64,000 bases of DNA from Acidobacteriota bacterium (GTDB lineage Bacteria > Acidobacteriota > Terriglobia > Terriglobales > Acidobacteriaceae): assembly GCA_021791875.1 (NCBI GenBank), contig JAJYVU010000012.1, positions 1 through 64,000 on the forward strand, in the 5' to 3' direction. The stretch's first letter is position 1. The number at the start of each line of letters is the position of its first letter. The notes beneath the pieces are model-generated. The model did not search any database, had not been told where the DNA came from, and saw nothing but the letters and a program-made list of their open reading frames with translations. Shown here in pieces: positions 1 through 64,000 of the stretch. A program made the position numbers and the translations under genes.

Positions 1-2
1 CG

Positions 3-80
3 CGCTACGGCTATCGTCGTCTGCACGTGCTGTTAGGCCGTGAGGGCGAGCAGGTCAACCACAAGCGGGTGCACCGGTGA
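3..80 (+). pseudogene. 3' remnant of an IS3-family transposase (OrfB)
   Basis: The first 25 codons read RYGYRRLHVLLGREG then EQVNHKRVHR and stop. This is the conserved GYRRLH...NHKRVxR stretch of IS3-family OrfB, just before the catalytic integrase core, where the full protein continues LYR. The reading is cut at position 78, where the IS21 terminal repeat begins, and the stop codon TGA is the first three bases of that repeat. The 5' part lies outside the window. Identification rests on one short but characteristic motif. Confidence 0.75.
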
Positions 81-131
81 TTTTGGCATTCTGGTTTGGC
101 CCAGGAGTGGCAGTTAAGTCTGGCCCACTTG
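78..131 (+). repeat. IS21 left terminal inverted repeat
   Basis: Starting at TGATTTTGGCA, this 54-bp segment aligns without gaps to the reverse complement of 2592-2645. Shared blocks include TTTGGCA, TTGGCCCA, GGCAGTTAA and a final TGG.TCAC-like block. IS21 ends normally carry such multiple repeats for IstA binding. Confidence 0.8.
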
Positions 132-156
132 TGAGGGTGGTGGTTACGCTTCGAGG

Positions 157-1725
157 ATGGGAGAGCGGAAGCGTAGCTGGCTAACCAGGAGAGCGAAGGT
201 GGAACTGTTTGAGCAGATACGCCGGGAGTATGAGTTCGGCGTGGGAACGATCGCGGGAGTATCGCGGAAGTTGGGAGTGCACCGTCGGATGGTGCGCGAG
301 GCGCTGCGCAGTGCCGAGCCGACGGGGCGCAAGCCGCAGCAGCGGCGGCTTCGGAAGTTGGAAGCGTCACAGGATTTCATTGACCAGGTGTTGCAGGCGG
401 ATTTGTCCGCTCCGCCGAAGCAGCGTCACACGGCTCGTCGCATCTTCGACCGTCTGCGGGCGGAGGTGCCAGGCTTTGATGCCAGTGAGCGGACGGTACG
501 TGGCTATGTGCAACGACGGCGCCGGCAGCTTGGACTGGAACGGCGCGAAGTATTTGTGCCGCAGACCTATGCATGGGGTTCGGAAGCGCAGGTGGACTGG
601 TATGAAGCCTTTGCCGTGTTGAGCGGCGAGCGGGTGAAGCTGCAGGTTTTCGAGATGCGCTCGATGGCCAGCGGCGGAGCATTTCATCGTGCCTATACCC
701 ACGCCACGCAGCAGGCATTTCTGGAAGCGCATGAACTGTCTTTTCGCTATTTTGATGGTGTTTTCCGGACTCTGCGCTACGACAACCTGAAGAGTGCGGT
801 GAAGAAGGTGTTTCGCGGTTACCGGCGCGAGGAGACCAGCCGGTTCATCGCGTTCCGGTCACACTGGCGATATCAGAGTGAGTTCTGCTCCCCCGGGCGG
901 GGGAACGAAAAGGGTGGCGTGGAAGGCGAAGGCGGATATTTTCGTCGCAACCACTGGGTGCCGTTGCCTGAAGCCCGCGACCTGGAAGAGTTGAACGCCT
1001 ACCTGGAGCGATGCTGTCGCGAAGATCGGAGTCGTGTTCTGTCTGGTCGGACGGAGACGGTGGGGGCGGCGATGCTGGCCGAACAGCCGCATCTTTTGCC
1101 GCTGGCCGCCGAGCCCTTTGATCTGGCCGAGGTCAGCTTCCCGACCGTGGATGGGTTGCGCTGTGTGCGCGTGCGAACCAACCGCTATTCGGTACCGTTA
1201 AAGCCGGGCACCCGGGTGGAAGCCAGAGTCACCGCCGACACGGTGGAGTTGTGGCACGATGGCCGCCGCGTAGCCCGGCATGAACGCTGCTACAGCCGCC
1301 AGCAGCAGGTGCTCGATCTGGAACATTATCTGGATGTTCTGGAGCGCAAGCCTGGAGCATTGGCTGGTTCGACGCCGTTGGCGCAGTGGCGCCAGGCAGG
1401 ACGTTGGCCCGCGTGCTTCGATCGACTGTGGCAGGAGCTGAACACGCGCCATGGACGTCAGCAGGGCACACGGCAGATGATCGAGCTACTCGAGGTGGGA
1501 GCCAGCCAGGGCTGGAGCCGCTTGCAGTCTGCGGTGGAACAGGCTCTGTCGCTGGGATGCCACGATGTGGCGGCGATCCGGCACCTGCTGATGGCGGGTC
1601 AGTTCGAACGGCCGGCAATGGCAGTGATGGAGATTGGTGGACTGGCGCGTTACGAGCGGCCGCTGCCGGAGTTGAGTGGATACGACCGGCTGCTCGGCAA
1701 GAACGGTGTGGAGGCGATCCCATGA
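157..1725 (+). CDS. istA: IS21 transposase IstA
   Basis: This 522-residue DDE transposase cuts and joins the IS21 ends together with IstB. An N-terminal helix-turn-helix region (about residues 15-50, [21 protein letters not shown]) should bind the terminal repeats. The integrase core carries the acidic residues D147 (in QVDWYEA), D209 (in RYDNLK) and a glutamate in the NEKGGVEG block (E256 most likely). A C-terminal beta-rich region follows ([12 protein letters not shown]), typical of the family. Length is normal and no frameshift is seen. The stop codon overlaps the istB start (ATGA), which implies translational coupling. Confidence 0.93.
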
Positions 1726-2501
1726 AGAACACCTCCGAGAACCTGGAACAGGCTGCTGTGGAGCAACAGTGCCGCGCCCTGCACCTGCCCGCGGTGGCCG
1801 AACAGTGCGCGCCCCTGGCCGATGTGGCGGCCAGGCAGCGGCAGACTTACCTGCGCTATCTGGAAGCTCTGCTGGCGGTGGAGTTGGAAGAACGCGAACG
1901 CAACACCATCACCCGGCGCATCAAGGACGCTCGCCTGCCGCGCATCAAGACCTTGGAGGATTTCGACTTCAGCAAGGCTCCACAGGTCGCGGCTACCCGC
2001 ATCCACGAACTGGCGCAGGGCGGCTATATCGAACGAGCCGAACCGATCATATTTATCGGTGACTGCGGAACCGGAAAGACGCATCTGCTGACCGGCCTGT
2101 GTATCGCCGCCTGCCGTCAGAAGCACCGCGTCCGATTCGCCACCGCGGCGGCCCTGGTCAACGAACTCGTCGAAGCCAAGCAGCAACTCCAGTTGCGCCG
2201 CGTGCTGGCCCGCTGGGAACGCTATGACCTGATCGCTATCGACGAAGTCGGCTATGTACCCATGGCCGACCTTGGCGCCGAGTTCCTCTTCCAGGTCATC
2301 GCAGAACGAGCGGAAAAGGCCGCCGTGATCCTCACCACCAATCTGCCCTTTTCCGAATGGACCCAGGTGATCCCGAATGCCCGGCTTTGCAAGGCCCTGC
2401 TGGACCGCATCACCGACCGGGCGCACATCATCGAAACCGGTGCAGACAGTTACCGGTTCCGGAGAACGGTTGAGAAAGGAAGGAAAAAACCTACGGGCTG
2501 A
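1722..2501 (+). CDS. istB: IS21 helper ATPase IstB
   Basis: A 259-residue AAA+ ATPase of the IstB/DnaC type that assists IstA in target selection and strand transfer. The Walker A loop GDCGTGKT lies at residues 113-120, Walker B follows in [11 protein letters not shown], and a sensor-like [10 protein letters not shown] block sits near residue 210. The ATG at 1722 overlaps the istA stop by four bases and gives the family's usual length of about 250-260 residues. The longer in-frame extension upstream lies inside istA and is not used. The gene is intact. Confidence 0.93.
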
Positions 2502-2510
2502 TGCATGCCC

Positions 2511-2557
2511 GCGCTGGACTTCGGGCTTCCGCTACGCTCCAGCCCGAAGCCCAGCGC
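2511..2557 (+). terminator. Strong hairpin after istB inside the IS element
   Basis: A 17-bp stem with a single mismatch (A2518) pairs 2511-2527 with 2541-2557 around a 13-nt loop (2528-2540). It starts 10 bases after the istB stop codon. No T-run follows, so it is not a textbook intrinsic terminator. It could stabilise the istAB mRNA 3' end or block read-through out of the element. Confidence 0.55.
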
Positions 2558-2591
2558 ATTCCTATCCCTCCTGCTGATCACCTCAATGCCA

Positions 2592-2645
2592 CAGGTGAGC
2601 CAAAGTTAACTGCCGCAAATGGGCCAACATCAGTTGCCAAACGCA
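2592..2645 (-). repeat. IS21 right terminal inverted repeat
   Basis: The reverse complement starts TGCGTTTGGCA and matches the left repeat at 78-131 over its whole 54-bp length, with scattered mismatches. It defines the right boundary of the element at 2645. Confidence 0.8.
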
Positions 2646-2919
2646 GGCGGCGCAAGGGATTGCGTATGTGCCGTATTTTCCGCTGGGAGGGTTTGCTCCG
2701 CTGCAGGCGGAGGAGTTAAAGGAAGTGGCCGCGTCCCTGGGGGCCACGCCAATGCAGGTGGCGCTGGTGTGGCTGCTGCGGCGGTCGCCGAATCTGCTGC
2801 TGATTCCAGGGACATCTTCGGTGGGGCATTTGCGGGAGAATCTGGCTGCGGCGGAGTTGGATCTGCCAGAGGATGCGCTGGCGAGGCTGAATGGAATCGG
2901 CACGGCGGCGACAGCCTGA
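2646..2919 (+). pseudogene. 5'-truncated aldo/keto reductase (C-terminal ~90 residues)
   Basis: The reading frame directly after the IS21 end encodes AAQGIAYVPYFPLGGF, then EELKEVAASLGATPMQVALVWLL and LLIPGTSSVGHLREN, and stops at 2919. These are the C-terminal strand, the P-loop-like NADP-binding segment (IPGTSS) and the closing helices of the aldo/keto reductase barrel. The N-terminal two-thirds, with the catalytic Tyr/Lys/His, are missing because of the IS21-associated rearrangement. A GTG at 2668 gives an ORF, but a protein starting there could not fold as an enzyme. A complete, different aldo/keto reductase lies at 43568. Confidence 0.85.
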
Positions 2920-2949
2920 GAGATGGGCTGCGGCTATGATTCTTGAGAG

Positions 2950-3672
2950 ATGAGAACGTGGCCTTTTCGCAGAAAGAATACCAAGCGTGAGGGAAGCTGG
3001 CGGCCGGTGCGATGGCTATGGGCCTTCGCGCGTTGGGTTGCGATTGTGATGGTTGGCTGGTGGGTGCTGTGTTCGCTGCTACTGGTGGCTTACCGGTTTG
3101 TACCGCCTCCGACGACGGCGGTGCATGTGGAGCGGCGCGTACAGGCGTGGCTGGCGCATAAGCCGTATCACATGCGGTACGAGTATGTTCCGTTGAGCCG
3201 GATTTCTCCGAATCTGCAACATGCAGTGATCGCGGCCGAGGATGCGAAGTTTTATCACGAGCATGGGTTTGACTGGGAAGCGATGGGCAAGGCGGCCAAG
3301 GGGGATTTGGCCGGGCATCGGCTGCGGGGAGGGTCGACGCTGGATCAGCAACTGGTGAAGAACCTGTTTCTGGGGACGGAGCGGACGATCTGGCGGAAGG
3401 TGCTGGAGGCCTCGCTGGTTCCGGTGGCGGAGGTGGCGCTGGGCAAGCAACGGATTCTGGAGCTGTACTTGAACGAAGTGGAGTGGGGGCGCGGCGTGTA
3501 CGGCGCGGAGGCGGCGTGCCGGTATTACTACGGGACGAGCGCGCGGAATGTGAGCCGGGATGAGGCAGCGCGACTGGCCGCGATATTGCCGGATCCGCGG
3601 CATTGGGAGCCGGAGCGAATGGGGTGGTACAGCGGGGTGATTGAGCGGCGGATGAGCCAGATGGGGTGGTAG
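2950..3672 (+). CDS. mtgA: Monofunctional biosynthetic peptidoglycan transglycosylase
   Basis: A 240-residue inner-membrane glycosyltransferase that polymerises lipid II into glycan strands. It has one N-terminal transmembrane helix (about residues 28-48) followed by a GT51 domain. The catalytic glutamate is E97 in AAEDAKFYHEHGFD. The second conserved block reads GGSTLDQQLVKNLFL (residues 128-142), a small variation on the usual GGSTISQQ. Later blocks KILELYLN-like and WGRGVYGAEAA are present. There is no transpeptidase domain, so this is the MtgA type rather than a class A PBP. The gene starts 30 bases after the truncated reductase and seems unaffected by the IS. Confidence 0.93.
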   Translation: MRTWPFRRKNTKREGSWRPVRWLWAFARWVAIVMVGWWVLCSLLLVAYRFVPPPTTAVHVERRVQAWLAHKPYHMRYEYVPLSRISPNLQHAVIAAEDAKFYHEHGFDWEAMGKAAKGDLAGHRLRGGSTLDQQLVKNLFLGTERTIWRKVLEASLVPVAEVALGKQRILELYLNEVEWGRGVYGAEAACRYYYGTSARNVSRDEAARLAAILPDPRHWEPERMGWYSGVIERRMSQMGW

Positions 3673-3706
3673 GGGGAGCGTTGTACCCCACCCGGCAAGG
3701 TGCTGA

Positions 3707-4189
3707 TTATGGCTGAGGCTGCGGAGCCGGCGTGAGGCCGTGCCGCTTCATGACTTCCATCATCTTTGCGCGGTCGGGCGGGCCGCCTGCGGCTGAGTTG
3801 ATGACCTCGGCTGCTTCTCGAAAAAATTGCGGGCCAATCGCGGCGGGGGTGACCATGCAGAGCATCTTGGCGTCGCGGGTGGTGTTGTTGTCAAAGCGGT
3901 GTACGGCTCCGCGGGGAATGCAGAGAGCCTGGCCGGGTGCGACGTCAATGGGTTTGCCGTCGACAGTCCAGGTGAGGACGCCTTCGATGCCGTAGATGGT
4001 CTCCTCGTAGTGGTCGTGGCTGTGGGCGGGCCCGGCGAGCTTTTGAGCGGCGGGGACAACGACCTCAAACACGGCGACCGTTCCGTTGGACTGCTCACCG
4101 GTGAGGAGAAACCGCACCGCGAGCGGTCCGAGCCGGATTGTTTCTTCGGCGGGGTTGATGCCTGGGGCGATTGCGTGTGTTGGTTCCAT
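3707..4189 (-). CDS. Cupin-domain protein divergent from a MarR regulator
   Basis: A 160-residue protein with a single cupin_2 barrel. Metal-binding candidates are H56, H58 and H60 in AHSHDHYEE, a glutamate at 62/63, and H97 in PRGAVHRFD. The PGQALCIP turn between the two cupin motifs is also present. Such small cupins are often oxidoreductases or sensing proteins, but the substrate cannot be read from the sequence. The gene is divergent from the MarR gene at 4270, and the 80-bp spacer holds two palindromic sites, so it is probably controlled by that regulator (inference). It converges on mtgA. Confidence 0.85.
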   Translation of the reverse strand: MEPTHAIAPGINPAEETIRLGPLAVRFLLTGEQSNGTVAVFEVVVPAAQKLAGPAHSHDHYEETIYGIEGVLTWTVDGKPIDVAPGQALCIPRGAVHRFDNNTTRDAKMLCMVTPAAIGPQFFREAAEVINSAAGGPPDRAKMMEVMKRHGLTPAPQPQP

Positions 4190-4204
4190 GGCTCACCTCA
4201 TTTC

Positions 4205-4247
4205 GGTAAACTATGTTTACCATGGAAAGAGGGTAAACTTTATTTAC
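4205..4247. promoter_or_regulatory. Tandem palindromic operators, probable MarR-binding sites
   Basis: Two related inverted repeats occupy the divergent spacer. The first is GGTAAACTATGTTTACC (4205-4221), a perfect dyad with a 3-base centre. The second is GTAAACTTTATTTAC (4233-4247), with one arm mismatch. The centres lie 27 bases apart. The local sequence is far more AT-rich than the surroundings, as expected of a promoter. MarR-family dimers bind dyads of this size, and the location suggests control of both the cupin gene and the regulator itself. Confidence 0.75.
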
Positions 4248-4269
4248 TTTTCATGTCAATGGATTTTGC

Positions 4270-4719
4270 ATGGATTATTCGCAGGTCAAGACTGAGGGTA
4301 TGCTCATCGGGGCGCTGCTGCGTGTTCCGGCTGAGGCCATTCATCGTCGTCTCATTCGCGAGTTGAACAAGGCGGGGTTTGAGGGTCTGGCGTTACCGCA
4401 CATGGCGATCTTTCGATTTCCGGGGCCGGATGGCGTGCGTCCGGGAGTGCTGGCGGAGCGCGCCGGAATGAGCAAGCAGGCGATGAATCGGATTCTGGGC
4501 AGTCTGGAAGAGATGGGGTATTTAGTCCGCACCGACGCACCCGACGGGGGGCGGGCGCGGATTGTGCAATTTACCGAGCGCGGCCGTGCGGCGTATGCCA
4601 AGCAGATTGAGGTGCTGTTCGAGATCGAGAAGGAATGGCGGGATGAGCTGGGCACCAGGGAATTTGCGCAGCTGAAGAAGTTGCTGGGCCGGATTTGGGA
4701 GAGTCCGCTGGTGCGTTAG
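4270..4719 (+). CDS. MarR-family transcriptional regulator
   Basis: A 149-residue winged-helix protein. The helix-turn-helix covers GVLAERAGMSKQAMNRILGSL and the wing RTDAPDGGRARIVQFTERG, flanked by dimerisation helices at both ends, which is the standard MarR layout. It probably binds the two dyads just upstream (4205-4247), repressing itself and the divergent cupin gene until a small ligand is bound. The ligand cannot be inferred. The ATG at 4270 places the first residues (MDYSQVKT) in line with typical N-terminal helices. Confidence 0.88.
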   Translation: MDYSQVKTEGMLIGALLRVPAEAIHRRLIRELNKAGFEGLALPHMAIFRFPGPDGVRPGVLAERAGMSKQAMNRILGSLEEMGYLVRTDAPDGGRARIVQFTERGRAAYAKQIEVLFEIEKEWRDELGTREFAQLKKLLGRIWESPLVR

Positions 4720-4820
4720 GCGCGACTGGGCACATAAATGAAAGCTTGCGTAAGATTCCTGCGTGGCGAGAGCGATGCAAATGCATTGCAGCCAACTCAA
4801 GCTTGCAGCAGGAAAGGCAG

Positions 4821-6194
4821 ATGATGGATCAGCGGTGGAGCAGGCGCAAATTTCTGAACAGGGCGGCGGGGACGGCGGGTGCGATCGCGGCGGCATCGTG
4901 GGGAGGCGATGCATTTGGGTGGGGAGCACCGGTGTCGCCGTTTCTGGGGCGGTATGTGACGCATATTTCCGTGGTGCGGGTGAACCAGGTGGAGGTGACA
5001 CCGCACCGGAACCTTGGGCAGGGTGAGGCACCGCTGAATAGCCCGAAGCATATTCGTGCACGGCGAGAGGCTTTTGGACGCGGGTGCCCGGACGGCAGAA
5101 TGACGTGGGCGGTGAGCTGGCTGGCGCTGATCGATCAGCGCAAGGAGTACCAGGAGGTGCGGAAGCTGCTGGCCGGGTACCACGATAAGTACGGCGATGA
5201 GATCACGTTTATCCCGGGTGGGTATTTTGCACCGATGTACAACACGTGCGAGCAGATCAAGGTGTGGAATCACGAGGGGCTGGCGAAGGTGTCGCAGATG
5301 GTGGGTGGTGGATATCGTCCGCAGTGCCTGGTGGCAGGATTCATGGATGCGGAGAACCAGCGGGACCTGGCGAAGGAAGAGGGCATTCATGTGTGCCAGG
5401 GGGAGATCTGGAGCCAGTACGGGATTGACTATGGGGATGGAGACGGGGGCATCAGCTACCCGTACTATCCAAGCCGACAGGATTACTTGAAACCGGCGCA
5501 AGGGCCGGCGGATTTTATTGACTGTGTGTGCCTGGATGGGTGGACATGCGACTTTCTGGCGGCGCGGCGGCCTGGATTCCAGGGAGGGTTCAACAGCCGC
5601 ATGGGCGTGGGGCCGATTGAGACGGTGGGCGATCTCGGCGAGAAGGTAGGCCGGATGGAGATGATGGCGACAACGGCGATTCACTTTGACCGTGGGCATG
5701 CGCTGAACGGATTTGGATGGGTGACGGGGATCTGGGAAGTGTCGATTGGGCACGATGAGGATCTGGCGTGGTGGCTGCAGTCGATTCAGGAGAGATGGCC
5801 GGATACGCAGGTGATTCCGGAAGGCGAATTTGGCCTGAAGTGGCGGGCGCATTATCCGAACAACGATGGGCTGAATTACCGGTTTGTGGAGAAGGGGACG
5901 GGCGCGCCGGGTTCGGAGAAGGATTTGGAGATTCGGTGGTACATGAATCAGGAGTTTCGGCTGGCGCTGTTGCGGAACTGGGTGAAGGACAGCCCTTACA
6001 TGGCGATTGACTTTACGCGGTACGACCTGCCGGTGCATGAGCCGCAGGACTTGCAGCGGGACTGGAACCTGATGAATGTGCTGAACCAGAAGGGTACGCG
6101 CCCGCAGGATAAGCCGAAGCGGCTGGGGCAGTTGCCGGAGGGGGATCAGCGGCGGATTTATGCAAGGTATCCGGAGCTGAAGAAGTGGGCTTGA
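4821..6194 (+). CDS. Tat-exported protein, DUF3863-like
   Basis: A 457-residue protein whose N terminus carries a twin-arginine signal (SRRKFLNRAAG, then an Ala-rich hydrophobic stretch). It should therefore be folded in the cytoplasm and exported by TatABC. The start at 4821 is preferred over upstream in-frame codons because GGAAAG lies about 6 bases upstream and the Tat motif is then N-terminal. The mature part is rich in Trp, Tyr, Gly and Asp (GDGDGG, WLQSIQERWPD, HFDRGHALNGFGW), as in carbohydrate-active barrels. I believe it belongs to the DUF3863 family, but no catalytic residues can be assigned. The 100-bp upstream spacer contains a TGCAA-N5-TTGCA dyad (4776-4790) that may be an operator. 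Confidence 0.6.
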   Translation: MMDQRWSRRKFLNRAAGTAGAIAAASWGGDAFGWGAPVSPFLGRYVTHISVVRVNQVEVTPHRNLGQGEAPLNSPKHIRARREAFGRGCPDGRMTWAVSWLALIDQRKEYQEVRKLLAGYHDKYGDEITFIPGGYFAPMYNTCEQIKVWNHEGLAKVSQMVGGGYRPQCLVAGFMDAENQRDLAKEEGIHVCQGEIWSQYGIDYGDGDGGISYPYYPSRQDYLKPAQGPADFIDCVCLDGWTCDFLAARRPGFQGGFNSRMGVGPIETVGDLGEKVGRMEMMATTAIHFDRGHALNGFGWVTGIWEVSIGHDEDLAWWLQSIQERWPDTQVIPEGEFGLKWRAHYPNNDGLNYRFVEKGTGAPGSEKDLEIRWYMNQEFRLALLRNWVKDSPYMAIDFTRYDLPVHEPQDLQRDWNLMNVLNQKGTRPQDKPKRLGQLPEGDQRRIYARYPELKKWA

Positions 6195-6229
6195 GGGGGA
6201 CGGAGAACTGCAGGTTCCTCGGGTGCGCC

Positions 6230-6249
6230 TGGCGCGATGGATCGCGCCA
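6230..6249. repeat. Perfect hairpin between convergent genes
   Basis: TGGCGCGA (6230-6237) and TCGCGCCA (6242-6249) form an 8-bp stem with a TGGA loop, in the gap between the DUF3863-like gene and fabH. No T-run follows on either strand. The surrounding text (CAGGTTCCTCGGG... and CTTCGGTGGAATGACA) looks like a worn copy of an intergenic repeat; this is a visual impression, not a database match. Confidence 0.45.
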
Positions 6250-6296
6250 AACTTCGGTGGAATGACAATCCTGGATTAAGGAAATGATGAAGGTGT

Positions 6297-7313
6297 TTAG
6301 AACTCCCAGCGGAGGAGGGCAGCGCCAACGGTGAAGCCCGCGCCGACGCTGGCGACGAGGATGAGGTCGTTCTTTTTGAGGCGGCCGTCGTCGCGGGCAG
6401 TTTGCATGGCGAGGGGGATGGTTCCGGCGGTGGTATTGCCATAGCGGTCGATGTTGATGACGACTTTTTCCGGTGGGAGGGCGAGGCGCTCGGCGCAGGA
6501 CTCGATGATGCGGCGGTTGGCCTGGTGGGGGATGAAGCAACTGAGGTCAGAGCCGGTTAGGCCGTTGCGTTCGAGGACGCGAGTGGTGGCTTCGGCCATT
6601 TTGCGGACGGCGAATTTGTAGACGGCCTGGCCGTCCTGATGGACGTAGTGCATTCGTTTCTCGATGGTTTCGTGGCTGGGCGGATTGAGGCTGCCGCCGC
6701 CGGGCATATAGAGGGAGCAGCCGCCGGAGCCGTCGATTTCATGGAGGTAGTCGATCATGCCGATTTCGCCGGGTTCAGCGGGCTCGATGAGGACCGCGCC
6801 GGCGCCGTCGCCGAAGAGGACGCAGGTGGTGCGGTCGGTGTAATCGAGGATGGAGGACATGGTGTCAGCGCCGATGACGAGGACCCTGGAATGGGCGCCG
6901 GACTCGACGAGTTTGCAGCCGACCTGCAGGGCGTAAACGAAGCCGGAGCAGGCTGCGGAGAGGTCGAATCCCCAGGCGCCGGTGGCGCCCAGCTTGTCCT
7001 GGACGAGGCAGGCCGTGGCGGGGAAGAGCATGTCCGGGGTGACGGTGGCGACGATGATGACCTCGACGTCAGTGGGTGCGATGCCGCGCTTGGCGAGGCA
7101 GATGCGGGCGGCTTCGACGGCCATGTCGCTGGTAGCCTGGCCTTTATCGAGGATGTGGCGCTCGCGGATGCCGACGCGGGAGGTGATCCATTCGTCAGTG
7201 GTGTCGACCATTTTCTCGAGGTCGGCGTTGGTGAGGACGCGAGGTGGGACCCAGGTCCCCAGAGCACTGATTTTTGCCCGACGCGACGAGGGTGGGCGCA
7301 CTTCGAGAGTCAA
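6297..7313 (-). CDS. fabH: Beta-ketoacyl-ACP synthase III
   Basis: A 338-residue thiolase-fold enzyme that starts fatty acid synthesis by condensing acetyl-CoA (or a branched acyl-CoA) with malonyl-ACP. The Cys-His-Asn triad is complete: C122 in SAACSGF, H263 in [10 protein letters not shown] and N293 in YGNTTAGT. The start is a TTG at 7313, supported by a strong GGAGGAG (7319-7325) five bases upstream; no ATG is nearby. The N terminus carries about 12 extra residues before the usual ISALGTWVP. It stands alone here, with fabI about 46 kb away in the window. FabH often sets the straight/branched chain balance, but specificity cannot be read here. Confidence 0.95.
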
Positions 7314-7501
7314 AGCTACTCCTCCGATCAGAAAAAGCAGAAGCTGCTGGTAAAGAAGTATTTTCGCCCAGCAATGCGTTCAAGTACAGCCGGTGACATT
7401 GGCTGGAGAAGACGGGCGGTTCTTTGGATGGAATCACAAGGTGAATGTAACCAAGCTCCGTTTTCGGTGTCAGATGAGTAGACTGAAGTGAGGAGATGGT
7501 T

Positions 7502-8470
7502 ATGAAGACGAGAAATAGCCGTATTTCGCCGTCTGAGATTACTCCCAGAGAAATTTTCATGAACCGCCGTAAGTTCATGGTGGGCGCAGCAGCCGCAGGA
7601 GTGGGGCTGGCCGCCGCGGGGAGCGTTCTGGGTGCGTTTGGGCCGGAAAAGAAGGTGATGGCCGCAAACACGCTGCAGACGGTGCCGAGCCAGTGGAACG
7701 GAAAGGGCTTGCAGGAGACCTCATTCTACGACATCACGCACTACAACAACTTTTACGAGTTCGGGACGAGCAAGAGCGATCCGTCGAAGTACGCGTGGAA
7801 GCTGAAGACGGAGCCGTGGACGGTTGAAGTGGACGGGCTGGTTCACAAGAAGAAGACCTTCGACATGGATGCGCTGATGAAGCTGAGCCCGCTGGAGGAC
7901 AGGGTGTACCGGTTCCGGTGCGTGGAGGCATGGGCGATGGTGATTCCGTGGGTGGGGTATTCGCTATCGAAGCTGATAGACGCGGTTCAGCCGCTGTCTT
8001 CGGCGCGGTATGTGGAGTTTGTGTCGGTGGATCGGCCGAGCCAGGAGCCAGGAATCATGAACGTGTCGATCCCGTGGCCGTATAGGGAAGGGCTGCGGAT
8101 GGATGAGGCGATGCATCCGTTGACGCTGCTGACGGTGGGGCTGTACGGGCAAGTGCTGCCGAATCAGGACGGTGCGCCGGTGCGGATTGTGGTGCCGTGG
8201 AAGTACGGGTTCAAGTCGCCGAAGTCGATTGTGAAGATTCGGTTTGTGAAGAACCAGCCGCAGACGACATGGAGCTTGATTGCTCCGAGCGAGTATGGGT
8301 TTTATTCCAATGTGAACCCGAATGTGGACCGGGTACAGTGGAGCCAGAAAACGCAGCGAGTGATTGGGGCGCCAATCTGGAAGCAACTGGAGCCGACGTT
8401 GATGTTTAACGGCTATGGCGACCAGGTGGCAAGCCTGTACAAAGGCATGAACCTGAGCCGCTACTACTGA
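7502..8470 (+). CDS. msrP: Protein-methionine-sulfoxide reductase, molybdopterin subunit
   Basis: A 322-residue periplasmic Mo-cofactor enzyme that reduces methionine sulfoxide in exported proteins, taking electrons from MsrQ. The Tat signal is [13 protein letters not shown] (RR at 22-23), longer than usual because about 20 residues precede it. The molybdenum-ligating cysteine is C140 in [15 protein letters not shown]. The start is placed at 7502 rather than the ATG at 7496, because AGGAG (7491-7495) abuts 7496 but is six bases from 7502. The gene is followed 31 bp later by msrQ. It is divergent from fabH across a 188-bp spacer. Confidence 0.95.
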
Positions 8471-8501
8471 GAACCGGAAACAGGATCGAGAAAAGCCGCT
8501 G

Positions 8502-9131
8502 ATGCCGAAATGGGCAATTGCAATCCTGAAGACTGCCGTGCACCTGGCGTGTCTGTTGCCGGTGGCGTGGCTGGTGTGGGGGGCGTACAAGAACACGCTG
8601 GGGCCCGACCCGACGCATACGGTGACCTTCTTTACGGGGCGGGGTACGTTGCGGCTGCTGGCGATTACGCTGGCGATTTCGCCGATACGGAAGTTATTTC
8701 CGAAGCGGCTGGGGTGGCTGATCCGGTTTCGGCGGCTGGTGGGGCTGTACGCGTTCTTTTACGCATGCCTGCATTTGCTGACGTATGTATGGCTGTATGC
8801 GGGCTTCAATGTGCAATACATGGTGGCGGACATCAGCAAGCGGAAGTTCATTACGGCGGGGCTGACGGCCTGGCTGCTGCTGCTGCCGCTGGCAGTGACG
8901 TCGACCTCCTGGTGGATAAGGAAGATGGGCGGCAAACGGTGGAACCGGCTGCACATGCTGGTGTATGTGGCGGCGATTGCGGGGCTGGTGCATTACTGGT
9001 GGGGCGTGAAGCCGGGCGTGTGGCGTCCGCTGGACATAACGCTGATTATTGGCGGGATTCTGCTTGCGAGGCCGCTGATTGCGGTGTGGAAGCGGCGGGA
9101 AGCTCCGGTGGTGGTGAAGATCGGTGGATAG
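8502..9131 (+). CDS. msrQ: MsrQ heme-binding membrane subunit
   Basis: A 209-residue integral membrane protein of the ferric-reductase-like family. It passes electrons from the quinone pool or flavin reductase to MsrP. About six hydrophobic helices are visible. Histidines in the helices (FYACLHLLTY, RLHMLVYVAAIAGLVHYWW) are the expected heme ligands. The gene sits directly downstream of msrP, as in most genomes, which fixes its role. Confidence 0.93.
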   Translation: MPKWAIAILKTAVHLACLLPVAWLVWGAYKNTLGPDPTHTVTFFTGRGTLRLLAITLAISPIRKLFPKRLGWLIRFRRLVGLYAFFYACLHLLTYVWLYAGFNVQYMVADISKRKFITAGLTAWLLLLPLAVTSTSWWIRKMGGKRWNRLHMLVYVAAIAGLVHYWWGVKPGVWRPLDITLIIGGILLARPLIAVWKRREAPVVVKIGG

Positions 9132-9134
9132 CTT

Positions 9135-9662
9135 TCAGCTGTTAGCTTTTTTGGTCGCTGGAGACTTCCTCAGCGAAGATTCGCGGGCTTTGCCGAGGGG
9201 TTTGGTCATGCGGACGAAGTGGCAGGGCATGGTGACAGGACCGATCATTTCCGGTGGGATGGGTTCGGCTCCGGAGATGGCATAGCCGAGGCGCTGGTAA
9301 TAGGCCGGGAGTTCTTCGCGGACATTGACGATGGTGAGATCCATGTGATGGGCGCCGAGCTCACGGGCGTATTCTTCGGCGGCGACGACGAGGCGGGTGC
9401 CGAGGCCGGACTTCTGGCGGGCGGGGTCGACGGAGAGCAGCCCGAGGTAGGCGCGATCACCTTTTAATTCGACGAAGACGCAGCCGTCGATGTGGTCTTG
9501 CTGTTCGGAGACGAGGAAGCGGCCGCGGTGGAAGTATTCGCGGGTGGCTTCGGGGTTGAGGCGGTCGTTTTTCTTGAAGAATTTTTCGACGGCGAAGGCT
9601 CGATTGATGAGGTCCATGAGGGTGGGGAGATCGGATTCGGTGGCGAAGCGGAGGTCGGTCAT
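9135..9662 (-). CDS. GNAT-family N-acetyltransferase
   Basis: A 175-residue protein with the acetyl-CoA-binding fold. The core motif reads LSVDPARQKSGLGTRLV (motif A, Q/RxxGxG/A), followed by AAEEYARELGAHHMDLTIV and the C-terminal YYQRLGYAISG typical of small-molecule acetyltransferases. The first 60 residues contain an N-terminal FATESDLPTLMDLINRAF strand-helix. The acceptor substrate is unknown. It converges on msrQ, with three bases between the stop codons. A basic tail (KKANS end) extends past the domain. Confidence 0.85.
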   Translation of the reverse strand: MTDLRFATESDLPTLMDLINRAFAVEKFFKKNDRLNPEATREYFHRGRFLVSEQQDHIDGCVFVELKGDRAYLGLLSVDPARQKSGLGTRLVVAAEEYARELGAHHMDLTIVNVREELPAYYQRLGYAISGAEPIPPEMIGPVTMPCHFVRMTKPLGKARESSLRKSPATKKANS

Positions 9663-9715
9663 GGGAGTGTGAACAGCCTGAAATCAGGGTAAAACAACGC
9701 GGGGTGGAGTTCCCG

Positions 9716-9746
9716 AAAAGAAAAAGCGCGCCGGCAAGGCGCGCTT
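9716..9746 (-). terminator. Intrinsic terminator of the S41 protease gene
   Basis: On the minus strand a perfect 9-bp stem AAGCGCGCC / GGCGCGCTT (9724-9732 with 9738-9746, 5-base loop) is followed by a T-rich tract, seen as A-rich 9716-9723 on the plus strand. It lies 19 bases after the protease stop codon. Confidence 0.85.
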
Positions 9747-9764
9747 GGTGATTCTGGATGAGAT

Positions 9765-11390
9765 TTAGTGGGAGGCGCTGGGGTTTTCGTTGGCGGCGAG
9801 CTTGGCGGCATCGGCCTTGAGGGCACGCTGCTCGAGGGCATCAGCCTGCGGCAGGAGGCCAAGGGCAGTCTGAATCTCCGGATCCCAGTTGTCGACGACG
9901 ACCTGTCCGCTGCGGTAGCCGAAGCTGGAAACGAAAATCTGCGACTTGATGGTGGTTTTGAGCCAAGGGAGGACGCCGTTGATGTTGGCCGGCGTGAACG
10001 CAATGTTCTTCGACTTGAGGAAGTTCTGGAAGTCGTTGAGGACGGCGTCGTTGACCTCGAAGTCGCGGGTGACCTTGTGGTCGACGACGTAGTGCTCGGC
10101 GAAGCGCTGGAAGACGTAGTGCGCGAGCAGCAGATTCTGGAAGTCGTTGTACTTGAGGGGGGTGAGTTCTACGTCGGGCGTGATGCCGCCGCCGCCGTAG
10201 ACGGTGCGGCCGGAGTCAGTGAGGTAGACTTTGCGGTCTTTCTTGTTCTGGTCGCCATGGTCGACGTAGTAGTAGTCGTAGAGCGAAACACCTTTGTAAT
10301 TGCGCTGGATGAGGCGTCCGCTGGGCGTGTAGTAGTGATACGTCGTGAGCGTGAGGCCGGTGTTGTAGGAGAGCCTGTAGACGGTCTGGACGAGGCCCTT
10401 GCCGAAGGTGGTCTGGCCGGCGACGAGAGCGCGGTCGTGATCCTGGAGGGCGCCTGTGATGATTTCAGCGGCGGAGGCGGTACCGTGATTGACGAGCACG
10501 ACGATGGGGAAGTCGGCGCCGTGGTTGCCGTGGGTGGCGCGATAGATTTCTTCAGGGTAGGCGCGGCCGCGCTGCGAGACGATGATTTGCCCGCGCTTGA
10601 GGAGATGGTCGCAAACGCTGACGGCTTCGACGAGGACGCCGCCTGGGTTGTTGCGGAGGTCGATAATGAGGCCCTTCTGGTGCGGAACGCTCTTGAGGGC
10701 GTCAGCGAATTCGCGGCCGGTGGTTTCCTGAATCTGCTTGATGTGAATGTAGGCGATGCCGGGGCGGATTTCGTAGGCGACGTCGATGCTGGGGTTGGGG
10801 ATTTCGTCGCGGGTGAGGGCAAAGATGAGCGGCTTGGGCGACCCGATGCGGTCCATGGTGACATGGACGGTGGTGCCCTTGGCTCCTTTGAGGAGGTTGG
10901 CGACGTCAGAGGAGGACATGCCAGCGGTGGATTTGCCGTCGATGGCCATGATGACGTCACCGGGATGGATGCCGGCCTTCCACGCGGGTGAACCCTCCAT
11001 TGGATAAACGACGACGATGCGTGAGGTGCCGTGGATGAACTGGGGCTGGATGAGCATGCCGACGCCGTAGTAGTGGCCGCCTTCATCCTGCTGCATGGCC
11101 GCAAAGGCCTTGGGATCAAAGAAGCTGGAGTGAGGGTCGAGGGTGCGCAGCATGGCCGGAATGGCGCCGTCGTAGATGATGTTGCTGGGCATCTTTCCGG
11201 TGACGGGGTCGGCGTAGTTTTTGGCGACGATCTGATAAACGCTGCTGAACTGCTCGAGACTCTTGCGGAAGGCGGACTGATTGTCGGGGGACTGGGCACC
11301 GACGCGATGGCTGAGCAGGAGGCCGCCGAGGCCGCAAACGGTGAAGAAAACGACGAGAGAAAAGACGGTGCGGCGAGCTGCAGATGACAT
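9765..11390 (-). CDS. S41-family carboxy-terminal processing protease
   Basis: A 541-residue exported serine protease of the CtpA/Prc type. The sequence begins with a signal/anchor helix (TVFSLVVFFTVCGLGGLLL). A helical domain follows, then a PDZ domain (about 105-190, GSPAWKAGIHPGDVIMAIDG), then the tail-specific protease core. The catalytic serine is S306 in NHGTASAAEI and the lysine is K331 in TTFGKGLVQT. The ATG at 11390 is chosen because it places the signal helix at the N terminus; the longer frame runs into the upstream divergent region. It probably trims or degrades envelope proteins by their C termini. A terminator follows at 9716-9746. Confidence 0.93.
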   Translation of the reverse strand: MSSAARRTVFSLVVFFTVCGLGGLLLSHRVGAQSPDNQSAFRKSLEQFSSVYQIVAKNYADPVTGKMPSNIIYDGAIPAMLRTLDPHSSFFDPKAFAAMQQDEGGHYYGVGMLIQPQFIHGTSRIVVVYPMEGSPAWKAGIHPGDVIMAIDGKSTAGMSSSDVANLLKGAKGTTVHVTMDRIGSPKPLIFALTRDEIPNPSIDVAYEIRPGIAYIHIKQIQETTGREFADALKSVPHQKGLIIDLRNNPGGVLVEAVSVCDHLLKRGQIIVSQRGRAYPEEIYRATHGNHGADFPIVVLVNHGTASAAEIITGALQDHDRALVAGQTTFGKGLVQTVYRLSYNTGLTLTTYHYYTPSGRLIQRNYKGVSLYDYYYVDHGDQNKKDRKVYLTDSGRTVYGGGGITPDVELTPLKYNDFQNLLLAHYVFQRFAEHYVVDHKVTRDFEVNDAVLNDFQNFLKSKNIAFTPANINGVLPWLKTTIKSQIFVSSFGYRSGQVVVDNWDPEIQTALGLLPQADALEQRALKADAAKLAANENPSASH

Positions 11391-11617
11391 TCGGACGCGG
11401 AATCCTTGGGGCCCTGAATAGAGCTCTGATGCGTGCAGTATAGCATCCAGGCAGGGAGGGACGCGCTGCCGGAGCTGCGATGAACAAGGGGCGGAACGGT
11501 TCATTGGCTTTCGTGGGACGAGGCGTTTACTATCTGGAGAAGCGCTGCCTGACAACTTCAGCACGGAATTGTGCCGCGGAGTGGAGCGGGCGTGCTCCTA
11601 TTGGGATTGTGATTGTG

Positions 11618-13309
11618 ATGAAGCTTCGATCGTTACCGATTCGTGCGATGCTGGCCACCGGACTGGCCATCGCCGTGATACCGAGTTATGGACTAGGCCG
11701 CCGGGCCGAGGCCGATAACCCGAGCGTGCAGAACAACAGCAATCCGCTGCCGTACCCGGGCACAGTAGTAGAGCAGATTGTGGCGCGTGTGGATGACCGT
11801 GTGATTGACACCTCAGACTACGCGCGCGCGGAGAAAGAAGTTGAGCAGGATGCGAAGCGGCAGGACATGACGCCGGAACAATTGGCGCATGAGAAGAAGG
11901 ATTTGCTGCGGAACCTGATTGACGAGCAACTATTGCTGGCCAAAGGCAAGCAGCTTGGGATTACGGGCGAGGACCAGCTGATTCGGCAGCTGGACGAGAT
12001 TCGCAAGCAGAACCATCTGAAGTCGATGCAGGCGCTGCAGAATGCCGTAGAGTCGCAAGGGCTTTCGTGGCAGGACTTTAAGCAGCAGATCCGGCAGAAC
12101 ATAATTCGCTCGGAAGTGATCCGGCAGAAAGTGATGCCGAATATCCGGATCAATCCGGAGGAGGTGCAGGCCTACTACGACCGGCACAAGTCTGAGTTTG
12201 AGCATCCTGAGCAGATTCGTCTGAGCGAAATTCTGATTCCGACGCCGAATCCGGATGACGCGGCGCAGGTGGCGCAGGCAAAGCAGAAAGTTGACGCTAT
12301 CTACAAGCAACTGAAGGGCGGAGCGAATTTCGCGAAGCTGGCGAAGGCGGATTCACACGGCCCGAGGGCGAGCCAGGGCGGCGACCTTGGGGTGTTCAAG
12401 AAGGGGCAACTGGCGCCGGAACTGGAACAGGACACGTTCTCTCTGAAAGCAGGGCAGTTTACCAAGCCGATTCAGACGCGGCAGGGGTGGATCATTCTGG
12501 CAGTGACGCAGCACGAGAATGCGGGCGTGGCGCCGCTGGATCAGGTGCAGAACCAGATCATGAACACGATCGGGGACAGAGAGATGCAGCCTGCGCTGCG
12601 GCAGTACCTGTCGAAGCTGCGGGAAGAAGCGTACATCGATATTCGCCCGGGATATACGGATACGGGGGCGACGGCGAACGAAATTAAGCCGATTTACAGC
12701 GCATACCTGCCACCCTCGGCAAAGAAGAAAAAGAAGCCGCATTTCGAGCGGAGAAGATTTGAGGCCAAGCGGGCAAAATACCGGCGGAAGGAAAAACTTG
12801 GCACCGAGAAACTGGGCAAGCGCGAAAAGATTCGCTATGGCCAGGCACCGCGTGAAGCTCTACCACCAGCACTGAACCAGACTGACCTGAACAGCGAGAA
12901 TGGGCAGGAGGCGGCGAGCAATGTGCCGCAAGCCGGGATGAACAACCAGAACCAGGAAAACCGGAAACCGAGGAAGGTTCGGTACTCGAGCCTGGCGGAG
13001 CGGCGGCGCGTGGCCCGCGAGCGGAAGAAGGAAGAAGCAAGGGCGAAGAAGCTGAAAAAGAAGAATGCAAATTCGCACTATCCGGTACCGGTAGAAGGCA
13101 AGCTGGCGCAGGCGACGCAGGAAGTGCAAGAGTCGTCGCTTGGCCTGGGCGGCGCGACCAAGAAGAAGAAGACAGCGCATCCCATGCGCAGCGGGCCGAA
13201 GCGTCGCTACTCGACGGTGGAGTTGAAGAAAGAAGCGGAACAGAAAAAGAAGCAGCAGGCAGCTTCGAGCACGACGTCTGGTTCCGGCGGTTCGAGTACA
13301 CAGCAATAA
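11618..13309 (+). CDS. SurA-like periplasmic peptidyl-prolyl isomerase with long basic tail
   Basis: A 563-residue exported chaperone/isomerase. After a signal sequence (LPIRAMLATGLAIAVIP) come a SurA_N-like helical domain (about residues 50-180) and one parvulin rotamase domain (about 199-300, with LSEILIPTPNPDDAAQ and SQGGDLGVFKKGQL). A helix follows to about 365. The last ~200 residues are low-complexity and very rich in Lys, Arg and Gln (AKKKKKPHFERRRF, RKKEEARAKKLKKKN), which is not part of known SurA proteins. The start at 11618 gives a proper signal peptide. It is divergent from the S41 protease across 227 bp, which suggests a shared envelope-quality-control role. Confidence 0.85.
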   Translation: MKLRSLPIRAMLATGLAIAVIPSYGLGRRAEADNPSVQNNSNPLPYPGTVVEQIVARVDDRVIDTSDYARAEKEVEQDAKRQDMTPEQLAHEKKDLLRNLIDEQLLLAKGKQLGITGEDQLIRQLDEIRKQNHLKSMQALQNAVESQGLSWQDFKQQIRQNIIRSEVIRQKVMPNIRINPEEVQAYYDRHKSEFEHPEQIRLSEILIPTPNPDDAAQVAQAKQKVDAIYKQLKGGANFAKLAKADSHGPRASQGGDLGVFKKGQLAPELEQDTFSLKAGQFTKPIQTRQGWIILAVTQHENAGVAPLDQVQNQIMNTIGDREMQPALRQYLSKLREEAYIDIRPGYTDTGATANEIKPIYSAYLPPSAKKKKKPHFERRRFEAKRAKYRRKEKLGTEKLGKREKIRYGQAPREALPPALNQTDLNSENGQEAASNVPQAGMNNQNQENRKPRKVRYSSLAERRRVARERKKEEARAKKLKKKNANSHYPVPVEGKLAQATQEVQESSLGLGGATKKKKTAHPMRSGPKRRYSTVELKKEAEQKKKQQAASSTTSGSGGSSTQQ

Positions 13310-13330
13310 GCCAAACAGGACACACAACAG

Positions 13331-14374
13331 ATGAAAGAGCCGATGGTCGCCGATCTTGGACGTTTCGAGAATCAGACGACCACCGGCTTTTTCTGCGTTG
13401 CTCAGAAGAGCGTGCGCAGCAAGAAGGACGGCGCGCCGTACCTGGCGCTGACGCTGGCCGACAGCAGCGGCCAGATTGAATGCCGGATGTGGGATCCGGG
13501 CGACGTGGGCGAGTTTGCGCAGGGCGACGTTGTGAAGATTCGGGGGCAGGTGAGCCGTTACCAGGACCGGCTGCAGATCACGATCGATAAGCTGCGCAAG
13601 GCCGGGGCGGGTGAGTATTCACCGGCGGATTTTGTTCCAGCGACAGAGCGCGACGTGGAGACGATGTGGGCCGAGTTGCAGAAGTGGGTTGCCACGATGG
13701 AGGACGGCGACCTGCAGCGGCTGGCACAGGCGTTTCTGGACGATGCGGGGATTGCGGCTGCGCTGCGCGAGGCTCCCGCAGCGAAGGCATTGCATCATGC
13801 CTGGATCGGCGGGCTGCTGGAACACATTCTGTCGCTGATGGGCGTGGCGGATGCGGTGGTCGGGAAATATCCGGGGGCGAACCGGGACCTGCTGCTGACG
13901 GGCGTGTTGCTGCATGACATCGGCAAATTGAAGGAGTTGCGCTGGGGCACGAGTTTTGAGTACACGCTGCCGGGTCAACTGCTGGGGCACATCACGATGG
14001 GCATAGGGATGGTGGAAGAGAAGATTGCGGCGCTGGGGAGTTTTCCGGAAGAGAAGCGCGTGCTGGTGGAGCACCTGATTCTGAGCCACCACGGGCGGTA
14101 CGAGTTTGGCTCGCCGAAGCTGCCCATGATTCCGGAGGCGATTTTGCTGCACTATCTGGACGACATGGACGCGAAGATGCAGACGATGCAGGCCGAGTTT
14201 GCGCGCGCAGTGACGAACGGGCGCGACGCGGCGGACGTGACGGAGTGGGTGCGGTCGATGGAACGCCCGGTGCTGAATACGGCAGCGTATCTGAAGGCAG
14301 GGGAAGCGGCTGGCGGTGCTGAGGAAAATTCTGGACGAGAGGCGACTCCGAATGGCCTACCTTTTGAAGACTGA
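13331..14374 (+). CDS. YhaM-like 3'-5' exoribonuclease (OB fold + HD domain)
   Basis: A 347-residue protein with an N-terminal OB-fold nucleic-acid-binding domain (about 15-88, VKIRGQVSRYQDRLQI) and a C-terminal HD phosphohydrolase domain. H165 in GLLEH and H195-D196 in LLHDIGK are the metal ligands, followed by a later LSHHGRYEFGSPKLP block. This order is characteristic of YhaM/CBF1-type nucleases that trim RNA or DNA from the 3' end. It lies 21 bases after the PPIase gene and overlaps the EVE gene by 23 bases, so all three may be cotranscribed. Confidence 0.9.
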   Translation: MKEPMVADLGRFENQTTTGFFCVAQKSVRSKKDGAPYLALTLADSSGQIECRMWDPGDVGEFAQGDVVKIRGQVSRYQDRLQITIDKLRKAGAGEYSPADFVPATERDVETMWAELQKWVATMEDGDLQRLAQAFLDDAGIAAALREAPAAKALHHAWIGGLLEHILSLMGVADAVVGKYPGANRDLLLTGVLLHDIGKLKELRWGTSFEYTLPGQLLGHITMGIGMVEEKIAALGSFPEEKRVLVEHLILSHHGRYEFGSPKLPMIPEAILLHYLDDMDAKMQTMQAEFARAVTNGRDAADVTEWVRSMERPVLNTAAYLKAGEAAGGAEENSGREATPNGLPFED

Positions 14375-14732
14375 GCCGGACGTGTATTCAATCGATGATT
14401 TACAACGCGACGGCGATACGGTGTGGGATGGCGTTGCCAATCCGCAGGCGGTGGGATACCTGGCGCGGATGCCGGTGGGCGAGATGCTGGTGATTTATCA
14501 CACGGGGAACGAGCGCTGCGCGGCTGGGTTGGCGAAGTGCGTGGCGGTGAATGCGGAGAATCCCAAGGTGCCGGAAGTGCGGATCCAGTTTGTGAAGAAG
14601 CTGAAGACGCCGCGCACGCTGGCGGAGATGAAGACGCTGAAGCTATTTGCGGATTCGCCGCTGGTCAAGCAGGGGCGGCTTGGGGTGGTTCCGCTGACGG
14701 CTGCGCAGTACGCGTGGATTGCGGGCAAGTAG
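14352..14732 (+). CDS. EVE-domain protein
   Basis: A 126-residue single-domain protein starting MAYLLKTEPDVYSIDDL. The DGVxNPQA block (VWDGVANPQAVGYL), the YHTGNER segment and the terminal LTAAQYAWI mark the EVE (PUA-like) fold that recognises modified bases in RNA or DNA. The start at 14352 is preferred over 14316 because homologues begin with MAYWLxKTEP-like sequence. The overlap with the YhaM-like nuclease suggests translational coupling and perhaps a joint job in RNA turnover (inference). Confidence 0.9.
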   Translation: MAYLLKTEPDVYSIDDLQRDGDTVWDGVANPQAVGYLARMPVGEMLVIYHTGNERCAAGLAKCVAVNAENPKVPEVRIQFVKKLKTPRTLAEMKTLKLFADSPLVKQGRLGVVPLTAAQYAWIAGK

Positions 14733-14785
14733 CGGTGCTGCGAGGGGTACGCAAGGAAAATCATCTACAATCGAATTGAACGCCT

Positions 14786-15967
14786 ATGCTTCGATTTTCG
14801 ACTGCCGGGGAATCTCACGGCGAGAGCCTGATTGCCCTGGTTTCCGGCATGCCGGCCGGAGTTCCAATAGACCAGGATTATGTGAACCGCGAACTGTGGC
14901 GCCGCCAGCAGGGTTACGGGCGCGGCGGACGAATGCGCATTGAACAGGACACGGCGCATTTTTTGAGCGGCGTGCGGCACGGGCACACGATTGGTTCGCC
15001 GATAGCAATGGAGATTGCGAATCGCGACTGGAAGAACTGGACCGATGTGCTGCCAGTGGAGACGGGCGATCCGGAGAAGCATAAGGCCGTGGTTTCGCCG
15101 AGGCCGGGACATGCGGACCTGGCGGGCGCGTTGAAGTATGACTTCCCGGAAGCGCGGTATGTGCTGGAGCGAGCTTCGGCGCGGGAGTCGACGGCGCGCG
15201 TGGCCGCGGGTGCGATTGCGAAGCTGCTGCTGAAGGAGCTTGGCATTGACGTGCTGAGTCATGTGATTCGTGTAGGCTCGACCGAGCTGCAGCGCGAGGT
15301 GAAGTGGGAAGAGATTGTTGTCCTGTATGAAAAAGACGAAGTGATGCTGGGCTGCGTGGACGCAGACACCGAGGCAAAGATGAAGGCCGAGGTAGATCAG
15401 GCGCTGCTGACCAAAGATACGATCGGCGGCGTGTTTGAGGTGATCGTTCACGGCGCTCCGGCGGGAATTGGAACCTACGCGAACTGGGATGAGCGGCTGG
15501 ACGGCATACTGGCGCAAGCGGTGATGTCACTGCAGGCGGTGAAGGCGGTGGAGATTGGCCGGGGCGTGACGGCGGCGGCTTCGCTGGGATCGGCTGTCCA
15601 TGATGCGATTGGATATGCAGCAGAGGGCGAAGCGCACCGGCACACGCGGTTTACGCGCGAGCGGAATAACGCCGGGGGGATTGAGGGCGGCATCTCCAAT
15701 GGCGAGGATGTGATTGTGCGCGGATATCTGAAGCCGATTTCGACGCTGCGGCAGCCGCTGGCGTCGGTGCGGTTTGATACTCGTGAAGAGACGAAGGCGG
15801 CATACGAACGCAGCGACGTGTGCGTGGTTCCGGCGGCGGGGGTGGCGGCTGAATCGATGGTTGCGCTGGCATTTGGGCGTCTACTGCTGGAGAAATTTGG
15901 AGGCGATTCGCTGCGGGAACTGAAGCGTAACTATGATGGTTACCTGGAGCAGATTCGTAAGTTTTAA
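14786..15967 (+). CDS. aroC: Chorismate synthase
   Basis: A 393-residue FMN-dependent enzyme that makes chorismate from EPSP, the last step of the shikimate pathway. The N-terminal signature RFSTAGESHGESL, the GYGRGGRM block and the central GIEGGISNGEDV motif are all present, and the length fits the family. The gene begins 53 bp after the EVE gene. It ends three bases before def, so it likely leads the aroC-def-fmt-rsmB group. aroB lies on the other strand at 22209. Confidence 0.97.
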   Translation: MLRFSTAGESHGESLIALVSGMPAGVPIDQDYVNRELWRRQQGYGRGGRMRIEQDTAHFLSGVRHGHTIGSPIAMEIANRDWKNWTDVLPVETGDPEKHKAVVSPRPGHADLAGALKYDFPEARYVLERASARESTARVAAGAIAKLLLKELGIDVLSHVIRVGSTELQREVKWEEIVVLYEKDEVMLGCVDADTEAKMKAEVDQALLTKDTIGGVFEVIVHGAPAGIGTYANWDERLDGILAQAVMSLQAVKAVEIGRGVTAAASLGSAVHDAIGYAAEGEAHRHTRFTRERNNAGGIEGGISNGEDVIVRGYLKPISTLRQPLASVRFDTREETKAAYERSDVCVVPAAGVAAESMVALAFGRLLLEKFGGDSLRELKRNYDGYLEQIRKF

Positions 15968-15970
15968 GAG

Positions 15971-16480
15971 ATGATTCGACCAATTGTTAAGTATCCCGAT
16001 CCGATTTTGCAGCGCCCGACCGAGCTGGTGACGGAGTTCAACGACGAACTGCGCACGCTGGCAAATGACATGTTCGAGTCGATGTATGCGGCGAAGGGCA
16101 TAGGGCTTGCGGCTCCGCAGATTGGCGTGGGGCAGCGGCTGACGGTGATCGACCTGAGCAACAAGGAGAAGCCGGACGAGAAGATTGTGCTGGTGAATCC
16201 GGAGGTGATTGAGACGCAGGGGCGGCAATACGAAGAAGAAGGCTGCCTGAGTTTACCGGAGATTCGCGAGAAGGTCGTGCGGGCTGCCAAGGTGAAGGTG
16301 AAGGCGCAGAATCTGGACGGCGAGTGGTTTGAGATGGAAGGCGAGGAGCTGCTGGCGCGCGCGTTCCAGCATGAGATCGATCACCTGGACGGGGTGTTGT
16401 TTATCTACCGGCTGAGCGGGCTGAAGCGCGATCTGATTCTGCGGCGCATACGCAAGCTGCAGCGCACCGGCGAGTGGTAA
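15971..16480 (+). CDS. def: Peptide deformylase
   Basis: A 169-residue metalloenzyme that removes the formyl group from nascent N-terminal methionine. All three motifs are present: GIGLAAPQIG (43-52), EEGCLSLP (metal ligand C92) and QHEIDHLDG (H134, E135, H138). It precedes fmt by two bases, the common def-fmt pairing that adds and removes formyl groups in translation. Confidence 0.97.
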   Translation: MIRPIVKYPDPILQRPTELVTEFNDELRTLANDMFESMYAAKGIGLAAPQIGVGQRLTVIDLSNKEKPDEKIVLVNPEVIETQGRQYEEEGCLSLPEIREKVVRAAKVKVKAQNLDGEWFEMEGEELLARAFQHEIDHLDGVLFIYRLSGLKRDLILRRIRKLQRTGEW

Positions 16481-16482
16481 GC

Positions 16483-17421
16483 ATGAAACTGGTATTCTGC
16501 GGCACGCCGGCTTTCGCTGTTCCGACGCTGAAGGCTGTGCTGGGCGCAGGACACGAAGTGGCGCTGGCGGTCACGCAGCCGGATCGTCCAAGCGGGCGCG
16601 GCATGCAGGTGGTGGAACCGCCGGTGAAGGTGACGGCGCGGGAAGCCGGGATTCCGGTGGTTCAGCCAGAGAAAATCAAAAACAATCTGGAATTTCGGGC
16701 ACAACTGGAGGCAATTCAACCCAATGCCATTGTGGTGGTGGCGTATGGGCGGATCATTCCGAAGTGGATGCTGGATTTGCCGCGGTTCGGGAATTTGAAT
16801 TTGCATGCGTCACTGTTACCGAAGTATCGCGGAGCGGCTCCGATCCAGTGGGCTGTGGCGATGGGCGAGACGGCGACGGGCGTGACGACGATGTTGCTGG
16901 CCGAGGGACTGGATACGGGCGACATGCTGCTGCAGAAAGAGATGGCGATTGGGCCGGATGTGACGGCGCAGGAGCTGTTTCCGTTGCTGGCAGAGATGGG
17001 CGCGCCGTTGATGGTGGAGACCCTTACCGGGCTGGAAGCGGGCACGATTGTTCCGCAGAAGCAGGATGATTCGCAGGCGACGCTGGCTCCGATACTGACG
17101 CGTGAGGACGGTCGGATGGATTTTGGGCGCGATCATGCCTCGGTGATTTATAACCGGTGGCGTGGTTTTTATCCGTGGCCGGGCGCATGGACGATGCTGG
17201 GCGGCAAGAAGCTGACGGTGCACCGTATGAAGCTGGCGGAGGGCACTGCGGGCGCGGAACCAGGTATGGTTCGCGTGGAGCATGGACGGCTGATGATGGC
17301 GTGCGGAGGCGGGAGTGCGATTGAAATTCTCGAACTGCAGCTTGAGGGCAAGAAGCGGATGACAGCAGCAGATTTTCTGCGCGGGCATGCGCTCAAGAGC
17401 GGCATGCGCCTGGGAATGTGA
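16483..17421 (+). CDS. fmt: Methionyl-tRNA formyltransferase
   Basis: A 312-residue enzyme that formylates initiator Met-tRNA with 10-formyl-THF. The catalytic trio N106, H108 (in NLNLHASLLPKYRGAAPIQ) and D144 (in EGLDTGDM) is intact, and a C-terminal OB domain follows. The ATG at 16483 is used; the in-frame GTG nine bases earlier overlaps def and adds only three residues. rsmB follows six bases after the stop. Confidence 0.97.
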   Translation: MKLVFCGTPAFAVPTLKAVLGAGHEVALAVTQPDRPSGRGMQVVEPPVKVTAREAGIPVVQPEKIKNNLEFRAQLEAIQPNAIVVVAYGRIIPKWMLDLPRFGNLNLHASLLPKYRGAAPIQWAVAMGETATGVTTMLLAEGLDTGDMLLQKEMAIGPDVTAQELFPLLAEMGAPLMVETLTGLEAGTIVPQKQDDSQATLAPILTREDGRMDFGRDHASVIYNRWRGFYPWPGAWTMLGGKKLTVHRMKLAEGTAGAEPGMVRVEHGRLMMACGGGSAIEILELQLEGKKRMTAADFLRGHALKSGMRLGM

Positions 17422-17427
17422 GCGGCG

Positions 17428-18747
17428 ATGATTGCGCCGGCACGACTGGTTGCGTTTGAGCTGCTGCAGCGGGTGGCGGCGAGCGATGGGCACAGCGATG
17501 AGCTGTTGCGATGCCGGCAGGTGAATGCGCTCAGTGCGCAGGACAGAAATCTGACGACAACGATGGTGATGGGAACGCTGCGTTGGCAGATGGCGCTGGA
17601 TGCGGTGGTGCGTCCGTTGCTGGCGCGGCCGGAGCAGGAACTGGCTTTGCCGGTGCTGACGGCGCTGCGGCTGGGGGCGTTTCAGTTGCTGCACCTGGAT
17701 CGCGTGCCGGCGCACGCGGTGCTGAACGACAGCGTGGAGCTTGTGAAGCAGACCGAGGAGCGTGGCGCGGCGGGCATGGTGAATGCGCTTCTACGGAAGA
17801 TTGCGGCAATGCCGAAGGGTACGGGGCAGGACGCGGAGACGGCGCATCCGGCATGGATGGTGGAGCGCTGGCGGCGTTTTTACGGAACGGAAGCGGTCAA
17901 GACAATATGTAACTATAACCAGCACGAAAGCACCGCAGCGCTGCGACTGGAGGATCCGTTCGCGTTGCAGGAGCTGGAGATTGAGGGCGTGGAATGCGCT
18001 TCGGGCGAGCTGTTGGCCGGTGCGGCGAGGGTGGTGAAGGGGGATGTAACCCGCACGGGTACATTTCAACGAGGGCGCGCGCGAATGCAGGATGAGGGGT
18101 CGCAACTGGTGGCGGAAATTGCGGCGGCCGCGATGCCGGAGGCGCTAAAGGTGTTGGATGCGTGCGCGGCGCCGGGCGGGAAGACGGCGATTCTGGCGGA
18201 GCGGCTGACGAAGGCGAGGATTACGGCGATGGAAGTGAGGCCGCGACGGCTGGAGGCGATGCGGCGAAACCTGAAGGCGTATGCGAAACAGGTGGCGTGC
18301 GTGCAGGGGGACGCGACGACGCTGAAGGATGGGGCGGATTACGACTTGATTTTGTGCGATGCACCGTGCAGCGGGACGGGAACGATGGCGCGGAACCCGG
18401 AGATTCGCTGGAGGGTGGATGCGGCGGAGGTGCAGCGGCAGCAGGCACGGCAGAAGGCGATTCTGAAGTCTGCGGCTGGCGCGGTGCGGACGGGTGGGCG
18501 TGTGGTGTATTCGACGTGCTCGCTGGAGCCGGAAGAAAACGAAGATGTGGTGCGTGCGGTCGTGGCAGAGGCGGAATTGCGGGTAGTTTCGGTGGATCAA
18601 GTGCTCGACCAGATGAGCGAGGCGAGGATGTTCGCGGAGGGCGGCGAGGAAATGGTGCGTCATGCGGTTACAGATGGATTCCTGCGAACGCTGCCGGGCG
18701 TGCATCCATGCGATGGTTTTTTTGTAGCGGTGCTCGAGCGAGTGTGA
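17428..18747 (+). CDS. rsmB: 16S rRNA (cytosine-967-C5)-methyltransferase
   Basis: A 439-residue protein with an N-terminal NusB-like RNA-binding domain (about 1-140, RLGAFQLLHLDRVPAHAVLNDSVEL) and a C-terminal SAM-dependent methyltransferase. The SAM loop is CAAPGGKTAILAE. The two catalytic cysteines lie in CDAPCSGTGTMARNPEIRW and YSTCSLEPEENE. It closes the def-fmt-rsmB translation cluster. It converges on the PASTA gene with a 28-bp gap. Confidence 0.95.
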   Translation: MIAPARLVAFELLQRVAASDGHSDELLRCRQVNALSAQDRNLTTTMVMGTLRWQMALDAVVRPLLARPEQELALPVLTALRLGAFQLLHLDRVPAHAVLNDSVELVKQTEERGAAGMVNALLRKIAAMPKGTGQDAETAHPAWMVERWRRFYGTEAVKTICNYNQHESTAALRLEDPFALQELEIEGVECASGELLAGAARVVKGDVTRTGTFQRGRARMQDEGSQLVAEIAAAAMPEALKVLDACAAPGGKTAILAERLTKARITAMEVRPRRLEAMRRNLKAYAKQVACVQGDATTLKDGADYDLILCDAPCSGTGTMARNPEIRWRVDAAEVQRQQARQKAILKSAAGAVRTGGRVVYSTCSLEPEENEDVVRAVVAEAELRVVSVDQVLDQMSEARMFAEGGEEMVRHAVTDGFLRTLPGVHPCDGFFVAVLERV

Positions 18748-18775
18748 GGGGAAGTCTTCCCTCAATTGATTTCGA

Positions 18776-19540
18776 TTATTTTGCCACTGTGAGAGTGACG
18801 GTATCGCCGGGCTGGACGCGGTAGCCGGAGGATGGCGTTTGCGCGATGACGGAGCCGGGCACGATGGGCGCCTGCGGAGGCGCAGTGGAAGCAACGCTGC
18901 CGATGGGACGAATGCCTGCGGCAATTCTTTTTACAGATACAAGCTTGAGGCCGGCGTGAGCGAGAAGGGCTCGCGCGCTGGCGAGATTGCGGCCAGCGAG
19001 GCTGGGCATGACGAAGCCTGAGGTGGAATCAGGCATGGGCGGCGTGGCGATGAGAAGTTGTACGCGCGGGCTGGAGACGCCTTGTGCGTTGGGCCGGGGA
19101 CTTTGCGCGATGACGGTACCGGAGGGTGCGGCGGAAGTGGGCAGGTAGGCGAGGCGGCCGAGCTGGAGGCCGGACTGGTGGATTTGCTGTATGGCGATGC
19201 CGTCGGGCTCGCCGGTGAGCGCGGGGATGGTGACGGTTTGCGGGCCGAGGCTTTCTGTGATGCGCATGTGCCAACCGGAGCGCACGGTGACGCCGGGCCC
19301 GGGTGCCTGGTTGAGCACGCGGCCGGCGGGGATGGTGGATGAGTAAAGGTGGTTGGCGACGCGGATGTCGAGATGGAGCGAGGCGGCGACGCGGTGAGCT
19401 TCCGCCAGGGTTTTGCCTTTGAGGTCGGGCACGGTAACCTCAGCGCTGTGAATGACGAGCTGCATGGTAAGCAGGGCCGAGGCGAGTGCGACGACGGCAA
19501 GCAGGAGCAAGGTGCCGAGCGTGCGGAACAGCGAGGTCAA
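18776..19540 (-). CDS. Membrane-anchored PASTA-domain protein
   Basis: A 254-residue protein with one N-terminal transmembrane helix (about 5-30) and three PASTA repeats facing the periplasm. They start at VTVPDLKGKTLAEA, VTIPALTGEPDGIA and FVMPSLAGRNLASA. PASTA domains bind peptidoglycan fragments and usually hang on Ser/Thr kinases or PBPs; here there is no kinase or PBP domain. The start overlaps the OsmC stop by four bases (ATGA), so the two are translated together. Confidence 0.88.
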   Translation of the reverse strand: MTSLFRTLGTLLLLAVVALASALLTMQLVIHSAEVTVPDLKGKTLAEAHRVAASLHLDIRVANHLYSSTIPAGRVLNQAPGPGVTVRSGWHMRITESLGPQTVTIPALTGEPDGIAIQQIHQSGLQLGRLAYLPTSAAPSGTVIAQSPRPNAQGVSSPRVQLLIATPPMPDSTSGFVMPSLAGRNLASARALLAHAGLKLVSVKRIAAGIRPIGSVASTAPPQAPIVPGSVIAQTPSSGYRVQPGDTVTLTVAK

Positions 19541-19947
19541 ACGTTGTCTCCGTTGATCTGGATGGAGTAGTCGATTTTGACCGAGTGTTCGAGCATTTTG
19601 GAGACGGAACAGTATTTGTTTTTGGAGAGGGATACGGCGTCTTCAGCGGCTTTGCGAGAAACGTTTCCCCTGACGGTGTAGGTGAGATGGATGCGGGTGA
19701 AGACGCGCGGCGGATCGGGAGCCTGTTCGGCTTCAGCCGAGACGGTGAGGCCGGTGATGGGTTCGCGTTTCTTCCTGAGGATGCTGACGACATCGACGGA
19801 AGTGCAGCCGCAAAGCGCGGTGAGGACGGATTCCATGGGAGACATGCCATGGGTGTGCTCGGCGGAGCTGTCGAAGTGGAGGGTGTGGCCGCTGTCAGAT
19901 CGGCCGTCGAAGAGGGATTCCTGTTGCCAAACAGCGCTTGCGATCAT
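19537..19947 (-). CDS. OsmC-family peroxide-related protein
   Basis: A 136-residue OsmC/Ohr-fold protein. Cysteine candidates are C46 and C48 in SPMESVLTALCGCTS and C113 in NKYCSVSKML, the two positions of the redox pair that reduces organic peroxides. The extra cysteine (CGC) is common in the YhfA-like subgroup, whose substrate is less certain. It is cotranscribed with the PASTA gene. Peroxide detoxification is inferred from the family only. Confidence 0.9.
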   Translation of the reverse strand: MIASAVWQQESLFDGRSDSGHTLHFDSSAEHTHGMSPMESVLTALCGCTSVDVVSILRKKREPITGLTVSAEAEQAPDPPRVFTRIHLTYTVRGNVSRKAAEDAVSLSKNKYCSVSKMLEHSVKIDYSIQINGDNV

Positions 19948-19968
19948 GGGGGTCTCCGGTGGGGTTCG

Positions 19969-21402
19969 TTATATGTGCTGATTGTCGGTCCGGGGCTCGG
20001 GATGAATCAAGACGCGGTCGACATCTGGGCAGCGGGACTTGAAGCGGTCTTCGAGGAGCGTGATGATCTCGTGCACGCGTTGCATTGGCAACTCGTCGGG
20101 GAGGGTGCAGTGGCAGGAGAGAGAAATTTTCTCACCGATGCGGCCGATGTGGACTTCATGGATGTCGATGATTTCGGGCAGGGTGCGGGCGGCGGCGCGA
20201 AGCAGGTACTCCATGTGGCGATCGTCGGCGACAGTGGTGGCGTGCTCGATAGTGGCGGGTTCATTCTCGATATGGGTGAGGACGGAACTGACCTCGGGGA
20301 GTTCGCGGCGGATCTGGTCTTCAATGCCGCGGACGAATTTGTGAGCATCGATGAGGGGCAGATTCTCAGAAACCTCAATGTGCTGTTCGACTTCGAAGCC
20401 GGTGCCGGAGGCTTGCACGCTGACGTCGTGGAGGACGACATTGTTGCGGGATGCGACGGCGCGAACCTTGTCAAAGATGCTTTCGGCGCTGGTGGAGCGT
20501 GGGACGGTATGAATGACGACATCGGCGCCGGGTGTGATGCGCTGGACAGCGAGGGTGGCGTCGTGGACCAGCTCTTCACTGCGCTGGAAGGTGAGGTTGC
20601 GCGGCATGGAGAGGGTGAGGTCGGCGAAGTAGCTTGTGCCATAGCGGCGCATGCGGAGCTGGTCGACGGACAGGACGCCCTGGATGGAGCAGACTTCGCG
20701 GAGGACGCGGTCGAGGGTTTCACGAGGGACGGAGTCAGTGAGGACGTAGATGGCGCGGTGGGCGATGCGCCAACTGAGCGCGACGATGAGGCCAGAGACG
20801 ACGATGGCGGCGAGCGGGTCGGCGTAACGGAGCCAGTGGAGGTGGAGGTGCTCGCCGAGCCACGAGGCGCAGAGGCCGATGAGGACGGCGGTGGTGGCCC
20901 AGATGTCAGAGGCGAAGTGCTGGGCTTCGGCTTCAAGGGCGGCGCTGCCGTGGCGGCGGCCGACTGCGCTCATTCGGTGTGAGCGCCAGAGGTCGACGCA
21001 GATGGAGGTGACCAGAACGGCGACGGGCCAGAAGGAATAACGCAGCTGGACGGGATGGAAGAAAATACGGCGGATGGCGTCAAGGGTGATCCATAGGGCA
21101 GAGCCAACCATGAGGAAGGTTTCGACGAAAGCGGAGAGGTTTTCGTACTTGGCGTGGCCGTAGGGGTGGTTGGCGTCGGCAGGGCGGTCGGAGAGTCGGA
21201 CGGAGACGAAGGTGAGCGCGGCTCCGGCGAGGTCAACGGCGGAGTGAATGGCGTCAGAAAGGATACCGAGGCTGCCGGTGGTGAGGGCGACGGCCAGCTT
21301 CAGGCCGGTCATGATGCAGGCGGCGGTGACAGAGAGCAGCGCCGTGGCGCGCTTTTCGCGAGGCGCGCGAGAGTAAGGGCCGGATGGAGCCGTGGACTGC
21401 AT
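19969..21402 (-). CDS. Cation diffusion facilitator transporter with three C-terminal modules
   Basis: A 477-residue divalent-metal/proton antiporter. The membrane part (about 20-220) carries the site-A residues D50 and D57 in LSDAIHSAVD and H162/D166 in QHFASD. The cytoplasmic part is about 250 residues, far longer than the usual ~90. It looks like three consecutive ferredoxin-like (ZT-dimer) modules at roughly 228-302, 305-385 and 395-470, each ending in a similar strand (VVIHTVP, SSVLTHIEN, DRVLIHPEP). The family exports Zn, Fe, Mn or Co; which metal is unclear. It lies six bases after ubiE, on the same strand. Confidence 0.9.
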   Translation of the reverse strand: MQSTAPSGPYSRAPREKRATALLSVTAACIMTGLKLAVALTTGSLGILSDAIHSAVDLAGAALTFVSVRLSDRPADANHPYGHAKYENLSAFVETFLMVGSALWITLDAIRRIFFHPVQLRYSFWPVAVLVTSICVDLWRSHRMSAVGRRHGSAALEAEAQHFASDIWATTAVLIGLCASWLGEHLHLHWLRYADPLAAIVVSGLIVALSWRIAHRAIYVLTDSVPRETLDRVLREVCSIQGVLSVDQLRMRRYGTSYFADLTLSMPRNLTFQRSEELVHDATLAVQRITPGADVVIHTVPRSTSAESIFDKVRAVASRNNVVLHDVSVQASGTGFEVEQHIEVSENLPLIDAHKFVRGIEDQIRRELPEVSSVLTHIENEPATIEHATTVADDRHMEYLLRAAARTLPEIIDIHEVHIGRIGEKISLSCHCTLPDELPMQRVHEIITLLEDRFKSRCPDVDRVLIHPEPRTDNQHI

Positions 21403-21408
21403 GGACCA

Positions 21409-22212
21409 TTAGGTTAACCCGGACGGGGTAGAACTCGCAGCTGGTTTGACTGCGCGGTAGAGGCCGGCGATGCCGAAGGTGTAGGGCGTCCAGGAGACGC
21501 TGGTGAAGCCGACGGAGCGCATGAGGGTGAGCATTTCCTGCGGTGGCGGGAATCTGTGGACAGAGGACGGCAGGTATTTGTAGGCGGAGCCCATGCCGGA
21601 GATGCGCGCGCCGATGGCGGGCAGGATGCGGCGGAAGTAGAAGGCGTAGAGCTTGCCCGTGAGGCCGGTGGGCTCGCTGAAGTCGAGGATACCGAGCTCG
21701 CCGCCGGGGGCGAGGACGCGGAAAAACTCCTGGAGGGCGGCACGGTAGTTGGCAATGTTGCGGAAGCCGAAGGCGCTGGTGATGAGCTGGAGCGAGGAGT
21801 CGGAAAGCGGCAGGTGGAGAGCGTCGGCTTCGATGGGAATGACGTTGGCGCGGTGGGCGGCGAATTTCTGCGCACCGCGGAGGAGCATCTGGTGGGAGAA
21901 GTCGGCGGCGAGGATGGGTTCAACAGTAACGGATGGGGTGGGCGCGGGGCGGCGGCGCAGGAGAGCCATGGTCATGTCGCCGGTGCCGCAGCAGATATCG
22001 AGGGCGCGGGAGTGGGGCTGTGCGAGGATGTGGCGGAAGGTGCGGGCGGCGCGCCACCACCAGAAGCGGTCGACGTTGCAGGAGAGGATGTGGTTGAGCA
22101 GGTCGTAGCGCGGAGCGATGGTGTCGAACATGGCCTGCACGGCGGCCGCGGAGGATTGCTCGTCGACGGCGCCGTCAGGTCGTGCGCCGGGAGTGGTGGC
22201 GGGAGTGCTCAT
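21409..22212 (-). CDS. ubiE: Demethylmenaquinone/ubiquinone C-methyltransferase
   Basis: A 267-residue SAM-dependent methyltransferase with the UbiE/MenG signature: an [13 protein letters not shown] start, the SAM loop [13 protein letters not shown], and the [24 protein letters not shown] block. In an acidobacterium the product is most likely menaquinone (MenG activity). It carries about 25 extra residues before the domain and a Pro/Ser-rich tail. Its ATG overlaps the aroB stop by four bases. Confidence 0.92.
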
Positions 22213-23324
22213 TGGGCGGCCTCGCGGACGTGGGCGAGGAGCCAGTCGATGACGGCGCGGAGTTCGGCGTCGGTGACGTCGGGGACGATGACGGCTTTGC
22301 CGATGGATTCGGCGAGGATGAAGCGGCGCGCGCCGGCGCGGTTTTTCTTGTCGCGGGCGGTGGCGGCGAAGAGCTTGTCCGCCGTGGCGCGGAAGCGCGG
22401 CAGCGGGCCGTAAGCGTGGATGACGGAGCAGATGCGGTCCACCTGCTGTTGCGTGAGGAGGCCGCGCATGCGGGAAAGCTCAGTGGCTGCGAGCATGCCC
22501 CAGCCGACGGCTTCGCCGTGGAGCAGGGCTCGGTAATTTGTCACAGTTTCGATGGCATGACCGAGGGTATGGCCGTAGTTGAGGATCATGCGGAGGCCGC
22601 TTTCGCGCTCATCGAGAGTGACGATTTCGGCTTTCATGCGAATGGCGGCGGCGATGACCCGGGAGAGGGCGGCGTCATCGGCTGCGAGGATGGATTGCGC
22701 GTGGCTTTCCATGTAGGAGAAGAGCGTGGGGTCGCGAATGATGCCTGCCTTGATGCACTCATAGAAGCCTGCGCGGAGTTCGCGCTCGGGGAGGGTGTGG
22801 AGGACGTCCGTGTCTGCAAAGACGGCGCGGGGGTGGTGGAAGCTACCGATCAGATTTTTGCCGGTGGAGAGATTGACACCGGTTTTGCCACCGACAGAAG
22901 AGTCGACCTGCGAAAGGAGGGTGGTTGGGATCTGGACGTAGTCAATGCCGCGCATGTAGATGGCAGCGAGGAAGCCGGTGACGTCGCCGATGATGCCGCC
23001 GCCGAAGGCGATGAGGAGCGAGGAACGGTCGGCTCCGGAAGCGGAGAGGCCAGTGGCGAGAGTTTCGACGCTGGCGAGGCGTTTGTAGGGCTCGCCCGAG
23101 GGGAGAAAGAGCACCTGCGGAGGATCGCCGGCGGGGAAGCCGGCAAGCAGGATATTGCCCCAGAGGGACCAGATTTCGGGCGCGGTGACGACAAAAATGC
23201 GGCCGGTATTGCCCGTGAGCTTGCGGAGACGCGTGCCGACGTGGGGCAGGAGTCCACTGCCGAGATGAACGGTGTAGTTTGCTCCGGGAATATCAACGGG
23301 GATGGTGCGAGCCATAGTTTTCAT
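22209..23324 (-). CDS. aroB: 3-dehydroquinate synthase
   Basis: A 371-residue NAD- and Zn-dependent enzyme, second step of the shikimate pathway. The NAD loop [15 protein letters not shown], the [11 protein letters not shown] block and the metal site HTLGHAIE are all present. Two close starts exist, 23324 (MKTMART) and 23315 (MART); neither has a clear ribosome site. A much longer upstream frame is an artefact reading through nadB on the other strand. It is divergent from nadB and coupled to ubiE downstream. Confidence 0.95.
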
Positions 23325-23430
23325 CGTATCGCAGCACGCAGGGTGGCTTTCGGTTGAGTTGAGGAGTGTTTGCAGCGGGCGGAGGCGTGGCGCATCAGAA
23401 ATACTGGAAGCAGTGATAGGTTCAAAACAG

Positions 23431-24987
23431 ATGGCAGACGTAGAGACGTTCGAGTTTGTAGTGGTGGGCGCGGGGATTGCGGGATTGCGCGCCGCGATTG
23501 AACTGGCGCGCGCAGGGCGCGTGCTGGTGGTGACCAAGGAAGCGCTGGGGGAATCGAACACCTCGTATGCGCAGGGCGGGATCGCAGTGGCGATGAGCGG
23601 TCCAGAGGACGTGGCGTTGCACCTGGAGGATACGGTGGCTGCGGGCGACGGGCTCGTGAACCGTGAAGCGGCGCGGGTGCTGGTGGAGGAAGGTCCGCTG
23701 CGGGTGCAGGAGCTGTTGCAGTGGGACACGCATTTTGACCGCGAGAATGGCGAGCTGATGCTGACGCGTGAGGGCGCGCACAGCCGGAATCGGATCTTGC
23801 ATGCGCATGGGGATGCGACGGGTGCGGAGATTGGGCGGGCGCTGCTGGCACACGCGCAGGCGGAGAAGAACATCGTTCTGCGGGAGTGGACCTCGACGAT
23901 TGCGCTGCGCGTGGATGGAGACGCGGTGGTGGGCGTGGACCTGCTGGATCGCGCTGGACGTGTGACGGAAGCGCGGGCGCGTGGAGTGTTGCTGGCCAGC
24001 GGCGGCGCTGGCCAGGTGTACAGCGATACGACGAACCCGGCCGTGGCGACGGGCGACGGGATTGCGATGGCGGCGTATGCGGGGGCCGAGATTGAAGACA
24101 TGGAGTTTTACCAGTTTCATCCGACGGCGCTGAGTTTGCCGGGGGTGCAGCGGTTTCTGCTTTCGGAGGCGTTGCGCGGCGAGGGCGCTTATCTGCGGAA
24201 TGCGGCGGGTGAGCGGTTTATGGAGCGGTACCATCCGCTGCTGGAGCTGGCTCCGCGGGACGTGGTGGCGCGGGCGATTACGCGCGAGGGGATGGGACCG
24301 GAGGGTGAGCCGCGGACAGTGTTTCTGGATATGCGGCATGTAACGGGGATGGATCTGGCGGTGCGGTTTCCGGGGATATCGGCGTTTCTGGCCGATCATG
24401 GGCTGCGTCTGGAGAGGGATTTGATCCCGGTGCGGCCGGCGGCACATTACCTGATGGGCGGAGTGCGGACGGATGTGGATGGAGGGACGTCTCTGAAGCG
24501 ACTTTACGCGGCGGGCGAGGTGGCGTGCACGGAGGTGCATGGGGCGAACCGCCTGGCGAGCAATTCGCTGCTGGAGGGACTGGTGTTTGGCGCTCGCGCG
24601 GCAAGAGCAATGCGCGAGGAGCCGGAGCTGATGGGCGCGGGACTGGGTGAAGCGAAGCTGGGGCGGCGGCCGGCGTTTGCGAAGGCGGATTTGCAACAGA
24701 TGATGTGGCAAAAGGCCGGATTGCTGCGAGACGCGGAGGGATTGCGAGAGGCGGAGGCGTTTTTAGCGCGCGAGGAGGCAGGTGAGGCTGAGTTGCGGAG
24801 GGATGCGCTGGAGCTGGGACATCTGCATGCTGTGGCGAAGCTGATTGTACGGTCGGCGCTGGCGCGGGAGGAAAGTCGCGGGGCGCATTTTCGGAATGAT
24901 TTTCCGCAAAGAGATGATGCGCGGTATGGGAAGCATTCGGTGGTGGTGCTGGCCGCACGGGCGGACGCGCCTTCGGCGCCAGAATAG
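23431..24987 (+). CDS. nadB: L-aspartate oxidase
   Basis: A 518-residue FAD enzyme that oxidises aspartate to iminoaspartate, the first step of NAD synthesis, handing it to NadA. Visible motifs are [16 protein letters not shown] (FAD), [35 protein letters not shown] and [14 protein letters not shown]. The ATG at 23431 puts the FAD motif at residue ~10, as in the family; the longer frame upstream has no support. nadA is 2.6 kb downstream with minus-strand genes between, so they are not one operon. The C-terminal segment ends RYGKHSVVV, as usual. Confidence 0.95.
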
Positions 24988-24989
24988 CT

Positions 24990-25850
24990 CTACGTGTGGG
25001 CGGGTTTGCGGGCGAGGCTGAGGGCGATGAAGGCAGCTACTGTCGCCAGGATGACGCAGAGGGAGACGAGGGTGGGAATGTGGACCCAGTGGGCGGCGAG
25101 CATTTTGAGGGAGACAAAGGCGAGGATAATGCCGAGGCCATAGTGGAGCAGGTGGAAGCGGTCGAGGAGGCCGGCGAGGACGAAGTAGAGGGAGCGCAGG
25201 CCGAGGATGGCGAAGACATTGGAGGTCCAGGCGATCATCGGCGAGCGGGTGACTGCGAGGACGGCGGGGATGGAGTCGAGGGCGAAGACGAGGTCGGTGA
25301 GTTCGACGGCGAGGATGACGAGCAGGAAAGAGGCGAGCACGAGGCGGCCATCCGGAAGGCGGCGCAGGCCGTGATGCTGGAGCCAGCGGACAGGGCCTGA
25401 GGGGCGTTGCTTGTGCGCGTGGATGAGAAGCAGGCGCAATGCGGCGATGAGCAGGATGACTCCGAAGATGTATTGCACCCAGACGAAGCGGCCAAGAAGA
25501 TGCACGCCAACGACGATGAAGAGAGCGCGCAGTACGATCGCGCCGAAGATTCCCCACAGCAGGATGCGGTGCTGCTGTTCTTCGCCGATGTCGAGGGCGC
25601 GGAAGAGGATGAGGAAGACGAAAAGATTGTCGATGCTGAGCGAGGCTTCGATGAGGTAGCCGGAGGCGAATTCGAGGCCGGGTTCGCGACCGAGATGCCA
25701 CCCGGTATAAGCGGCATAGGCACCGGCAAGAAGGATGATGAAGATGGTCCAGAGCCAGGCGGCGCGCGGAGATGCGCTATGGCCTTTGCGGTGCAGAATG
25801 CCCAAGTCGATGAAGAGCAAGGCGCCGACGATGAGAGCGAAGAGGATCAC
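24990..25850 (-). CDS. TerC/Alx-family membrane protein
   Basis: A 286-residue integral membrane protein with about eight hydrophobic segments. The family blocks EASLSIDNLFVFLILF and AVELTDLVFALDSIPAVLAVT carry conserved acidic residues within helices. Members are linked to tellurite resistance and manganese export, sometimes loading metal onto exported proteins. The stop lies two bases after the nadB stop on the other strand. It is 27 bases downstream of tatC, so it may share the Tat transcript. Confidence 0.9.
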   Translation of the reverse strand: MILFALIVGALLFIDLGILHRKGHSASPRAAWLWTIFIILLAGAYAAYTGWHLGREPGLEFASGYLIEASLSIDNLFVFLILFRALDIGEEQQHRILLWGIFGAIVLRALFIVVGVHLLGRFVWVQYIFGVILLIAALRLLLIHAHKQRPSGPVRWLQHHGLRRLPDGRLVLASFLLVILAVELTDLVFALDSIPAVLAVTRSPMIAWTSNVFAILGLRSLYFVLAGLLDRFHLLHYGLGIILAFVSLKMLAAHWVHIPTLVSLCVILATVAAFIALSLARKPAHT

Positions 25851-25877
25851 GTGCGAAGTCTGGGATGGTGCCCGGGG

Positions 25878-26684
25878 TCAGGATTTGCCTTGCGCTTCCC
25901 GGCGTGCTTTGCGGCGGGCCGGGTGGACCATGAACGAAATGCCGATGCTTAGCAGGTAGAGGGTGAGCATCGGGGTGGCGAAGACGCACATGGTGAGAAT
26001 GTCCGGCGTGGGCGTGATGATGGCCGCGATGATGAAGATGACCAGGACGGCGTAGCGGAAGTTCTTCCAGAGGAATTTGGGCGAGACGATGCCAAAGAGC
26101 GAGAGGAACATGACGACAATCGGCAGCTCAAAGGTGATGCCGAGGCCCAGGATTACGGTGAGAAAAAGGTGGGTATACTCGTTGATTTCAATGAGCGGGC
26201 GGAACTGATTGCTGTAGCCAAGGAGAAATTCAAGCGATTCGGGATAGACCCAGCGGTAGCCGAAGTAAGCGCCAGCAAGAAAGAGGCCGACGGTGGAGGC
26301 CATGAAGGGCATGACGTAGCGCTTTTCGTGCGCATAGAGGCCGGGGGAAATGAACATCCAGACCTGGTAGAGGATGTAGGGAGAAACAAGGATGCAGCCC
26401 ACCATGAGGCTGATCTCGAGGTACATGTTAAAGGGGTCGATGGGGTTGTGATAGACGAGTTCCGTGGGCAGATGGTGGGCTGCGAGCGCGAAGACGATGG
26501 GGCGCTGCATGAATCCGTAAATCTGCGTATGGAAGACGTAGGCGATGACGAAGCCGACGCCGATGGACAGGGTAGAGCGGATGATGCGGCGGCGAAGCTC
26601 CTCGAGGTGCTCCATGAGGGTCATGCCGGGGAGTTCTGCGCGTTCGGAGACGGCATTCCGTGCGCGATCGACAATATCAGGCAT
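25878..26684 (-). CDS. tatC: Sec-independent translocase subunit TatC
   Basis: A 268-residue six-helix membrane protein that recognises twin-arginine signals. The conserved N-terminal MTLMEHLEELRRRIIRS and the loop FISPGLYAHEKRYVMPF with the following P/A block are clear. The start at 26684 overlaps the end of the TatA/B-like gene by eight bases; a longer frame upstream lies inside that gene. Its clients in this window are probably MsrP, the 4821 protein and the GH9 enzyme. Confidence 0.96.
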   Translation of the reverse strand: MPDIVDRARNAVSERAELPGMTLMEHLEELRRRIIRSTLSIGVGFVIAYVFHTQIYGFMQRPIVFALAAHHLPTELVYHNPIDPFNMYLEISLMVGCILVSPYILYQVWMFISPGLYAHEKRYVMPFMASTVGLFLAGAYFGYRWVYPESLEFLLGYSNQFRPLIEINEYTHLFLTVILGLGITFELPIVVMFLSLFGIVSPKFLWKNFRYAVLVIFIIAAIITPTPDILTMCVFATPMLTLYLLSIGISFMVHPARRKARREAQGKS

Positions 26685-27282
26685 GGTGGATGGCCGGGTC
26701 GCTTTCTGGCCGGACGGGGTCCTGCGGAGTCGTGGGCTGCTCGATGCGGCTGCTCTGGGCCGTGATGGGCATAGACGGCTCATCGGAGGGTAGATAGGAG
26801 GCTGACGACGCTTCTGGGGATTCGGCAGAGATTTCGGGGCCGTGGTCTTCGGCCTGGGTTTCTGATCCGATGTCCTGCCATTCCTCCTGGTAGAGGTCTC
26901 CGGTTTGGGTCTGCGGTGTGTCGAGCAGGTCTACGGGGTCGATGCATTCCTCATCGGGCGAGGGTGGTGTGTAGGGCAGGGAAGCGTGGGCTGCGTCCCG
27001 GGATTCGGCATCGGCGGGGGTCTCGGAGTAGCTGGTTTCGGCGGGCAGGGCGTGGTGTTCAGCAAGATCGCCGGTATTGGCCGCGGCTTCCTGGAGTTTC
27101 TTGCGGCGATCCTCTTCCTCGAGGTTGCGAAGCTCCTCTTCCATCTGCATTTTGAATTCGTTGCTGGCGCGGCGAAACTCCATCATGAGGCGGCCAGCCT
27201 GACGTGCGATTTCCGGCAGGCGTTTGGGGCCGAAGAGGACGAGGGCCAGAATTGCAATGAATGTGTAATCGCCGAAGTGCAT
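26677..27282 (-). CDS. tatB: TatA/TatB-family translocase subunit with long acidic tail
   Basis: A 201-residue protein: a short hydrophobic helix (FIAILALVLFGPKRLPEIARQAGRL), an amphipathic helix, then a charged coiled region (MEEELRNLEEEDRRKKLQE) and about 130 residues of acidic, Pro/Ser/Glu-rich disordered tail. The start MHFGDYTF and the GPKRLPE turn favour TatB or a dual TatA/B. Only this one TatA-family gene sits next to tatC, so a separate tatA may lie elsewhere, or this protein may serve both roles. Confidence 0.88.
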   Translation of the reverse strand: MHFGDYTFIAILALVLFGPKRLPEIARQAGRLMMEFRRASNEFKMQMEEELRNLEEEDRRKKLQEAAANTGDLAEHHALPAETSYSETPADAESRDAAHASLPYTPPSPDEECIDPVDLLDTPQTQTGDLYQEEWQDIGSETQAEDHGPEISAESPEASSASYLPSDEPSMPITAQSSRIEQPTTPQDPVRPESDPAIHHA

Positions 27283-27560
27283 GAACTTTTATGATACCTG
27301 CGAGCGGGCAGGATCCGGAATCTGCCGACCGGTGTCTGGCCGCTGCAGGACATACGTTGGAGGGCGCCGGTTGGATTACACTTATTTTATGGCTGCGACC
27401 GCTTATAAGCGAGGCGCATCCATTGAATAAGGGAACGGTTGCAACAACCCCGCCGGTTGGGCGCCGCAGAGCGGTGCAGTGAACTGGCTGCAACCTGGAA
27501 TTGCTTTCAACATCCCCGTCCAAAGCTGAACGTTACGGCTGGACTGAAGGCGGCTTACGC

Positions 27561-28703
27561 GTGAATGGAATTGTAGAAACAGAAGTGTCTGCGACGGAAG
27601 TGGTCGCGGGGCAGACGTGCTCGCTAGATGATTACCTGGCGATGCCGGATCACAGCATGGATGACCGGATTTCGGCGGCGCGGGAAGCGCTGGGCGCGAC
27701 GGCGGTTCTGCTGGGGCACCACTACCAGCGCGACGAAGTGGTGCGATTCGCGGACTTTACGGGCGACAGCTACAAGCTTTCGAAGATTGCGGCGGAGACG
27801 CCGGCGAAATATATCGTGTTCTGCGGCGTGCATTTTATGGCCGAGAGCGCGGATGTGCTTGGGCGCGACGACCAGCAGGTGATTTTGCCGGACATGAATG
27901 CCGGTTGCTCGATGGCGGATATGGCGGAGATCAGCCAGGTAGAGGCGTGCTGGGAGACGCTGGTGCGCGCGGGGTTGGATGAGAAGAACGTGATTCCGCT
28001 GACGTATATGAACTCGACGGCGGCGATCAAGGCGTTTTGCGGGGAGCGCGGCGGCCTGGTGTGTACGTCGTCAAACGCGGGCAAGGCGTTTGAGTGGGCG
28101 TTTGCGCGGGCGGAGAAAATTCTGTTTTTGCCGGACCAGCATCTGGGGCGGAACACGGCGTATGCGATGGGGATTTCGCTGGATGAGATGGTGGTGTTTG
28201 ACCCGTGGCAGATTGGTGGCGGGGTGACGCCGGAGAAGCTGCGCGCGGCGAAAGTGATTCTGTGGAAGGGGCATTGCTCGGTGCATCAACGCTTTTTGCC
28301 GGAGCACGTGGATATAGTGCGGGCGAAGTATCCGGGAATTCGAGTGGTGGTGCATCCGGAGTGCCGCTGGGAGGTCTGCCAGAAGGCGGATGCGCTGGGC
28401 TCAACGGAGCGGATTATTGCCGAGGTGGAACAGGCGCCGGAGGGCACGATGTTTGCCATCGGGACGGAGATTCACCTGGTGAACCGGCTGGCGAAGAAGT
28501 TTGCCGGGAAGGACAAACGGATTATTACCCTGGACGATACCGGGTGTCTGTGCACGACAATGTATCGCATCAGCCCGGGACATCTGGCGTGGGCGCTGGA
28601 GAACCTGGTGAATGGGCAAGTGGTGAACCGGATCCAGGTGGACTGGGGCGTGAAGTACTGGGCGCGGGTGGCACTGGACCGGATGCTGGAAATTCGGGGA
28701 TAG
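27561..28703 (+). CDS. nadA: Quinolinate synthase
   Basis: A 380-residue 4Fe-4S enzyme that condenses iminoaspartate with dihydroxyacetone phosphate to quinolinate. Family blocks are LLGHHYQRDEVV, CGVHFMAESA (C88), VCTSSNAGK (C168), VVHPEC (C268) and DDTGCLC (C329/C331); three of these cysteines hold the cluster. The GTG at 27561, with AAGG about ten bases before it, is preferred over a TTG at 27501. It precedes a DUF2203 gene by three bases. The 278-bp spacer to tatB is divergent and holds AT-rich stretches near 27375-27391 that may be promoter. Confidence 0.94.
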   Translation: MNGIVETEVSATEVVAGQTCSLDDYLAMPDHSMDDRISAAREALGATAVLLGHHYQRDEVVRFADFTGDSYKLSKIAAETPAKYIVFCGVHFMAESADVLGRDDQQVILPDMNAGCSMADMAEISQVEACWETLVRAGLDEKNVIPLTYMNSTAAIKAFCGERGGLVCTSSNAGKAFEWAFARAEKILFLPDQHLGRNTAYAMGISLDEMVVFDPWQIGGGVTPEKLRAAKVILWKGHCSVHQRFLPEHVDIVRAKYPGIRVVVHPECRWEVCQKADALGSTERIIAEVEQAPEGTMFAIGTEIHLVNRLAKKFAGKDKRIITLDDTGCLCTTMYRISPGHLAWALENLVNGQVVNRIQVDWGVKYWARVALDRMLEIRG

Positions 28704-28706
28704 CGA

Positions 28707-29141
28707 ATGAAGACTTTCACGCTGGACGAAGCGCAATTGCTGCTGCCGACGATCGAAGCGCTGCTGAAGCGGGCGATGGAAGCAAAAGAGGCCGCCGAGA
28801 CGGTGGAAGAGGAACTGCAGGAGCTCGCCCGGCGGATTTTTCTGGCCGGCGGCACGATGGTAAACGTCAGCGAGGTGCAGGAGAAAAAGGCAGCGATGAC
28901 CGGCCTGGTGCAGCGGGCCAAGGATGCCGTGGAGGAGATCGACGCAATCGGCGTGCAGGTGAAAGACCTGAATATGGGACTGCTGGACTTTCCGGCGTAT
29001 CTGGACGGCGAGATTGTGCTGCTGTGCTGGAAGCTGGGCGAAGAGAAGATCGAGTTCTGGCATTCGGTCGAGGAAGGATTTCGCGGGCGACAGCCGGTGG
29101 AGGGGCGGTTCGGGGCGGGGAATCCGGACAAGACAAACTAA
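28707..29141 (+). CDS. DUF2203-family protein
   Basis: A 144-residue mostly helical protein. It starts KTFTLDEAQLLLPTIEALLKRA and ends with LDGEIVLLCWKLGEEKIEFWHSVEEGF, the Trp/Glu-rich block that defines DUF2203. Function is unknown. It begins three bases after nadA and may ride on its transcript, but nothing links the two biochemically. It converges on the CPBP gene with a 17-bp gap. Confidence 0.85.
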   Translation: MKTFTLDEAQLLLPTIEALLKRAMEAKEAAETVEEELQELARRIFLAGGTMVNVSEVQEKKAAMTGLVQRAKDAVEEIDAIGVQVKDLNMGLLDFPAYLDGEIVLLCWKLGEEKIEFWHSVEEGFRGRQPVEGRFGAGNPDKTN

Positions 29142-29158
29142 GGCTGGTTGGAGCGTAA

Positions 29159-29914
29159 TCAGGCCGGTTGTGGGCGCGCGAAGATGCGGGCGAGCGATGG
29201 GCGGATGACGAGGCCGATGAGGTCGAGGAAGGCGTGAGCACCGACGGCGGCCCAGATGGTTCCGGTGAAGAGGTAGGTGAGGGTGAGCAGGATGCCGAGG
29301 ATGGTGGTGGCGATGACCCCGGCGATGCCCTGATAAAAATGGGCGAGGCCGAAGATGATGGCAGCGAGTACGAAAGCCGGGACGGCGTGGCCGATGAGGA
29401 TGGCAAACAGGAGGGGCAAAAGCAGGCGGAAGTAGAGTTCCTCACTGAAGCCGGCGTTGACGGACAGAAGAGCTCCGTGGGCGATTTCAGGCCAGTTGCG
29501 GGGCAGGAGAGGGGCAATATCGCCGATGGTGACAGGCTTTAGGGCCTGTTTTTTCTTTTTGCGGCGGGCGGCGAGGATCCCGATGATGAGACCAAAGACG
29601 ATGGCGCTGGTGGTGCCGATGAGAAAGCCGGTCATGCCTGCCTGGCTGGGGCCGTGGTCGTGGAAAAACGTGGCGAGACGGAGGAACTCCGGCGGCAGGG
29701 AGACGAGCGCGGAGAGCCGGCCAAGGATGGCGAGGGAGATGAGGCTGACGCAGCCGAAGAGCAGGAAGCTCTTCAGCGTCCAGATGCGGAAACGGCGCTG
29801 GCGGTCTTCTGTGCGGGTGAGCGCTTTGAAGGCGCGGTAATCGGCTGGATCGTTGCGAAGAAACCAGGCAAAAGGAAGAAGGCAGAGTATAAGCAGAATG
29901 GCGGCGAGGGCCAT
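29159..29914 (-). CDS. CPBP-family intramembrane metalloprotease
   Basis: A 251-residue membrane protein with about seven helices. The conserved motifs are SEELYFRLLLP (motif 1, EExxxR), IIFGLAHFYQG (motif 2, His) and AVGAHAFLDLIGL (motif 3). These acidic and His residues bind metal in the Abi/CAAX protease superfamily. The start at 29914 begins with a hydrophobic helix; the longer frame upstream is unlikely. A basic linker RRKKKKQ separates the N-terminal helices from the catalytic part. The substrate is unknown. Confidence 0.88.
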   Translation of the reverse strand: MALAAILLILCLLPFAWFLRNDPADYRAFKALTRTEDRQRRFRIWTLKSFLLFGCVSLISLAILGRLSALVSLPPEFLRLATFFHDHGPSQAGMTGFLIGTTSAIVFGLIIGILAARRKKKKQALKPVTIGDIAPLLPRNWPEIAHGALLSVNAGFSEELYFRLLLPLLFAILIGHAVPAFVLAAIIFGLAHFYQGIAGVIATTILGILLTLTYLFTGTIWAAVGAHAFLDLIGLVIRPSLARIFARPQPA

Positions 29915-30225
29915 GTGGGTCTCCGTGTGTGCGGATGCGACTGGGAGGTGTCGGGATGTTCGGACGCCAGTGTATCTGAGCTGATGAGCGGGAGAGCGGT
30001 GGATCGCGTCAGATAATGCGATAGGGCGCATTCGGTTCATACGTAGACAGATCGACGGCAGTTGGAGTGGCTTGTTCTTAAGGAAGGAGCCACCGGGAAG
30101 CGTTTCTCTTGTAAGCACATGAAGCGAAAACGCTGAAGTGTGTCTGCGGACGCGACGGCGGCCGGGATGGGAAGATAGGAAAGATAGAGCAGGCTAGCGG
30201 TTATGCCGCCCGCCGGAGGCCGAGG
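29915..30225. other. Intergenic region with two tandem hairpins
   Basis: No convincing gene lies in these 311 bases between divergent genes. Two dyads stand out: GTGGCT/AGCCAC (30067-30072 with 30088-30093) and AGCGTTT/AAACGCT (30099-30105 with 30128-30134). Promoters for the protease and the lipoprotein must lie here, but no strong consensus was recognised. Confidence 0.5.
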
Positions 30226-31371
30226 ATGAGATTTGCAGGATGGTGTTTGCTGGCGGGGCTGCTGGCGCTGGCGGGGTGCGGGCAGTTTTTTCCGCCGGTG
30301 ACGAGTACGAACGGCGGCGGAGGGTCCGGTGGCGGCGGCGGCGGAACGGGGGCTACCGGGGCTTACCTGTATGTTGCGAATTCGAACCCGAATCTGAACA
30401 CAATAGCTGGGTTTTCGCTCACGAATGGAAAGCTGACAAACATTAGCGGCTCACCCTTCGCAGTGCCGCTGACGCCCAGCTGTATTGCGATGACGCCGAA
30501 CGACAGCCTGCTGTACATGGGATCACTCTCAGGCGCGATTTATGTGTACACGGTGGGGAGCAACGGCGCGATTTCGCTGGGCAATGGCGGAACGCCGGTG
30601 TTTACGGGGGATTCGCCGGTGACGATGGAAATCGACTCGACCGGGCAGTGGATTGTGTGGGTTTCGGGGTTTTCGGGGGAAGCGTATGTGTTTGGGATTA
30701 ATTCGTCGACGGGAGCTTTGACGAATTTGAATGTGCCGGGGGTTGCGCTGGCGAGTTCAGCAGCCAGTTCGCTGGCGATTACGCCGAATGACGCGTATGT
30801 GTATGTGGCGCTGGGCACGGACGGCGTGGAGACGCTGAGCTTCAATGGAACGACCGGGGCGCTGGCTCCAGTGAACAGCGTGCTTCCGCCGAAACAGAAT
30901 CTGGATGCGGATTTGGCGGTGGCGGTTTCGCCCAATGGGAAATACCTGTATGTGACGGAGACGGGCATCAATGCTGTACGCGTTTTCTCTATTGCGTCCA
31001 ACGGGACACTGAGCGAGATCAGCGGATCGCCGTTTAAGACGGGGCTTGGACCGGCGGCGGTGCTGGCCGATCCGACGGGCAGCTATGTGTATGTGGCGAA
31101 TCGAACGGGAAATTCGATCAGCGCGTTTTCGGTGGGGACTACGGGTGGGCTGACGGCGATCGCAGGCTCGCCGTTTTCGACCGGAACGACGCCGGTTGCG
31201 ATGGCCGAGGACAAGACGAAGGGCTATCTGGCGGTGGTGAACGAAGGCGGGAGCCCGGACCTGCAGGTATTCCAGTTCAGCACGACGACTCCGGGTGCGC
31301 TGACGCCGGTCGCAACTTCGTCGACGGGAACGGATCCAACACAGGCGATTGGGATTGCGGCGACGCAGTGA
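30226..31371 (+). CDS. Beta-propeller lipoprotein (YVTN / lactonase-like)
   Basis: A 381-residue lipoprotein. The signal ends LLALAGC with lipidated Cys18, followed by a Gly-rich linker (TNGGGGSGGGGGG), then repeated blades with the pattern AYLYVANSNPN, DAYVYVALGTDG, GKYLYVTETGIN and GSYVYVANRTGN, spaced about 40-90 residues. This is a YVTN-type seven-bladed propeller like those in 6-phosphogluconolactonase-type proteins. No catalytic residues can be named; a structural or binding role at the envelope is as likely as lactonase activity. Acidobacteria carry many such genes. Confidence 0.85.
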   Translation: MRFAGWCLLAGLLALAGCGQFFPPVTSTNGGGGSGGGGGGTGATGAYLYVANSNPNLNTIAGFSLTNGKLTNISGSPFAVPLTPSCIAMTPNDSLLYMGSLSGAIYVYTVGSNGAISLGNGGTPVFTGDSPVTMEIDSTGQWIVWVSGFSGEAYVFGINSSTGALTNLNVPGVALASSAASSLAITPNDAYVYVALGTDGVETLSFNGTTGALAPVNSVLPPKQNLDADLAVAVSPNGKYLYVTETGINAVRVFSIASNGTLSEISGSPFKTGLGPAAVLADPTGSYVYVANRTGNSISAFSVGTTGGLTAIAGSPFSTGTTPVAMAEDKTKGYLAVVNEGGSPDLQVFQFSTTTPGALTPVATSSTGTDPTQAIGIAATQ

Positions 31372-31468
31372 ATACGGGCATCAGAGGGGTGCCGGCGCTG
31401 GTACGGGGCGCCCGGGAGATACGCGAAGCCGGTGCTATGCTCGAAACAAGGCCGGATCGCTTTTGCTC

Positions 31469-32596
31469 ATGAAGTTTGCAGATGCCAGTGTGCGACGCAC
31501 ATGCCTTGGAATGCTATTGGCAGTTTTCCTGATAGGTCTTTCCGGCTGCCGCCGGATCGAACATCAGATGGCTCCGCAGTATGTGTATGTTGCGGCGGAG
31601 CACACGTTTCTGCGCGATCGTGTGGCGCCGGTGGCGAATTTCGTCACCGAAGTGAAGAACGGTGAGCGGCTGCGGGTGCTGGAACACCAGACGCGCTTTT
31701 ACAAAGTCAAGGCTCCGAACGGGAGAGTCGGCTGGATTGAGGAGCTTTACGTCGTCAACCAGGGGGAGATGGACAAATTTGACGCTCTCCGGAAGGAGTA
31801 CGCGAATACTCCTCCATTGGCGAAGGCAATTCTCGAAGAGACTTCGTATTTGCACGATGCGCCGGGATTGCAGGCGCCACACTATTACCTGCTGCATGCA
31901 AACGACAAGCTGGACATGCTGGAACGGGCATCGGTGCCACGGCGGGAGTCGACGCTGGCGATGATGCAGCGGGAACAGGATGTAAAAGAGGGCAAGACCC
32001 CACCACCGGTCCCGATGGAGGACTACTGGCTGGTGCGCGATGCGAAGGGGCGCACGGGATGGGTGCGCGGGAGCGCGCTGGTGCCGGATGTGCCAAATTC
32101 GGTGCTGGTGCTGGCACCGTCAGAGCGGATGATTGGGGCGTACCTGTTCCGGCAGGTAAAAGACCCGAAATCGGATGCGCCGGACCACATGGTGCCCGAG
32201 TACGTGGCGGTATTTGCGCCTTACCAGGGAGGGTTACCGTACGATTTTGACGAGATCCGGGTGTTTACCTGGGATGTTCCGGGGCACCAGTACGAAACGG
32301 CATACAGCGTGCATCACATAGAGGGGTTTTTCCCAGTGACGGTGGGGCATGAGAAGTTCGGGCAGGATACGGATCCGGTGTTTTCGTTTCAAATCTCGAA
32401 AAATCCACAAATTGCGCTGAACCCGCAGACGGGGCGGGTGAATCCGGGGCCGACCATCACCGTGAAATACCGGATGGAGGGTGTAATTGCGCGCCAGATT
32501 GAGGGCCCGACGGTTCTTTCTCCCCAGCCAGAGGGTCAAAATGGGGCGCATCGAGGGCGATTTCGCAGAAGCAGGAAATTAGGGCGTAAACATTAA
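31469..32596 (+). CDS. Lipoprotein with SH3-like domains
   Basis: A 375-residue probable lipoprotein. The signal is LGMLLAVFLIGLSGC, with the cysteine near residue 27. Two bacterial-SH3-like segments follow: YVAAEHTFLRDRVAPVANFVTEVKNGERLRVLEHQTRFYKVKAP split by GRVGWIEE, and ARASVPRRES-like through GRTGWVRGSALVPD. The C-terminal half (EYVAVFAPYQGGLPYDFDEIRV) is unassigned, and its tail is basic. The start at 31469 gives a clean signal; upstream in-frame codons lie in the intergenic DNA. SH3b domains often bind cell-wall peptides. It precedes hfq by about 210 bp. Confidence 0.75.
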   Translation: MKFADASVRRTCLGMLLAVFLIGLSGCRRIEHQMAPQYVYVAAEHTFLRDRVAPVANFVTEVKNGERLRVLEHQTRFYKVKAPNGRVGWIEELYVVNQGEMDKFDALRKEYANTPPLAKAILEETSYLHDAPGLQAPHYYLLHANDKLDMLERASVPRRESTLAMMQREQDVKEGKTPPPVPMEDYWLVRDAKGRTGWVRGSALVPDVPNSVLVLAPSERMIGAYLFRQVKDPKSDAPDHMVPEYVAVFAPYQGGLPYDFDEIRVFTWDVPGHQYETAYSVHHIEGFFPVTVGHEKFGQDTDPVFSFQISKNPQIALNPQTGRVNPGPTITVKYRMEGVIARQIEGPTVLSPQPEGQNGAHRGRFRRSRKLGRKH

Positions 32597-32808
32597 GTGC
32601 TGCAACGGATGTGCACGCATCCAATCGGATGAAGTAAGCTGTCTACCACCGAACTTTTGGGAAGCTCGCGTTTTTTCATTGCCGTACGCGGACTTTTTCG
32701 CTGACGGTGATAGACAATCGGTGGATGTGAACTATGCAGTTTCAACTTTTTGCATCCGGGGCAATGAACTTTTAGAACGGCTCACCAGCACAAGGAGATC
32801 GGCATTCT

Positions 32809-33144
32809 ATGGATAACAAGCCGGCACAGAATATTCAGGACACCTTCCTGAACACGGTCCGCAAAGATAAGACTCCGATTACGATTTACCTCGTCAGTGG
32901 GGTAAAGCTTACGGGGAAGATCCGCTCATTCGACAAGTATTCAGTTCTTCTGGAGAACAACAGCCAGGAGCAACTGATCTTCAAGCATGCCATTTCGACA
33001 GTGGTGAGCAGCCGCTCGGTACTGCATGGCGAGCATCGGCCAGCGCCGTCACATACGTCGGCATCCGGCCCGGGAGCAGGCAATGCGGTTGCCGGCGCAC
33101 CGGTAACAGGCGGAACCTCGGGAAGCACTTCCGGGGGAGTCTGA
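32809..33144 (+). CDS. hfq: RNA chaperone Hfq
   Basis: A 111-residue Sm-like protein that pairs small RNAs with mRNAs. The Sm1 motif is [17 protein letters not shown]...DKYSVLL and Sm2 is [11 protein letters not shown]; the latter usually reads YKHAIST, so Phe replaces Tyr. The core ends near residue 72 and is followed by a ~38-residue Gly/Ser/Thr/Ala-rich disordered tail. AAGGAG lies 11 bases upstream. hflX follows after 33 bp, the conserved hfq-hflX arrangement. The 212-bp upstream spacer is AT-richer and holds no gene I can see. Confidence 0.95.
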
Positions 33145-33177
33145 GCTGGGATCAGGGCAGAAGCTCGGGACAAGACT

Positions 33178-34596
33178 GTGGCGAATCGTTCCGGGGTGCG
33201 GATGGGATCGGGCGTGAGAGCGGCCGTGGATCCATCCATGCCCTCGGAGCGCGCGCTACTGGTTTCAGTAGACCTGGGGCAGCGGAAGGCAGCGGTTCTC
33301 ACTGCGGCCCGGCAGGCCCGGGATGCGGCTTCGTTGCGCGACGTCGGCGAAGCTGGGCGCGAATCCAGCGAAGCAGTCGTAGCGGGCGGGAGCAATGAAG
33401 AGTTCCTAAGCGGCGTGGCGGAATTTCGCGAGCTGGTGCTGAGCGCCGGGGCGGAAATTGCCGGGGAGCTGACGCAGCGTCGCGCCAAGGCGGATGCCGC
33501 GACATTGATCGGCAGCGGTAAGGTCGAGGAAGTGGCTGCGGCCGCTGCGTCGAGCCGTGCCGATGTGATTATTTTTGGCCAGAACCTGACGCCCACCCAA
33601 CTGAGAAACCTGGAAAGAGAGCTGCCGGGGCGAGTGATCGACCGTACGCAGCTGATTCTGGACATTTTTGCGCGCCATGCGCGGACGCGCGAGGGCATGC
33701 TGCAGGTGGAGCTGGCGCAGCTGGAGTACATGCTGCCGAGGCTGACGGGGCGTGGCCGGGAGATGTCGCGCCTGGGCGGCGGCATCGGCACACGCGGACC
33801 GGGCGAGACGCAGCTGGAGACGGACCGGCGACGGATTCAGCGACGGATCGCACAGCTGAGGGGCGAACTGGAGAGCGTACGGCGGATTCGCGGCCAGCAG
33901 CGGCAGCGGCGGGAGGCGGTTCCGGTGCCGACGGTGGCGCTGGTGGGCTACACGAACGCCGGCAAGAGCACGCTGTTCAATGCCCTGACGGGGGCAAGTG
34001 TGCTGGAGTCGGCGCGGATGTTTGCGACGCTGGACCCGAAGCTGCGGGCGATTACGCTGCCAAGCCGGAGGAAGGTTCTGCTGTCGGATACGGTGGGTTT
34101 TATTCGGGACTTGCCGCCGACGCTGATCAGTTCGTTTCGAGCGACGCTGGAAGAGGTGCAGAAGGCCGAGGTATTGCTGCATGTACAGGACTGCTCGAGT
34201 GCGATGCGGGAAGAGCATCGGAGCGAAGTGAAGCTTGTGCTGGCGGAACTAGGTGTGCGGGAGAAACCACAGATCGAGGTGCTGAACAAGGTGGACCTGC
34301 TGACGCCGGAGGAGCAGTCCGGGCTGCGCGAGGGAGTGGGCCGGCCGCTGGCGATTTCGGCCAAGACGGGGGATGGGCTGCCGGAGCTGCTGGAGCGGAT
34401 CGATGAGGCGCTGCAGCAGGATCCGATGGTGGAAGCGCGGCTGCGGATTCCGCAGTCGGAGGGGGAAGCGATTGCGGCGCTGGAAGCGGGTGCGGTGATT
34501 CGGGGTCGGGAATTCGAGGGAAACCTGGTGAGGATGGCGGTTTCTGCGCCGGCGTCGCTGGTGGGACGGTTCAGAAGATTCGTGGAAAAACAATAA
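33178..34596 (+). CDS. hflX: Ribosome-associated GTPase HflX
   Basis: A 472-residue GTPase that splits or rescues stalled ribosomes under stress. The N-terminal HflX domain has [10 protein letters not shown] and [19 protein letters not shown]; the linker carries [20 protein letters not shown]. The G domain holds [12 protein letters not shown] (about 258-269), [10 protein letters not shown] and NKVDL. The start is uncertain: GTG at 33178 is used, but ATG at 33202 or 33238 would remove a poorly conserved leader. A long stem-loop follows the stop at 34598-34641. Confidence 0.94.
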
Positions 34597-34597
34597 C

Positions 34598-34641
34598 GGC
34601 CCGGAGGAGTGAGCGTGGTGGGAAACTCACCTCTCCGAGCC
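34598..34641 (+). terminator. Long stem-loop directly after hflX
   Basis: 34598-34613 pairs with 34626-34641: 16 positions with two mismatches and one G-T pair, around a 12-nt loop. It begins two bases after the hflX stop. No T-run follows, so it may be a transcript-stabilising 3' structure or part of a structured RNA rather than a classic terminator. Two further small stems follow (34640-34658 and 34685-34708). Confidence 0.5.
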
Positions 34642-34747
34642 GCTGGACCCTGAAGCGGGTCATAGGCGATACTTAGAGTGTACGCCGCTTGGAATTAGCG
34701 TCAAGCGGACGGAGCAATTTCGTTCGCGCTGATTCTGCAATTGCGTA

Positions 34748-34776
34748 TTGACACTGGTCCGCGCGCTTTGTTAGAA
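34748..34776 (+). promoter_or_regulatory. Probable sigma-70 promoter of the ATP synthase operon
   Basis: A perfect -35 TTGACA (34748-34753), a 17-base spacer and TTAGAA (34771-34776) as -10. A start near 34783 would leave a leader of about 50 bases before the first gene at 34834. The position, between the post-hflX stem-loop and the operon, fits. Confidence 0.6.
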
Positions 34777-34833
34777 ACGGGGGTCCGGGCGGCCTTATCT
34801 GCTTAGTTCCCAACATTATACGTCGATCATTAC

Positions 34834-35289
34834 ATGCAAGAAATAGTCAACGATCTCGGTCAATTTGTGCTCGGCTCTGTGCCGACAATGATTTTGTTTC
34901 TGCTGTTGGTGGCAGGCTACCACTTTATTTTGTACCGACCGCTGAGGCGGACCCGTGCGGAACGGTATGAGCGGACGCAGGGCGCTGTGGAGCGAGCGCA
35001 CGCCGCAGTGGCTGCAGCGGATGTGAAGTCGCAGGAATACGAGGCGAAGCTGCGTGCGGCGCGTGCGGAGATTCATCACGCACGGGAGCTGCAAGTGCAG
35101 CAGTGGAACGCAGAGCGAGAAACGGCGCTGGCGAGCGCGCGTTTGCTGGCGCGTGACCGTACCGAAGCCGCAAAGCGGGAGATTGCGCGGCAAGCCGCAG
35201 CAGCCAAGCTGCAATTGCACGCGGAGATTGGACAGATTGCGGAGCAGATGCAGGAAGCCGTGCTACCGGCGGTGGGGAGCGCGCGGTGA
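34834..35289 (+). CDS. F-type ATP synthase subunit b'
   Basis: A 151-residue peripheral stalk subunit. It has one N-terminal transmembrane helix (VPTMILFLLLVAGYHFILYRP) and a long charged helix with Ala/Glu/Arg heptad character to the end. It differs from the larger b subunit encoded next, so the stalk is probably a b/b' heterodimer. It heads the operon; its stop overlaps the next GTG start by four bases. Confidence 0.88.
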   Translation: MQEIVNDLGQFVLGSVPTMILFLLLVAGYHFILYRPLRRTRAERYERTQGAVERAHAAVAAADVKSQEYEAKLRAARAEIHHARELQVQQWNAERETALASARLLARDRTEAAKREIARQAAAAKLQLHAEIGQIAEQMQEAVLPAVGSAR

Positions 35290-36032
35290 AGCAGATTTTG
35301 AGAACGGGATGTCTGGCGCTGGCGCTTGGTCTTGCGTTGGGAGCGATGACGCTGCCCGCGCGGGCACAGGCTTCGCATGCCGGCGTGGCGGCGATGGCGC
35401 AGAGTCAGCCGAAGAGCCAGGTGGATGCTCAGAAGTCCAACGGGCCTCCGGAACAGATGGATGCTCCCGAGACAGAGCGGCAACACAAGGATTACTTGTA
35501 TTCGTCCTCGGTGCAGTGGTTTGCAAAGAAGCTGGGATTGCCGGTCAAGACGATGGCTCAGATCTTTGAGTGGCTGAACTCGGGGATTCTGCTGTTTGTG
35601 ATTTTTTACTTCCTCTTCAAAGCCTTGCCGGGAATTTTCCGGCGCCGGACGGAGCGATTGCAGAAGGACCTGGTGGAAGCCAAGCAGGTAAGCGACGATG
35701 CGAAGCGCAGGCTGGCGGCGATCGAGGAACGGCTGTCGCACCTGGATGCAGAGATCGAGGCATTCCGGAAACGATCAGAACACGAAGCTGCCGAGGAAGA
35801 GCGACGCATGCACGAGGCGCTGGAGACGGAGCGGCAACGGATTGTGCACTCCGCCGAGCAGGAAATTGACGCCGCGAGCGCCATGGCACAGCGGAATTTG
35901 CGGCGTTATGCGGCGGAACTGGCGCTGGGACAGGTGCGGTCGAGCCTGAAGGTGGATGCGGACCGCGACAAGGCGCTGGTGGCTGAATTTGCGAAGTCGA
36001 TTACGGGCAAGCCCAAAGGAGAGCAGAGCTGA
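35286..36032 (+). CDS. atpF: F-type ATP synthase subunit b with N-terminal presequence
   Basis: A 248-residue peripheral stalk subunit. The conserved part starts near residue 75: FEWLNSGILLFVIFYFLFKAL as membrane anchor, then a charged coiled coil. Before it comes a signal-like N terminus (LALALGLALGAMTLPARAQA) and a ~55-residue Gln/Pro-rich stretch. That gives an apparently cleavable presequence and a periplasmic extension, absent from the textbook E. coli protein. GTG start at 35286, coupled to b'. Confidence 0.9.
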   Translation: MKQILRTGCLALALGLALGAMTLPARAQASHAGVAAMAQSQPKSQVDAQKSNGPPEQMDAPETERQHKDYLYSSSVQWFAKKLGLPVKTMAQIFEWLNSGILLFVIFYFLFKALPGIFRRRTERLQKDLVEAKQVSDDAKRRLAAIEERLSHLDAEIEAFRKRSEHEAAEEERRMHEALETERQRIVHSAEQEIDAASAMAQRNLRRYAAELALGQVRSSLKVDADRDKALVAEFAKSITGKPKGEQS

Positions 36033-36571
36033 TGGCGGCCTTTGCCCTGCGCTACGCGCGCGCGTTTGCGGATGTGATCGCCGAGGCGCATCTGTCCTAT
36101 GAAGACGTGAAGCGCCAACTGAAAGACTTTACGACGGCCTGGCATGCGGCCGCGGATTTGCGGGAAGTGTTTCTGGATCCTTCGTTTCCGCTGCCGGAGA
36201 AGATTACGATTCTGGACCGCATGAACCAGAAGCTGCAGCTGGCGCCGCAGGTGAAGAACTTTGTGGCTGTGCTGCTGCACCATAACCGGATGGATGCCTA
36301 CGAGGAGATTCTGGATGAATTTCGGCGGGAGATGAACAGCCGGCTGGGCATCGCGGAGGTAGAGGTGACGTCGGCGCGTGTGCTGGACGAGCAGGAGCGC
36401 CGGGCGCTGATCCTTAAGATCGGCGAGCTGGTGCATGGCAAGGTGGAAGCGACATTTCGCGAGGACCAGGCGCTGATTGGCGGCGTGATTGTGCGGGTAG
36501 GGAGCACGGTTTACGACGGATCGGTGCGCGGGCGGCTCGCGGTACTGGAAAACCAACTGGCTGCGAAGTAG
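36032..36571 (+). CDS. atpH: F-type ATP synthase subunit delta
   Basis: A 179-residue F1 subunit linking the peripheral stalk to the alpha/beta crown. The N-terminal six-helix domain (FALRYARAFADVIAEAHL) and the C-terminal block LDEQERRALILKIGELVHGKVEATFREDQALIGGVIVRVGSTVYDGSVRGRL-like region are standard, though the sequence is given here only in part. The start overlaps the preceding stop (TGATG). A 63-bp gap separates it from atpA. Confidence 0.94.
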   Translation: MAAFALRYARAFADVIAEAHLSYEDVKRQLKDFTTAWHAAADLREVFLDPSFPLPEKITILDRMNQKLQLAPQVKNFVAVLLHHNRMDAYEEILDEFRREMNSRLGIAEVEVTSARVLDEQERRALILKIGELVHGKVEATFREDQALIGGVIVRVGSTVYDGSVRGRLAVLENQLAAK

Positions 36572-36634
36572 GCGGCAGCAGAAGCAACGCAAAAGCAGAG
36601 CAACAGGGATTTACCCGGCTGGGAACAGGGAAGC

Positions 36635-38218
36635 ATGGCGCAGATTAAGGCAGATGAAATTACCGCGCTCCTGAAGGAGCAAATTGCGAACTATGACGCG
36701 AAGATGCGCGTCGACGAAGTGGGCACGATCATTTCGCTGGGCGACGGCATTGCGCGTCTGCATGGGCTGGAAAAATGCATGGCCGGCGAGATGCTGGAGT
36801 TTCCGCACGGCGTGGCGGGCATGGCGATGAACCTGGAAGAAGACCAGGTGGGCGCGGTGCTGCTGGGGGAGTGGTCGGAACTGCGCGAAGGCGACGTGGT
36901 GAAGCGCACGGGCAAGATTTTGAGCGTGCCCGTGGGCGACGGCATGATTGGCCGTGTGGTGAACGCGCTGGGCGAGCCGATTGACGACCGCGGTCCGATT
37001 CATGCGAGCGATTCGTTCCCGGTGGAGCGGTTGGCTCCGGGCGTGATCGACCGGCAGCCGGTGCGCGAGCCGATGATGACGGGTCTGAAGGCCATCGACG
37101 CGATGATTCCGATCGGCCGCGGGCAGCGCGAACTGATTATCGGCGACCGTCAGACGGGCAAGACGGCGATTGCGCTGGACACAATTCTGAACAACAAGGG
37201 CAAGGACCTGATCTGCGTGTATTGCGCGATCGGGCAGAAGCGCTCGTCGGTGGCCGGCGTGGTGCATATGCTGGAAGAGCGCGGCGCGATGGATTACACG
37301 ATCATTGTGTCGGCTTCAGCATCAGAACCGGCGCCGATGCTGTATCTTGCGCCGTATGCGGCGACGGCGATGGCCGAATACTTCCGCGACAAGGGCAAGC
37401 ATGCGCTGATTATTTACGACGACCTGTCGAAGCACGCCGTGGCGTACCGCGAGCTGTCGCTTCTGCTGCGGCGTCCGCCGGGACGCGAGGCGTACCCGGG
37501 CGATGTGTTTTATCTGCACTCGCGGCTGCTGGAGCGGTCGTCCAAACTGAGCAATGAAAAGGGCGGAGGTTCGCTGACGGCGCTGCCGATTATCGAGACG
37601 CAGGCGGGCGATGTTTCGGCGTATATTCCGACGAACGTGATTTCGATTACGGACGGGCAGATCTTCCTGGAGACAGATTTGTTCAACTCGGGCGTGCGTC
37701 CGGCGGTGAACGTAGGTCTTTCCGTTTCGCGCGTGGGTTTCTCGGCGGCGATCAAGGCAATTAAGCAGGTGGGTTCGACGCTGAAGCTGGATCTGGCGCA
37801 GTATCGCGACCTGGCGGCGTTTGCGCAGTTCGGAAGCGACTTGGACAAGGCGACGCAAAACCAGCTGAATCGCGGGCAGCGGCTGACGGAGTTGCTGAAG
37901 CAGCCGCAGTTCCAACCGCTCTCTGCCGAGCAGCAGGTGATCATCCTGTTCGCGGGCACGCAGGGTTACCTGGACGATGTGAAGGTCGACTCGATCAAGG
38001 ATTTTGAGTCGGGGCTGTACAAGTACCTGGATGCTTCGCAGCAGGCGCTGCTGACGGATATTGGAACGAAGAGATCGCTGGACGATGACCTGCGGTCGCG
38101 CATCAAGGAAGCGCTGAACGAGTACAAGAAGATGTTCCTGGAAGAGAACGAGGACGCCGCGGTGCAGAAGAAGGCGGAACAGGCAGAAGGCGGCAGAGCC
38201 TCGGGGACGGCAAAGTAG
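36635..38218 (+). CDS. atpA: F-type ATP synthase subunit alpha
   Basis: A 527-residue non-catalytic F1 subunit. The P-loop [13 protein letters not shown] is near residue 169-181, the alpha/beta signature reads [11 protein letters not shown], and the N-terminal [14 protein letters not shown] block is intact. The C-terminal 20 residues are an acidic, Gly/Ala-rich extension. The length is slightly above the usual ~505-515. Confidence 0.97.
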
Positions 38219-38224
38219 GCGCGC

Positions 38225-40764
<2,540 letters not shown>

Positions 40765-40766
40765 CG

Positions 40767-41189
40767 ATGGCGGACCAGGGAAAACTCCAAGTGCGGCTGG
40801 TGACACCAGACCGGATTCTGCTGGATGAGGAAGTGACCTCAGTAGAGGTACCGTCCAAGGGCGGTTATCTGGAAGTGATGGCGGGCGCGTCTCCGGTGCT
40901 GGCGAGGATTGGCGCAGGGATGCTCAAGCTGCATGGCGGCGAGAGCGGGGAAAAGAGCTTTGTGATTTCGCGCGGGATTGCGGAAGTGCTGCCGCAGCGG
41001 GTGACGATCCTTGCCAACACGGTGGAGAAGCCGGGCAGAGTGGACACGGCAGCGGCGCAGGAGATTGAGGTGCGGGGCCAGCAGCAATGGGAGCAGGCGG
41101 GAGATGACGCGGCAGCCTTCCAGGAGTCGAACGACCTGATCATGGAAGGGCAAACTCTGATGGAGCTTGCGAAGCAGCGCCACGGATGA
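40767..41189 (+). CDS. atpC: F-type ATP synthase subunit epsilon
   Basis: A 140-residue central stalk subunit. The N-terminal beta-sandwich (VTPDRILLDEEVTSVEVPSKGGYLEVMAG) fits the family, with SKGGYLEVMAGASPVLA in place of the usual PGxxGxxGILPGHAPL. The C-terminal helical pair is also present. It is the last gene of the operon; a terminator follows at 41210. Confidence 0.93.
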   Translation: MADQGKLQVRLVTPDRILLDEEVTSVEVPSKGGYLEVMAGASPVLARIGAGMLKLHGGESGEKSFVISRGIAEVLPQRVTILANTVEKPGRVDTAAAQEIEVRGQQQWEQAGDDAAAFQESNDLIMEGQTLMELAKQRHG

Positions 41190-41209
41190 TGCCGATGAAA
41201 CCAAAACGG

Positions 41210-41246
41210 GAGGCGAAGGGCACAAAGCTCTTCGCCTCTTTGCTTT
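41210..41246 (+). terminator. Intrinsic terminator of the ATP synthase operon
   Basis: GAGGCGAAG (41210-41218) and CTTCGCCTC (41230-41238) form a perfect 9-bp stem with an 11-nt loop, followed by TTTGCTTT. It lies 21 bases after atpC. Confidence 0.9.
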
Positions 41247-41403
41247 ACGACGAGAGTGGCGGGCGAAGGCATGGAACAGATGATGACAAACGGGATGCGG
41301 GACAGTCGCGAGAAGCGGACTTAGGCGGGGATTTCCGTGTATTGTGTTGCAGTCCCAGATTTTTGTTGTCTCCGGTGAACGTAACGGGGGACGCGGTGAG
41401 GAA

Positions 41404-42156
41404 ATGAAAGTGAGCCTGGTGGCTGCCGGTTGTACGGATACAGGTGTGCTCCGCAGCAACAATGAAGACACCTTCCGTTGTTGCCAGGAGCAGGGTGTAT
41501 TCGTGGTTTGCGACGGGATGGGCGGCGCCGCAGCGGGCGAAATTGCCAGCCGGATGGCGGCCGATTACGTGGCGAAGGCGCTGTGCAGGAAGACAGCCGA
41601 GGGTGCGGAGCGGAGCGGCGAAGAAGCCATTGAAGCCATTGTTGTGCAGGCGATTGGCGAGGCGAACCGGAAAATCTATGAGCGCGCACAGCGGGAGTCC
41701 GGATACCTGGGAATGGGGACGACGATTGTGCTGGCGCAGGTGGCTCCGGGGATGGCACATGTGGCGCATGTGGGCGACAGTCGGTGCTATTTGTGGCGGA
41801 AGGGCCACTTGCAGCTGATGACCCAGGATCACTCGCTTGTAAGCGAACAGGTGCGGCTGGGCAGGTTGAGCCCGGAAGAGGCAGAGAATTCTCCGTACAG
41901 GAACGTGATTACACGGGCGCTGGGGACGCAGTCGTCGGTGGCGACCGAGTATCAGCGATTTGGGGTGCTGGAAGGCGACGTGATCCTGCTGTGTTCCGAT
42001 GGACTGACACGAGAACTGCAGGATGAGGAAATTGCGGGTGTAGTGGCTCAAGCGGCAGCGGGTGAGGATGTGGAGGCGATTTGCCGGTTGCTGGTAGATC
42101 GTGCGAACGCAGCCGGGGGGCGGGATAACATCACCTGCGTGCTGGTGCGGGTGTAG
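41404..42156 (+). CDS. PP2C-family serine/threonine phosphatase
   Basis: A 250-residue soluble Mn/Mg phosphatase. All PP2C motifs are present: GCTDTGVLRSNNEDTF, VVCDGMGGAAAGE, HVGDSRCYLWR, TQDHSLV, LCSDGLTREL and GGRDNITCVLVRV. The ATG at 41404 has GTGAGGAA just upstream and puts the first motif at residue ~9. Such Stp/PrpC enzymes usually oppose Ser/Thr kinases with PASTA or FHA partners, but no kinase gene is in this window. Confidence 0.94.
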   Translation: MKVSLVAAGCTDTGVLRSNNEDTFRCCQEQGVFVVCDGMGGAAAGEIASRMAADYVAKALCRKTAEGAERSGEEAIEAIVVQAIGEANRKIYERAQRESGYLGMGTTIVLAQVAPGMAHVAHVGDSRCYLWRKGHLQLMTQDHSLVSEQVRLGRLSPEEAENSPYRNVITRALGTQSSVATEYQRFGVLEGDVILLCSDGLTRELQDEEIAGVVAQAAAGEDVEAICRLLVDRANAAGGRDNITCVLVRV

Positions 42157-42301
42157 AAGCGCCGAACGCATTTCTGCGGGACCAATAATTTGAGAAAAAT
42201 TTGAGATTGTGATGGGAACTCGCAGGACAACTGCGCGCGTGTGGTGCTAAGCTGGCAGGTTTTCGCCGGAAGCCATGGCTAAATTGACCGGAGGCGCTGT
42301 G

Positions 42302-43501
42302 ATGAGCACAACATCCCACCTGCAGCAAGCTGCGATTTCAACCTACCCGTTTACGCTGACCGATGAGCAGGAGCAGTTGCGGAAAGAAATCCGCGACTTT
42401 GCCACGCGCGAGGTTGCGCCGCACGTCTCGGAGTGGGATGAGCACAGCACATATCCGCTGGCGGTGGTGAAAGAGATGGGTCGCATGGGGCTCATGGGGA
42501 TTATTTTTCCCATGGAGTACGGCGGCTCAGGAATGGGCTATGTGGACTATGTGCTGGCGATTGAAGAACTGTCGGCGGTCGACGGGTCAGTGGGAATTAT
42601 CGTAGCGGCGCATAACTCACTGTGCTCCAACCATATTTTTCTGGCGGGAAATGAAGAGCAGCGGAAGAAGTATATCCACAAGCTGGCGACCGGTGAGTGG
42701 ATTGGCGCGTGGGGATTGACGGAGCCCGGTTCGGGGTCAGATGCGGCTGGCGCACGTACGACGGCGGTAAAGAAGGGCGGCAAGTGGGTGCTGAACGGCA
42801 CAAAGACTTTCATCACCAATGCCTCTTACGCCGATGTAGCCGTCGTGATTGCCGTAACGGACAAGACGCAGGGCACGCACGGGCTTTCAGCGTTTGTGGT
42901 GGAGAAAGGTACGAAGGGATTCCGGCCGGGCAAGAAGGAGAACAAGCTGGGGCTGCGGGCGAGCGATACGGCGGAGCTGATCTTCGAGGACTGCGAGATT
43001 CCGGAAGAGAACCTGCTGGGCAAGCTGAATGAGGGGTTCATCGACGCGATGCGGGTGCTGGATGGCGGACGAATTTCGATTGCGGCACTGTCACTGGGGA
43101 TTGCGCGCGGCGCGCTGGATGCGTCGCTGAAATATGTGAAAGAGCGGCGGCAGTTCGGAAAGGCGATCGCGGAGTTCCAGGGTATCCAATGGAAGCTGGC
43201 GGATATGGCGACGGAGCTGGACGCAGCGCGGCTGCTGACGCAGCGGGCGGCGGTGCTGAAGGATGCGGGCAACAAGGTGACGCGCGAGTCGGCCATGGCG
43301 AAGCTGTACGCGAGCGAGGTGGCGGTGAAGATCTGCAACGAGGCGGTGCAGCTGCATGGCGGGTATGGGTTCATCAAGGACTACCCGGTGGAGAAGTATT
43401 ACCGCGATGTGAAGCTGTGCACGATTGGCGAGGGCACGAGCGAGATTCAGCGGATGGTGATTGGGCGGGAGATCCTGAAGGTGAGTCCGTCGCGGGGATA
43501 A
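42302..43501 (+). CDS. Acyl-CoA dehydrogenase
   Basis: A 399-residue FAD flavoprotein that introduces the alpha,beta double bond in acyl-CoA. N-terminal helical, middle beta and C-terminal helical domains are all present. Motifs are [37 protein letters not shown] and [21 protein letters not shown]. The catalytic glutamate is in [18 protein letters not shown], the position of short- and branched-chain enzymes. The ATG at 42302 has GGAGG seven bases ahead, better than that of 42275. The gene opens a group with meaB and methylmalonyl-CoA epimerase, which fits propionyl/branched-chain catabolism. Confidence 0.93.
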
Positions 43502-43567
43502 GGCAAGCATTGGGCGAGAATCGGAGCAGCGTGAACGAGGCCGGAAGAACGGGCTAGGATTACAGGT

Positions 43568-44632
43568 ATGAAGATGAATGAATACGTCACGCTGGGGCGG
43601 TCCGGGTTGCGAGTGAGTCCGTTGTGCCTGGGGACGATGACCTTTGGGAACAGTCGGTGGGGCTCGGAGGACGAAGAGTCACGGGCTATTTTTGACCGGT
43701 ACGTGGAAGCGGGCGGCAATTTTCTGGACACGGCGGACGGCTACGCACTGGGCGAGAGCGAACGGCTGCTGGGCCGGTTTGTGGCCGAGACAAAGCTGCG
43801 CGATCGGCTGGTGATTGCGACCAAGTTTACGTTTTGTGCGGAAGAGGGAAATCCGAACGCAGGCGGCAACGGGCGGAAGAATATTTACCGGGCGCTGGAG
43901 GGTTCGCTGGAGCGACTCGGCATGGATTATGTGGACCTCTACTGGATGCACGCGTGGGACACGGTGACACCGGTAGAGGAGGTGATTGAAACGCTGAATG
44001 ACCTGATTCGGGCGGGGAAGATTCGGTACTACGGGTTTTCGGATGTTCCGGCGTGGTACGTGGCGCGGGCGGCGACGTTGGCGGAGTGTCATGGGCTCAA
44101 GAAGCCGGTGGCGCTGCAACTGGAGTATTCGCTGGTGGAGCGGACGATTGAGCGGGAGCATATTCCGGCGGGGCAGGAGCTGGGGTTAGGGATTTGCCCG
44201 TGGAGCCCGCTGGCGAGCGGATTTTTGACGGGCAAATACCGGCACGACAAGAGCACGGAGGAGGGCAAGAGCCGGCTGGATGTGCTGAAGGATGCGCCGA
44301 ATCCGGTGTTTGGGAAGTTTACGGAGCGTAACTGGAAGATTGTGGACGCAGTGGCGTCCGCGGCGAAGGCAACTGGACACTCGATGGCGCAAATAGCGCT
44401 GCATTGGGTGGTGACGCAGCCGGGGGTGACTTCGACCCTGATTGGCGCGACGAAGAAGGAGCAGCTGGAGGATAATCTGGCGGCCATGGAAATCGAGGTT
44501 CCGGCCGAGCTGCGTGAGGAACTGGACAAGGTGAGCGCGCTGGAGCCGGCTCACCCGTACATGTTCTTTGACAGGTTTCTGCAGAATCGAGTGAACGGCG
44601 GAGTGGCCGTGCACAAGTGGCGTAATGGCTAA
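43568..44632 (+). CDS. Aldo/keto reductase
   Basis: A 354-residue NADP-dependent oxidoreductase of the large (Yajo/YdjG-like) group. Catalytic residues sit in NFLDTADGYALGESERLLG (Asp, Tyr), LVIATKFTF (Lys) and DLYWMHAWD (His). The C-terminal NADP block reads GVTSTLIGATKKEQLEDNLAA. The full length, in contrast to the fragment at 2646, shows it is functional. Substrate unknown. It ends three bases before meaB. Confidence 0.93.
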   Translation: MKMNEYVTLGRSGLRVSPLCLGTMTFGNSRWGSEDEESRAIFDRYVEAGGNFLDTADGYALGESERLLGRFVAETKLRDRLVIATKFTFCAEEGNPNAGGNGRKNIYRALEGSLERLGMDYVDLYWMHAWDTVTPVEEVIETLNDLIRAGKIRYYGFSDVPAWYVARAATLAECHGLKKPVALQLEYSLVERTIEREHIPAGQELGLGICPWSPLASGFLTGKYRHDKSTEEGKSRLDVLKDAPNPVFGKFTERNWKIVDAVASAAKATGHSMAQIALHWVVTQPGVTSTLIGATKKEQLEDNLAAMEIEVPAELREELDKVSALEPAHPYMFFDRFLQNRVNGGVAVHKWRNG

Positions 44633-44635
44633 GGC

Positions 44636-45640
44636 ATGACGGGATTGCAAAGGGAAATTTCGGCAGAGGCCGTTGCAGCAGTGGTGGAGCGGGTTCGCGC
44701 GGGGGATGCGCGCGCGCTGGCGCGGGCGATTTCTCTTGTGGAAGACGATGCGCCGGGGGCCGTGGAGGTACTTTCCGCTTGCTTCCGGTATGCGGGCGAT
44801 GCGTTGCGGATTGGGGTGACGGGCTCGCCTGGTGCCGGCAAGAGCACGCTGGTGGACCGGCTGGCGCGGAGATATCGCGAGCGCGAAGAGACGGTGGGTG
44901 TGCTGGCAGTAGATCCGACAAGCCCGTTTACAGGCGGAGCGATTCTGGGCGACCGGATCCGCATGGCCGAGCGGCTGAGTGATGCGGGGATGTACGTGCG
45001 CAGCATGGCGACGCGTGGCGCGCTGGGCGGTCTGGCGCAGACAACGGCAGATGCCGTGACGGTGCTGGAGGCGAGCGGCAAGCAGAAGGTGCTGATCGAG
45101 ACGGTCGGCGTGGGGCAGGATGAGGTGGATATTGTCCGGCTGGCTGATGTGACGATTGTGGTGTTGGTGCCGGGCATGGGCGATGACGTGCAAAGCATCA
45201 AGGCCGGGATCATGGAGATTGCGGATATCTTCGTGATTAACAAGGCCGATCGGGAAGGCGCGGAGCGCGTGGAGAAGGAAGTACGCGCGATGCAGTCGCT
45301 GGCGATGAAACACAGCGCCGAGGACGAGTGGGTTCCACCGATGGTGAAGACGGTGGCGACAGCCGGGCAGGGCATTGAGGAACTGGTCGCCGCAATTGAC
45401 CGGATGCACGAGTGGCTGAGTGAAGGTGGCAGGCTGGCGGCAAGGCGGCGGCGGTACTGGCGCGAGCGCATTGTGGAGATGATGCGGGTAGCGCTACTGA
45501 GAGAGGTGCACCAGCATGGGTTTTCGCCAGCGGAGATTGAAGAGTATGCGGCGAAGGTGGAGCAGCGAAGGGAAGATCCGTACAAGCTGGTTCCGCGCCT
45601 GATTGCGGAGCGGTTTGCGGTGATGGAAGAGGGACGTTGA
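44636..45640 (+). CDS. meaB: Methylmalonyl-CoA mutase-associated GTPase MeaB
   Basis: A 334-residue G3E-family GTPase that loads or protects the B12 cofactor of methylmalonyl-CoA mutase. Motifs: GSPGAGKSTLVDRLARR (P-loop), VLAVDPTSPFTGGAILGDRIRM, ETVGVGQDEVDIVRLAD and NKADREGAERV. It is followed two bases later by the epimerase gene. The mutase itself is not in the window; this pairing still places both in the propionyl-CoA to succinyl-CoA route. Confidence 0.95.
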   Translation: MTGLQREISAEAVAAVVERVRAGDARALARAISLVEDDAPGAVEVLSACFRYAGDALRIGVTGSPGAGKSTLVDRLARRYREREETVGVLAVDPTSPFTGGAILGDRIRMAERLSDAGMYVRSMATRGALGGLAQTTADAVTVLEASGKQKVLIETVGVGQDEVDIVRLADVTIVVLVPGMGDDVQSIKAGIMEIADIFVINKADREGAERVEKEVRAMQSLAMKHSAEDEWVPPMVKTVATAGQGIEELVAAIDRMHEWLSEGGRLAARRRRYWRERIVEMMRVALLREVHQHGFSPAEIEEYAAKVEQRREDPYKLVPRLIAERFAVMEEGR

Positions 45641-45642
45641 AG

Positions 45643-46074
45643 ATGAGCGGGGAGTTGCCGGGAACGAAGATCGATCACCTGGGTATTGCGGTGAAGAGTA
45701 TTGCGCAGGCACGTGCATTTTACGAGGCCCTGGGGCTGCGTGTGACGCATGAAGAGACGGTGGAGCATGAGCGCGTGAAAACGGCGATGCTGCCGGTGGG
45801 CGAGAGCCGCGTGGAACTACTGGAGCCGACGGAGGAGGATTCGCCGGTGGGGAAGTTTCTAGCCAAGCGGGGTGAAGGGATGCATCATGTGGCGCTTCAG
45901 GTAGAGGATATTACCGCAGCGATGGAGCGGCTGAAGGCGCTGGGTGCGCGGTTCATTTCTGACGAGGTGAAGGTGGGCGCCGGAGGGCATTTGTATTTCT
46001 TTGTGCATCCGTCGAGCGCAGGCGGCGTGCTGGTTGAGATTGTGCAGCCAGCGGCGGAGAGTACACACGGATGA
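45643..46074 (+). CDS. mce: Methylmalonyl-CoA epimerase
   Basis: A 143-residue vicinal-oxygen-chelate protein. Metal ligands appear in KIDHLGIAVKS (His), MHHVALQVEDI (His) and GVLVEIVQP (Glu). The GEGMHHVALQVEDI and FIHPSS-like (FFVHPSSAGGVLVEIVQ) blocks are characteristic. It converts the S- to the R-methylmalonyl-CoA needed by the mutase. ATG at 45643 follows the meaB stop; the end overlaps tsaB by four bases. Confidence 0.93.
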   Translation: MSGELPGTKIDHLGIAVKSIAQARAFYEALGLRVTHEETVEHERVKTAMLPVGESRVELLEPTEEDSPVGKFLAKRGEGMHHVALQVEDITAAMERLKALGARFISDEVKVGAGGHLYFFVHPSSAGGVLVEIVQPAAESTHG

Positions 46075-46706
46075 GAGTGCTGGGGGTCGATACCTGCGGA
46101 CCGGAGGGCAGCGTGGCGCTGGCTGAGGTGAACGAGCAGGGCGTGATGGTTTTGCAGGCGCGGCATCTGGCGGGGCGGACGTATTCAGAGGATCTGATGC
46201 CGGCGATTCGCGAGATGCTGGAGGCCGCTGGGGTTGCTGTTGGTGACCTGGGCGCAATCGTGGTGGTGCGCGGTCCGGGCAGTTTCACGGGCGTACGGGT
46301 GGGCCTGAGCACGGCGAAAGGGCTGGCGCAGGCGGCGGGGCTGCCGGTAATCGGGGTTTCGCGGCTGCAGGTGCTGGCGCAGAAGGCGGGGAGCAGAGCC
46401 GCGGTGCTGGATGCCGGGCGAGGCGAGATGTATTTTGGCCTGGCCGACGATGAGGCTGGCGAAGCGTTGCTGAGGCCAGCGGAGATACGCGAGCGGGCGC
46501 CGGAGTACGAGATTGCCTGCTGTGAGACAAAGGCGGCGCAGGCGCTGACCGGAGTGCGGGTAGTGGATGCTCCAGAAGCGGAGGATGCGCTGCGGTTCGC
46601 GCAGGGGCGGATTCTGAACCGGGATTTTGACGATCTGTCGGCGATGGATGCGCATTACCTGCGGCGGTCAGAGGCCGAACTTGTGGCAGAGCGGCGGGGG
46701 CAATGA
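46071..46706 (+). CDS. tsaB: tRNA threonylcarbamoyladenosine biosynthesis protein TsaB
   Basis: A 211-residue ASKHA-fold partner of TsaD for the universal t6A modification at tRNA position 37. The N-terminal LGVDTCGPEGSVAL, the SEDLMPAIREML helix and VVVRGPGSFTGVRVGLSTAKGLA are diagnostic. The gene overlaps rimI by four bases, the common tsaB-rimI pairing. Confidence 0.93.
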   Translation: MRVLGVDTCGPEGSVALAEVNEQGVMVLQARHLAGRTYSEDLMPAIREMLEAAGVAVGDLGAIVVVRGPGSFTGVRVGLSTAKGLAQAAGLPVIGVSRLQVLAQKAGSRAAVLDAGRGEMYFGLADDEAGEALLRPAEIRERAPEYEIACCETKAAQALTGVRVVDAPEAEDALRFAQGRILNRDFDDLSAMDAHYLRRSEAELVAERRGQ

Positions 46707-47206
46707 TCCAACTGCGCCCGATGAGTAAGGGCGATGTGGAGTGGGTGTTGGCGCTGGATCATGAAATGAGGACGGCTCCGCACTGGTCGCCGGAGATCTA
46801 CCGGACATATCCAGAGGCAGGAGAGCCCGCCGGCGTGCTGCGGCGATTTGCTTTGGTGGGTGAGGTGGACGGTGTGCGCGCAGGAATTGCGCTGGGGCGT
46901 CTACTGCTGGACGGTGTGGAAAACGCGTGCGAGGTGGAATGGATAGCCGTGGAGCCGGCCATGCGCCGGAAGGGAGTTGGGCGTGCGCTGATGGAGGGCG
47001 TTGAAGGTTGGTGCCTCAAGCATGGCGGGCTTCGCCTGATGCTTGAGGTGCGCGCTGGAAATATAACTGCACAAAGACTTTACGGGGAGGCAGGTTGGGT
47101 GGAGGTTGGGCGACGGAGGGGGTATTACAAGGATCCGGTAGAGGATGCGGTGCTGATGGAGCGAGTGCCGGTCGACAGTGGAAAATTCTCGACAGAAAGC
47201 CCTTGA
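46703..47206 (+). CDS. rimI: Ribosomal-protein-alanine N-acetyltransferase RimI
   Basis: A 167-residue GNAT enzyme of the RimI type, thought to acetylate the N terminus of ribosomal protein S18. The acetyl-CoA motif reads AVEPAMRRKGVGRALMEGV, and the C-terminal RLYGEAGWVEVGRRRGYYKDP block is the RimI signature. Coupled to tsaB. About ten extra residues (DSGKFSTESP end) follow the domain. Confidence 0.9.
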   Translation: MIQLRPMSKGDVEWVLALDHEMRTAPHWSPEIYRTYPEAGEPAGVLRRFALVGEVDGVRAGIALGRLLLDGVENACEVEWIAVEPAMRRKGVGRALMEGVEGWCLKHGGLRLMLEVRAGNITAQRLYGEAGWVEVGRRRGYYKDPVEDAVLMERVPVDSGKFSTESP

Positions 47207-47273
47207 AGATGGCTCTTGCCAGTGGTAGCGTGATTCGTCTAATAGAGTAGTTGAAGCATAGGAGGTGCCATCT

Positions 47274-47492
47274 ATGGCTACGGACGTAGATGTAAAGCCG
47301 GACAGCGAAGCAATTCGCCGTCTGGAAGAGCAACATCGTCACTATGAGCAACAGCTCCAAGCCCTGATGCAAAAGCCCTACCTCTCAGCCGACGAGCAAC
47401 TGGAAGAAGTCCGGCTCAAGAAAATCAAACTCCGATTAAAAGATGAAATCGCCGCATTGAGTTCGCCCGCGGCGAATTTGCATTTTGCCTGA
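47274..47492 (+). CDS. DUF465/YdcH-like small coiled-coil protein
   Basis: A 72-residue protein dominated by one charged helix: IRRLEEQHRHYEQQLQALMQKPYLSADEQ then LEEVRLKKIKLRLKDEIAAL. The xxPYLSxxEQxEExRLKKxKLxLKD pattern is that of DUF465 (YdcH). GGAGG eight bases upstream decides the ATG at 47274 over a GTG at 47265. Function is unknown. Confidence 0.85.
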   Translation: MATDVDVKPDSEAIRRLEEQHRHYEQQLQALMQKPYLSADEQLEEVRLKKIKLRLKDEIAALSSPAANLHFA

Positions 47493-47545
47493 ACCTCAGA
47501 CGAAGCGGGTCCCATCCAGAGAATGGCAGACCGGTTACGGGGGTT

Positions 47546-47581
47546 CCCTGTCTCCGCAACAATCGATTCGCGGAGACAGGG
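47546..47581. promoter_or_regulatory. Perfect 12-bp stem-loop upstream of psd
   Basis: CCCTGTCTCCGC (47546-47557) pairs without mismatch with GCGGAGACAGGG (47570-47581) around a 12-nt loop that contains the dyad AATCGATT. It sits 53 bases after the DUF465 stop and 19 bases before a -10-like TATAAT. There is no T-run, so it is either a non-canonical terminator for the upstream gene or a regulatory site for psd. Confidence 0.6.
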
Positions 47582-47600
47582 GGCGGCACCCTGAAGGACA

Positions 47601-47606
47601 TATAAT
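47601..47606 (+). promoter_or_regulatory. Consensus -10 box of the psd-pssA promoter
   Basis: A perfect TATAAT 18 bases before the psd ATG. The -35 position (about 47578-47583) falls at the end of the stem-loop right arm and is not TTGACA-like, so the promoter may need an activator. Expected start near 47613, leaving a very short leader. Confidence 0.45.
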
Positions 47607-47624
47607 CAAGGCTGTCAACGTGTT

Positions 47625-48275
47625 ATGGTACGAGACGGCTATTACTACGGATTTGCCCTTGTGGCGGTGGCGGTGGTGGTGCATCTGCTCACGGGCGGGT
47701 GGGCCTGGACGGCAATCCCTTTTCTATTGGCGGCGTTTTTTCTGTGGTTCTTTCGGGATCCGCACCGGGAAATTCCGCAGGGTGTGGGACTCGTGGTTTC
47801 TCCTGCCGATGGCAAACTTACGGAGATTGCCAGAGTGCAGACGCCAAGCGGGGAACGCCTGCGGCTGAGCATTTTTCTGAGTGTTTTTAATGTGCATGTG
47901 AACCGCGCCCCGGAAGCCGGAACCGTGCTGGGGGTGACCTATCGGCATGGGCTGTATCTGAATGCGATGAACCCTGAATCGGCCGAGAAGAATGAGCAGA
48001 ACACAGTGGTGATTGGCACGACGGACGGCAACGAAATCTGCTTCAAACAGATAGCGGGACTGCTGGCCCGGCGCATCGTATTTACCAAGCGCGAAGGCGA
48101 CCGCGTGCAGCGCGGCGAACGCGTGGGGTTGATTAAATTCGGATCGCGCACCGATCTGCTGCTGCCGGGAAATTTTGAGGTGCTGGCGAAGGAGGGACAG
48201 CGCGTAAAGGGCGGTTCGACGGTGCTGGCGCGGCGACCGGAGCCGGGCGGCGCGCAGACGGAGATTGCGGATTGA
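47625..48275 (+). CDS. psd: Phosphatidylserine decarboxylase
   Basis: A 216-residue, short (archaeal/Sinorhizobium-type) pyruvoyl enzyme that turns phosphatidylserine into phosphatidylethanolamine. Two N-terminal membrane helices lead into [20 protein letters not shown] and [13 protein letters not shown]. Self-cleavage should occur at Gly173-Ser174 in [12 protein letters not shown], the Ser becoming the pyruvoyl group. The stop overlaps the pssA start, so the two steps of the pathway are coupled. Confidence 0.95.
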
Positions 48276-49162
48276 ACGGTTTGGCGCGTTTGTCCAGTCT
48301 GAAGACCGGGGACCGCGGTGCAACGGCGGAGCGTAGCGACCGGCGGCGGCGCGGCATGTATATTTTGCCGTCGATGTTCACGGCATTGAACATCGGCGCG
48401 GGATACTTTGCGATTACGCAGAGCCTGCAGGGTTCGACGCTGCACCCGGAATATTTTGATCATGCAGCGCTGGCGATTGCGATCGCGATTCCATTTGACG
48501 CGCTGGATGGACGCATCGCGCGCATGACGGACACGACGAGCGATTTTGGGCGCGAGCTGGATTCGCTGGCAGATGTGATCACGTTTGGCGTGGCACCGAG
48601 CATACTGGCCTTTACCTGGGGCTTTCGTATGCTGCCTGAGACGATGAATCCGGTGCTGCACCAGAAGCTGCTGCAGTTTGGCGCATTCTTGTGCTTTCTT
48701 TTTCTGCTATGCGGGGCAAGCCGGCTGGCGAGATTCAATATCAGCCACGATCCTGTGCCGAAGAATCCGGGACGGCCGGGGCGGAAGTACTTTGTCGGGA
48801 TGCCGATACCGGCAGCGGCGGGCGTGATTGCCGCTGTGGTGCATTTTTTTGGAGGGATCCCGGTATCGATGGCGCCGGTTGCCATTGTATGGATGCTGCT
48901 GGTGGGATTTCTTGGATTTCTGATGGTGAGCACCTGGAGATTCTGGAGCGGAAAAGAATTAAACTTTACGAACCGGCAGCCCTTCCAGTGGATTGTGCTG
49001 TTCGGGCTGGTGCTTTACGCACTGGTGGCATTCTCTGACTACGTACTGGCTGCGATGGCGCTGACTTATATGTTTTCGGGCGTCATTGCGCGGCTGGCCT
49101 ACTCCTGGCAGCGGCACCGCAGAGCCGCTCACACGCATAGCGTTTCCACGACGACCCATTGA
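48272..49162 (+). CDS. pssA: CDP-diacylglycerol-serine O-phosphatidyltransferase
   Basis: A 296-residue integral membrane enzyme that makes phosphatidylserine. The CDP-alcohol phosphotransferase motif [26 protein letters not shown] is complete in its D-G-A-R...G...D...D spacing, followed by about seven helices. The TTG at 48272 overlaps the psd stop by four bases; an ATG at 48356 (MYILPSMF) is a plausible shorter start because the first 28 residues are basic and poorly defined. The next gene starts at its stop codon. Confidence 0.93.
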
Positions 49163-50199
49163 TGCCCGACCAATACAAAATCGCCATAGTTGGAGCCTCG
49201 TCTCTTCGGGGCAAGGAATTGAACGAAGCGTTAACCGAGTCTCCCTTTGCCAATGCCGACTTTGTCCTGATGGACGAAGAAGATCAGATTGGTCAGTTGG
49301 AGAGCGTCGGCGACGAGATGACGTTTGTGCAGCGGATCGACCCGACATCGTTTGAGCGGGCTGATTTTGTGTTTTTCGCGGACTCGGAGGAGTCTACGCA
49401 GAAATACTGGAAAATCGCCCAGCGAGCCGGGGCGAGCATTGTGGACATGACGGCTGGGATTGAAGGAGAAGCGGGCGTGCTGGTGCGCGCACCCTGGGTG
49501 CAGGACCATAGCGAGGATGTGGGCGAGACGCCAGGGCTGGCGACTGCGGCGGTGGTGCCCGCGCACCCGGTGGCGGTGGCCGTGGGCCTGCTGACGCAGC
49601 GGCTGGAGCAGGTGGGCGCGCTGCGGTGCGCTTCTGTCACGGTGCTGGAGCCCGCGTCAGAATACGGACGCGAGGCCATGGATGAACTGCACCAGCAGAC
49701 GGTGAATCTGCTGAATTTCCAGACACTGCCGAAGTCGATTTACGACACGCAGGTGGCGTTTACCGCGACTCCGGTGTTCGGTGAGGCAGGAAAGTTCCGT
49801 TTGCCGGAGCGTGAAGCGAGAATTCGACGGCATTATGCGGCACTGCGAGGTGTCGCTCCAGTGGTGCCGCTGCAACTGATCCACACGCCGGTTTTTCACG
49901 GCTACGGCCTGTCGATGTCAATCGAGTTTGCGGACCCGGTGGCGCTGGAACATGTGGAAGCAGCACTGCAGGGCGAGCATGTGGACGTGATCATGGGCGA
50001 CAGTGATGCACCGACGAATCTGAGCTCGGCCGGACAGGGCGATGTGCTGGTTCGGGTGCGGACGGCGGATGGATCGCAGGAGAAGACTTCGCAGTTCTGG
50101 GTATGGGCGGCGCTGGATAATCTGCGCATAGCCAGTCTGAATGCCGTGGCATGCGCGATGGAATTGCAGCGGCTTCGGCCCCGGGGCAAAGTCCAATAA
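49162..50199 (+). CDS. Aspartate-semialdehyde-dehydrogenase-like protein lacking the catalytic Cys
   Basis: A 345-residue protein with the Asd/ArgC two-domain plan: an N-terminal NAD(P) fold (KIAIVGASSLRGKELNEAL, ADFVFFADSEES) and a C-terminal dimerisation domain (FTATPVFGEAGK, HTPVFHGYGLSMSIEF). Where true Asd has the NPNC(S/T) active site, this one reads VVPAHPVAVAV, without cysteine. It should not form the acyl-enzyme, so dehydrogenase activity is doubtful. E. coli Usg is a similarly related non-Asd protein. It overlaps pssA by one base, so it is tied to phospholipid genes. The function is unknown. Confidence 0.8.
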   Translation: MPDQYKIAIVGASSLRGKELNEALTESPFANADFVLMDEEDQIGQLESVGDEMTFVQRIDPTSFERADFVFFADSEESTQKYWKIAQRAGASIVDMTAGIEGEAGVLVRAPWVQDHSEDVGETPGLATAAVVPAHPVAVAVGLLTQRLEQVGALRCASVTVLEPASEYGREAMDELHQQTVNLLNFQTLPKSIYDTQVAFTATPVFGEAGKFRLPEREARIRRHYAALRGVAPVVPLQLIHTPVFHGYGLSMSIEFADPVALEHVEAALQGEHVDVIMGDSDAPTNLSSAGQGDVLVRVRTADGSQEKTSQFWVWAALDNLRIASLNAVACAMELQRLRPRGKVQ

Positions 50200-50244
50200 G
50201 TCCGGACAGGTGGACAGCGAGAAACGTATCTGAATCAGTTACTT

Positions 50245-50751
50245 TTACTCTGCCGGCAGTGCCGGTAGCCGGAAATCCTCAAAATTCCTGCCGAGTTCGA
50301 GGCAGATTGCCTCGACGACGAGTTCGTGGTCTGCACGCTGCGGGAGTCCGGAGACGGTGACGCAGCCAATGACGCCCGCGCCAGCGACGCGGATGGGGAA
50401 ACAGCCGCCGTGGGTGGCGTAATCGAGGGTAGGCAGGCCCTGCTTGTCTTCGAGGGATGAGTTACTGCGGGCGAGTTCGCGGCCGATGGCATAGGAACTG
50501 CGATGGAAGCGAGTGACTACGTTGACTTTGCGGCGGACCCACTCGGCCTGATCCGGCACAGCACCGGGGAGCGCGCAATAGAACAACTGCTGTCCGAAGC
50601 GGCGCACATCGATGACGAGATAGTGGCCGCGAGCCAGGGCCAGCTCGCGCAGGCGTGAGCCGATGCGCCAAGCGGTGTGCTCGTCGAAGGCGTCAAAGAC
50701 GAGGAGGGATTCCTGGCGGGCGATGGCAGCGAGGTCGGCAGTGATATTCAT
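50245..50751 (-). CDS. UPF0303 / heme-degrading-domain (GlcG/HbpS-fold) protein
   Basis: A 168-residue single-domain protein. The DAFDEHTAWRIGSRLRELAL start, then VNVVTRFHRSSYAIGRELA, DYATHGGCFPIRVAGAGVIGCVTVSGLPQRADHELVVEAI (the GGxFPI and GxGVxGxVTVSGLPQ blocks) match the UPF0303/GlcG-like family. Members bind heme or small molecules; the biochemical role is not settled. It converges on the Asd-like gene and is divergent from the GH9 gene across 91 bp. Confidence 0.85.
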   Translation of the reverse strand: MNITADLAAIARQESLLVFDAFDEHTAWRIGSRLRELALARGHYLVIDVRRFGQQLFYCALPGAVPDQAEWVRRKVNVVTRFHRSSYAIGRELARSNSSLEDKQGLPTLDYATHGGCFPIRVAGAGVIGCVTVSGLPQRADHELVVEAICLELGRNFEDFRLPALPAE

Positions 50752-50842
50752 GGCTGACGCGTTTTACTCCCCGGCGGAGTGAGATTTATCGTTGCATGTG
50801 CAGAGTAACGCAGGCGGCAAGAATCGTCGATGGAGGGGTGCG

Positions 50843-52591
50843 ATGAAGGCTGGCGTGGGGCGTAGAGATTTTCTGAAGCGGTCGGGTTCGGCGGCACTGG
50901 CAGGTATTGCGGCAACGGCTCTGAAAGGGGTTGTGCGCCCGGCGCTGGCGGAGCAGCCGGGGCTCCGCACGATGGTGAACCAGGTGGGGTATCTTCCTGC
51001 CGCAGATAAGGTGGCAACGGTGCAGTGGCCGCAGGGCTCGCGTGAGCCGGCAAGGAAGTTTCAAATGCGACGGGCGGACGGCGGCGAGAAGGTGTTGGAA
51101 GGCAAACTGAGTGAGGTTCGCGAGGATGCGTTGTCGGGTGACCGGGTGCAACTGGCGGATTTCTCTGACGTGCGAATACCGGGGAAGTATCTGCTGGACG
51201 TGGAGCATGGCGAGACGACAGAAGTGGAGATTGGCGGAGATGGGTACCGACATGCGCTGTGGATGGCGACGCGCGGGTACTACGGCCAGCGGTGCGGCTG
51301 CCATGTGAACCTGGGCGGGGGCTACGAGCATCCGCCATGCCATTTGCACGATGCGTTTGATTCGAGTTCGGGCAAGACGGGGACGTTTGCCAACTACGGA
51401 GGATGGCACGATGCGGGCGATTATGGCCGGTACATGGTGAACTCGGGGATTACGACCGGGACGCTGCTATGGGCATGGGAGCTATATGAGAAGAGTTTGC
51501 TCCCGATGGAGTTACAAATTCCGGAGTCAAGGGGGCCGATGCCGGATTTTCTGGCAGAGGTGCGCTGGAACCTAGGGTGGATGCTGGCGATGCAGGATGT
51601 GGACGGCGGCGTATGGGACAAGCAGACGAGTCGCGAATTCTGCGGTTTTGTGATGCCGCAGGATGATCCGCTGGAGATTTATGTGATTGGGTCTGGCAAG
51701 CCGCCGTACAAGGTAGCGACAGCGACGGCGGATTTTGCGGCGGTGATGGCGATTGCAGCGAGAGTGTATCGCGAATATGACGCGAAGTTTGCGGGGCGTT
51801 GCCTGAAGGCCGCGGAGCGGGCGTGGACGTGGGCGATGGCGCATCCGAATGCGTTGTTTGTGGCGAACCCGAAGGGGATTTCAACGGGGACGTACGGCGA
51901 CCCGCATGACGGCGATGAGTTGAAATGGGCCAGTGCCGAGCTTTGGCGGACGACGGGCGATGCACGATATGAAGACGCCCTGCTGAAGCAGATGCCTGGG
52001 ACACTGCAGATCGGCGTTCCGGACTGGGGCAATGTGGCGTCGATGGCATGGTGGACCTACGCGCTGGCGAAGCGTGGAGGGAAGGCGCAGGTGGTGGAGC
52101 AGATCAAGAATGCGACGATTGCGACAGCGGATGCGCTGGCGGCGCAGGGCTGCAAGAACGGATATGGGCAGACGCTGGCGGCGCAGGATTATGTCTGGGG
52201 GTCCAATGGCGTCGCCGGCAATCAAGGGCTGCTGCTGATGATTGCGGATCGCTTCCATCGGGAGGGCAATTATCGCAACGCGGCGCTTGCGAACCTGGAT
52301 TATCTGCTCGGGCGGAATTGTTTTGGCGTGTCGTGGGTGACGCAGGTGGGGACGAATCCGTTCCAGCATCCGCATCACCGGCCCAGCGTGGCGGATGGGA
52401 TTACGGCACCGTGGCCTGGGCTGCTTTCGGGCGGGCCAAACCGGCATCCGGCGGACCCAACAGCGAAGCAGGTGCCGCAGCAGGCGCCGATGCGGATGTG
52501 GGTGGACAAGTGGCAGGCTTACAGCATGAATGAGATCGCAATCAACTGGAATGCGCCGCTGGTGTTTGTGCTGGCGGGCGTGCAGGCGTAG
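50843..52591 (+). CDS. Tat-exported glycoside hydrolase family 9 (cellulase-like)
   Basis: A 582-residue secreted enzyme. The Tat signal is GRRDFLKRSGSAALAG (RR at 7-8). An N-terminal Ig-like CelD_N domain (about 40-130, MVNQVGYLPAADKVA) precedes the (alpha/alpha)6 barrel. Active-site residues are D190 and D193 in GGWHDAGDYGRY, the HPHHRPSVADG loop and the acid E564 in MNEIAINWNAP. It most likely cleaves beta-1,4-glucans. GGAGGGG lies ahead of the ATG at 50843. No carbohydrate-binding module or dockerin is visible. Tat export of a GH9 enzyme is uncommon. Confidence 0.92.
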   Translation: MKAGVGRRDFLKRSGSAALAGIAATALKGVVRPALAEQPGLRTMVNQVGYLPAADKVATVQWPQGSREPARKFQMRRADGGEKVLEGKLSEVREDALSGDRVQLADFSDVRIPGKYLLDVEHGETTEVEIGGDGYRHALWMATRGYYGQRCGCHVNLGGGYEHPPCHLHDAFDSSSGKTGTFANYGGWHDAGDYGRYMVNSGITTGTLLWAWELYEKSLLPMELQIPESRGPMPDFLAEVRWNLGWMLAMQDVDGGVWDKQTSREFCGFVMPQDDPLEIYVIGSGKPPYKVATATADFAAVMAIAARVYREYDAKFAGRCLKAAERAWTWAMAHPNALFVANPKGISTGTYGDPHDGDELKWASAELWRTTGDARYEDALLKQMPGTLQIGVPDWGNVASMAWWTYALAKRGGKAQVVEQIKNATIATADALAAQGCKNGYGQTLAAQDYVWGSNGVAGNQGLLLMIADRFHREGNYRNAALANLDYLLGRNCFGVSWVTQVGTNPFQHPHHRPSVADGITAPWPGLLSGGPNRHPADPTAKQVPQQAPMRMWVDKWQAYSMNEIAINWNAPLVFVLAGVQA

Positions 52592-52617
52592 ATTTCAACT
52601 GAAACCGGAAAGTAAAA

Positions 52618-52648
52618 GAGGCGCCGCGAGGGCGCCTCATCTGTTTTG
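52618..52648. terminator. Bidirectional intrinsic terminator
   Basis: GAGGCGCC / GGCGCCTC (52618-52625 with 52631-52638, loop GCGAG), followed by ATCTGTTTT on the plus strand and by a T-tract (AAAA at 52614-52617) on the minus strand. It separates the convergent GH9 and fabI genes. Confidence 0.85.
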
Positions 52649-52661
52649 TATAGATTGCGTG

Positions 52662-53426
52662 TCAAGCCATGATATTGAATCCGCTGTCGACGTAGATGGT
52701 TTCCCCGGTAATGCCGCTGGCCAGATCAGAGGCGAGAAACGCGGCCGTTGCGCCGACTTCCAACTGGTCAGTATTGCGATGGAGCGGGGCGCGTTCGGCG
52801 TGAATTCGGAGCATTTCGCTGAGGCCGCCGATCCCGCGCGCGGCGAGGGTCTTGATGGGGCCGGCGGAGATGGCATTGACACGGACGTTCTGCTTGCCGA
52901 GATCGGCGGCGAGATAGCGTACGGTGGCCTCGAGCGAGGCTTTGGCGACGCCCATGACGTTGTAGTGTGGGGCGACTTTTTCGGCGCCATAGTAGCTGAG
53001 CGTGATGATGCTGCCGCCCTCGGTCATGAGCGGTGCGGCGGCGCGGCTGAGTGCGATGAGCGAGTAGACGCTGACATCGTGGGCGACGCGGAAAGCTTCG
53101 CGAGAGGTGAGCAAAAAGTCGTTCCTCAGTGCGTCTGCAGGGGCGAAGGCGACCGCGTGCACGAGGATGTGAAGCTGGCCAAAGCGCTCTTTGAGCTGGG
53201 CGAAGACCCGGTCGATTTCCTCGTCGCTTGAGACATCGCACTGGAAGGCCTCGGCGCCGGGCAGTTCCTGAATGAGGCCCTCGGCCTCGGCGCGCATGCG
53301 CTCATTCTGATAGCTGATGGCGAGCGTAGCGCCAGCGGCATGCAGCTGTTGGGCAATGCCCCAGGCGATGCTGCGCTGGTTCGCAAGCCCGAAGATGACA
53401 GCAACGCGACCGTGAAGATCAATCAT
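52662..53426 (-). CDS. fabI: Enoyl-ACP reductase (NADH)
   Basis: A 254-residue short-chain-dehydrogenase-type enzyme, last step of fatty acid elongation. The cofactor segment is GLANQRSIAWGIA. The catalytic pair is Y155 and K162 in APHYNVMGVAKAS, with Y145 ahead, matching FabI spacing. AAGGAG lies just before the ATG. It is the target type of triclosan-like inhibitors. fabH lies about 46 kb away. Confidence 0.96.
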   Translation of the reverse strand: MIDLHGRVAVIFGLANQRSIAWGIAQQLHAAGATLAISYQNERMRAEAEGLIQELPGAEAFQCDVSSDEEIDRVFAQLKERFGQLHILVHAVAFAPADALRNDFLLTSREAFRVAHDVSVYSLIALSRAAAPLMTEGGSIITLSYYGAEKVAPHYNVMGVAKASLEATVRYLAADLGKQNVRVNAISAGPIKTLAARGIGGLSEMLRIHAERAPLHRNTDQLEVGATAAFLASDLASGITGETIYVDSGFNIMA

Positions 53427-53472
53427 GGAATCTCCTTACCTCCAACATCCCAAAGGATACCAGTCGTGAGAA

Positions 53473-54306
53473 TCAACCTGGGGTGGAAGATTCAAGATCG
53501 ATGAGCTCGACGTGGTGGATGGGCTGGCCGAGGAAGCGGCTGCCGAGACGGCGGAACTTTTCCGGGGAATCGGTGGCGAAGAAGTGCGGAGCCGGAGGTG
53601 TAGCGCCGCCGCCTGGGACGCGAACGGAGGCGGCAACCTGCGCGGCGGTGACTTCGGCTGAGTCGATGACGCGGATGGAACGGGGCAGGGCGTTTTCGAT
53701 CTGCCTGCGCAAGAGGGGGTAATGGGTGCAGCCTAGCAGAAGTGTGTCGGGTTCAAGGGCGGCAACACGGGCCTGATCGAGCAGTTCGGAGAAGTAGATG
53801 TTGAGGACTTCGCGGGTGACGGGGTGGTCGATCCAGCCTTCTTCGACAAGCGGGACGAGCAACGGGCAGGCTTTCTCAATGGCGCGAAGCTTGCGTTCGC
53901 GGCAGGCGGCCAGGTAGGCGTGGCTTTCCACCGTGGCGGCGGTGGCGATGACCATGACATCGCCGGAGCGGGAATGGGTCTGAGCAGCATTGGCGCCGGT
54001 TTCAACGACTCCGAGAACGGGCACCGGGACCGCAGCACGGATGGCGTCGAGTGCGAGGGCTGAGGCGGTATTGCAGGCAATGACGAGGTATTCTGCGCCC
54101 TGGGCGAGGAGGAATTCGGCGCTGGAGACGGCGTAGCGGGCGACGGTTTCGCGGGATTTTGCGCCGTAAGGCAGGCGCGCAGTATCGCCGAGGTAGAGGA
54201 ATTCGGCGGCGGGAAGCTGGCGGAGCATGGCCTCGAGGACGGTGAGTCCGCCGAAGCCGGAGTCGAAGACGCCGATGCGACGTGGATGGGAGGAAGGATG
54301 AGACAT
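53473..54306 (-). CDS. murI: Glutamate racemase
   Basis: A 277-residue enzyme making D-glutamate for peptidoglycan. Both catalytic cysteines are present: C78 in VIACNTASALA and C193 in LLGCTHYPLL, and FDSGFGGLTVL marks the N terminus. The start at 54306 fits the family; the longer frame upstream is noise. It is the last of amidase-GerMN-murI on the minus strand, a cell-wall group. Confidence 0.95.
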   Translation of the reverse strand: MSHPSSHPRRIGVFDSGFGGLTVLEAMLRQLPAAEFLYLGDTARLPYGAKSRETVARYAVSSAEFLLAQGAEYLVIACNTASALALDAIRAAVPVPVLGVVETGANAAQTHSRSGDVMVIATAATVESHAYLAACRERKLRAIEKACPLLVPLVEEGWIDHPVTREVLNIYFSELLDQARVAALEPDTLLLGCTHYPLLRRQIENALPRSIRVIDSAEVTAAQVAASVRVPGGGATPPAPHFFATDSPEKFRRLGSRFLGQPIHHVELIDLESSTPG

Positions 54307-54310
54307 GCTG

Positions 54311-54916
54311 TTACGATTTTGACCCGGGAACGGTGCTTTCGGCCAGATAGGTGCGCATGAGGTCGGCGTGGCCTGCGAGCGTGGCGCCGGGCTGGCCGTT
54401 GACGAGGAAGCGGACCTCAGTGATGGACGGGATGTTTTCGTGCAGGGTCTGGATGATGGAGAGCAGGGTGAGAGTTTCCGGCTCGATGCCGGAGGGCTGG
54501 GCGAGCGGGAAGGCTGCATCGAAATTGACGATGGCGAGCTGGCTGCCGGGCTCGCCGGGGACAGGCATGAGAAAGACGCTGTCGACTCCGGCTGAGGCTT
54601 TGATTGGATGAGGTGAACCCGGCGCGCGCCAACTTGCGATGAGCTGGTCAATGAGCGCCTGTGCGCGGGCGCTTTCGTCCTGGGGCAGGGCGAGTGTTTC
54701 CGAAATGGGGTCAAGAGAGCCGGTTTTGTCGTCAGGCATCATGAGGGTGACTGAGACTCGAGGCTCGTCCGGGGTTTGCGAGAGAGGCACCGAACTGGTG
54801 AGCGGCGCTTCGAGGCGATCGTGAGCGCGCTGGCGGGTACGGATAAGAATGGCGGCCATGGCGATACAAGCCACGAACAAGACCAGGACGAGCCATTGTC
54901 CGATGCGGGAGATCAT
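54311..54916 (-). CDS. Membrane-anchored GerMN-domain protein
   Basis: A 201-residue protein with one N-terminal helix (WLVLVLFVACIAMAAILI), a Pro/Ser linker and a GerMN domain (AIVNFDAAFPLAQPSGIEPETLTLLSIIQTL and ITEVRFLVNGQPGATLAGH). GerMN domains occur in spore germination proteins and in envelope lipoproteins of non-sporulating bacteria. It overlaps the amidase gene by four bases and precedes murI by four bases, so a periplasmic cell-wall role is likely. Confidence 0.85.
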   Translation of the reverse strand: MISRIGQWLVLVLFVACIAMAAILIRTRQRAHDRLEAPLTSSVPLSQTPDEPRVSVTLMMPDDKTGSLDPISETLALPQDESARAQALIDQLIASWRAPGSPHPIKASAGVDSVFLMPVPGEPGSQLAIVNFDAAFPLAQPSGIEPETLTLLSIIQTLHENIPSITEVRFLVNGQPGATLAGHADLMRTYLAESTVPGSKS

Positions 54917-55638
54917 GGTTGGTGGCTCCAGTCCTGCTGCCATTGGAGGATGCCGGTGACGATAGCGTTGAGGACGGTGGACTGATAGCCGGGGTTGTCG
55001 ACGGATTTTGCGCTGGTCAGGGTGCTGGAGGGTTTGGGTGCGAGTTCGATGGCGAGGGCGGGGCAAGTCAGATTGTCGAGCGGCTGGAGGAAGGTGCGTC
55101 CGACAATGACAGGGACAGTGGTGTGGATGAATGCGGCATCGACATCGGAGGAGAGGCGCACGCTCTGGTGGATATAGCCCGCCTGCGCCGTGCCCCACGC
55201 GGGGATTTCTGGTCGAGGCGCGGGGGAGAGCGATGAAGTGAAGAGATGAACGCCGACGCCGCTATCGGTGGCATGCAGGATGAGACAGGCAGCGGCGTGG
55301 GCGTGATTGGCGATGCCGGCGCGGGTGGCCATGGGAAGGGCGGTGTCGCCCGTGCGCGTCATGACGACGGAGATGCCGTGGGCGGCGAGCAATGACCGCA
55401 GGCGCCGGGCAAGGGCGAGAGTGACAGTTTTTTCATCCAAAGCCGGCGAGAGCCGGGCGCCGAGATCGGAGCCACCATGTGCGGCGTCAATGACAACCAC
55501 GAAGTTGGAAGCCGCACCAAGGGGCGAGACGGTTTGGAACATGGGGTGGGTATTATTTACACGCTGGGCCGAAACTGCAAGCACAAGAAAGAAGCAGGCG
55601 GCGAGGGCGGCGCAGCGGAAAAAATCAGCAAAGCGCAT
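54913..55638 (-). CDS. N-acetylmuramoyl-L-alanine amidase
   Basis: A 241-residue exported Zn amidase (Amidase_3). A signal helix (CAALAACFFLVLAVSA) is followed by VVIDAAHGGSDLGA (H54), the metal-ligand E69 in LDEKTVTLA, H122 in LILHATDSG and the catalytic E198 in ALAIELAPKPS. It cleaves the peptide from muramic acid in daughter cell separation or recycling. The ATG at 55638 gives a correct signal peptide. Tied to GerMN by overlap. Confidence 0.9.
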   Translation of the reverse strand: MRFADFFRCAALAACFFLVLAVSAQRVNNTHPMFQTVSPLGAASNFVVVIDAAHGGSDLGARLSPALDEKTVTLALARRLRSLLAAHGISVVMTRTGDTALPMATRAGIANHAHAAACLILHATDSGVGVHLFTSSLSPAPRPEIPAWGTAQAGYIHQSVRLSSDVDAAFIHTTVPVIVGRTFLQPLDNLTCPALAIELAPKPSSTLTSAKSVDNPGYQSTVLNAIVTGILQWQQDWSHQP

Positions 55639-56042
55639 ACGGGGCCGGGCCGGGATGGAGTGGAAGGCGGAAACGCACGAGCGTTTGCGGCTGAGGGAGC
55701 GTACGGCGGGCGGATACATCCCTGCCGGGTTCGGGGACGTCCAACAGGTGCGACGGAAACGGTATGATGCGTGCCACAAGTAATGATTGCGTTCCAAGGG
55801 GCGGATTTGAGCGATCGAAGCGATATACGAGGCGATTGTAACGCAGTGGAATCGGGCCAAAGCGAGCGAGGGCAAGACCAAAGTTGGATTTGACGCGGAG
55901 ATGGAGCCCGGTCGGCAAGCGGATTGCTAGGGCCTGTTAACACTATTAAGGCGAGCAGCGTCGCGAGCCTTTACAGCCTCTAGCGTAAAGTGAAACTTAA
56001 CTTGGAGAACCGCTGCAACGGGCAGGGCCATCGAGAGTGTTC
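55639..56042. other. Divergent intergenic region, no gene recognised
   Basis: These 404 bases carry the promoters of the amidase and VWA genes. A perfect small hairpin AAACGC-ACGA-GCGTTT lies at 55671-55686. A 38-codon stretch free of stops (about 55817-55930) has protein-like composition but no start codon and was not called a gene. Confidence 0.5.
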
Positions 56043-57215
56043 ATGCAAGCCATATTGCGACCGAAGATGCGAATTCATAGAAGGATGTTCCTGCTGCCAG
56101 CGCTGGCGGTTTTCTGCGCCGGGAGCCTGGCGTGGGCACAAACTCTGGCTCTGGCGCAGGCACAGACGCCGGCTGTGGCGACAGGGCCTGCGAATGCGCC
56201 GCAGACCACAGTGATGCAGAACCCGACGGAGCCGGAGAGCCAGCCGAGCCTGAAGGTGGATCGCGACCCGGTGTTGTCACCGGATATGGAAGACAACCAG
56301 CCGGTGAGCCCGACGATGCCTCTGAGCCAGGCGCGGGCGAACCAGATTCAGCGGCTGCGAGGCGGCATTTTCACCATGCGGCAGAGCGTGGACGAAGTGG
56401 TGCTGAACTGCACGGTGGTGAATACGCGCGGGCAACTGGTGACAGATTTAACCAGGGACGATTTCAAGGTCTGGGAAGACAATGTTCCGCAGACGATCAG
56501 CTTTTTTCAGCATGCCGATGTGCCGGTATCCATGGGAATCCTGGTGGATAATTCCGGGTCAATGCGAGACAAGCTACCGGCGGTGAGAGAAGCGGCGCTG
56601 GACCTGGTGAGAGCTTCGAATCCGCAGGATGAGGCGTTCATCGTGAATTTCTCCGATGAGGCGTATCTGGATCAGGGGTTTACGTCGGACATCACGAAGA
56701 TGGAGCAGGCCCTGGCACACGTGGATGCGCGCGGCGGGACGGCGCTGTATGACGCGGTGGTGGCCTCGGCGGATGAGTTGGCAAAGCATGCGAAGAATCC
56801 GAAGCAGGTATTGCTGATCATCACGGATGGTGAAGACGATGCATCGACGCTGACCTTGTCACAGGCGATCCGGCGGGTGCAGGACCTTCATGGGCCGGAA
56901 ATTTACTCGATCGGGCTACTCTATAACGATTCTGGCGAGGAAGTGCGAACGGCGCGCAAGGCGCTGGAGTTGCTGTCCAATGAAACGGGCGGGCTTGCGT
57001 ATTTTCCTCACTCCCTGCGCAATGTGGATGAGATTGCGGAAGAAGTGGCGCGCGATATCCGAAACCAGTACATGGTGGGTTATCGCCCAACAAAGCCGTT
57101 CAGCCAGGGTGGTTACCGAACGGTTCATGTGGAGGCCAAGGCTCCCGGACACGGGCGGCTGATTGTGAGGACACGTACCGGCTACTACGCGACGATCTCA
57201 GCGGCCCACAAGTAA
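56043..57215 (+). CDS. Exported VWA protein, acidobacterial type
   Basis: A 390-residue protein with signal peptide (LPALAVFCAGSLAWAQ), a Gln/Pro-rich linker and a von Willebrand A domain. Before the domain comes the block LNCTVVNTRGQLVTDLTRDDFKVWEDNVPQTISFF, typical of the 'VWFA-related acidobacterial domain' family. The MIDAS site reads ILVDNSGSMRD and continues with GGTALYDAV and LIITDGEDD. Its usual partners are not known. Starts at 56037, 56043, 56067 and 56085 are possible; 56043 keeps the basic n-region. Confidence 0.9.
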   Translation: MQAILRPKMRIHRRMFLLPALAVFCAGSLAWAQTLALAQAQTPAVATGPANAPQTTVMQNPTEPESQPSLKVDRDPVLSPDMEDNQPVSPTMPLSQARANQIQRLRGGIFTMRQSVDEVVLNCTVVNTRGQLVTDLTRDDFKVWEDNVPQTISFFQHADVPVSMGILVDNSGSMRDKLPAVREAALDLVRASNPQDEAFIVNFSDEAYLDQGFTSDITKMEQALAHVDARGGTALYDAVVASADELAKHAKNPKQVLLIITDGEDDASTLTLSQAIRRVQDLHGPEIYSIGLLYNDSGEEVRTARKALELLSNETGGLAYFPHSLRNVDEIAEEVARDIRNQYMVGYRPTKPFSQGGYRTVHVEAKAPGHGRLIVRTRTGYYATISAAHK

Positions 57216-57351
57216 AACGTGCACCAGCTGCGGCCCAGGAATTAACAAACGACGCGGAGTTGGACGCGATGGGTCACCCGAAAGGACTTTTCCCGTCAAG
57301 GCGGGGGCTCTTCCTGCTACACTAGGCAGTTTTGACATGGAGCCTTCGCGT

Positions 57352-58287
57352 ATGAACGACAAGCTGCGAGTCGCCACAAGTGTGACGGATCTGATTGGCT
57401 GCACCCCGCTGCTGCGCATCGGGAGACTGGCTGGGCCGGAGTCGGCAGAGGTATTTGCCAAGCTTGAATTCTTGAATCCGGGCGGAAGCGTGAAGGACCG
57501 CGCGGCGCTGGGAATGATTCTGGAGGCGGAGCGGCAGGGCAAGCTGCATCCAGGCTCGACGATCGTGGAAGCGACAGCGGGCAACACCGGCGTAGGGCTT
57601 GCGCTGGTGGGTGTGAACCGCGGTTATCGCGTGGTGCTGTTCGTACCGGAAGGGTTTGCCGAAGAGAAGTGCATCCTGATGCGGGGTTTTGGGGCTGAGG
57701 TGCACCGGACACCGCTGGAAGAAGGCATGGCGGGCGCGATTCGGCGCGCGCAGGCGCTGGCGAAGGGAAATCCTGACGTATTTGCGGCGCTGCAGTTCGA
57801 TAACCCTGCGAACCCCCAGTTCCATCACGACACGACGGCCGTGGAGATGTGGCAGCAGATGGAGGGCCGCGTGGATGGATTCGTGGCCGGGGTGGGAACG
57901 GGCGGAACGTTTACGGGAATTGCGCGGTATTTCAAAGAGAAGAATCCGCGAGTGCACACGGTGGCGGTGGAGACGGAGGGTTCGATTCTGCAAGGTGGGG
58001 CGCCGGGACCGCACAAGGTGGAAGGAATCGGCGTGCATTTTGTGCCGAAGACCTTCGACTACGAGGTTACCGATGAGATCGTCGCCGTGTCAGATGCAGA
58101 CGCGTTTGCGATGGTGAAGCGGATGGCCGCCGAGGAGGGGTTGCTGGGCGGGTCGAGTGCCGGAGCGATGATGTATGCGGCAGTGGAACTGGCGAAGCGG
58201 CTGGGAACGGGCAAGCGTGTGGTGACGATTGTGCCGGATTCGGCGGAGCGGTATTTATCCAAGAATGTGTTCGAAGGTGGGAAATAG
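57352..58287 (+). CDS. PLP-dependent cysteine synthase / cystathionine beta-synthase-like enzyme
   Basis: A 311-residue fold-type II PLP enzyme. The cofactor lysine is K48 in NPGGSVKDRAALG. The substrate loop is EATAGNTGVGLAL, with Ala in place of the usual Ser/Thr (ETTSGNTG or EPTSGNTG). GVGTGGTFTGIARY binds phosphate and GLLGGSSAGAM binds the pyridine end. It probably makes cysteine (CysK/CysM) or cystathionine. ATG at 57352 has GGAG nine bases upstream; the ATG at 57337 adds five residues. A transsulfuration enzyme follows 43 bp later, which favours a reverse transsulfuration pair (inference). Confidence 0.9.
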   Translation: MNDKLRVATSVTDLIGCTPLLRIGRLAGPESAEVFAKLEFLNPGGSVKDRAALGMILEAERQGKLHPGSTIVEATAGNTGVGLALVGVNRGYRVVLFVPEGFAEEKCILMRGFGAEVHRTPLEEGMAGAIRRAQALAKGNPDVFAALQFDNPANPQFHHDTTAVEMWQQMEGRVDGFVAGVGTGGTFTGIARYFKEKNPRVHTVAVETEGSILQGGAPGPHKVEGIGVHFVPKTFDYEVTDEIVAVSDADAFAMVKRMAAEEGLLGGSSAGAMMYAAVELAKRLGTGKRVVTIVPDSAERYLSKNVFEGGK

Positions 58288-58330
58288 ATGCTGAGCATTT
58301 CTTGGACAGGCAATTGGTGAGGAGGAAACG

Positions 58331-59494
58331 GTGATCGACTGGACGAAAAAAGGATTTGCAACGCGCGCGATTCACGCCGGGCAAGGGCCGGATCCGTTGA
58401 CGGGAGCGGTGAACGTGCCGGTTTACCTGACGTCGACCTTTGCGCAGGAAGAGATCGGCAAGAACAAGGGGTACGACTATTCGCGGGCCGGAAATCCGAC
58501 GCGCGATGCGGTGGAAGTGAGCCTGGCGGCGCTGGAAGGTGGTACGAGCGCACACACGTTTGCGAGCGGAATGGCCGCGATTACCGCTCTCATCACGATG
58601 ATGCGCACCGGCGATCATGTGATCTGCGGTGAAAACGTGTACGGCGGTACGACGCGGATGTTCAACCAAGTCTCGTCGCGGTATGGCATCGAGTTCACGT
58701 ATGTGGATACGTCGGATCCGGAGAATGTGCGGAGGGCGATTCGGTCCACGACCAGGCTGGTGCACATTGAGACGCCGACCAATCCCCTGATGACGCTAAC
58801 GGATCTTCGCGCGGTGGCGGATGTTTGCCACGAGCACGGCGTTGATCTGAGCGTGGACAACACCTTTATGTCCCCGTATTTGCAGCGGCCGATTGAGTTT
58901 GGCGCTGATATCGTGATGCACTCGACGACCAAGTTCCTGAACGGACACAGCGACGGGCTGGGCGGTGTGCTTGTGGGGACCAGGCCCGAGCATAAGGAGA
59001 CGTTTTCGTTCGTGCAGAAGAGCACGGGTGGGATTCTGTCTCCGTTTGAATCTTTTTTGATTCTGCGCGGAGTCAAGACGCTGGCGGTAAGGATGAAGCA
59101 GCACGACGAGAATGGGCGCAAGGTGGCGGAGTTTCTGACCAAGCATCCCAAGGTGCATGGCGTGCATTATCCGGGGCTCAAGACGCATCCACAGCATGAA
59201 CTGGCGAAAAAGCAGATGCGTGGTTTCGGGTCCATGCTGTCGTTCGACGTAGGGTCGCAGGAACATGCAAATGACATGCTCAAGCGCGTGCGGGTGTGCA
59301 CGTTGGGCGAGTCGTTGGGCGGCGTGGAGTCGCTGATTTCGCATCCGGCGACGATGACGCATGCGGCGATAGGCGCGGAGATGCGCAAGAAAATCGGGAT
59401 TACTGATGGGCTTGTGCGGATTTCAGTCGGCATCGAGGACATCAACGATATTCTGGACGACCTGAAGCAGGCGATGGAGTGGATGGGGCGTTGA
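58331..59494 (+). CDS. Cystathionine gamma-synthase/lyase (transsulfuration PLP enzyme)
   Basis: A 387-residue fold-type I PLP enzyme. The cofactor lysine is K201 in HSTTKFLNGHSDGLGG; other blocks are YDYSRAGNPTRDAVE, HTFASGMAAI and LGESLGGVESLISHPATMTHA. Whether it acts as synthase, gamma-lyase or homocysteine gamma-lyase cannot be decided by eye. AGGAGG seven bases ahead supports the GTG start. With the upstream cysteine-synthase-like gene it forms a sulfur amino acid pair. Confidence 0.92.
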   Translation: MIDWTKKGFATRAIHAGQGPDPLTGAVNVPVYLTSTFAQEEIGKNKGYDYSRAGNPTRDAVEVSLAALEGGTSAHTFASGMAAITALITMMRTGDHVICGENVYGGTTRMFNQVSSRYGIEFTYVDTSDPENVRRAIRSTTRLVHIETPTNPLMTLTDLRAVADVCHEHGVDLSVDNTFMSPYLQRPIEFGADIVMHSTTKFLNGHSDGLGGVLVGTRPEHKETFSFVQKSTGGILSPFESFLILRGVKTLAVRMKQHDENGRKVAEFLTKHPKVHGVHYPGLKTHPQHELAKKQMRGFGSMLSFDVGSQEHANDMLKRVRVCTLGESLGGVESLISHPATMTHAAIGAEMRKKIGITDGLVRISVGIEDINDILDDLKQAMEWMGR

Positions 59495-59510
59495 AATTCT
59501 GAAGAGCGGA

Positions 59511-59729
59511 TCAGGCTGGCGGGAAGGGCTCGCGTTTGGCTGAGCCATCCCGCTGCTTGAGCAGAATTTCGACCTTTCCTTCGGCGGATTCAAGATGCTT
59601 TCTGCATTCTTCCGAGAGGCGCGAGCCTTCCTCAAAGATCTTGATGGCTTCTTCGAGCGGCAGGTCGCCGCGTTCGAGCTGCGCGACGAGCTCTTCGAGA
59701 CGTTTCAGGGATTCTTCGAAACTAGGCAA
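59511..59729 (-). CDS. xseB: Exodeoxyribonuclease VII small subunit
   Basis: A 72-residue helical subunit of ExoVII. The family pattern SFEESLKRLEELVAQLERGDLPLEEAIKIFEEG is complete. No ATG exists in range; TTG at 59729 with GAGGGA upstream is the best start, overlapping the end of the upstream methyltransferase gene by eight bases. xseA is not in the window. Confidence 0.9.
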   Translation of the reverse strand: MPSFEESLKRLEELVAQLERGDLPLEEAIKIFEEGSRLSEECRKHLESAEGKVEILLKQRDGSAKREPFPPA

Positions 59730-61650
59730 CGGTAGTTCCCTCGGATGCAGGCTGAGTGGGGGATTCGCTTGTGGTGGTCTTTTTCCCGGCGTCAGTGCCG
59801 AGGACGACGGAAAGCACGTCGGCAGCGGCAGAATAGCGGCCAAAGGGAGCACTGACCTGCACGCCCTGCACCATGGGCATGGCGGTGACGAGCATATCCT
59901 GTGCAATGCGGATGCCTTCAGCGCGCGCTTCTTCCGGAGTCGAGGCTCCCTGCATACGGAGGAAGACGCTGTCCGGTACGCTGACGCGAAGGTCGTTCTT
60001 CATGAATTCTGCATTGCGGAGACTGGTAAGCGGCCAGATGCCGGCGATGACTGGAATACGGAATTCCTCAATGCGTTTGAGAAAGGTCTCCAGGATGCGG
60101 AGATCGAAAACGGGCTGAGTGATGGCGTATTCGGCGCCAGCCTCGACTTTGTAGGCGAAGCGGCGGATTTCGTTTTCGATGTCGGGCACGCCGGGGTTAG
60201 CGGCGCAGCCAATGGTGAATCCGGTGGAGGCCCCGATGGGATTACCGCCGATGTCGAGGCCGTGGTTGAGGCGATTGACAATGTTGACGAGGCCGATGGC
60301 GTCGACGTCGAAGACGGCGGTCGCGTCGGGGTAGTTGCCGAGCTTGGGCGGGTCGCCGGTGAGACAAAGGATGTTTTTGAGGCCAATGGACGAGGCGCCG
60401 AGCAGGTCACTCTGGATGCTAAGAACGTTGCGGTCGCGGCAGGTATAGTGGAGCAGCGTCTCAATGCCGGCCTTTTGCTGGAGCTGGATGCACATGCTCT
60501 GAGCGCTCATGCGAGCCGAGGCGCGGGGCGAATCTGGAACGTTAATGAGGTGGACCCCCAAGGCGGCGAGGCTGGCCGCGCCCTCAATTTCTCTTTCGCA
60601 AGAAATGCCACGGGGGGGCACGATTTCGACCATGGTGACGAAGGTGCCATCGTGGATGAGCCTGCCGAGGCCGGAGCGTTCGCCGAGCAGAGAGGGAGGG
60701 GTTTCGGTGACGATAGGCTCGCGCCGGGAGTGCGGAATGGCTGTCTTCTGGGCCTCGGAGGCGCGCAGGAAGGACTTCATGGCGCGGATGTGGTTTGGTG
60801 TGGTGCCGCAGCAGCCGCCCAGGAACTGGACGCCGGCCTTGTGGAACTTGCGGGCGAAACTGGCCATGTATTCCGGCGAGCAAAGGTAGATGTTGCGGCC
60901 TTCGATGGCGCGGGGCATGCCGGCGTTGGGCATGGCGGCCAAGGGCAAGCTGGTTTCGGCGGCCATGCCTTCGATGGCGGTGAGGACGGTGGCCGGACCG
61001 GTGCTGCAGTTGACGCCTACGGCATCGGCTCCCCAGGCGGTGAGGCGGGCAGCTGCGATTTCCGGCGAGGTGCCATCGAGGCAACGGGCCTCCTCATCGA
61101 CGGTGACCATGACGATGACCGGGATGTCCGGGGCGACTTCGCGGACGGCAAGGAGGGCCTGTTCCGCCTCATTCAGGGCGGGCATGGTTTCGATGATGAG
61201 CAGATCGGATCCGTCTGCGACGAGACCGCTGACCTGCTCGGCAAAGGCGGCCCGGGCTTCGTCGAGGCCAGTTTTACCGAGGGGTTCGAGGCGAACGCCG
61301 AGGGGGCCAATGGAGCCGGCGACCCAAGCCTGAGTGCCCTGCTTTTCAGCGAGCTGAGCGACGGCGGCCCTGGCGATGCGCACCCCGGCGGTGTTGATTT
61401 CAGCGACTTTATCCTGGAGGCCGTAACGGCGCAGGCGGAAGGAGTTGGCCCCGAACGTGTTGGTTTCAATGATTTCCGCGCCGGCCTGGAGGTATTCCTC
61501 GTGAATGGAGCGGACCAGTTCGGGCTGAGAGAGGTTCAGCTCGTCATAGCAACGGTTGATGTAGATGCCGTGAGCGTAGAGACTGGTTCCCATGGCCCCG
61601 TCACAAAGGACGGGGCGGTCACCGAACAGCGTCTGTAGTCGATTGGTCAA
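59722..61650 (-). CDS. Bifunctional homocysteine S-methyltransferase / methylenetetrahydrofolate reductase
   Basis: A 642-residue fusion. Residues ~1-300 are a Zn-dependent homocysteine methyltransferase (CDGAMGTSLYAHG; Zn cysteines in VGVNCSTGPATVL and FLGGCCGTTPNHI). Residues ~330-620 are MTHFR (TMVEIVPPRGISC, LCLTGDPPKLGNYPDATAVFD, EAGAEYAITQPVFD). It would use methyl-THF made in the same chain or S-methyl donors to make methionine, as in B. subtilis YitJ-type proteins. It overlaps xseB. The Thr/Ser-rich tail is not conserved. Confidence 0.93.
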   Translation of the reverse strand: MTNRLQTLFGDRPVLCDGAMGTSLYAHGIYINRCYDELNLSQPELVRSIHEEYLQAGAEIIETNTFGANSFRLRRYGLQDKVAEINTAGVRIARAAVAQLAEKQGTQAWVAGSIGPLGVRLEPLGKTGLDEARAAFAEQVSGLVADGSDLLIIETMPALNEAEQALLAVREVAPDIPVIVMVTVDEEARCLDGTSPEIAAARLTAWGADAVGVNCSTGPATVLTAIEGMAAETSLPLAAMPNAGMPRAIEGRNIYLCSPEYMASFARKFHKAGVQFLGGCCGTTPNHIRAMKSFLRASEAQKTAIPHSRREPIVTETPPSLLGERSGLGRLIHDGTFVTMVEIVPPRGISCEREIEGAASLAALGVHLINVPDSPRASARMSAQSMCIQLQQKAGIETLLHYTCRDRNVLSIQSDLLGASSIGLKNILCLTGDPPKLGNYPDATAVFDVDAIGLVNIVNRLNHGLDIGGNPIGASTGFTIGCAANPGVPDIENEIRRFAYKVEAGAEYAITQPVFDLRILETFLKRIEEFRIPVIAGIWPLTSLRNAEFMKNDLRVSVPDSVFLRMQGASTPEEARAEGIRIAQDMLVTAMPMVQGVQVSAPFGRYSAAADVLSVVLGTDAGKKTTTSESPTQPASEGTTVA

Positions 61651-61765
61651 ACAGGAGCCCTCGAGCTGATGCTAAGACAACGTGGGGTTGATTACCAGCA
61701 GCATGGGGTTGCTTTGTTATACTTGGCTATCCCACGCAGGATTGTGAGCTGGTGAGGTTTAAGGT

Positions 61766-63265
61766 TTGAAAAAGAGAAGTGTTGCGCGTGTTTCTGCTCT
61801 GGTGAGCGTGAGTTGTGCGGTCCTTTTAACGCTCGTGGCCTGCGGGAAGGATTATTTTTTGGCCGGACGTTCGCTGCCTCCGAGCGGCGTACTGAACCGT
61901 GTGATGATGGCGGAGCAGAACCCGAACGCGCTGCCGTTTGTGGACGCGTATTACGACGTGCGGCATAACGCTTCGGAGACCATTCCGCAGTATGAAATCA
62001 GCGGTTATTCGGGCCAACTGCCGGTGACGATCCAGAACCTGCCGGCACAGCAGACGGGTGCTGTGTACAACGCCGGAAGCGGCGATCTTTCGTTGATCGA
62101 CTACGCGCAGGAAAAGCTGTCGACGTCGATTCCGATTCCGGGCGGGTACTCGAACAGTGTTTTTATTTCCCGTGATTTGAATTACGTCTACGCGGCCAAC
62201 GACGCCAACAACGTGGTTTCGGTCGTTGATCGGCCAAGCGGGACATCCTACGTGCTGGACCTGCCTGGCGTTTACAGTATTTCGGTGAATCCCGGGGGCA
62301 CGGTTGCGCTGGCTTTTGTAAGGGACAGCGACCAGGGAGCGAGCCAGTCGACAGAGACGGGTACCTCGTACAAACAATTTTCGGTTTACAGCATTGTGAA
62401 GCTGACGCAGGCGCAGTCTCTCGCGGCAGCCAACAATCCCAACTACGTCTACACCGATGCGAATGGGAATACGAACATGGCGGAAGACTGCGAGCCGCAA
62501 AATCTGCCTGCGTATTGTATTTTCCCGGTAAGTACGGGACCAAACGCGAAGTTTGACCGGCCGGTCAAGGCGGTGTTTTCCGCTGACGGTTCCACTGCGT
62601 ATGTACTGGACTGTGGTCCCGAATGTGGGGGAACGACGGCTGGGATCACCGCCATTCCAATTACCGTTTCATCACTGAATCCCGGTGCGATTGGCGCAAC
62701 CGGCATCAACCTGACGGCGACGACCTTTACACCGATTCCGAAAGGGGCGACAAACGCCATCTTTAATGGGAACACCATGTATATTGCCGGGCAGCAGTGT
62801 CAGAATTTTGTGGCAGGACAGCCGTGTAGCGGGCTGTTTACCGGCTATCTGACGGTGTATGACACTTCGACGGGGAAGATTACCGGGACCTATCCGATCA
62901 GTGACGGATACCACAACAAGATGCTGTTTGGTGACGATAATACGCTGTGGGTCGGATCGAAGATCTGCAATGGCGGCGTGCGCTACGCAGAAGCCCAAGC
63001 GGGCCAGAACGTGCAGTATGGCTGCCTGACCATGTTCAACACGCAGACAGGCGCAGTGACCGTTGACTCTTACAAAGGCGACGCAACAGGAATCGCGGCT
63101 GTAGGTGGACTGCACAAGGTATATTCGGCTGAGGGCGGCCAAGTGTATATCTACAGCACCACGAATATGTCTCAGTTGGATAACTCCAACGTCACGATGC
63201 AGGGCACGATCACCGATGTTGCCTACATGGACTCGGGTACGGATGCGGACAACACGTATTACTGA
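61766..63265 (+). CDS. Exported propeller-like lipoprotein
   Basis: A 499-residue probable lipoprotein; the signal ends LLTLVAC with Cys26. The mature part has YNAGSGDLSLIDYA, NYVYAANDANNVVSVVDRPSG and TAYVLDCGPECGG segments, the D-x-Y-V-x-x-x-x-x-N-x-V-S-V-I pattern of YVTN/YncE-like blades. Twelve or so cysteines are scattered, which suggests disulfides. Start is TTG at 61766, supported by GGTGAGG. Function unknown; it is similar in type to the 30226 protein. A terminator follows. Confidence 0.8.
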   Translation: MKKRSVARVSALVSVSCAVLLTLVACGKDYFLAGRSLPPSGVLNRVMMAEQNPNALPFVDAYYDVRHNASETIPQYEISGYSGQLPVTIQNLPAQQTGAVYNAGSGDLSLIDYAQEKLSTSIPIPGGYSNSVFISRDLNYVYAANDANNVVSVVDRPSGTSYVLDLPGVYSISVNPGGTVALAFVRDSDQGASQSTETGTSYKQFSVYSIVKLTQAQSLAAANNPNYVYTDANGNTNMAEDCEPQNLPAYCIFPVSTGPNAKFDRPVKAVFSADGSTAYVLDCGPECGGTTAGITAIPITVSSLNPGAIGATGINLTATTFTPIPKGATNAIFNGNTMYIAGQQCQNFVAGQPCSGLFTGYLTVYDTSTGKITGTYPISDGYHNKMLFGDDNTLWVGSKICNGGVRYAEAQAGQNVQYGCLTMFNTQTGAVTVDSYKGDATGIAAVGGLHKVYSAEGGQVYIYSTTNMSQLDNSNVTMQGTITDVAYMDSGTDADNTYY

Positions 63266-63286
63266 GCAGGCAGGTTTGCAAAACCG

Positions 63287-63321
63287 GGCACGGCGGGAAG
63301 CGACGCCGTGCCTTTCGCTTT
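63287..63321 (+). terminator. Intrinsic terminator after the lipoprotein gene
   Basis: GGCACGGCG (63287-63295) and CGCCGTGCC (63304-63312), an 8-nt loop, then TTTCGCTTTT. Perfect 9-bp stem. Confidence 0.9.
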
Positions 63322-63334
63322 TGAGGGGTGACAG

Positions 63335-64000
63335 ATGACTGTGGAGGCGATGGCTGAAGTGCTGGCGATGGCAGCGCACAGGGACGATGTGGAACAGACC
63401 TGCGGCGGCACTCTGCTGAGGATGAAGGCGCTGGGATATCGCACGGCGATTCTGGATATGACGCAAGGTGAGGCTGGCACGCGGGGTTCTGCCGCCGAGC
63501 GCGAGGCAGAGGCAAAGGCGGCGGCGGCGATTCTGGGTGTGAGCTGGCGGGAGGCTCTGGATATTCCGGATGGGCGCGTGGAGAACAGCTATGAGAACCG
63601 GCTGAAGATAGTGGAAGTGCTCCGGAGGGTGCGGCCGCGGGTGGTGGTTCTACCATATTGGACGGGCCGGCATCCGGATCACTACACGACGGCAACGCTG
63701 GGTTATGAGGCGTGTTTTCTGGCCGGATTGACGAAGGTAGATACGGGATTGCCGCCGCATCGGCCATTCAAGATCCTGTATGCGAGTCTCTACGCCGACG
63801 TGCGGCCGAGCTTTGTGGTGGATATTACGGCGCATATCGAGGACCGACATAGGGCGCTGATGGCTTATGCCTCGCAATATGCGAACCAGGCGCAGGGCAG
63901 CGGGCTGTTTGTGCCGGAGGAGGAGATTCGCGAGCGGACGTTTGCGACGGCGCGGCATTATGGGCTGCTGGCAGGCGTGCGCTACGCGGAGCCATTTGTG
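63335..64000 (+). CDS. LmbE/BshB1-type deacetylase (3' end beyond window)
   Basis: The 222 codons present start MTVEAMAEVLAMAAHRDD and run off the window. Zn ligands H15 and D18, the general-base D17, and the later His in GRHPDHYTT are those of the LmbE family, best matched by BshB1, which deacetylates GlcNAc-malate in bacillithiol synthesis. Other BshB1 blocks are LDMTQGEAGTRGSAAEREAEA and YASQYANQ. The usual AHPDD has Arg in place of Pro here. GAGGGGTG precedes the ATG. Other bacillithiol genes are not in view. Confidence 0.85.
   Translation, partial: MTVEAMAEVLAMAAHRDDVEQTCGGTLLRMKALGYRTAILDMTQGEAGTRGSAAEREAEAKAAAAILGVSWREALDIPDGRVENSYENRLKIVEVLRRVRPRVVVLPYWTGRHPDHYTTATLGYEACFLAGLTKVDTGLPPHRPFKILYASLYADVRPSFVVDITAHIEDRHRALMAYASQYANQAQGSGLFVPEEEIRERTFATARHYGLLAGVRYAEPFV

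Follow-up and report, generated by a model that had tools for sequence, protein, structure and literature searches.

The gene that directly follows pssA in the window (the whole 64,000-nucleotide stretch of acidobacterial DNA analyzed here) encodes a protein that is related to aspartate-semialdehyde dehydrogenase (Asd) but lacks its catalytic cysteine, and it belongs to a pssA-linked family found across much of the Acidobacteriota rather than being an isolated oddity. We propose the name AsdL for this Cys-less family, which is predicted to have the Asd fold, carries a His-Pro pair at the site, and lies directly downstream of pssA. Judged from its residues, AsdL appears to be dead for the Asd reaction, and the label aspartate-semialdehyde dehydrogenase would be a misannotation of its genes. 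Our tentative reading, to which we give somewhat less than an even chance, is that AsdL is kept in the psd-pssA operon because it assists or regulates the biogenesis of phospholipid (phosphatidylethanolamine, PE) and of the envelope. To our knowledge, there is little insight beyond a few model bacteria into the way in which phosphatidylserine synthase and decarboxylase are balanced with the other steps of envelope construction. AsdL, a putative pseudoenzyme that much of the phylum keeps as a single copy beside psd and pssA in their operon, would be a concrete candidate for such control.

The AsdL Gene, Its Operon, and Its Fold

The features of the locus are collected in Table 1. The two Asd domains that the first-pass annotation had assigned to this frame are both recovered by Pfam (Semialdhyde_dh, 2.7e-11; Semialdhyde_dhC, 1.2e-10), at the coordinates it gave. 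The best NCBIfam model, NF004224, scores 125.7 bits and lies under its cut-off of 284, while NF005957 gives 84.9 bits (cut-off 273) and asd_B (TIGR01296, PRK14874) 67 bits (cut-off 324). The closest PDB sequence is 2hjs, the "USG-1 protein homolog" of Pseudomonas aeruginosa (E 6.5e-23).

Table 1. Features of the psd-pssA-AsdL Locus in the Window
Feature	Position	Strand	Basis or remark
TsaB-like gene	46071..46706	+	PF00814; upstream neighbor retained in relatives
GNAT acetyltransferase, RimI-like by position	46703..47206	+	PF00583; upstream neighbor retained in relatives
psd, phosphatidylserine decarboxylase	47625..48275	+	PF02666, 158 bits; NF003678 above cut-off
pssA, CDP-diacylglycerol-serine O-phosphatidyltransferase	48272..49162	+	TIGR00473, 107.7 bits (cut-off 107); PF01066; TTG start assumed
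TGATG, pssA stop/AsdL start junction	49160..49164	+	sequence
AsdL, Cys-less protein of predicted Asd fold, 345 aa	49162..50199	+	translation, Pfam, NCBIfam, PDB sequence match, fold, conservation
VVPAHPVAV, residues 131-139 of AsdL	49552..49578	+	stands where the NPNC(S/T) site would be

The stop codon TGA of pssA (49160-49162) and the ATG of AsdL (49162-49164) have a single base in common, which bears out the stop/start junction described earlier. The overlap of psd with pssA that had also been claimed is found as well, the psd stop at 48273-48275 overlapping the TTG at 48272-48274, provided that this TTG is the start of pssA as we have assumed; an alternative in-frame ATG at 48356 would abolish it. 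The promoter scan found 0 sites against 1.2 expected, and the terminator-like sites (8 against 3.9 expected) were set aside as evidence. A 72-aa DUF465 frame (PF04325, E 5.1e-10) is located between the GNAT gene and psd, at 47274-47492 on the + strand.

An AlphaFold2 model of AsdL, calculated with 66 family sequences, takes the Asd fold with both domains at a mean pLDDT of 94.7 and a pTM of 0.93. When compared with the PDB by Foldseek and VIA-align, the model superimposes on 2hjs with a Z of 37.3 and an rmsd of 2.5 over 323 residues, tied with the other top entries, 2gz3 (Z 37.3) and 2r00 (Z 36.7).

The Remodeled Active Site

In a MAFFT alignment with the Asd of Vibrio cholerae, the Asn and Cys columns of the NPNC site correspond to His135 and Pro136 of AsdL, in agreement with the earlier observation that the catalytic cysteine is gone and that VVPAHPVAV stands in its place. 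A displaced catalytic cysteine, which together with Asd activity had been named as counter-evidence to the earlier interpretation, was sought. AsdL has only two cysteines, C156 and C331, and the family does not conserve a Cys at either column (the C331 column is Cys in 14 of 57 sequences). As the columns around the site likewise show no conserved Cys, this candidate is ruled out.

The extent of the changes was evaluated by counting residues in 66 AsdL rows picked for depth against 14 canonical Asds, the seven short proteins of family f31 (see below) being left out. The Asn and Cys of the NPNC site are present in all 14 canonical enzymes, while in AsdL the catalytic Cys is found in 0 of 66 rows and the Asn before it in 4 of 65. 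Of the Asd substrate residues, Arg99 is kept in 4/64, Lys214 in 2/63, and Arg236 in 4/66 rows. Asn94 is present in 0/66 rows, and the window's AsdL has Glu163, Glu101, His241, Arg220, and Tyr248 at the columns of the Asd Gln, Arg, Arg, Lys, and His, respectively. The cofactor site has changed to a similar extent. The central Gly12 of the dinucleotide loop remains in 3 of 66 rows and is replaced by Ser or Thr in 57, the Ser71-Ala-Gly segment of Asd is lost (Ser71 in 0/66), and Arg39 and Ser40, which we take to be the 2'-phosphate end of the cofactor site, are mostly acidic or other residues, with Glu in 33 and Asp in 7 of the 66 rows at the Arg39 column. The substrate and NADP residues of Asd are thus mostly gone, which argues against aspartate semialdehyde or aspartyl phosphate as a ligand bound in the old way.

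A different set of residues is conserved instead, namely H135 (53/65), P136 (58/66), and E52 (60/66), together with F245 (66/66), H246 (57/66), and W313 (59/66). They align with or lie beside active-site columns of Asd, and they would share one cleft. A new conserved state, in place of drift, points to a new use of the protein. What AsdL retains in common with asd_B (TIGR01296, PRK14874), besides the domains and the predicted fold, are the Glu-Leu and Ala-Phe-Asn motifs, i.e., Glu175 (65/66), Leu176, and Ala199-Phe200-Asn, and also Asp319, whereas AsdL is set apart by the loss of the Cys, of the Arg and Lys that hold the substrate, and of the dinucleotide loop.

These residues lend themselves to another explanation, in which AsdL is a new enzyme whose rebuilt site (His135, Glu167, and His246) catalyzes some other reaction and perhaps uses NAD(H) or no cofactor at all. 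Columns at or beside the Asd catalytic positions have indeed acquired a conserved set without drifting, and the acidic residues at the Arg39 and Ser40 columns fit a loss of NADP and leave NAD open. However, the exchange of the loop glycine for Ser or Thr and the loss of Ser71-Ala-Gly make cofactor binding doubtful, and Glu167 is conserved in just 39 of the 66 rows. A new enzyme of this kind is therefore possible but, in our estimate, unlikely.

Linkage to pssA across the Acidobacteriota

The first-pass annotation had proposed a survey of the gene order in other acidobacteria and had named a lack of linkage to pssA in relatives as counter-evidence. The survey gives the opposite result, linkage being the rule in both sets of loci that were examined. 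The window's AsdL, used as the query, was matched in 55 of 61 genomes (its own and relatives), and a contig scan with AsdL kept 80 of 112 relatives, all titled acidobacterial, with loci of Granulicella, Edaphobacter, and Terracidiphilus strains among them. The close-relative set comprises 109 loci with an AsdL gene (L005-L113), and in 106 of them the gene immediately upstream, in the same orientation, is pssA. The exceptions are a locus at a contig end (L055), one in which the gene has moved (L008), and one with pssA 1.1 kb upstream (L085). The junction of pssA and AsdL could be measured in 68 cases; the two genes overlap in 33 of these, mostly by 4 bases, and lie within 30 bases in 18 more. 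Further upstream, psd is kept and frequently the GNAT and TsaB-like genes as well.

For a deeper search, an alignment of 35 AsdL members (A1) was run against 297 genomes of the phylum at a threshold of 1e-8. It matched 137 of them, some true asd_B Asds and weak matches being among the hits. The deeper set comprises 92 loci (L114-L206 without L146), with 60 places taken from these matches in addition to earlier ones. AsdL is linked to pssA in 69 of the 92, and these copies are Cys-less or, in one case (L135), cut ahead of the site. The catalytic Cys occurs in 0 of 69 pssA-linked copies that have a residue at that column, a count made on 70 linked rows, the window's own included, minus the contig-cut L135. 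An intact NPNC site is found in 6 of the 92 loci, all six without linkage to pssA. A further 16 loci are Cys-less and unlinked (L134, eight of the NPHP type, and the seven short f31 proteins), and the last, L116, is a contig-cut piece. Since the arrangement recurs in this way in close and deeper relatives, it is far beyond chance.

In L134, from a genome of the window's own family (G019), AsdL is 60% identical to the window copy and has been relocated from psd-pssA. The f31 loci (L192-L197 and L206) encode very divergent AsdL-like proteins of ca. 270-290 aa where the ends are clear, without linkage to pssA, and a scan of one of them (L194) yielded nothing in either Pfam or NCBIfam.

Downstream Genes and Genomes without AsdL

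The genes downstream of AsdL vary by lineage and are often envelope-related. In loci of the window's class, AsdL is followed by an LptE-like gene and then by HolA, with LptE BLAST matches downstream of AsdL in 14 loci. In other lineages an MsbA-like ABC exporter is encoded there along with YicC and Gmk (guanylate kinase), and a third arrangement combines a permease of the FtsX/MacB type and an ABC ATPase. The unlinked NPHP-type loci retain the exporter or its YicC-Gmk neighbors. The mixed character of these genes (HolA, YicC, Gmk) speaks against the main reading, in that the operon may simply line up genes related to growth instead of forming one pathway. In one locus (L123, 7625-9265, - strand), AsdL and an LptE domain are contained in one open frame, in which an internal start is possible.

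Genomes without AsdL were also considered. PssA was searched in 20 of them and matched in 19, and in all of the 18 psd-pssA loci examined a match to AsdL at E<1 is absent. In three of these loci (L239, L242, and L253) an exporter-like frame comes directly after pssA, identified as ABC_membrane plus ABC_tran by a domain scan in L239 and judged by eye in the other two. As the exporter-like frame can follow pssA directly, AsdL seems to fill, and to be able to leave, a slot between them. In a genome of the window's own family (G302, locus L237), tsaB-GNAT-psd-pssA is present with no match to AsdL. The protein is thus missing from some genomes with psd-pssA, G302 included, which indicates that it is dispensable and that PE synthesis does not need it.

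Proposed Role of AsdL

A regulatory or accessory role in PE synthesis is our best guess for AsdL, suggested by its genomic context. In the mechanism that we envisage, AsdL would be made in step with PssA and would dimerize, probably through the retained dimerization domain; the remodeled cleft would bind a ligand or a partner, and AsdL would in this way tune PssA or Psd. Alternatively, it might link the supply of phospholipid with the export of LPS or lipoproteins, the genes of which lie downstream in many relatives. The nine unlinked loci, i.e., L134 and the eight of the NPHP type, which keep AsdL without an adjoining pssA, speak against the main reading, as do the seven unlinked f31 loci and the genomes that have psd-pssA but no AsdL. 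In a more specific version, AsdL would be a pseudoenzyme dedicated to PE synthesis, as a subunit or as a sensor, that arose once from a bacterial Asd in an early acidobacterial ancestor, had its cleft refitted for a new ligand, and keeps the PssA/Psd flux in step with the export of LPS or lipoproteins. Taken with all of its parts, this version is rather doubtful.

The interpretation given in the first-pass annotation holds in part, in that a degenerate paralogue that is no longer an Asd has become fixed among phospholipid genes. As found here, this paralogue is under purifying selection and coexists with a true Asd encoded elsewhere. The binding or regulatory role suggested in that annotation is drawn from the context, and its idea that AsdL perhaps senses serine or aspartate-derived metabolites is speculative and, for the aspartate-derived ones, meets the difficulty of the lost Asd substrate residues. 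In the open-access papers searched, the acidobacterial AsdL clade, the His-Pro site, and the linkage to psd-pssA were not found; papers that mention Asd, Psd, and PssA together deal with Klebsiella drug targets and rumen degradation.

Relation to Usg and Origin of AsdL

Cys-less Asd paralogues as such are already known, in the form of Usg of Escherichia coli and PA3116 of Pseudomonas aeruginosa, with which the first-pass annotation drew no comparison. The phylum-wide linkage to psd-pssA and the remodeled site appeared in none of the papers searched. Usg (NF005957/PRK08040) and PA3116 (2hjs) resemble AsdL in having the Asd fold and no Cys at the catalytic column, and all three have Gln in place of Arg in the QAPVF stretch. 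They differ from it in sequence (25-29% identity), in having no His-Pro pair at the site, and in the genomic context, which is truA or fimV for Usg and psd-pssA for AsdL. AsdL also scores under the cut-offs of both Usg models, NF004224 and NF005957, as given above. In Pseudomonas, the true asd gene adjoins the PA3116-type usg gene, and the locus of P. aeruginosa that we inspected (L209) has the order leuB-asd-usg-fimV-truA. In the PA3116-type protein of this locus, the residue immediately after the catalytic column is a Cys (SSPC), which is not the case in AsdL. A published report calls usg a putative Asd within a pdxB-usg-truA-dedA operon (PMC6358828).

It has to be considered whether AsdL is simply the acidobacterial Usg, that is, a member of one ancient Cys-less branch of Asd with a common function and no tie to lipids. 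The best PDB match (2hjs), the best NCBIfam model (NF004224), and the Arg to Gln exchange seen in E. coli Usg and PA3116 favor such a link, and a joint clade of AsdL and Usg is not rejected by the AU test (p 0.207, with only two Usg rows). In the free ML tree of 59 rows, however, AsdL forms one clade of 42 rows on a long stem with a support of 100/100, apart from the two Usg rows, which fall among the gammaproteobacterial Asds (76/99, then 70/58, 73/98, and 78/99). Two slow NPHP-type AsdLs (L163 and L164) are, moreover, scored higher by PRK14874 and asd_B than by NF004224 and NF005957, and the two Usg operons given above differ from the context of AsdL. We accordingly regard a common Usg branch as improbable, and we favor an independent loss of the Cys in AsdL and in Usg.

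A Usg-like linkage of AsdL to truA and a Pseudomonas-like linkage to leu genes were both looked for, and neither was found: E. coli TruA had no acidobacterial match in loci L001-L145 or among the AsdL neighbors, and E. coli LeuABCD had no match among the neighbors near AsdL. A plasmid search, from which 8 of 65 matched records were retrieved, returned ordinary Asds and the Usg of enterobacteria and Pseudomonas.

The True Asd of the Genome

The genome has three matches to PF02774, i.e., an asd_EA protein, a protein (C25) that is ArgC-like by its neighbors and sequence, and AsdL. The asd_EA protein (L001, 450 bits), which is followed by an aspartokinase frame, is the genome's own Asd. It belongs to the same superfamily as AsdL but differs from it by its intact site (NPNC, Gln, Arg, and His) and its aspartokinase neighbor, and its presence rules out that the genome depends on AsdL as its sole Asd. 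Among the genomes drawn, asd_EA is found at 1e-60 in 217 of 297 from the phylum and in 36 of 36 from the window's family, in which the AsdL alignment matches 35 of 36.

The constant presence of a true Asd in the window's family would also suit a model in which AsdL serves that enzyme as a subunit or chaperone, forming a mixed dimer, and in which the adjacency to pssA reflects shared expression only. The dimerization domain is the better kept part of AsdL, as seen at the Glu175, Leu176, and Ala199-Phe200 columns. The Asd in question, however, is of the archaeal/fungal type, a distant branch encoded elsewhere, and two genomes with an asd_B-type Asd (G054 and G314) also carry AsdL, so that the type of the partner does not follow. 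We consider a mixed dimer very improbable.

Selection on AsdL

The Nei-Gojobori dN/dS values of AsdL against three relatives are 0.074, 0.168, and 0.112, which are rough because dS is high (1.0-2.4), and those of pssA, calculated in the same way, are similar (0.080, 0.132, and 0.106). AsdL is thus under purifying selection. That it is a decaying pseudogene riding along in the operon, as the loss of the catalytic residues and the absence of the gene from some lineages might suggest, is hardly credible, since the open frame and the dN/dS of 0.07-0.17 rule out a simple pseudogene and the family-specific conserved residues are retained over the depth of the phylum.
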